From a virus, in IMG/VR virus record IMGVR_UViG_3300000117_000327, positions 1 through 21,644 of that record: 21,644 nt of DNA; one strand, 5' to 3'. The position numbers were made by a program, and so were the translations under genes. Positions 1-21,644 of this stretch are shown one piece after another (position 1 is the first letter of the stretch; each line of letters starts with the position of its first letter). The notes beneath the pieces are model-generated. The model worked only from the letters and a program-made list of their open reading frames with translations. It was not told where the DNA came from and ran no database searches.

Positions 1-37
1 GTAGGGAGATATGATGCCACCCGCCTCCTAACTCCAT
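1..37 (-). CDS. Start of a downstream late gene (partial, runs off left edge)
   Basis: An ATG at 37-35 overlaps the TAA of the 87-residue gene as TAATG, the junction used repeatedly in this operon. The frame stays open to the window edge and reads MELGGGWHHISL. There are too few residues to name a family. By position it should be a head-completion or tail gene. A GGAGG just inside the frame could serve a later start, so the exact start is uncertain. Confidence 0.4.
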   Translation of the reverse strand, partial: MELGGGWHHISL

Positions 38-300
38 TAGTCGCCGTCTGTTTCTGCGACAGCTGTGCCATCAGACACATCAACCGCAGTACCATTGTTC
101 GACAGCACACTTACAAAACTGGTTGTAGGTGTGTTGGTATCTTGAACAATGATCAGATCACGGACATTCAGCATTGCGGCTGCATCGTTGAAATAGTTTG
201 CACTATTTACAGCTGCGATTGCGTCAGTCGTTTGGTAAATCCAGAGATTTACCCCACTTGCTCCACCAATCCTGTGGAGTCCTGCTGCTGCATAAGCCAT
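37..300 (-). CDS. Small protein encoded directly behind the major capsid gene
   Basis: This 87-residue protein has a strong Shine-Dalgarno (aaaGGAGGtttgta) before its ATG and lies 12 bases after the capsid stop. Its N-terminal half is rich in Gly, Ala and aromatic residues (GLHRIGGASGVNLWIYQTTD) and its C-terminal tail is acidic. There is no signal peptide or membrane segment. Small proteins of this style often follow capsid genes in podoviruses and may decorate or stabilise the head. That role is inferred from position only. Confidence 0.75.
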   Translation of the reverse strand: MAYAAAGLHRIGGASGVNLWIYQTTDAIAAVNSANYFNDAAAMLNVRDLIIVQDTNTPTTSFVSVLSNNGTAVDVSDGTAVAETDGD

Positions 301-312
301 TACAAACCTCCT

Positions 313-1125
313 TTAAGAATTGTTGTCGAGGACTTCGTAGACACCGTTGTCATTGATAACAACTGCGCCCATCGACATCATCGAGGTGGTTAGGTGAGAT
401 ACCTTCTCAGGGATGTAATTCACTTCCGTAGATACATCCGCGTTCACGCCAATGCCGACAGCATTGCTGTGATACGCCATGTTCTTACCGGCAGTGATTG
501 CAGAGGTTGAGAAGATATTGAAGCCAAGGAACTGCTTCATTGTCATGCCGCCAGCATAGGGCAGATTCTGCTCACCAACATAATCCGACGATGCGAATTC
601 GTTGATCAGGAACAGGTCAGCAAACCCTTTAGGGTGCATGGCAAGGTAGCGGCTACCGTCTTCTGGAACATCGGCAGAACCGAATGTCTCAAACAAACTC
701 AGCAGATCAGCCTTTTCAAGTGCTGAACTTGTGTCATGAATCTGTGTGCTGTTCGCACCAGCATCCATTGCTGCGTAGATAATTTCGTCAGTCTTACGAC
801 CAAGAGCAGCAGCAGATGACGTTGCTACAGCCTGACGCTCATCAATGTTTGTCTTCAACTCGTCCAGCTTATCGACATATTCAGCTGCATAGAAGTCAGC
901 CATAGTCGACTCAACGGTTGTGTGTGCAAGCTCCATAGGTGTTACAGAGCCATTCCGGCTTTTAGTAGAAGCAGTACCAGTACCGATTTTCTGGAAACGA
1001 ACAGTGTTTCCACTCACTTGCGTGTTGCGAATGGTGTTCTTCAACTTAGAACCCATGCGCTGATACGCCATGATAACCTCGGACTCGAACTGCTTAATGA
1101 AGGCGGTATCAATCGTATTCGCCAT
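313..1125 (-). CDS. Major capsid protein
   Basis: At 270 residues it is a compact capsid protein of the kind seen in marine and T7-like podoviruses. An N-terminal helix (AFIKQFESEVIMAYQRMGSK) is followed by the typical beta segment with NTVRFQKIGTG, and a later stretch AMHPKGFADL precedes GMTMKQFLGFNIF, a pattern common in this group. It follows scaffold and portal in the usual order. The start has AAGGA about 7 bases upstream. A CTGCA-N4-TGCAG palindrome lies 15 bases upstream of the ATG, so its expression may be regulated separately from the rest of the operon. Confidence 0.88.
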   Translation of the reverse strand: MANTIDTAFIKQFESEVIMAYQRMGSKLKNTIRNTQVSGNTVRFQKIGTGTASTKSRNGSVTPMELAHTTVESTMADFYAAEYVDKLDELKTNIDERQAVATSSAAALGRKTDEIIYAAMDAGANSTQIHDTSSALEKADLLSLFETFGSADVPEDGSRYLAMHPKGFADLFLINEFASSDYVGEQNLPYAGGMTMKQFLGFNIFSTSAITAGKNMAYHSNAVGIGVNADVSTEVNYIPEKVSHLTTSMMSMGAVVINDNGVYEVLDNNS

Positions 1126-1139
1126 TTTACAGTCCTTCC

Positions 1140-1153
1140 CTGCATAAATGCAG
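1140..1153. promoter_or_regulatory. Dispersed operator-like palindrome upstream of the capsid gene
   Basis: CTGCATAAATGCAG, a perfect 5-bp inverted repeat around TAAA. It matches the sites in the immunity region and lies in the 74-base gap between the GNAT-like gene and the capsid gene. I see no convincing promoter hexamers over it. In RNA it could also form a small hairpin just 5' of the capsid ribosome-binding site. Confidence 0.6.
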
Positions 1154-1199
1154 TAAGAGTTTCAACAGTGATCGGTTGTCCGCTTCGCTCTTCTACTGG

Positions 1200-1763
1200 T
1201 TATCCCAAGGGGCCATCTGTTAGACGCGGGCCGTCGTTATCTTCGAATGACACTGAATACTCTGGGGCGCAACGCACAAATCTTCTGACAGCAAACCCGT
1301 TAATCAAAGTTTCATCTTGGGCAAAAACAAAACCAAGGCGAGAAAGCCAGCGAATGCTTTTTATATGCTCGACAGGGACTACATTTTCCAAGATGTCATA
1401 CTGATCTTGGAAGTAATCGACCATATCAATTACCATCTTGTGAAAGTCTTTTGCATGCTCTTCAACAGCAGGAGAGCCAAGAAGCCAGATAGAGCCTATA
1501 TAGCAACCATCTTCATATACTAATGGCGAAACACCCCCCATACAGATAGGCGTTTTACCAACAAGCGCTGTAAAAGTTTCAGCATGTTCTGTGGTCAAAG
1601 GCTGGTGTAAAGCGCGCCACGGCGATGAGCCTTGGATCATACACTCACGGATATCTGTCAGCCGGAGGAGGTGCTGCAATTTACCCGCGTGTGTTGCAGT
1701 GGCACGCTTTACTATTAGCTTTCCGTATCGGCTATTGTTGGTAAAGCTTGGCAAAGCCGTCAT
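1200..1763 (-). CDS. GNAT-like phage protein (T7 gp13-like internal virion protein A type)
   Basis: This 187-residue protein begins with a GNAT-like N-terminal half: KLIVKRATATHAGKLQHLLR then DIRE. A central segment (MGGVSPLVYEDGCYIGSIWLLGS) resembles the acyl-CoA fold core, and a later VPVEHIKSIRWLSRLGFVF fits the last helix and strand of that fold. Phage proteins of this pattern are found among virion genes and have been compared with T7 internal virion protein A. Whether it acetylates anything is unknown. Its ATG lies inside the scaffold gene (32-base overlap), with a weak GAAGTGA ribosome-binding site. Confidence 0.65.
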   Translation of the reverse strand: MTALPSFTNNSRYGKLIVKRATATHAGKLQHLLRLTDIRECMIQGSSPWRALHQPLTTEHAETFTALVGKTPICMGGVSPLVYEDGCYIGSIWLLGSPAVEEHAKDFHKMVIDMVDYFQDQYDILENVVPVEHIKSIRWLSRLGFVFAQDETLINGFAVRRFVRCAPEYSVSFEDNDGPRLTDGPLG

Positions 1764-2439
1764 TCACTTCTTTGATGAAAGCTTGATCACGGCTTCCCTG
1801 CTTCCAGTAACGCTCGTCATTCATCATGCCGCGCAGATCGTCTTCACTAAGCTGGCTGGAAGCCACAACATCACCTTGAACAGATGGTGCATTGATCTTA
1901 CTCATGATCCTTTCAAGAGCTTCGATGCCAGCAGCTGACTGGCCAAGACGCTCAACAGCTTCGTATTGCGCTTCATCAAAGAACTGATCAGCCCACAAGC
2001 GCACAGCTTCAATGCGAGCATCCGCATTGTCACCAAGGTTCTTATGCTCTTCCTCAAGGTTAGGCATGCCAGCATTAACTGCTTCTGCGTATTTCTGGAT
2101 ACCAGCTTCGAATTTCTCCTGACCATATCCATTGTCATAAGAAAACTGCGCCCACCAATTAAGAAGATCGTTGTCTACAGCCTCTTCTTCATTGAGACTT
2201 TCTGGCAGCTGGTAATCGCCAACGGTAGCTGGCCTGTCCTGCCATTGCTCCTGATGTAGTTCATCCTTAATGGAAGCGCGTAAATCCTCGTCACTTTTGC
2301 CAAGCTTGCTCTCAAGATGAGAGTAAGAAGACACCAGATCTTCTGGCGTTTTGAATTTTTCTGGAAGCCATTCGGGGCGTTCTTCAACAGGTGCTTCAGC
2401 AACCGGCTCGGCTACCTCTACATTATCTGCTTCATCCAT
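1732..2439 (-). CDS. Capsid assembly scaffolding protein
   Basis: It has 235 residues, is strongly acidic, and has a Pro/Glu/Val-rich N-terminus (MDEADNVEVAEPVAEAPVEE) followed by RPEWLPEKFKTPEDLVSSYSHLE. That last pattern is shared by podovirus scaffold proteins. The rest is mostly helical, as expected for a protein that forms an internal core and leaves during head maturation. It sits between portal and major capsid gene, the standard scaffold position. GAGGA precedes the ATG, which overlaps the end of the Bbp19-like gene. Confidence 0.82.
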   Translation of the reverse strand: MDEADNVEVAEPVAEAPVEERPEWLPEKFKTPEDLVSSYSHLESKLGKSDEDLRASIKDELHQEQWQDRPATVGDYQLPESLNEEEAVDNDLLNWWAQFSYDNGYGQEKFEAGIQKYAEAVNAGMPNLEEEHKNLGDNADARIEAVRLWADQFFDEAQYEAVERLGQSAAGIEALERIMSKINAPSVQGDVVASSQLSEDDLRGMMNDERYWKQGSRDQAFIKEVNDGFAKLYQQ

Positions 2440-2692
2440 CTTGCTTTATCCTCTGTGCATGTTTCATACGTCGCTCAATCAGGCCAACTAGATATCGCTG
2501 GCCCTCCAGATGCCTGAGTTCGGCATCGCTTACATTCGCACCAGTGACTGCTTCAATGGTTATCGAACGCAAATATCGCAGCACTTCTTTGCCGTTAGGC
2601 GTGCTGAATAACGAAGCTGTATCTAATGAGATCTTGTTGTCCGCATCTTCACCGCGTGCGAACCCATCAAGTCGGAGGCGCTGTCCCGCCAC
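2432..2692 (-). CDS. Bbp19-like small phage protein
   Basis: I choose a GTG start at 2692, giving 86 residues, because AGGGAG lies 6-7 bases upstream. A longer frame opening at 2758 would overlap portal by 92 bases and encode Cys/Arg-rich nonsense. The core (DTASLFSTPNGKEVLRYLRS then ELRHLEGQRYLVGLIERRM) has the Bbp19 pattern: phenylalanine, Thr-Pro-x-Gly, Leu repeats, then EGxR. Proteins of this family lie between portal and scaffold in many podoviruses and their role is unknown. It overlaps portal by 26 bases and scaffold by 8, so it is probably translationally coupled. Confidence 0.7.
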   Translation of the reverse strand: MAGQRLRLDGFARGEDADNKISLDTASLFSTPNGKEVLRYLRSITIEAVTGANVSDAELRHLEGQRYLVGLIERRMKHAQRIKQDG

Positions 2693-4205
2693 TTGCTGCT
2701 CCCTGCATCTGTTGCATCTGTTGCATAGCCTGCATGATTTGATCACGCTCGGCTGCATCCCTAATCAGACCGTCTGGCACACCAAATTTCTTAGCCAAGA
2801 ATGTTGCTGTCTCTTCTGAAGACACCAACAAATTGACCATCTCCGGGCCAAAGCGCATGCCGACCATTTCCAAGAACCGATCAACAGATGCGATGTCCTG
2901 ATTGGCTTGCGCCTGTGCCAGTGGAGATACAGAGCGCACTTTGACTTCACGGCCATTAATGACCGGCATGTCAATGCGCCCCTGCTTCTTTAGGATATAA
3001 ACAACACGCTGCAACACCGGCTGAATAAACTCAGCCTGTAATCGTCCGAAGGCAGAGCCAATGCGCCGGGAGAGGTCAGCCATTCGCTCTGCTACTTCGG
3101 TGGCAGTGGCTGGTGTTCTGTTAGGATCACCAAGCATATCATTATAAAGCGCACGCTTAATGTTGTTACGCATGTCGCTCAAGATCAGGTTAGCCACATC
3201 AAAAGAACCGGCAGCACGAATAGGCTGCAAGCCAGCGCTTGTTGGTGATTTCGGGATGATTGTACCCGGCACCAGATTAATAGAGTCTGTGTTGATTACT
3301 CCGTCATCATCCATCTGGTAGATGCCTGAGATGGCCATTTGTGCATTTTCCAGCACGAGTTCGATTGTAAGGTTCGTCGTTTTGATGGCACTGAGCGAAT
3401 TGACAAGAGGGCCGCGTCCGTAAACTTCTCCGGCTGCTTTCGACCAACGGAAGCAAACAAAAGGATTTGAGCCAGCACCTTCAAACATCTCCTCATAGAT
3501 TGTTTCTCTGGCTTCCTTATCGATCACAAAGAAAGCATTACGCTCGACATTGGGCTTGTCATACATACGGCATATGACTTCCAAGATTTTAATCTTCTTG
3601 TCGGGCTGGCGCATCATGCGCTCACTCATAGACTTGGAAAGCTGAGCCTTTGGGTAAGCAACAGGTATATCACGACAACGTAACTCACGCTCACGATACA
3701 CATGATCAATGCGATCATCAGGCCCGTTCTCAAGAACAATTTGCGGCAGTGGTACTGCATTGAAGCGAACAGGGTTGATTGCATCACCCTCTTCAACAAG
3801 GAGGCAGCCAGTACCCACAGCAAGATCAAGGAAGCTTTCATGTGCTTCCTGTCCAAAGTTTGAGTTCTGGATAACTTCGAATACATATTCTGTAACTTCA
3901 TCCAGTTCATTATTAATACGGTCACTGTCTACATCAGCAACTTCGCTGCCAGCTATGAAGTCAGCCCAACGTGCAAAGTTTGGACAGATACCGTTTTGCA
4001 AGCGTGACGCAAATTCCTGAACGCCAACAACAGCAGTCTCATCGAATATACGATCATCGCGCCGTTGGCCCGGAGTCAGGTTTGCAAACCCCTCTCGCTG
4101 CGGCAGCGCATACTCGTAACACTCATCAAACAGATTTTCGAATAACAGGCGGTGTGACTTAGCTTTGTCATATCGTTGAAGATAGTTCTTCGCTGTGCCG
4201 TGCAT
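2667..4205 (-). CDS. Portal (head-to-tail connector) protein
   Basis: With 512 residues it has the size of the podovirus head-tail connector family. The N-terminus (YLQRYDKAKSHRLLFENLFD then YALPQREGF) matches the usual opening, and ICPNFARWADF, GPLVNSLSAIKT and RTPATATEVAERM are typical internal motifs. The C-terminus ends in an unusual Met/Gln run (QAMQQMQQMQ). A dodecamer of this protein would form the channel to which terminase and tail attach. Its ATG overlaps the stop of the small gene upstream. Confidence 0.9.
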   Translation of the reverse strand: MHGTAKNYLQRYDKAKSHRLLFENLFDECYEYALPQREGFANLTPGQRRDDRIFDETAVVGVQEFASRLQNGICPNFARWADFIAGSEVADVDSDRINNELDEVTEYVFEVIQNSNFGQEAHESFLDLAVGTGCLLVEEGDAINPVRFNAVPLPQIVLENGPDDRIDHVYRERELRCRDIPVAYPKAQLSKSMSERMMRQPDKKIKILEVICRMYDKPNVERNAFFVIDKEARETIYEEMFEGAGSNPFVCFRWSKAAGEVYGRGPLVNSLSAIKTTNLTIELVLENAQMAISGIYQMDDDGVINTDSINLVPGTIIPKSPTSAGLQPIRAAGSFDVANLILSDMRNNIKRALYNDMLGDPNRTPATATEVAERMADLSRRIGSAFGRLQAEFIQPVLQRVVYILKKQGRIDMPVINGREVKVRSVSPLAQAQANQDIASVDRFLEMVGMRFGPEMVNLLVSSEETATFLAKKFGVPDGLIRDAAERDQIMQAMQQMQQMQGAASGGTAPPT

Positions 4206-4420
4206 TACACATCCTCATAAGGATTATAAAATCCAATGCCGCCGCTCTGACTGGTTAGCAAAGAGCGCACACCAGTGCCCGAACTTGCTTTTGCGGCCAT
4301 GTCATCGACACGTTTATCTCTGGTTCTGCGCCGCTGTTCTGTTTCAGCACGCATACGTTCTTGTCGCTCTGCTTCAATAGCAGGATCAGGTTGCGGCATT
4401 CTTGGTCTGACTAAGCACAT
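4205..4420 (-). CDS. Small basic protein between large terminase and portal
   Basis: It has 71 residues and no family name that I recognise, although short proteins starting MCxxxPxMPxPDP are common at this position in podoviruses. The N-terminal part is Pro-rich (RPRMPQPDPAIEAERQER), the middle is a charged helix rich in Arg and Glu, and the C-terminus ends GGIGFYNPYEDV. GAGG lies about 6 bases before the ATG. A palindromic operator-like site occupies the gap to the terminase gene. Confidence 0.7.
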   Translation of the reverse strand: MCLVRPRMPQPDPAIEAERQERMRAETEQRRRTRDKRVDDMAAKASSGTGVRSLLTSQSGGIGFYNPYEDV

Positions 4421-4437
4421 GATTTCCTCTTACAACG

Positions 4438-4451
4438 CTGCACTAATGCAG
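4438..4451. promoter_or_regulatory. Dispersed operator-like palindrome between terminase and the 71-residue gene
   Basis: CTGCACTAATGCAG, 5-bp perfect arms. It begins 18 bases upstream of the downstream start codon, almost the same offset as the sites in front of the capsid, 57-residue and repressor genes. No good promoter hexamers are visible around it. Confidence 0.6.
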
Positions 4452-4464
4452 GACAACGCACAAA

Positions 4465-5979
4465 TTACATACGCGCCCACAAGCCTTGTCTGCGTTTCTT
4501 TGGAGCGCGGGCAAACACATCGTATTCCTTGCGCCCGTTAAATGCCTTGGCGTTGGCATTGTGATTAAGAACTCTGCGTCCTTCACCGGCCCCCAGCATT
4601 AAATACTGAAGCGCATCATGTATATGTGAGAAGCGGTTTTTGTCTGGTCGGTCATCATACCGCTCACCAGATACCTGTATGCGTCTGTAGCTATAGCCGC
4701 CCTCAAAACCCTTGATGAGTTCCTTGCAACGGGGATCAATCATAAATCCTGGGTGGCCCTCAACCATCCTGTTAAGCGGAGTAGCTACAGCCTCCAAGCG
4801 CAGAGATACATCGTTTGATGGAGCAGGACGCGCCACAAGCCCAGCACCGCGCAAGACTTGGAACGGTGTGGATTCATCTGTCTGTGCGCGGAAGTCACCA
4901 GACGGATCGCCAAAGATATTGATCTCGCAGTTGCCATAGCGTGTAGCAATCTCAGATCTAAGCAGTTCACTAAAGCGAACAATGCCCATATCAAAAGCCA
5001 CAATCTCTTGCAGGATAAGCCAACGACCACGCACCTTCTGTCCAAAGACAGCAGCCGGTGTTAGTCCAAAGTCCAGCCCGACAATGACCGGCAGTGAATC
5101 TGCGACAGGTATTTCTTCTTTAGCTATGTGTGTATCGCCAACAAACATATTGTAGACCGGCTTGCCTTCTTGAATAGAGCCAAGTCGGTTCAGCACATAG
5201 ACATCAATCCATGACTTAGACTTGCCTTGTATCAGGTTTGGGTAATAGCTGGGAAGCATGTGCCGTGCATTCTCTGCTTCCTTGTTCGGCTCGTAACTGG
5301 CGAGTTCGCCCTCGCTGTCTCGTTTTTCCGACATGCCGGGGGGCTGTGTAAAGAATGCCCAGTTGTCTGGTTTGACCAGAAGCTTGGCCTCTTCCATTGG
5401 GATGTGATCTGGAACAGGGACTTCCCCTGCCATGATTGGCCACCAATGATCCTCCTCTGGAGCATTTGTATCTGCAATCAAACCTGACCAGCTGGGGCCG
5501 CCTTCACGCATAGAAGGAAAGCGGCCAACACGCATGGTGCAAGCATCGATGATCGACTTTGGAATCTCGCGGGCTTCGTTAATCCAGATGCCGGTTAGTT
5601 CCAGTGACAACAGCTTCTTCACATCTTCCGGCCTGTCGAGCGCAAGGAAGATAACCTCCAGTTCGACATCACCAGCTTTGATGTTGTGGGTATACGGAAC
5701 AGACCATGTAAACTTGCCCCACTGATCTTCCGGGAACCAGTCAAGCCATGTCTTGATTGTGGTCGTACGCAGCTGCGGGTTGGTGTTTCTGATAATGGCC
5801 CAACGGCTTTTGCGCTTGCCATCAGCGTTAGGCTTTTGCTGCAAGGCACGCCGGAAGACTTCAACACAGCATCCAACAGATTTACCAGAGCCAACGGGGC
5901 CGCGAATGCCACGAAAGAAAGTGTCGTCCTTCATGAACGACTTCAGCACTTCACCATCAGGCTTGTACTTAAATTTCAT
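4465..5979 (-). CDS. terL: Terminase large subunit
   Basis: This 504-residue protein is the packaging motor and nuclease. Walker A is GPVGSGKS at residues 27-34. The Walker B strand with catalytic carboxylate is GIWINEARE near 130-138, with Glu135. The RNase H-like nuclease domain shows GLDFG (Asp303), FGDPSGD (Asp358) and HIHDALQY (Asp455) as the three metal-binding acids. All key residues are present, so it should be functional. It lies about 3.1 kb from the small subunit gene, separated by unknown small genes. Its start overlaps the preceding 65-residue gene by 11 bases. Confidence 0.93.
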   Translation of the reverse strand: MKFKYKPDGEVLKSFMKDDTFFRGIRGPVGSGKSVGCCVEVFRRALQQKPNADGKRKSRWAIIRNTNPQLRTTTIKTWLDWFPEDQWGKFTWSVPYTHNIKAGDVELEVIFLALDRPEDVKKLLSLELTGIWINEAREIPKSIIDACTMRVGRFPSMREGGPSWSGLIADTNAPEEDHWWPIMAGEVPVPDHIPMEEAKLLVKPDNWAFFTQPPGMSEKRDSEGELASYEPNKEAENARHMLPSYYPNLIQGKSKSWIDVYVLNRLGSIQEGKPVYNMFVGDTHIAKEEIPVADSLPVIVGLDFGLTPAAVFGQKVRGRWLILQEIVAFDMGIVRFSELLRSEIATRYGNCEINIFGDPSGDFRAQTDESTPFQVLRGAGLVARPAPSNDVSLRLEAVATPLNRMVEGHPGFMIDPRCKELIKGFEGGYSYRRIQVSGERYDDRPDKNRFSHIHDALQYLMLGAGEGRRVLNHNANAKAFNGRKEYDVFARAPKKRRQGLWARM

Positions 5980-6166
5980 CTATACGGTAGTCCTTGCCGA
6001 TACGAACAAGGTTTGCAGCAACCTCTGGCCCTATGGTTGCGATTAGCTTGTCTGCTTCATAGTCAGTGCAAAACTCACGCGGGTGATACTTTAGATGTAC
6101 CTTCTTAACCACCTTACGCAGTATGCGCCGTTCTTCTGGCATTAAAGTATGTAGAAACATGCTCAT
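5969..6166 (-). CDS. Small hypothetical protein upstream of large terminase
   Basis: A 65-residue protein with no family I recognise. It is basic in the middle (RRILRKVVKKVHLKYHPREF) and carries EADKLIATIGPEVAANLVRIG, which may be helical. It is not membrane-bound. It is linked by an ATGA overlap to the gene upstream and by an 11-base overlap to the terminase gene, so it is almost certainly translated with them. A DNA- or terminase-binding role is possible, without direct evidence. Confidence 0.65.
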   Translation of the reverse strand: MSMFLHTLMPEERRILRKVVKKVHLKYHPREFCTDYEADKLIATIGPEVAANLVRIGKDYRIDEI

Positions 6167-6414
6167 CTGTATCTCGCAGATGTACGGGCTGCTGCCCTTG
6201 GTTGTTTGGAATGCTGCTTGCCCTTCTTGGTATCTTCACGCTTTTTGCGTGTGCTTGCAGCATACTGAGAGGCAGACATATTCTTGATGGCATTAGCCGG
6301 TAGGTAACGCTCCCCCGTTGCCTTTGGCCCCTGTGTCGATGGCTTGCCGGACTTTGTGCGCCACTTCTGCTTTGTCCAGTTCATCAATGAGCGTTGTGAC
6401 TTAGCTCTAGCCAT
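6163..6414 (-). CDS. Small basic protein of a widespread viral family (DUF5872-like)
   Basis: The 83-residue sequence follows a strongly conserved pattern that I know from marine phages and large DNA viruses: RSLMNWTKQKWRTKSGKPST, then KATGERYLPANAIKNMS, then a Lys/Arg/Gln-rich tail. I believe it is catalogued as DUF5872, from memory. It is very basic throughout, which suggests nucleic-acid binding, but function is unknown. It joins its neighbours by TAATG and ATGA overlaps. Confidence 0.75.
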   Translation of the reverse strand: MARAKSQRSLMNWTKQKWRTKSGKPSTQGPKATGERYLPANAIKNMSASQYAASTRKKREDTKKGKQHSKQPRAAARTSARYR

Positions 6415-6758
6415 TACCGTGGCACATACTTACTAATTGCGTCTTTGTTTACCAAAGGCAATCCAGCGTCCAAGTATTCTTTCCGTGACGCATCTTTGCC
6501 AATCCTAAGAAGAGATTTATGCATTTTGTTCATACGACTTTGATAGTCTGCAAGATCTTCAATTTTAGCCCGCTTGTCTTCATCAACCTGAGAAATCAAA
6601 GTAGACTGTGACTGAGATCCAGTAGGGGCTGACATGCCAGCAACAATTTTCCTAGCAATAGCAAGCAGATTAGATGGGATTTTTCCTTCACGTTGTTTAA
6701 CACCACGATTCACCGCAGCATTAAACTGAGCGACTGTTAATTTCGTAAGATCAGACAT
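6414..6758 (-). CDS. Hypothetical late-operon protein
   Basis: A 114-residue protein that I do not recognise. The N-terminal 50 residues look helical and basic (MSDLTKLTVAQFNAAVNRGV), then comes a Ser/Gln-rich linker (SAPTGSQSQST) and a second charged helical region. There is no signal peptide or membrane segment. Both ends are TAATG overlaps with neighbouring genes. Its base composition is somewhat richer in A and T than the flanking genes. Confidence 0.65.
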   Translation of the reverse strand: MSDLTKLTVAQFNAAVNRGVKQREGKIPSNLLAIARKIVAGMSAPTGSQSQSTLISQVDEDKRAKIEDLADYQSRMNKMHKSLLRIGKDASRKEYLDAGLPLVNKDAISKYVPR

Positions 6759-6937
6759 TATCGATAACTACCCCCAGCTTTCTTATATTGAAGGGCCAGC
6801 ATTTGGGCTTTACGCGCCGACCATTGACCCGGAGCGCCGCCCTTACCCCCAGCCTTGATCCTGTTGAACAGGTTCCTACGCATGGTTGGTTTGGTATAAT
6901 TGCCAGCCTCATTAACACGGCTTTTAGTCTTGCTCAT
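6758..6937 (-). CDS. Small basic protein of a conserved marine-phage family
   Basis: A 59-residue protein with the pattern SRVNEAGNYTKPTMRRNLFN, RIKAGGKGGAPGQWSARKAQ, then a basic tail ending KKAGGSYR. I know near-identical short proteins from marine phages and giant viruses, but no function is established. Arg, Lys and Gly dominate, so nucleic-acid binding is plausible. Its ATG overlaps the preceding stop as ATGA, and its TAA overlaps the next ATG as TAATG, which supports the reading. Confidence 0.78.
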   Translation of the reverse strand: MSKTKSRVNEAGNYTKPTMRRNLFNRIKAGGKGGAPGQWSARKAQMLALQYKKAGGSYR

Positions 6938-7494
6938 CCAAACAAACTCCGTCGTCCAGAACCTCTACTTGAAGAACTGCTCAGTCGTTGATCTTCATAA
7001 ATGATTTGTCGTCTGTTTGTGTTGGGTGTTGTTGTGGTTGACTCAGAAGCCGCTGCCTCTTCCTTACGTTTCTTCGCAGCCGCGGCTTGGCGTTCTGCTA
7101 GATCTTCTGCAGCAGCCCTATCTTGTTGCTTCTCATCATATCGTGCGGCCCGCTGTGCATCTAACTCTGGGTCACGCCCGGTTAGCTGATTGTAAGCATT
7201 ACGGGTGCCAACTGTATTCCCCTTGGCATCCTTCACAGCCCGATCGCCCTTGTTCAGATTTTCAATAAGCTTACCGGCACGATAGTTTTCATAGTTGTAC
7301 AAACCGGCAACAAGAGGGTGCTTTTCATCCTCAAGAAGTTTGTTCCTCTTATCTATACGCGCTTGCACATTCGCAATAGCAGCTTTATTTGGCCTGACCC
7401 TAGCTTCGTAAATAGCGTCTCCGGGACCACCATATATGCTGGCCTGCACATAGTTATCTTCTTGCCGATCTTGCTTTTCGCCGCTAACACACAT
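6934..7494 (-). CDS. Hypothetical low-complexity late protein
   Basis: A 186-residue protein of unknown function. The first 110 residues look folded (EARVRPNKAAIANVQARIDK). The rest is low complexity: an Ala/Glu/Arg/Lys helix that may be a coiled coil, then a Ser/Thr-rich tail ending in RLSSSSSRGSGRRSLFG. It could be a head-interior or packaging accessory protein. That is only a guess from its place among basic small proteins. Start and stop overlap neighbours as TAATG and ATGA. Confidence 0.65.
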   Translation of the reverse strand: MCVSGEKQDRQEDNYVQASIYGGPGDAIYEARVRPNKAAIANVQARIDKRNKLLEDEKHPLVAGLYNYENYRAGKLIENLNKGDRAVKDAKGNTVGTRNAYNQLTGRDPELDAQRAARYDEKQQDRAAAEDLAERQAAAAKKRKEEAAASESTTTTPNTNRRQIIYEDQRLSSSSSRGSGRRSLFG

Positions 7495-7595
7495 TACTTT
7501 TTCTTCTTTGCCGGAGCCATCTTTTTAGCCGCCTTCTTAGCAGCAGCCTTGCCTTTGGCGGTGTACGGAAACTTCTTACCCATTACGTTTGGCAT
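7494..7595 (-). CDS. 33-residue lysine/alanine-rich protein
   Basis: It starts with an ATG that overlaps the upstream TAA (TAATG) and ends at a TAA that overlaps the next ATG (TAATG). The sequence is MPNVMGKKFPYTAKGKAAAK followed by more Lys/Ala repeats, ending in KKKK. Tiny MGKKFPYTAKGKAAAKK-type proteins recur in marine phages. Its strong positive charge suggests DNA binding or condensation inside the head, without direct evidence. The tight coupling at both ends is the main argument that it is real. Confidence 0.7.
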   Translation of the reverse strand: MPNVMGKKFPYTAKGKAAAKKAAKKMAPAKKKK

Positions 7596-7918
7596 TATGC
7601 TTTATCCTTCTTGTTGCGTGCGGATATGGCTGCTGCCTTCTTCTTGGCATCAGCTTTGGATGAGGCACCCCATGCCCGAAGCGAAAGCAACAAGCGGGTG
7701 GGTTTGCCTTTGGAATCACGTTCTGGCCCTCGCATGCCGCCCATACGAGCAAGGAAGCTGGCACGCCGCGGGTTGTCTCCTGACTTAACAGGAGCCTTGA
7801 GTGTGCCGCCTCTATAAGAAGCGCGCCCCTTGGCATTCAGCCCGCCCTTGGGGTTCTTGCCTTCTTTGCGAGTCCATGCCGGAGTTTTAGGTGCCACGGG
7901 CCATGTTCCTTCCTCCAC
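7595..7918 (-). CDS. Small basic protein of a widespread viral family (possibly DUF6321)
   Basis: A 107-residue protein with a conserved run that I know from many phages and large viruses: WTRKEGKNPKGGLNAKGRAS, then LKAPVKSGDNPRRASFLARM, then KGKPTRLLLSLRAWGASSKA and an Ala/Lys tail. I believe this is DUF6321, but the number is from memory. Function is unknown. It overlaps the upstream 290-residue gene by 32 bases. Confidence 0.78.
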   Translation of the reverse strand: MEEGTWPVAPKTPAWTRKEGKNPKGGLNAKGRASYRGGTLKAPVKSGDNPRRASFLARMGGMRGPERDSKGKPTRLLLSLRAWGASSKADAKKKAAAISARNKKDKA

Positions 7919-8759
7919 GCATATCCATTGGCTTATCAGGCTTGGGAGTGGGGAGTGTCATGCCTTGCGGCGCATCGGCTTTGGCAGCAGGGAATAAAGT
8001 TTCCATTGCACTATCTAGTAAACCCTTGCGCTCACTATCCATTGGAGAAGCTGGGAAAACGGGCGCTACCTCATCATTCTCAAAGAACACAGGGCGCGGG
8101 GCTGGATAAAGATCATCAACCTTATCCTCATCAGGCACAAAGATATCCACATACTGAGCGCCGCCTTCTTCTGGCGGCACACTATCTGGCGCAAACTGAT
8201 TGCCAAGAACACGCAGGAACGGATACGCCTTACCCAGCATGCCCTTGCCTTCAGTCTTGCCTGACTTAGCCATTGCTGCTTTGAACTGTGTGACCACATC
8301 AACATCGTTGCCAGTGTCCAGCATCACATCGCCAATCTCATCGATGTACTCAACTACAAAGCTGGGATTGCTTGAGAAGTCATACTTGTCAGTAATGCGA
8401 TAACCATCGCCGTCACGCTTCATAACAAACGTGCCAAGCATCATCTTTATATCTGTGGCAAAGCCCTGATCTTCAAAATCCTTGAAGAAGCTGTCAGTGC
8501 CAAAAAAATCATTCACCAGATAATAATCAATCTGACCAGCACGCAACCTACGCACCTCGCGTGTGCTGCCCTGCTTCTGGTATCGATCAATATGCGCCTG
8601 TGTGGTCGCTTCATCTTTATAGTAATGGTCGCCAATCTTGCGGAGTACAGCAAGTAACTCCGGCGATATACTATCTGCCGTAAGCCGGTCCTGATCCATA
8701 AACTCAGGAAGCATTGAGTTGAATGCAGCTTTGAGAAAGACTTTTTGATAATCACGCAT
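7887..8759 (-). CDS. Hypothetical 290-residue late protein
   Basis: I do not recognise the family. Residues 1-75 are helical and begin MRDYQKVFLKAAFNSMLPEF. The central part contains DYYLVNDFFGTDSFFKDFED and MLGTFVMKRDGDGYRITDKY, a beta-rich stretch that could be a small enzyme or binding domain. The C-terminal third is Pro- and acid-rich and looks disordered. There is no signal peptide or membrane helix. It is the second gene after the predicted late promoter, ahead of the basic protein cluster. A virion or packaging role is possible. Confidence 0.7.
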   Translation of the reverse strand: MRDYQKVFLKAAFNSMLPEFMDQDRLTADSISPELLAVLRKIGDHYYKDEATTQAHIDRYQKQGSTREVRRLRAGQIDYYLVNDFFGTDSFFKDFEDQGFATDIKMMLGTFVMKRDGDGYRITDKYDFSSNPSFVVEYIDEIGDVMLDTGNDVDVVTQFKAAMAKSGKTEGKGMLGKAYPFLRVLGNQFAPDSVPPEEGGAQYVDIFVPDEDKVDDLYPAPRPVFFENDEVAPVFPASPMDSERKGLLDSAMETLFPAAKADAPQGMTLPTPKPDKPMDMRGGRNMARGT

Positions 8760-8786
8760 GCCAGCAATATCACCGGCATTCTATTT

Positions 8787-8800
8787 ATGCATCAACGCAC
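8787..8800. promoter_or_regulatory. Weak, imperfect copy of the dispersed palindrome
   Basis: ATGCATCAACGCAC keeps TGCA-N4-YGCA but loses the outer bases. It lies over the end of the 57-residue gene, 28 bases upstream of the 290-residue gene. It may be chance. Confidence 0.2.
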
Positions 8801-8965
8801 AAATCTTGCATGAACCCACAGACTGAAAAAAATTATGATGAGAAGCGGTTGCAACAACACAAACAGTATTAAGTTCCAAGCCTCGTAAGAAATGCCAGAC
8901 GCAGCTTCCATCCAAAGAATAGCGTCTACACACCACAGAAACCAATAGTTCACAAACTCAGTCAT
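8792..8965 (-). CDS. Small membrane protein, first gene after the predicted late promoter
   Basis: A 57-residue protein starting MTEFVNYWFLWCVDAILWME. It has an amphipathic, Trp-rich N-terminus and one clear membrane helix at about residues 32-51 (NLILFVLLQPLLIIIFFSLW) before a short basic tail. The start has a perfect ribosome-binding site, ctGGAGGtgaag, directly before the ATG. Similar short proteins occur in marine podoviruses. Function is unknown; a holin-like or inner-membrane role is possible. Confidence 0.72.
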   Translation of the reverse strand: MTEFVNYWFLWCVDAILWMEAASGISYEAWNLILFVLLQPLLIIIFFSLWVHARFVR

Positions 8966-8981
8966 CTTCACCTCCAGTCTG

Positions 8982-8995
8982 CTGCATTATTGCAG
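8982..8995. promoter_or_regulatory. Operator-like palindrome over the predicted late promoter
   Basis: CTGCATTATTGCAG is identical over all 14 bases to the site in front of the Cro-like gene at 13726. It covers the -10 element of the predicted leftward late promoter, so a bound repressor should block late transcription. Confidence 0.72.
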
Positions 8996-9014
8996 TACGA
9001 GCCTTGAGGGTCAA
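8986..9014 (-). promoter_or_regulatory. Predicted leftward late promoter
   Basis: On the minus strand, -35 TTGACC (9014-9009) and -10 AATAAT (8991-8986) are separated by exactly 17 bases. Each differs from the sigma-70 consensus at one position. Transcription would start near 8979, just before the ribosome-binding site of the 57-residue gene, and read into the packaging and head genes. The -10 lies inside the palindromic operator. Confidence 0.65.
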
Positions 9015-9117
9015 TAATGATTGTGTTGGACCTGTTGCAGTATACTCGCCGTGGTTTTTCCCCCCACCCCCCTGACATTGTACATTGGCACCGATCGCAC
9101 AGACTTTGTCTGCACTC

Positions 9118-9480
9118 TCAGGTCAAGTCGATACTCACCGAGATCTCACCAGCATGTAGATGCATCGTCCTATCCACAGCCTTGAAGCCAGCCCTGTCCA
9201 GTATATCCTTGGACGCCTCAAGCTGGACGTACTCAGACTTAGCACCTTGGGCCAGCTGTAACACCTTGGCTGCTGCAATCGTAGCATTCATGCCCAATGT
9301 CTCAGTCACTCTCTGCATCATGTACGCCTGCACATGTGTTGCCTTCAAAGCCTTACTGGCACTCACTCTGCCACTCTCACCCTTGGCGTACCCAGCCGTT
9401 TGTGCTGCTTCTGTGATACTACAGCCAGTGGCTACAAGCGTATCAACCAGCACAGTCTGTTTGTCTGTCAGTTGTTTCAT
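9118..9480 (-). CDS. terS: Terminase small subunit
   Basis: This 120-residue protein has the classic start of small terminases: LTDKQTVLVDTLVATGCSIT, then EAAQTAGYAKGESGRVSASK, which is the helix-turn-helix that recognises phage DNA. A central helical part for oligomerisation follows (NATIAAAKVLQLAQGAKSEY), then LEASKDILDRAGFKA. It would form a ring that binds the packaging start site and feeds DNA to the large subunit. Unusually it is about 3.1 kb from terL, and its gene is bracketed by pairs of six- or seven-base C runs. Confidence 0.85.
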   Translation of the reverse strand: MKQLTDKQTVLVDTLVATGCSITEAAQTAGYAKGESGRVSASKALKATHVQAYMMQRVTETLGMNATIAAAKVLQLAQGAKSEYVQLEASKDILDRAGFKAVDRTMHLHAGEISVSIDLT

Positions 9481-9491
9481 TCCAAAGAGAA

Positions 9492-9511
9492 CCCCCCCTG
9501 TAATCCCCCCC
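9492..9511. repeat. Two C7 runs upstream of the small terminase gene
   Basis: Seven-base C runs at 9492-9498 and 9505-9511, separated by TGTAAT, become two G7 runs in the terS leader. A second pair (C6 at 9060-9065 and C6 at 9067-9072) lies just beyond the terS stop. Confidence 0.6.
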
Positions 9512-9541
9512 TTTATCGGGCATGATTTTGCACCTCGTCAA
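9512..9541 (-). promoter_or_regulatory. Possible promoter of the small terminase gene
   Basis: On the minus strand, TTGACG (9541-9536) and GATAAA (9517-9512) are 18 bases apart and 32 bases upstream of the ATG. The -35 is good and the -10 is weak. No operator palindrome overlaps it. Confidence 0.3.
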
Positions 9542-9604
9542 CGCACATTTACCTTACGGTGTATGCTCGCCGCATGGGCAGCTTATTCAGCTGGAATAAA
9601 CTGA

Positions 9605-9924
9605 TGTCAGTTTAATCACACAAACGTTGGGCCGTTTGATCACCCTACCACCAACACACCCCGTCGAGGGGTATGTTGTCGGGGTTTTATGATTATTCCC
9701 TTCTCAAGATAGATGGAGTGTTTTGCACCCTGTCATAGCAAGCCTAATCACACACATCCTAGAATCTGCAAAACACAGCTTTTTGTTTCTAAGTATCTTG
9801 GAATCGCCTTCGCGATTGTCACACGCGCTCGCCGCTAGGGCACACACAAATGCCTAAGTTTAACCTCCAGTTGGGCCATAACAGCCTCGATCCCGCAATG
9901 GCGTGGACAGGCTGGCGGCTGACA
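9605..9924. other. Intergenic region between leftward and rightward halves, with small hairpins
   Basis: I find no supported gene here. Three inverted repeats stand out: CAAACG / CGTTTG at 9621-9638 with a 6-base loop; an 11-bp arm pair with one mismatch at 9652-9678 (CAACACACCCC / GGGGTATGTTG), followed by CGGGGTTTT; and AATCGC-CTTC-GCGATT at 9802-9817. The second could act as a rightward terminator but its T run is only four bases. The region could hold the early promoter or a packaging signal. Confidence 0.45.
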
Positions 9925-10085
9925 GGCACTGAATCGGTTCCTTCCAACTTACGACATGCTCTTACTTGTGAGTCCTGCTCGCGCAGGACGTGGGCTTTCA
10001 GCTGCATTGCAGTTACTTGTGAGTCCTGCTTGCGCAGGACATGGCTTTCAGTTGCCGTTGCGTCGGTTCCTTCCAATTCAGTGCC
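9925..10085. repeat. 161-bp structured element with terminal inverted repeats and internal repeated hairpins
   Basis: The element is bounded by a perfect 10-bp inverted repeat, GGCACTGAAT (9925-9934) and ATTCAGTGCC (10076-10085). Just inside each end is the same 14-base direct repeat TCGGTTCCTTCCAA (9934-9947 and 10063-10076). The middle holds two copies of a 43-44 bp repeat (9962-10005 and 10013-10055), each containing a hairpin with arms GTCCTGC and GCAGGAC and a 4-base loop (TCGC or TTGC). Read as RNA it would be a closed multi-branch structure. It lies upstream of the first early gene. It could be a noncoding RNA, a leader control element, a replication origin or a small mobile element. 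Confidence 0.7.
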
Positions 10086-10201
10086 ACCCCAACAGCGCGG
10101 AGATACACCATTGCGGGCTGCGAGTCTGTGATGCCCTTCTACGCTTAATCTTACATGTGTGTGTAAGAGGACATTCAACAACATATGATACGGAGTACAT
10201 C

Positions 10202-10747
10202 ATGGCTAAAAAGACACAGACACCTCAACTTGACACATTCATCATCGATCAGTGGGCTGACAACATCCTCTCACATTACCCATCACAGTTCATGGACCCA
10301 GATGAGATGATGATCAATCAGGCATCAGGTGAGGAGAATTTACGCTACCAAGCAGATGAGAAATACACCATCGGCGGCGTCGTAGCACAGCTGGGGTGGT
10401 CGCTCACCAGCAAGCGGAAGTATCGCGACACACTGGAGCAACGCCGCATCCAAGCTGAAGAAGACTTCGGCAAGGACGACACACGGACATACGCAGCACA
10501 GGAAGCGGAAACCAAGGCCGTCGAGAAGATGGCATGGTATGAGTCACAGTTCCTGCTCTACCGGGAGATGTTCGAACGGCTGACATCTGTCACATGGGGA
10601 GAGGGACGCGCTGCACCAGCCAACGATCCTTATCACCTCAAGTGGTTCTCTGACTACAAGGACCGGATGTCAGATCGCAAGGTACTGTCAGACAGAACAA
10701 CAACGTCTGGCACAAGCCGCCTCGTCAAAGCACAGGCAGCTGAGTAA
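10202..10747 (+). CDS. Hypothetical first early protein
   Basis: The ATG at 10202 is preceded by acGGAGtacatc, which fixes the start. A longer in-frame extension back to 9956 would run through the repeat element and is not credible. The 181-residue product is acidic and mostly helical (QLDTFIIDQWADNILSHYPS near the N-terminus, then a central Arg/Glu-rich helix). It contains no known motif and no membrane segment. First genes of early phage operons often act against host functions, but nothing here shows that. Confidence 0.72.
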   Translation: MAKKTQTPQLDTFIIDQWADNILSHYPSQFMDPDEMMINQASGEENLRYQADEKYTIGGVVAQLGWSLTSKRKYRDTLEQRRIQAEEDFGKDDTRTYAAQEAETKAVEKMAWYESQFLLYREMFERLTSVTWGEGRAAPANDPYHLKWFSDYKDRMSDRKVLSDRTTTSGTSRLVKAQAAE

Positions 10748-10756
10748 CTGACACAG

Positions 10757-10779
10757 GGGGCGGCGGCAACGTCGTCCCC
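10757..10779 (+). repeat. GNRA-tetraloop hairpin, copy 1
   Basis: A 23-base hairpin: GGGG pairs with CCCC, one T bulges, then CGGCG pairs with CGTCG around a GCAA tetraloop. It lies between the first two early genes. A second copy at 11136 differs at two positions that pair with each other. There is no U tract, so it is not a standard terminator. Confidence 0.65.
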
Positions 10780-10797
10780 ACATCCATGGAGCGTCCA

Positions 10798-11127
10798 ATG
10801 CAAACACAGACAATAGAGTTCAACAGCCCCGACATCAGCTACCCAATCCGCAACGATGATGGGACTGTCACCTACCCACTAGGCGATCATTACTACCGCA
10901 CCGTAGCCAAGCTGTTCACCAAAATGTGCAGCTACATCGGCCTTGATCACACCTTCTACAACGAAGAGAACCTGTACGACTGCTGCACACGATCAGACGG
11001 GATATCGTTTCGGATAGGCGCGACGATATTCGAATTACCCCTACTAACACAAAGCGCGAGAGTATACACGAACCCCGGACTGTACTGGGAAGAAGATCAG
11101 AGCCTAATCGAAGTCATACACGACTAA
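10798..11127 (+). CDS. Hypothetical early protein
   Basis: A 109-residue protein of unknown function. I choose the second ATG, at 10798, because GGAG lies 6 bases upstream; the alternative at 10786 has none. It is acidic and rich in Tyr and Thr (SYPIRNDDGTVTYPLGDHYY) and contains CSYIGLDHTFYNEENLYDCC with three cysteines. No domain is recognised. It is flanked on both sides by copies of the same GNRA hairpin. Confidence 0.65.
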   Translation: MQTQTIEFNSPDISYPIRNDDGTVTYPLGDHYYRTVAKLFTKMCSYIGLDHTFYNEENLYDCCTRSDGISFRIGATIFELPLLTQSARVYTNPGLYWEEDQSLIEVIHD

Positions 11128-11135
11128 CGGAAAAA

Positions 11136-11158
11136 GGGGCGGTGGCAACATCGTCCCC
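11136..11158 (+). repeat. GNRA-tetraloop hairpin, copy 2
   Basis: It is identical to the copy at 10757 at 21 of 23 positions. Stem position 8 is T instead of C and its partner at position 15 is A instead of G, so pairing is kept. It is followed by TTTCTTC, which gives it a slightly more terminator-like look than copy 1. Confidence 0.65.
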
Positions 11159-11159
11159 T

Positions 11160-11375
11160 TTCTTCATCCGCATTGCCCTTTACTTCTACCCAACCCCCAC
11201 TTCGTCCCGGCTGGACCCCCCACCCATTCAGAGGCAAACCCCAAACACCTCGCCCCTACCCCAAGCAACTGGTGCAACCCTGTTGGTGACTTGTCTTGCG
11301 GCGCGTTTGTGCATGCAGAAATCAATTTCATTGTGCGTTTTGTGACTCAGACTTTTGTGCTGGGTTCTTGCGGAG
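11160..11375 (+). promoter_or_regulatory. Untranslated C-rich stretch, candidate Rho-utilisation region
   Basis: No gene with a ribosome-binding site is seen here. Bases 11171-11270 hold 49 C and 11 G by my count, a C-over-G bubble like those bound by Rho. It lies directly after the second GNRA hairpin. A frame open at 11142-11345 has no ribosome-binding site and Pro/Thr-rich low-complexity content, and is not called. Confidence 0.35.
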
Positions 11376-11385
11376 GAGAAATCAA

Positions 11386-11574
11386 ATGTCCCTAGAGAAT
11401 CTCATTCGCTACGAGATCTATCATTACATGATGGATGCCTTGGCTACCCACTTGGATGCCAAGACTGAAGGACGCAACGATCTGGAAACAGATGAGATGC
11501 GTCGAACCCTGATGGTACACGATGCTTGTGTGTCATTTATAAACCAACAACTAGGAAACCCGATCAAACCATAG
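11386..11574 (+). CDS. Small hypothetical early protein
   Basis: A 62-residue helical, acidic protein (SLENLIRYEIYHYMMDALAT at the N-terminus) with a very strong ribosome-binding site, GGAGGAGAAatca, before its ATG. It is followed 11 bases later by the DUF932-like gene, so they are probably co-translated. Family unknown. Confidence 0.65.
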   Translation: MSLENLIRYEIYHYMMDALATHLDAKTEGRNDLETDEMRRTLMVHDACVSFINQQLGNPIKP

Positions 11575-11584
11575 GAGGTCAGTT

Positions 11585-12427
11585 ATGGATGGCACTATCA
11601 TCCGAGACTACGAATTCCCTGTCGAACTTGTACCCATGCAAGCTGTGTGGAACGAGCAAGCAATCGATGTTCCAACCAATGTCCAGCGTGCAATCGTACG
11701 CACAGACACCAACCAGATACTTGGTACACACGGCTCCAAGTACAGCATCAAGACACACAGCAGTGTAGTTGATGAAGTCATGTCTGCTACAGCCAATGCC
11801 AACCTGTCCAGTGACTACGATCTAAAGGTAGAAACATTCGACAATGGCGCACAGATGCGTGGCAAGATTCGCTTCAATGATCTGGTGATGGAACCAGCCA
11901 AGGATGATTATATCCGCTTTGATGTCAGCTTTTGGAACAGCTATAACGGCAGCTGGTCAGTGCAGATCACAGCCGAGGGTCTACGTTTGTGGTGTCTGAA
12001 TGGATGCACGACTGCTGACTCTATATCCAAGACATACAAGAAGCATACAGCTGGTGTCAGCATTGCCCAAGAAGCTGGCAAACTACAAACAGCTTTGGAT
12101 ATGTTCTTCAATCAGAAATCAACCTGGCAAAAGTGGATGAACACCAGATGTGACACACACAGTGTGACTTGCCTGTTTGAAGAAACGCTTGCCGCTTACC
12201 CATCCAAGTATGAAGACCGCATCAACAACAAGCAGATGGAGGTGCTTCTACGCAAGTGGAATGACGAGGCATCTATCATGGGCAGCAACTTGTGGTCTGC
12301 TTACAACACAGCCACATGGTGGGCATCACACCCTGATGCAGCCAAGCCACAGAACGTCGAGCGTCAGCGCAGCAATCAGGTAGCTGCAATGCTTCGCTCA
12401 TCATCATGGAAAGTCTTAGCCAAGTAG
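11585..12427 (+). CDS. DUF932-like protein
   Basis: This 280-residue protein has the DUF932 layout: an opening with VPTNVQRAIVRTDTNQILGT followed by a short KYSIKTHSSVVDEVM segment, a central beta-rich region (GKIRFNDLVMEPAKDDYIRF), then WSVQITAEGLRLWCLNGCTT. The C-terminal part is helical. DUF932 proteins are common on phages, plasmids and conjugative elements and their role is unresolved. AtaGGAGGtcagtt before the ATG fixes the start. Confidence 0.75.
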   Translation: MDGTIIRDYEFPVELVPMQAVWNEQAIDVPTNVQRAIVRTDTNQILGTHGSKYSIKTHSSVVDEVMSATANANLSSDYDLKVETFDNGAQMRGKIRFNDLVMEPAKDDYIRFDVSFWNSYNGSWSVQITAEGLRLWCLNGCTTADSISKTYKKHTAGVSIAQEAGKLQTALDMFFNQKSTWQKWMNTRCDTHSVTCLFEETLAAYPSKYEDRINNKQMEVLLRKWNDEASIMGSNLWSAYNTATWWASHPDAAKPQNVERQRSNQVAAMLRSSSWKVLAK

Positions 12428-12557
12428 AGGCTCCTAGCGGTGAGCAGGGGCATCGGCAGAGTTGTGCTGCGACTGCAATCGTAAACCACTTTCTGCTTGG
12501 CTTTGTAATGAGTGGAAGTGCAACAACCCCTGCATCTTTTTAAAACTGGAGGTCATC

Positions 12558-12860
12558 ATGACAGTAACTGCAATTACTGCCGCTGCAAACGGCATTACTA
12601 TTCAACGCAAGGTGTATCAGAAAAGCACTGAACTCAGGCTTATAGTCAAATCAACAGATGGGTCTACCTACACCTTACTTATCAATGATTCCAACGGCGA
12701 TCCTTACATCAACGAACTGACCGCTGAAGCATGGCCCCTTCATTCAGGTGGTGAATGCGACAACCAGTTTGTGCGTTGTCGTTATCCCTTGTTCCGTCCT
12801 CAAATTACAGACGAAGACATCCATGAGATGAACAAAGAAACGGAGCGACTCTATGCCTAG
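12558..12860 (+). CDS. Hypothetical early protein
   Basis: A 100-residue protein. The start has the ctGGAGGtcatc site. Its N-terminal two-thirds look beta-rich (GITIQRKVYQKSTELRLIVK then STYTLLINDSNGDPYINELT), with a helical end. Family unknown. It overlaps the next gene by 8 bases. The 130 bases before it hold no gene or clear signal. Confidence 0.62.
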   Translation: MTVTAITAAANGITIQRKVYQKSTELRLIVKSTDGSTYTLLINDSNGDPYINELTAEAWPLHSGGECDNQFVRCRYPLFRPQITDEDIHEMNKETERLYA

Positions 12861-13029
12861 ATATGATATCACCGTGACGTATGAGTATCACGTTGATCAG
12901 ATCAATGCAGCTGATGAGCAACATGCGCGTGACATTGCATTGTCATTCGCCAAGGAATCATCAAGCAAGCCATCAGAGATTTGGGAACAAGTACATCACG
13001 TTGATGATGCAGTGCCGTATAGAGACTAA
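12853..13029 (+). CDS. Small hypothetical protein ending the early operon
   Basis: A 58-residue acidic protein beginning MPRYDITVTYEYHVDQINAA and ending DDAVPYRD. Two similar segments, YEYHVDQINAADE and VHHVDDAVP, may be coincidental. Its ATG lies inside the previous gene, whose GGAGC lies about 8 bases upstream, and its stop is 17 bases before the end of the convergent repressor gene. The pattern of short beta strands and one helix is common in small phage proteins of unknown role. Confidence 0.6.
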   Translation: MPRYDITVTYEYHVDQINAADEQHARDIALSFAKESSSKPSEIWEQVHHVDDAVPYRD

Positions 13030-13031
13030 TT

Positions 13032-13062
13032 AAATAAGCAGGGCATTTAGTCCTGCTTATTT
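13032..13062. terminator. Bidirectional intrinsic terminator between early operon and repressor
   Basis: A perfect 11-bp inverted repeat, AAATAAGCAGG (13032-13042) and CCTGCTTATTT (13052-13062), with a 9-base loop, followed on the plus strand by TTATTTTG. A-rich sequence on the other side gives a T run in the other direction. The repressor's stop codon lies in the loop. Confidence 0.75.
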
Positions 13063-13622
13063 TGATTAAACTTTGTGATTGATTGCACAACTTTGCCAAT
13101 TAATTTGGTGTTTTTAATTTCCAATGGAGGCTTGTCAAACTCCCAATCAGATGGCTTGAACACAATAAATTTGCCCATTGCCTGACCAATTAAAATACCA
13201 TGCTCTTCTTCTTCAACAGCGACAACATCACCATCTTTAACTTTTTGATCAGTAGCAACCACCACAGTTGAGAATGAACGGATTCCTCCAGCGCCATAAC
13301 CTGTCCATGATCCTAATTGATAAGCTTCAACTTTTCCCATTTTTGGATCAATTATCATATCGACCACAGCACCACTCGCATCTTTAACAGGTATCGTATC
13401 GCCCTGTGCGCTTTGAAAATAACCCGGCTGCGTTCCAACTACTTTTGATAGCTTTGATATGGTTCGCGATGACGGAATGTATTTGGTATCCGAATTCAAA
13501 AACCTTGTAATATTAGTGGGCGACGTACCAGCTTTGGTCGCCCACTCATTTGCAGACATGCCTTTGTCTTTCATGGTTTGTCTTAACCAAACCCTGATAG
13601 ACCTTCTTTCGCTTTCGTCCAA
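13047..13622 (-). CDS. CI-type phage repressor
   Basis: This 191-residue protein has an N-terminal helix-turn-helix at about residues 21-43 (MSANEWATKAGTSPTNITRF) and a C-terminal LexA/CI-like domain recognisable from VKDGDVVAVE near 128-137 and IGKVVQSITKF near the end. The usual GDSM motif that supplies the catalytic serine is missing: the aligned stretch reads VVATDQKVKDGD. It may therefore not self-cleave. The start codon is TTG with AGGGAG 7 bases upstream. It is transcribed away from the Cro-like gene, from a promoter region full of operator palindromes. Confidence 0.82.
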   Translation of the reverse strand: MDESERRSIRVWLRQTMKDKGMSANEWATKAGTSPTNITRFLNSDTKYIPSSRTISKLSKVVGTQPGYFQSAQGDTIPVKDASGAVVDMIIDPKMGKVEAYQLGSWTGYGAGGIRSFSTVVVATDQKVKDGDVVAVEEEEHGILIGQAMGKFIVFKPSDWEFDKPPLEIKNTKLIGKVVQSITKFNQNKQD

Positions 13623-13639
13623 AATCAGTCTCCCTTATC

Positions 13640-13653
13640 CTGCATTTCTGCAG
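13640..13653. promoter_or_regulatory. Immunity-region operator 1
   Basis: CTGCATTTCTGCAG, perfect 5-bp arms, in the leader of the repressor gene, 18 bases upstream of its TTG. Binding here would block transcription into the repressor gene, suggesting autoregulation. Confidence 0.7.
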
Positions 13654-13683
13654 ACCATACACTGATTGTGATAAGACTATTAC

Positions 13684-13697
13684 AAGCGTTAATGCAG
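13684..13697. promoter_or_regulatory. Immunity-region operator 2 (imperfect)
   Basis: AAGCGTTAATGCAG keeps the right arm but has a degenerate left arm. It shares two bases with the -10 of the predicted repressor promoter. The centre-to-centre distances to operators 1 and 3 are 44 and 42 bp, about four DNA turns each. Confidence 0.45.
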
Positions 13698-13723
13698 TAT
13701 AACTCAGTCATTCTTGCTTGCAA
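13696..13723 (-). promoter_or_regulatory. Predicted repressor promoter
   Basis: On the minus strand, -35 TTGCAA (13723-13718) and -10 TATACT (13701-13696) are 16 bases apart. TTGCAA is its own reverse complement and also serves as -35 of the divergent promoter. Confidence 0.5.
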
Positions 13724-13745
13724 TGCTGCATTATTGCAGTATTCT
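13718..13745 (+). promoter_or_regulatory. Predicted rightward (Cro-side) promoter
   Basis: -35 TTGCAA (13718-13723) and -10 TATTCT (13740-13745) are 16 bases apart. Operator 3 fills the spacer. Only six bases separate the -10 from the ATG at 13752, so the transcript would be leaderless or nearly so. Confidence 0.55.
13726..13739. promoter_or_regulatory. Immunity-region operator 3
   Basis: CTGCATTATTGCAG, identical to the late-promoter site at 8982. It lies between the -35 and -10 of the Cro-side promoter. Confidence 0.72.
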
Positions 13746-13751
13746 ATTAGA

Positions 13752-13952
13752 ATGAAAAGCTACTATGAACAATTAAATACTCTGTGTAATCAGAGACATA
13801 TCAATTTACGCACTGCTTTTGTTGCTGCTGACATACCAACCAGCACGTTCTACAGAGCCAAGCAAAGAAATGATATGCGCTTTGATACTGCGGTGAAAGT
13901 TCTGGATGCCATCAACAGAATTTACGCACTTAAAACAGCCAGTGACCATTGA
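13752..13952 (+). CDS. Cro-like DNA-binding protein
   Basis: A 66-residue protein transcribed divergently from the repressor. The segment LRTAFVAADIPTSTFYRAKQ fits a helix-turn-helix, followed by MRFDTAVKVLDAINRIYAL, which resembles the last helices of Cro/XRE folds. I choose ATG 13752; an upstream in-frame ATG would start inside the operators. There is no Shine-Dalgarno, in line with a leaderless transcript from the promoter just upstream. Position and size argue for Cro function; this is inferred. Confidence 0.7.
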   Translation: MKSYYEQLNTLCNQRHINLRTAFVAADIPTSTFYRAKQRNDMRFDTAVKVLDAINRIYALKTASDH

Positions 13953-14157
13953 CCCAAACTGGCACGCTGTCGTCAGCCGTTTGGTTGAAGCACGACACGA
14001 AGCCTCTTTGTCTCAAGAAGCACTGGCACACAAGATCGGGTGTGCATCCAGCCTGATTCATAAATGGGAACAGTTCAAGCGATTGCCGTCTGGCTTCCTT
14101 TTGCTCTGTTGGCTGGAGGCATTGGACTGTGAAATCGAGATACGATCGCGTCGGTAA
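13906..14157 (+). CDS. XRE-family helix-turn-helix protein
   Basis: This 83-residue protein has a standard XRE fold: VVSRLVEARHEASLSQEALA then HKIGCASSLIHKWEQFKRLP, with recognition helix near SSLIHKWEQ. The ATG start overlaps the Cro-like gene by 47 bases; a GTG at 13942 would reduce the overlap to 11, and neither has a strong ribosome-binding site. It may be a second regulator of the switch, or act like lambda CII. That is a guess from position. Confidence 0.7.
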   Translation: MPSTEFTHLKQPVTIDPNWHAVVSRLVEARHEASLSQEALAHKIGCASSLIHKWEQFKRLPSGFLLLCWLEALDCEIEIRSRR

Positions 14158-14401
14158 GTCAGCCAAGTGCGATGCTTGCGGCACGGTCACTCCCTACTTT
14201 ATCTGCCCAATGAAAGACCCAACACCCAGTTGGTACACAATCTGTCTCACCTGTTATGAGGACCAGACATGGCAAGTCGCGCTCGCTCAAAAGGAAACTA
14301 CCACGAAAACTGGTTCGTCAAATTATTCACGGCGTGGCAGATCAAAACGAAAAAGCAGCCGCTCTCTGGAAGCTTGGGCGGCGAGTATAGAGGAGACTTA
14401 A
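14129..14401 (+). CDS. Small zinc-finger-like protein (overlaps the nuclease gene)
   Basis: A 90-residue reading frame from a GTG with GGAGG 9 bases upstream. Residues 14-42 show CxxC, a lone Cys and a second CxxC (CDACGTVTPYFIC, CLTC), a typical zinc-binding arrangement. The last 44 codons overlap the nuclease gene in another frame and are Ser/Arg/Thr-rich, which may be just its shadow. The cysteine pattern and ribosome-binding site favour a real gene, but it could end up being shorter or not expressed. Confidence 0.5.
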   Translation: MKSRYDRVGKSAKCDACGTVTPYFICPMKDPTPSWYTICLTCYEDQTWQVALAQKETTTKTGSSNYSRRGRSKRKSSRSLEAWAASIEET

Positions 14402-14613
14402 TATTAACTATTAACGGGGAAGACATCATCACTGAAGTCAAGTATCGCAAGGGAACCTTCCCCTCCCCCTTCACAGTCTTAGAAGGACGCGATGCTGCTA
14501 TCTACAAACGTGGCAACGGCACTGATCCCAAATGGATATTGATCCTGCCTGACACCACAGTCGAGCGTATCTGGAGGTCGCGCAATGATAAAGGTAATCG
14601 AACGGAAGAATAG
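14269..14613 (+). CDS. PD-(D/E)XK nuclease, possible Holliday junction resolvase
   Basis: This 114-residue protein opens with RSKGNYHENWFVKLF (Glu13) and has GGEYRGDLIL (Asp43) and ITEVKYR (Glu56, Lys58), the metal-binding set of PD-(D/E)XK nucleases. The QPLSGSLGGEYRGD block is typical of phage Hjc/VRR-type enzymes that resolve branched DNA before packaging. GAGG lies 6 bases before the ATG. Its end overlaps the next gene by 29 bases. Its substrate is inferred from family and context. Confidence 0.75.
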   Translation: MASRARSKGNYHENWFVKLFTAWQIKTKKQPLSGSLGGEYRGDLILTINGEDIITEVKYRKGTFPSPFTVLEGRDAAIYKRGNGTDPKWILILPDTTVERIWRSRNDKGNRTEE

Positions 14614-14806
14614 CATTCAAATACACTGCACCCGTGCAGACTGGCCGCTTGTCAGATGGTGCATGGATGAGGGCCTGATGGCTTTTATGGAAACTGAGCC
14701 TGATAATCCTGACACAAATCCAGCTGGCGCAGAAGAATTCAAAGCATGGAAGCGTAACGGCAAGCCTTGTGTAACTTCTGCCCTGACACAGATTGATAAG
14801 TCCTAA
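14585..14806 (+). CDS. Small hypothetical early protein
   Basis: A 73-residue protein of unknown function between nuclease and replication genes. The start has ctGGAGGtcgcgca. N-terminal beta strands (MIKVIERKNSIQIHCTRADW) are followed by a helix and an acidic segment with EPDNPDTNPAGAEEFKAWKR. Its stop overlaps the next ATG as TAATG. Confidence 0.65.
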   Translation: MIKVIERKNSIQIHCTRADWPLVRWCMDEGLMAFMETEPDNPDTNPAGAEEFKAWKRNGKPCVTSALTQIDKS

Positions 14807-15423
14807 TGTCCTACAAGCTCGTCGATGCTGTCATCAACCATGACATCGGTGACGGTCTTGCAAAGCTTGTGCTTATTGCATTAGCCAGGTTTGCCAATGA
14901 CTCTGGCCAGTGCTTTCCCAGCATCGATACGCTTTGCAAAATCACGCACCTGTCACGCCAGACAGTCATCACCAAAATCAAATGGCTAGACAAACATGGA
15001 TTTGTGCAGCGCAGCCACAAACCCGGCCAGTCAATGCGCTATACCATACCAGTCAAGCTCTTTGACCACCCAGTCAAGGAGCTAGACCCTAAGCTATCAA
15101 TAAGCAATCAGAGAACAAACAACAGGCATCCAGTTCCTGATGATTGGGTAGCTGATGAAAAGATACGTGCAGCCATCAACGAAACCATGGGCAGGGAGAT
15201 AGATCATGACCATGAAGAAGTTAAGTTCCGTAATCACTGGGCAGCAGTCGGGTCTGAGTTCGCCAACTGGGAACCCAAATACAGAAGCTGGTGCCTTGAC
15301 GCTAAGTACATCAGAGAAGTCGGCGGCACTGACAACGCTCCGGTCAGCGGACCCACGAGAAACAGACAAGGCCCTTCTTTCTTTGCTAAAGCAGCTGGGA
15401 ATCTGGCTTCAACCAAACATTGA
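14806..15423 (+). CDS. Winged-helix replication protein (HTH_36-type)
   Basis: This 205-residue protein has a clear winged helix at about residues 19-83 (AKLVLIALARFANDSGQCFP, SIDTLCKITHLSRQTVITKI, then a wing ending MRYTIPVKL). The rest is a helical region with WEPKYRSWCLDAKYIRE. Phage initiators and replisome organisers often have this design, binding the origin through the winged helix. No polymerase or helicase gene lies near, so it probably recruits host proteins. The origin itself may be within or near this gene; I see no obvious iterons. Confidence 0.75.
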   Translation: MSYKLVDAVINHDIGDGLAKLVLIALARFANDSGQCFPSIDTLCKITHLSRQTVITKIKWLDKHGFVQRSHKPGQSMRYTIPVKLFDHPVKELDPKLSISNQRTNNRHPVPDDWVADEKIRAAINETMGREIDHDHEEVKFRNHWAAVGSEFANWEPKYRSWCLDAKYIREVGGTDNAPVSGPTRNRQGPSFFAKAAGNLASTKH

Positions 15424-15451
15424 TAACCTCTATGAAGTCACGAGCTACAAC

Positions 15452-15802
15452 GTGCATATCCGCAAGGATGCACACAAAGCTGGCTATTGCTGGGATACAC
15501 TGCCTACAGTTCAAAAAGCCTTTGTGCCGCTGCCTCCTGACCAGATGGAGAAAGCGCTGCTAACATCGATGATGCTGATGGTCAAACCGTCCGGCGAGTC
15601 TCCAGAAGATGCAGCCATGCGTGTCCAGCTATATGCACATCAGATGCAAGACTGGCCCGCAGACATCTTTAATCGTGTTCTCAAGCTGGTTATCCAGCGT
15701 AACACCTTCTGGCCAGCCTTTGCTGACTTCCACAAGGAGTATGAATGGCTTGCTAGAAACAGACTAAAGATACGCGAAGCCCTGCATTTATGCATGAAAT
15801 GA
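15452..15802 (+). CDS. Hypothetical replication-associated protein
   Basis: I use the GTG at 15452, giving 116 residues and starting 28 bases after the previous stop. A TTG at 15383 or an ATG at 15206 in the same frame would overlap the winged-helix gene by 41 or 218 bases. The core, LPPDQMEKALLTSMMLMVKP then MRVQLYAHQMQDWPADIFNR and FWPAFADFHKEYEWLARNRL, follows a pattern shared by small helical phage proteins encoded next to initiators. A helicase-loader role is possible but not shown. Its last codons carry the first of two operator palindromes. Confidence 0.62.
   Translation: MHIRKDAHKAGYCWDTLPTVQKAFVPLPPDQMEKALLTSMMLMVKPSGESPEDAAMRVQLYAHQMQDWPADIFNRVLKLVIQRNTFWPAFADFHKEYEWLARNRLKIREALHLCMK
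15782..15795. promoter_or_regulatory. Upstream operator-like palindrome of the exonuclease gene
   Basis: CTGCATTTATGCAT, one base from the consensus. It is 31 bp (three DNA turns) centre to centre from the next site, suitable for cooperative binding. Confidence 0.55.
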
Positions 15803-15803
15803 C

Positions 15804-15832
15804 TTGATACAACTGCATTTGTGCAGTATTCT
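15804..15832 (+). promoter_or_regulatory. Predicted promoter of the recombination and integration genes
   Basis: -35 TTGATA (15804-15809) and -10 TATTCT (15827-15832) are 17 bases apart. The -10 and the bases after it (TATTCTACTGAAATG) resemble those at the Cro-side promoter. An operator palindrome fills the spacer. The start would lie about 15 bases upstream of the exonuclease ATG. Confidence 0.6.
15813..15826. promoter_or_regulatory. Operator-like palindrome inside the exonuclease promoter
   Basis: CTGCATTTGTGCAG, perfect arms, placed between -35 and -10 exactly as in the Cro-side promoter. Confidence 0.68.
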
Positions 15833-15854
15833 ACTGAAATGACTGGAGGTCAAC

Positions 15855-16661
15855 ATGAATGAAATGAACACCCGTATGGGCTTTATCGGCGGCACCGACA
15901 TGATGACAATCATGGATGGTGACTGGGAACATCTTTGGCAGATCAAGACAGGGCGCATGCAGTCCGACGATCTAAGCAATGTGTTCCCTGTGCAGCTTGG
16001 CATTGCCACTGAAGAGTTCAATGTTTCTCTGGTTGAGAAGCACACAAACATCAAGCTTCAGCGTCAATTCAAAACACAAAAAGTCTGGGATGGCATCCCG
16101 CTCCGCGCTGTCCTTGATGGCTTTGGCTATTCAGATTTCCCAGAAGAACATCGCATCGGTGCTGAGTGCAAGCATACCTATGAGCGCAACACACTTGAGT
16201 TGCAGCTTCAACGATACATGCCGCAGATACAATTCTATATGTGGGTGGCTGAACTGGATGTCATGCACTTTGCCAACATCTTTGGCAATCGTGACTGGAA
16301 GATGTGCCGTGTCAGCCGTGATGTAGATTACATAGAATCATTGAAGTCACCACTGCGTCAGTTCTGGGAGTTCGTTACTTCAGACGAGCAGCCCATGATG
16401 CCGCACTACCCAGTGGCCCAGCCAAAGATCGATCACATCAACATCGATGACATGATCAAGCGTGATGTGGCTGGTGACAATGAGTTCAATGACAGGGCCA
16501 TGACCTTCATAGAAACGAAGGACAGCCACGCCCTACATGAATCAGCCAAGAAAGATCTGAAGCAGATGATCGCGCATGACGAGCGTGAGATCTACTCAGA
16601 CATTCTTGCTGTACGCCGGACTAAAGCCGGTATTCGCATCGTGCAAAAGAAGGAGGTCTAG
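15855..16661 (+). CDS. YqaJ/lambda-type recombination exonuclease
   Basis: This 268-residue protein shows the YqaJ signature: IGGTDMMTIMDGDWEHLWQI KTGR near the start, then LGIATEEFN (Glu53), LDGFGY (Asp88) and ECKHTYE (Glu104, Lys106) as the nuclease active site, and LQLQRYMPQIQFYMWV as the conserved substrate-side helix. It degrades one strand of duplex ends to feed an annealing protein. It has a perfect ctGGAGGtcaac site and is followed two genes later by an ERF protein, the usual partner. Confidence 0.85.
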   Translation: MNEMNTRMGFIGGTDMMTIMDGDWEHLWQIKTGRMQSDDLSNVFPVQLGIATEEFNVSLVEKHTNIKLQRQFKTQKVWDGIPLRAVLDGFGYSDFPEEHRIGAECKHTYERNTLELQLQRYMPQIQFYMWVAELDVMHFANIFGNRDWKMCRVSRDVDYIESLKSPLRQFWEFVTSDEQPMMPHYPVAQPKIDHINIDDMIKRDVAGDNEFNDRAMTFIETKDSHALHESAKKDLKQMIAHDEREIYSDILAVRRTKAGIRIVQKKEV

Positions 16662-16662
16662 C

Positions 16663-16902
16663 ATGACGCAAAATGAAACCATCCTTGCCGCGCTTCAAGA
16701 AGGCAAGACTATCTCACCGCTTACTGCTTTGCGTGAGTTCAGCTGCATGAGACTGGCTGCACGGGTCTATGACCTACGCAAAGACGGGCATCCCATAGAT
16801 TCAATCCAGAAGAGCAACGGTAATGCGACATGGGTTGAATATAAAATGGGCGAGGCATCTGCAAATACCTCGCCCGACCAAACAGACTGGAGGTCGGTTT
16901 GA
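16663..16902 (+). CDS. Small winged-helix protein (HTH_39-type)
   Basis: A 79-residue protein. Its core (NETILAALQEGKTISPLTAL, REFSCMRLAARVYDLRKDGH) is the pattern of small phage winged-helix proteins that often sit in early operons. It would bind DNA. Ribosome-binding site agGAGGtctagc. Its stop overlaps the ERF start as TGATG. Confidence 0.75.
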   Translation: MTQNETILAALQEGKTISPLTALREFSCMRLAARVYDLRKDGHPIDSIQKSNGNATWVEYKMGEASANTSPDQTDWRSV

Positions 16903-17411
16903 TGACTAAACCTAACACAACTGCAAAGACGCAGAAACACCCAACTGATCCAAAGACACTTGCTGCCGCGCTTCTGGCATGGCGTGAGACGTCCCCATCT
17001 GCCCCTAAGAATGGCAGGAACCCGCACTTCAAAAGCAGCTTCTCCAACTTTGAAGATGTTGTTGAATGCGTAAACACGGCAACTGAGTATGGCATTACAT
17101 GGACACAGACGACTGACTTCATTGTCGTTGAACACGGCATCGTTGATTTCATCGTCACTAAAATCTGGCATGTCGGCAGCGGCGAAATGGTCGAAGGCCG
17201 GACGCTCATCAAAGTCAAAGACCCGACTAACCCCCAAGCTATGGGGTCCGGCATTACCTACGCCAAACGGTACGGACTGCAAGCCGCCTTTGGCATCCCG
17301 TCAGAAGAAGACGACGGCAACGCTGCCTCCAAACCAGCAGCGGAAGCCGTCGTCAGCTTCAACTCACCACCCAAAACATCAAGCAATGGAGGTCAACATG
17401 CCGAGTTTTAA
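16902..17411 (+). CDS. erf: ERF-family single-strand annealing protein
   Basis: At 169 residues it carries the ERF core: FKSSFSNFEDVVECVNTATE, then GSGITYAKRYGLQAAFGI (about 115-132) and EEDDGN (135-140). ERF proteins form rings that anneal complementary strands and help circularise incoming phage DNA. The C-terminal tail is Pro/Ser-rich and looks disordered. I start at ATG 16902, 8 bases after GGAGG; a TTG one codon earlier is less likely. With the exonuclease it makes a Red-like recombination pair. Confidence 0.87.
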   Translation: MTKPNTTAKTQKHPTDPKTLAAALLAWRETSPSAPKNGRNPHFKSSFSNFEDVVECVNTATEYGITWTQTTDFIVVEHGIVDFIVTKIWHVGSGEMVEGRTLIKVKDPTNPQAMGSGITYAKRYGLQAAFGIPSEEDDGNAASKPAAEAVVSFNSPPKTSSNGGQHAEF

Positions 17412-17640
17412 GAAAGGTATTCCTGTCCCAGAAAAACGAATAGGTCACCGTTTCAGCAGATATCAATGGATGCATGCTTGGGAGATTGGCGATTGCGTGG
17501 ATGTAGATACACGCCAAGAAGCCAACAAGATTTGCAGTGTCCAATATCAACAAAAACCTTGGGGGTCAGACGGCAAGCTTGTGACACGCAAGGTTCAACA
17601 AAACGACAATGAAGTTATCCGCATCTGGAGGGTTGCATAA
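17398..17640 (+). CDS. Small hypothetical recombination-operon protein
   Basis: An 80-residue basic protein with atGGAGGtcaac before its ATG. It starts MPSFKKGIPVPEKRIGHRFS and has a middle with YQWMHAWEIGDCVDVDTRQE, which resembles small beta-rich phage proteins. Family unknown. It overlaps ERF by 14 bases and the SSB-like gene by TAATG. Confidence 0.65.
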   Translation: MPSFKKGIPVPEKRIGHRFSRYQWMHAWEIGDCVDVDTRQEANKICSVQYQQKPWGSDGKLVTRKVQQNDNEVIRIWRVA

Positions 17641-18032
17641 TGTATGACAACACAGACTCAGGGGCAGCGTTCCCAGTCAAGACAACACAGAAGATGATCT
17701 TGAGTGGCCCCATTAATGACAACGGCAATGACACACAGGTCGCCGTTGTTAAATCAGAACTACCTGATGGACGATCAATCTTTGACCTGTATCAAAAGGT
17801 CGGGACTTTGTTTGACAATGAGACAGAGAACCCGAAAGCACCAGCATACACAGGCCCGTGGAATGGGCGGCGTATTGCTGCTTGGACACAAGAAAAGGAC
17901 GACGGCGACGGTAACACGCAACGCTATATGTCATTGAAGATCTCTGACAAGCGTGAACAGACAGCTGTGAATGACGCACCTACGCCTGTTCCTAATCAGA
18001 TAAGCGAACCAGTCGATGACATCCCTTTCTGA
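17640..18032 (+). CDS. SSB-like protein with acidic DDIPF tail
   Basis: This 130-residue protein ends in VDDIPF, the acidic tip by which bacterial SSB proteins recruit partners. The body has beta-rich segments (TQKMILSGPINDNGNDTQVA; YTGPWNGRRIAAWTQEKDDG; YMSLKISDK) but I do not recognise a standard OB-fold signature. Being next to ERF and exonuclease supports a single-strand-DNA role. The RRIAAWTQEKDDGDGN segment resembles that of DUF736-type proteins. Confidence 0.65.
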   Translation: MYDNTDSGAAFPVKTTQKMILSGPINDNGNDTQVAVVKSELPDGRSIFDLYQKVGTLFDNETENPKAPAYTGPWNGRRIAAWTQEKDDGDGNTQRYMSLKISDKREQTAVNDAPTPVPNQISEPVDDIPF

Positions 18033-18312
18033 TATCGTAACGATTGAAGATGTGTCTGCGGCACTAGGAACTTCACCCACCAAAGTGAAGGACCTATGCC
18101 GCAAGCACAGCGTCCCTGTCATCAAGATCGGACATCAAATCAGGTTCACGCAGGACGCAGTGGACCGCTTGCTGGACTCAGTAACATGGCATTACCAATC
18201 TTCAAGCGAGGCAACGTCTACCACATCAACGGTACCGTTTCGTGGGGTAACAAAAAACTCCTCATACGACAAACTACAGGAAGAGCTATTAAGTCAGAAG
18301 CGCGGCAAGTAG
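18016..18312 (+). CDS. Excisionase-like DNA-binding protein (HTH_17/MerR-type)
   Basis: A 98-residue protein with VTIEDVSAALGTSPTKVKDL, then VPVIKIGHQIRFTQDAVDRL, the winged-helix pattern of excisionases and small phage activators. The remaining 40 residues are Ser/Thr-rich and overlap the integrase gene by 127 bases in another frame, an arrangement often seen between xis and int. It overlaps the SSB-like gene by 17 bases. An excisionase role is inferred from fold and place. Confidence 0.72.
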   Translation: MTSLSDIVTIEDVSAALGTSPTKVKDLCRKHSVPVIKIGHQIRFTQDAVDRLLDSVTWHYQSSSEATSTTSTVPFRGVTKNSSYDKLQEELLSQKRGK

Positions 18313-19142
18313 CCGATGACATCTATCAGCAAGCACTCAACAGATTAAAGGGCGGCACAAGCGCTGCCCTTTTTTCAACTGCTGCGCTTGAGTGGGTGCA
18401 GTTCAAACGCCCCGGCACAACAGACATTGATAATCTAAAAAAAATATCAGACTTCTTCAGAGATAAGACCGTTGAAGAAATCACGCCCGATGACTGGACA
18501 GCCTTCTGCCGCATGCACCTGTCCAACCACAAGCCGTCCTCTGTCAATCGCATCCGCAGCACCCTCAATGCTGTGCTGCGCTCCGCTTCCAGAGAGATCA
18601 AACTCGACAAGCTAAAGGACAATGAAGAGCGGAATGTATTTTTGTCAGTGGCAGATCAAGAGCGTCTGCTGGCAGCATACCCAGACTTCATCCGTCCTTT
18701 CTTTATCACGCTTTGCTATCAAGGCATGCGTCGTGGTGAGGCTCTCAAACTAGAATGGAAGCATATCAACCTTGACCAAGACATCATCCATATGCCCGGC
18801 AGGATTACCAAGAGCGGAATGCCCCGCACCATCCCTATGCATCCACGCGTCAAAGAAAACTTGCAGCACCAGCACCCTGTCGTCGTGTTCACAAACCAAT
18901 TCGGACAGCCTTACAAAACCATCGAAGGCCCACGCAAGGTGCATGAACGTGCAAGAAGCAAAGTCGGATTGGAATACTTCAGAATACATGACTGGCGACA
19001 CCACTGGGCAAGCCGGATGGTTATGGTAGGAGCCAACATAAAAACTCTGATGGATTTAGGAGGCTGGGAATCTGAAAGCATGGTCATGCGATACACAGCC
19101 GTAAGCGATGAACACAATCGCAACACACTCAACAAGTTGTGA
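18186..19142 (+). CDS. int: Tyrosine integrase
   Basis: I start at ATG 18186, giving 318 residues that begin MALPIFKRGNVYHINGTVSW, a common N-terminus of phage integrases; an upstream ATG at 18096 would add 30 residues of out-of-place sequence. The core-binding domain runs to about 150. The catalytic residues are visible: Arg182 (GMRRGEAL), Lys209, His268 and Arg271 (HDWRHHWAS), Trp294 (LGGWE) and the nucleophile Tyr303 (MRYTA). The set is complete. The attachment site starts 48 bases after the stop. Confidence 0.92.
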   Translation: MALPIFKRGNVYHINGTVSWGNKKLLIRQTTGRAIKSEARQVADDIYQQALNRLKGGTSAALFSTAALEWVQFKRPGTTDIDNLKKISDFFRDKTVEEITPDDWTAFCRMHLSNHKPSSVNRIRSTLNAVLRSASREIKLDKLKDNEERNVFLSVADQERLLAAYPDFIRPFFITLCYQGMRRGEALKLEWKHINLDQDIIHMPGRITKSGMPRTIPMHPRVKENLQHQHPVVVFTNQFGQPYKTIEGPRKVHERARSKVGLEYFRIHDWRHHWASRMVMVGANIKTLMDLGGWESESMVMRYTAVSDEHNRNTLNKL

Positions 19143-19150
19143 GGTATTAA

Positions 19151-19438
19151 ATGTCACAAGATCAATGGTTTATTGGAGGAACACATCCCGTTGGTAAGGG
19201 TGAGGTCGCGTGTTCGAATCACGCTGGCAGCACCATCGCCCCCAATCTAATAGCCTGTAATCCTTCAAGAAAAGCACGTCGTAAGCTGTGGCTGCGTAGA
19301 TGCATTATTGCAGGTTTTGTCTGTTTTGCTCTGTTTATGTCCTTTATTAGTGCAGGAATGGGAAATAAAAAACACAATTTCAACACAGTCGAGGAGGCCG
19401 CACATGGCTTACAAAGAGTACCATCGCTATATCGGTAA
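19151..19438 (+). CDS. Possible small membrane protein read across attP
   Basis: A 95-residue frame opens 8 bases after int with GAGG six bases before the ATG. The first 35 codons read through the tRNA fragment and look artificial (GKGEVACSNHAGS). The second half has a basic stretch (RKARRKLWLRR) and a hydrophobic segment (CIIAGFVCFALFMSFISAGM) that could be a membrane helix. It overlaps the next gene by 35 bases. It is either a real gene split by integration, a gene starting after attP, or chance. Confidence 0.3.
   Translation: MSQDQWFIGGTHPVGKGEVACSNHAGSTIAPNLIACNPSRKARRKLWLRRCIIAGFVCFALFMSFISAGMGNKKHNFNTVEEAAHGLQRVPSLYR
19191..19235 (+). other. attP: Phage attachment site core: 3' half of tRNA-Thr(GGT)
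   Basis: The 45 bases run from the anticodon loop (TTGGTAA) and its 3' stem GGGTG, through AGGTC and the T-arm GCGTG-TTCGAAT-CACGC, to the acceptor strand TGGCAGC, discriminator A and CCA. A 5' acceptor strand GCTGCCA is not found upstream, so this is not a whole tRNA. The half tRNA next to int is the usual shape of attP. It predicts a host tRNA-Thr(GGT) ending in the same 45 bases. Confidence 0.85.
19300..19313. promoter_or_regulatory. Operator-like palindrome next to attP
   Basis: ATGCATTATTGCAG, one base from the sites at 8982 and 13726. It lies 64 bp beyond the attP core and 90 bp before the 77-residue gene. No clear promoter is seen over it. Confidence 0.5.
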
Positions 19439-19637
19439 ACTGGACAGACCTGATGCGGCTCTAAGCACAGATCTGAACGAAACCAAACGACGCAAGGAAG
19501 CAGCAGCAGCATGGGAACGGAATGGAGCTAGTCTTTCAGACAATGCTTTTGCCGATGATGTCGTAGATAATGACGACAGACCATACCGATGCCGCGCAGT
19601 TACTGAGGTTTACACGGGGCTGTCTAATTACGACTGA
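19404..19637 (+). CDS. Hypothetical protein downstream of attP
   Basis: A 77-residue acidic protein with a very strong ribosome-binding site, GAGGAGGccgcac. The sequence MAYKEYHRYIGKLDRPDAAL and ENG-like ASLSDNAFADDVVDNDDRPY is not recognised. In a prophage it would lie directly downstream of the host tRNA-Thr gene, and it would be cut off from the integrase operon. Its stop overlaps the convergent lysozyme gene by 10 bases with no terminator between. Confidence 0.65.
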   Translation: MAYKEYHRYIGKLDRPDAALSTDLNETKRRKEAAAAWERNGASLSDNAFADDVVDNDDRPYRCRAVTEVYTGLSNYD

Positions 19638-20047
19638 TCAGCCGCGCTTTCCATCAAAGCCTTTAATTCAGGCCCGCGAGATTTGATCTGCTGGTACCAT
19701 AGAGAGTCTTCCATCTCACGAGCTGCTCCAAAAAAGTCCCTATCTTCAAGTTTTCTGAGCATATTCTTGAAGCGAGAAAAGCGAGGCCACCCAAGATTAA
19801 AGACCATTGATACCAATACAAGCTGTGCTGGTTCCGGCAAATCACGCCACCAGTCCATGCGATCATCAAGTTCGAACAAAGAAATATTAATATCATCTTG
19901 CAGTATGACACGCGCAGCACGCTCACTGATTGGCTCACGCATGTTATGTCCATAGCCAACTGTCGGAACACCAACTGTGTCGTCATACATTGTCAGGCGT
20001 AGACCTTCATGCTTTGCAATAAGATCTGTTAATTTCTCTGCGTTCAT
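19628..20047 (-). CDS. Endolysin, T4-type lysozyme (GH24)
   Basis: This 139-residue enzyme cuts the glycan strands of peptidoglycan at the end of infection. The catalytic triad has T4 lysozyme spacing: Glu14 (KHEG), Asp23 (YDDT) and Thr29 (VPTVGYGHN). The C-terminal lobe includes LVSMVFNLGWPRFSRFKNML. There is no signal or SAR segment at the N-terminus, so it needs a holin to reach the wall. It overlaps the holin-like gene by 4 bases (ATGA). Confidence 0.9.
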   Translation of the reverse strand: MNAEKLTDLIAKHEGLRLTMYDDTVGVPTVGYGHNMREPISERAARVILQDDINISLFELDDRMDWWRDLPEPAQLVLVSMVFNLGWPRFSRFKNMLRKLEDRDFFGAAREMEDSLWYQQIKSRGPELKALMESAADQS

Positions 20048-20400
20048 TTCTTCCTCACTGATTCAGCTAAACCGCCACCAAAATAAAAACCAACAATGAT
20101 CAACATGATCTCGCCAATCCAGAAGTCGCCAAGGATTGCCTTCACACCATCGATGTCGCCTTTGCCAGCCAGTGTCATGCTTAATGTAATGGCAAAGCAA
20201 AGCAGGAAGGTGAAAGCAAACATCAAAGCAAGGTAGCGTTGGGCCAATTTAAATGGGGCATACGCTGCTAACAGGTCTGTCTTAGCTTTGCTTTTTGCTG
20301 CCACCTCTTCTTCTGTAGAGGTGTGAATGTCGTCTATTAAACTGAGTCCTTGTTTAACAACGTCTCCGCTGCCAAACAATTTCATGAGCAAGGGAATCAT
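20044..20400 (-). CDS. Putative holin
   Basis: A 118-residue protein with two hydrophobic segments at about 57-78 (LALMFAFTFLLCFAITLSMT) and 95-111 (IGEIMLIIVGFYFGGG), a preceding amphipathic part (KTDLLAAYAPFKLAQRY) and a short basic tail. Proteins of this exact design lie next to lysozymes in marine phages and are taken to be holins. The place directly upstream of the lysozyme supports that. No canonical Pfam holin motif is certain. Confidence 0.7.
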   Translation of the reverse strand: MIPLLMKLFGSGDVVKQGLSLIDDIHTSTEEEVAAKSKAKTDLLAAYAPFKLAQRYLALMFAFTFLLCFAITLSMTLAGKGDIDGVKAILGDFWIGEIMLIIVGFYFGGGLAESVRKK

Positions 20401-21065
20401 TTCTGGCTATCCTTTATGCCTTCTAAAACATCATAGATATTGGGAGGGGGCGGCTGATCTATATTCCACTGGCACAAATACTCGCGTGGCCGAAACTCAT
20501 ACGGCGCATACATAATAGTTTCCTGAGTATTGTGTGCGCCGCGATACACACATGCCGTGGTTTTCTTATCAATCTTCATGCATTTAACCAGACGGCATAC
20601 AGTCAGATCGTTAGCAGCCTGTGCAAAGGCACCTTTCATCCAGAACGCAAACAGCAATATGCCAACGACGCCAAACAAAATGACAAGACCAACGCCTACA
20701 TTGCCAGCTGTCTCAATGTTTTTCTTGCGCCGCTTCACAGCATTTTGTCTAGCCTTAGCCCTGCCGTCTTTTGCTTCTTCGCAAAATCTCTCATAGTCAC
20801 GCCATAGACCTGGGCGACCAGACATTATCATCAGTTCTTTGAGTTGTTTTTCTTTCTCACGAATCTGTTCAAGAGCCATAAACTCTTCAAGATCATTGCC
20901 GCCCACACCTCTGGCACGCTTCTTATTGCCCTCTCGCATAAGATCTTCTTTGCAAGAGATGAACGTGCCGAGAGCCTTGCCACATGAGGCAAGTTCACGG
21001 CCATTGGATATAGTGGTTTTTATAATTGCAAAGGCGGCGTTGGCTGCTGCGAGTTCGGCTAACAT
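20397..21065 (-). CDS. Membrane protein of the lysis region
   Basis: A 222-residue protein. The N-terminus MLAELAAANAAFAIIKTTIS and the middle LEEFMALEQIREKEKQLKEL then GRPGLWRDYERF match a phage family seen near lysis genes. A basic stretch (KRRKKN) leads into one membrane helix at about 122-142. The C-terminal 75 residues carry four cysteines and may be periplasmic, an extension that many relatives lack. Orientation suggests a spanin-like or holin-partner protein, which is unproven. It overlaps the holin-like gene by 4 bases. Confidence 0.7.
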   Translation of the reverse strand: MLAELAAANAAFAIIKTTISNGRELASCGKALGTFISCKEDLMREGNKKRARGVGGNDLEEFMALEQIREKEKQLKELMIMSGRPGLWRDYERFCEEAKDGRAKARQNAVKRRKKNIETAGNVGVGLVILFGVVGILLFAFWMKGAFAQAANDLTVCRLVKCMKIDKKTTACVYRGAHNTQETIMYAPYEFRPREYLCQWNIDQPPPPNIYDVLEGIKDSQK

Positions 21066-21253
21066 CAGTACACCTTTGTTTCCTTATCTACCATAACTGG
21101 CAAACAGTAAGCGGTGATCTTCTGTCCTTGTTTATGCAGCCGTTGTGCAAAGTACACGCAGTCATCAACAGAGCGAAAATACATATCATTGCTCTTGAGG
21201 CGTTGCTCTTCACCCAAGCCGACAAATACAAACAACAAAAAGACATGAATCAT
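21065..21253 (-). CDS. Small exported or membrane-anchored protein
   Basis: A 62-residue protein beginning with a hydrophobic stretch (MIHVFLLFVFVGLG) that could be a short signal anchor, followed by a soluble part with two cysteines (VDDCVYFAQRLHKQGQKITA, YCLP). Similar small proteins accompany marine phage lysis genes. Function unknown. TGATG and ATGA overlaps tie it to neighbours. Confidence 0.65.
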   Translation of the reverse strand: MIHVFLLFVFVGLGEEQRLKSNDMYFRSVDDCVYFAQRLHKQGQKITAYCLPVMVDKETKVY

Positions 21254-21420
21254 CCATTAACAATTAGCCCTATGAGCAAAACAATGGTGGTTCCAGCAGT
21301 GCCGATCATGATGTGTTCGATGCGCTTGATACGCAGGATGGTTTCCTTCCATCTCTCAGCGCACACTGCCTCATGCGTGTCGATCTGAGATTGGACAGAT
21401 GTGACGGTTGGCTTGCTCAT
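21250..21420 (-). CDS. XhlA-like small membrane protein
   Basis: A 56-residue protein with an N-terminal amphipathic helix (IDTHEAVCAERWKETILRIK) and a C-terminal membrane helix (MIGTAGTTIVLLIGLIVNG). This is the layout of XhlA/hemolysin-type holin partners. Its ends overlap neighbours as TGATG and ATGA, confirming the frame. It probably works with the holin-like protein; this is inferred. Confidence 0.7.
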   Translation of the reverse strand: MSKPTVTSVQSQIDTHEAVCAERWKETILRIKRIEHIMIGTAGTTIVLLIGLIVNG

Positions 21421-21608
21421 CAGTCGGCGTCCGCAATGGTCAAGTCACCGGCTGCGACCTGTCGCATGATTTCTGCGCTTTCTTTATTGGCAGCATCATT
21501 GATAGGCACATACATCTCCACACCGTCAATGGTAGCTTTGATGCTGGAGTTAGTGCCATCAATAGGATGTGCAATGTATTGTGCGTTTGTAATGTTCATC
21601 TCATCCAT
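21420..21608 (-). CDS. Small hypothetical late protein
   Basis: A 62-residue protein starting MDEMNITNAQYIAHPIDGTN, followed by IKATIDGVEMYVPINDAANK. This pattern occurs in small marine phage proteins next to tail-fibre genes. GGAG lies 8 bases before ATG 21608; a second ATG at 21599 is also possible. It is acidic, soluble, and of unknown function. Confidence 0.65.
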   Translation of the reverse strand: MDEMNITNAQYIAHPIDGTNSSIKATIDGVEMYVPINDAANKESAEIMRQVAAGDLTIADAD

Positions 21609-21610
21609 GT

Positions 21611-21644
21611 CTATAACTCCGCACTAATATCAAGCACACCATTG
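21611..21644 (-). CDS. C-terminal end of an upstream late gene (partial)
   Basis: The minus-strand frame entering from the right edge reads NGVLDISAEL and stops at TAG (21613-21611), two bases before the next ATG. By position it may be a tail fibre or other tail gene. Only ten residues are visible, so nothing firmer can be said. Confidence 0.45.
   Translation of the reverse strand, partial: NGVLDISAEL

Follow-up and report, generated by a model that had tools for sequence, protein, structure and literature searches.

What is the highly ordered stretch at positions 9925-10085, in the gap between the late and the early genes of a phage, and on which of its two strands does it act? The window analysed here is the whole stretch of DNA, an IMG/VR record of 21,644 bases, and its gene content is that of a temperate podovirus-like phage. 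The minus-strand genes encode the small and large terminase subunits, a head-tail connector and a capsid protein (Pfam/PHROG), and a Cro/CI-type repressor, a RecE-like exonuclease and a tyrosine integrase are encoded further right. The late genes are well conserved, in contrast to two early proteins of 181 aa (10202-10747) and 113 aa (10786-11127), neither of which has a PHROG or Pfam match. Among cultured phages, the TerL search found the Pelagibacter phage EXVC031P Hodr as the closest relative (64%). The initial annotation correctly placed the element between the late and early halves of the genome, but the gap measures ~720 bases, from the terS start at 9480 to the early ATG at 10202, and not 600. 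Our comparison of sequences suggests, with a probability of roughly 0.8, that this gap encodes a structured noncoding RNA of ~320 nt on the late strand that represents a new family. The main features of the locus are as follows.

9118 to 9480, minus strand: terS, terminase small subunit (Terminase_2; Pfam PF03592, PHROG 2538), the first late gene
9511 to 9541, minus strand: promoter-like site of terS, TTGACG...GATAAA, a GCGTTGACA-like box between the RNA and terS
9841 to 10163, minus strand: the whole predicted structured RNA, ~323 nt, with its 5' end near 10163 and its 3' end near 9841, supported by nested helices and the match of the covariance model R2
10202 to 10747, plus strand: first early gene, 181 aa, divergent from the RNA and without a family match

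The RNA is thereby located ~360 nt upstream of terS. The repeats described previously are all present. Perfect 10-bp terminal inverted repeats (GGCACTGAAT at 9925-9934 and ATTCAGTGCC at 10076-10085) are accompanied by TCGGTTCCTTCCAA, a 14-bp sequence present twice without mismatch and in direct orientation (9934-9947, 10063-10076), and two internal units of 43/44 bp (9962-10005 and 10013-10055) agree by 89% over 37 nt plus a GGCTTTCAGYTGC extension, each of them containing a 7-bp hairpin (9972-9989 and 10023-10040). The order is above chance, with a folding z of -5.0 for the minus strand of 9925-10085 and of -4.0 for its plus strand. The element was expected to fold into a closed structure as RNA, which our data support, although not within its limits of 161 bp. 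Additional nested arms were observed outside it (9892-9904 with 10105-10117, and 9842-9852 with 10154-10164), and hence we consider ~9841-10163 as one closed structure. Its folding energy is -134.6 kcal/mol (z -5.1) on the minus strand and -127.3 kcal/mol (z -3.9) on the plus strand. The parts of the predicted fold, all on the minus strand, are given below from the outside inwards, followed by one conserved segment.

10150 to 10163, minus strand: 5' arm CACACACAUGUAAG of the outermost A/C-rich stem, pairing with 9841-9858
9841 to 9858, minus strand: 3' arm CUUAGGCAUUUGUGUGUG of the outermost stem, from the fold
10121 to 10128, minus strand: 5' arm CAGACUCG of the conserved closing helix CUCG/CGAG, from shared sequence
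9882 to 9889, minus strand: 3' arm CGAGGCUG of the closing helix CUCG/CGAG, from relatives
10108 to 10117, minus strand: 5' arm CCCGCAAUGG of the covarying helix, with double compensation among four relatives
9892 to 9901, minus strand: 3' arm CCAUUGCGGG of the covarying helix, from the inverted repeat and relatives
10073 to 10085, minus strand: 5' arm GGCACUGAAUUGG of the hallmark stem (a terminal inverted repeat of the initial annotation), homologous to family helix 5
9925 to 9937, minus strand: 3' arm CCGAUUCAGUGCC of the hallmark stem (the other terminal inverted repeat), homologous to family helix 5
10065 to 10074, minus strand: 5' side GGAAGGAACC of the symmetric internal loop of purines, AAGGAA, within the 14-bp repeat, from conservation
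9936 to 9945, minus strand: 3' side GGAAGGAACC of the symmetric purine internal loop, from conservation
9949 to 10061, minus strand: 113-nt insert that replaces the short terminal hairpin of the relatives, from the fold and the insert length in the R2 alignment
10023 to 10040, minus strand: GNRA hairpin with loop GCAA, from the fold
10002 to 10012, minus strand: middle hairpin within the insert, from the fold
9972 to 9989, minus strand: GNRA hairpin with loop GCGA, from the fold
9861 to 9880, minus strand: conserved 3' segment UAUGGCCCAACUGGAGGUUA of subfamily 1, identical in L012, L082 and L084/L015

This model would account for the repeats. Their symmetry arises because the inverted and direct repeats make up both strands of a single long helix, interrupted by a symmetric internal loop of purines; in the predicted fold the terminal inverted repeats are helix 5, the 14-bp repeats are both sides of the purine loop, and the 43/44-bp repeats belong to the 113-nt insert. 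A search for a second phage with a loop insert of this size found none, and the insert with its two GNRA hairpins may be private to the window phage.

We collected ~160 loci through TerL and TerS searches. The relatives are metagenomic contigs, mostly closely related to each other within a subfamily. A 17-20-nt box, UAUGGCCCAACUGGAGG, is common to the window and three of the loci (L012, L015/L084 and L082), along with the nested helices. We then searched IMG/VR with the pattern of the conserved hairpin, CCGATTTGC...GCAAATTGGRRGG, and obtained 17 matching stretches, all 17 of which are on the late strand, preceding terS by 319-608 nt. The family has two subfamilies, the first consisting of the window, L012, L082 and L084, and both follow one plan, i.e. 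a CUCG/CGAG closing helix, a covarying helix and a stem with a purine loop. The closing helix was found in the window, L012, L082, L084 and most subfamily-2 loci, and some relatives have similar AC-rich/GU-rich closing arms outside it. The stem carries GGAAGGARCC on both sides, with GGAGGRRCC-type variants in subfamily 1. The purine loop GGAAGGAACC is near-invariant in subfamily 2 and the window, and L012, L082 and L084 have variants of the GGAGGAACC/GGAGGGGCC type. The window itself has the symmetric GGAAGGARCC/GGAAGGARCC internal loop flanked by the covarying outer helix.

The helices are supported by compensatory changes. Across 12 aligned subfamily-2 sequences, 94.4% of the cells are paired and 20 pairs are changed on both sides; the covariation is 0.369, against 0.160+-0.015 in 500 shuffles that retained kinship and at most 0.092 in slid controls. 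Helix 5 has 8 of its 12 pairs changed on both sides in the relatives. The inner closing helix of subfamily 1 has a different sequence in each phage and is paired in 4/4, and whichever two of the four sequences are compared, 3-6 of its 8 positions show double compensation. We built the covariance model R2 from 12 other IMG/VR phages, leaving the window out, and it recovers the minus strand of the window from 10131 to 9876, along the full model (1-149) with the 113-nt insert and at the same genomic place and strand as in the family. The E-values, which are rough owing to a short calibration, are 2.4e-8 for the window alone and 4.2e-7 for 370 kb. No match was found by R2 on the plus strand of the window. 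A looser pattern added the distant L219, whose TerS and TerL are 37% and 56% identical, and R2 matches it with E=6.7e-10, again a rough value from a short calibration. Its helix 6 reads GAUUUAC/GUAAAUU where the others have GAUUUGC/GCAAAUU, a compensatory change from G-C to A-U in an otherwise invariant helix. Two more matches to the loop pattern, L217 and L218, were rejected as chance hits through apparent pentapeptide-type coding repeats.

We found no convincing RNA match in 34 bacterial loci bearing TerL, mostly from MAGs, or in nine of their whole genomes. L216 (G008:C11:460320-460447), in a bacterial MAG labelled Halobacteriovorax, has a weak R2 match (E 0.98) that we take as chance. A DNA-level search of 50,697 phage records and 72,556 plasmids found no match. 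Rfam 15 has no match for the window at the gathering threshold of cmscan, and the scan of 15 relatives gave none apart from one unrelated tRNA in L173. A relaxed search of 9500-10700 gave matches at chance level only, and the Rfam models of GOLLD and ROOL match neither the window nor its relatives. No description of the element was found in the open-access literature, subscription papers being outside the search. As claimed initially, no gene explains the element; no open frame is conserved across the members on either strand, and we rejected the explanations by a protein-coding gene and by a tRNA.

The strand can be read from the mismatches within the strong helices, where an RNA tolerates G-U but not A-C. 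We counted both on structures predicted in a strand-neutral way, with G-U pairs forbidden, which gives nearly identical structures for the two strands. In 93 terS-upstream regions read on the late strand, G-U and A-C stand at 92:23, compared with 168:150 in dinucleotide shuffles, and 28 sequence clusters favour the late strand versus 7 the early one (p=5e-4, 35 informative clusters). The ratio is ~41:12 in the family of the window with the same type of prediction. The late strand also has the more stable fold in 16/16 family members and the lower consensus energy in 7/8 aligned groups of relatives, and the excess of G-U over A-C is not seen in every one of the eight groups. Comparative analysis has shown a conserved and covarying secondary structure of ~320 nt between the early operon and terS, with its substitutions pointing to a late-strand RNA. 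The suggestion of a new phage noncoding RNA is borne out by the covariation, the strand bias and the absence from Rfam, and the interpretation in the initial annotation as a whole is partly supported.

Among the alternatives, a late-strand antisense RNA controlling an overlapping early leader survives best, and we consider it rather unlikely. The early gene starts only ~40 nt from the 5' end of the RNA, hence an early leader begun upstream of the element would be complementary to the RNA over its whole length. Possible early-strand promoters were seen at the 3' end of the RNA in some relatives, e.g. TTGAGA-18-TATCAT in L167, and since the early operon needs a promoter, the early transcript may carry the complement of the RNA. 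Antisense control typically involves paired RNAs that are hypervariable. Against this reading, no consistently placed early promoter was found across the relatives, and the RNA is predicted to be a closed 5'-3' rod with no obvious conserved kissing loop.

The same promoter-like sites at the far end of the element also speak for a structured plus-strand 5' leader of the early operon. An early leader had been proposed, and it might for example act by antitermination like HK022 put or switch the translation of the first early gene. The element is directly upstream of this gene and its plus strand folds too (z -3.5 to -4.0), but we find such a leader improbable, given that the minus strand is favoured by all 16 members and by 28 of the 35 informative clusters and that R2 sees nothing on the plus strand of the window. 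The G-U excess and the late-strand stability also argue against a DNA cruciform acting as a replication origin, a cos/pac packaging site or a recombination site. Such a DNA element would adjoin terS, many phages have cos or pac near terS, and long inverted repeats are present in nearly all the relatives, including Hodr. A cruciform, however, gives no reason for a preference of G-U over A-C on one strand, and the sequence is free to change as long as the change is compensated, which is not how a DNA site bound by protein behaves, making this reading very improbable. The earlier proposal of an origin or packaging site hence fails for plain DNA, and a packaging-related RNA is still a candidate. 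A MITE-like mobile element, to which the perfect 10-bp terminal inverted repeats and the ordered layout had pointed, can practically be dismissed because all true IMG/VR matches are at one place upstream of terS, with no copies at unrelated sites with target duplication, a single copy in the window record, no match in the phage and plasmid DNA records and terminal repeats that vary by compensatory change.

The place of the fold is fixed but its sequence is not. On the late strand, 55% of the terS-upstream intergenic regions have a fold with z<-5 versus 7% of the coding controls scanned alike, and the gap nearly always has a strong fold among the 93 relatives, with the sequence differing between lineages. 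L106 has a TerS 92.5% identical to that of the window and only short pieces in common in the gap; L082 combines the subfamily-1 RNA with a second module common to subfamily-2 phages; and Hodr (L214) has an unrelated long hairpin at the terS-upstream place. The modules therefore appear to be exchanged. We speculate, tentatively, that this marine clade keeps a dedicated, modular and fast-evolving locus for structured RNAs, where unrelated folds replace each other as if swapped under conflict between phages or between phage and host.

Other structures were observed in the same gap. The Hodr hairpin (L214:5580-5790) is very long and near-perfect; it lies in the interval separating the divergent early gene from the terS region, and one of its arms overlaps the ribosome-binding site of the early gene. 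Another large module of inverted repeats (GCTACATATGGCATGGTTC...GGTTCTGCCATATGTAGC in L147) adjoins the terS promoter in L147 and L113, ~300-90 nt before terS, suggesting several RNA modules in tandem. In the window a second conserved hairpin, CCGACAACATACCCCTCGACGGGGTGTGTTGG, is at 9651-9682 on the minus strand between the RNA and terS, and it has varied counterparts in L015/L084 and L106. At 9492-9541 on the minus strand, the promoter-like TTGACG...GATAAA is followed by GGGGGGGATTACAGGGGGGG, with two runs of 6-7 G a few bases apart. The GCGTTGACA-like box was found in 59/93 terS-upstream regions, most of which have it at a similar distance, and the promoter-like site together with GGGGGGGATTACAGGGGGGG-type G runs likewise in 59/93. 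Possible readings of these G runs are a G-rich transcript start, a G-quadruplex and a cos/pac-like site.

What might a late-strand RNA do at this place? Transcription would run in the late direction and would yield either a discrete stable RNA or a longer late transcript that begins with this element. The nested helices of the RNA join its 5' and 3' ends and would protect and present the purine loop, a likely contact site for a phage or host protein; we therefore picture an RNA-protein element, which may tune either the terS/terL region or the switch from early to late. We regard a discrete RNA with a trans-acting or structural role as plausible, at somewhat below even odds, and a cis-acting late leader or antitermination-like element is possible with less confidence. 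Antisense control of the overlapping early leader and other roles, packaging included, each seem unlikely. A search for a promoter and terminator of the RNA's own gave none that is convincing. The promoter-like site between the RNA and terS means that terS need not depend on the transcript of the RNA, which mildly favours a separate RNA.

The RNA can be compared with several known systems. The phi29-type pRNA is a structured phage RNA linked to packaging, a link that the present RNA shares by position only; it has no Rfam match, and its phages have TerS and TerL, a pair that phi29 lacks to our knowledge. GOLLD and ROOL are long and highly structured phage or prophage noncoding RNAs, some of them from marine metagenomes, and are thought to be discrete RNAs (PMC12286853). 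The present RNA resembles them as a long and highly structured phage noncoding RNA, but has ~320 nt compared with >800 nt for many GOLLD, and is located upstream of terS rather than near tRNA islands as in GOLLD/ROOL. The put element of HK022 is an RNA antiterminator whose fold alone acts on transcription (PMC9378689). Compared by description, it is a phage RNA element with a possible way of working for ours, although put works in cis, on early transcripts of its own phage, and the present RNA is larger and on the late strand. The CBASS-activating bacteriophage RNA (cabRNA) of staphylococcal phages is a structured RNA that derives from the terminase region; its sequence varies from phage to phage, yet a fold is always predicted (PMC10686824). 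Both are structured and sequence-diverse RNAs of the terminase region; cabRNA comes from within the terS/terL coding sequence, whereas the present RNA is intergenic, upstream of terS and supported by covariation. By this analogy, a conflict of the CBASS type would be consistent with rapid change in a structured RNA close to terS.

A covarying RNA of ~320 nt that many uncultured ocean phages share, and that Rfam lacks, marks a gap in the RNA catalogue, which exists because phage genomes have been scanned mostly for proteins. Its fixed place ahead of the packaging genes combined with its hypervariability gives a testable handle on the roles of large phage RNAs. It also bears on the question whether structured RNAs next to the terminase genes serve in defence systems such as CBASS or are their targets.
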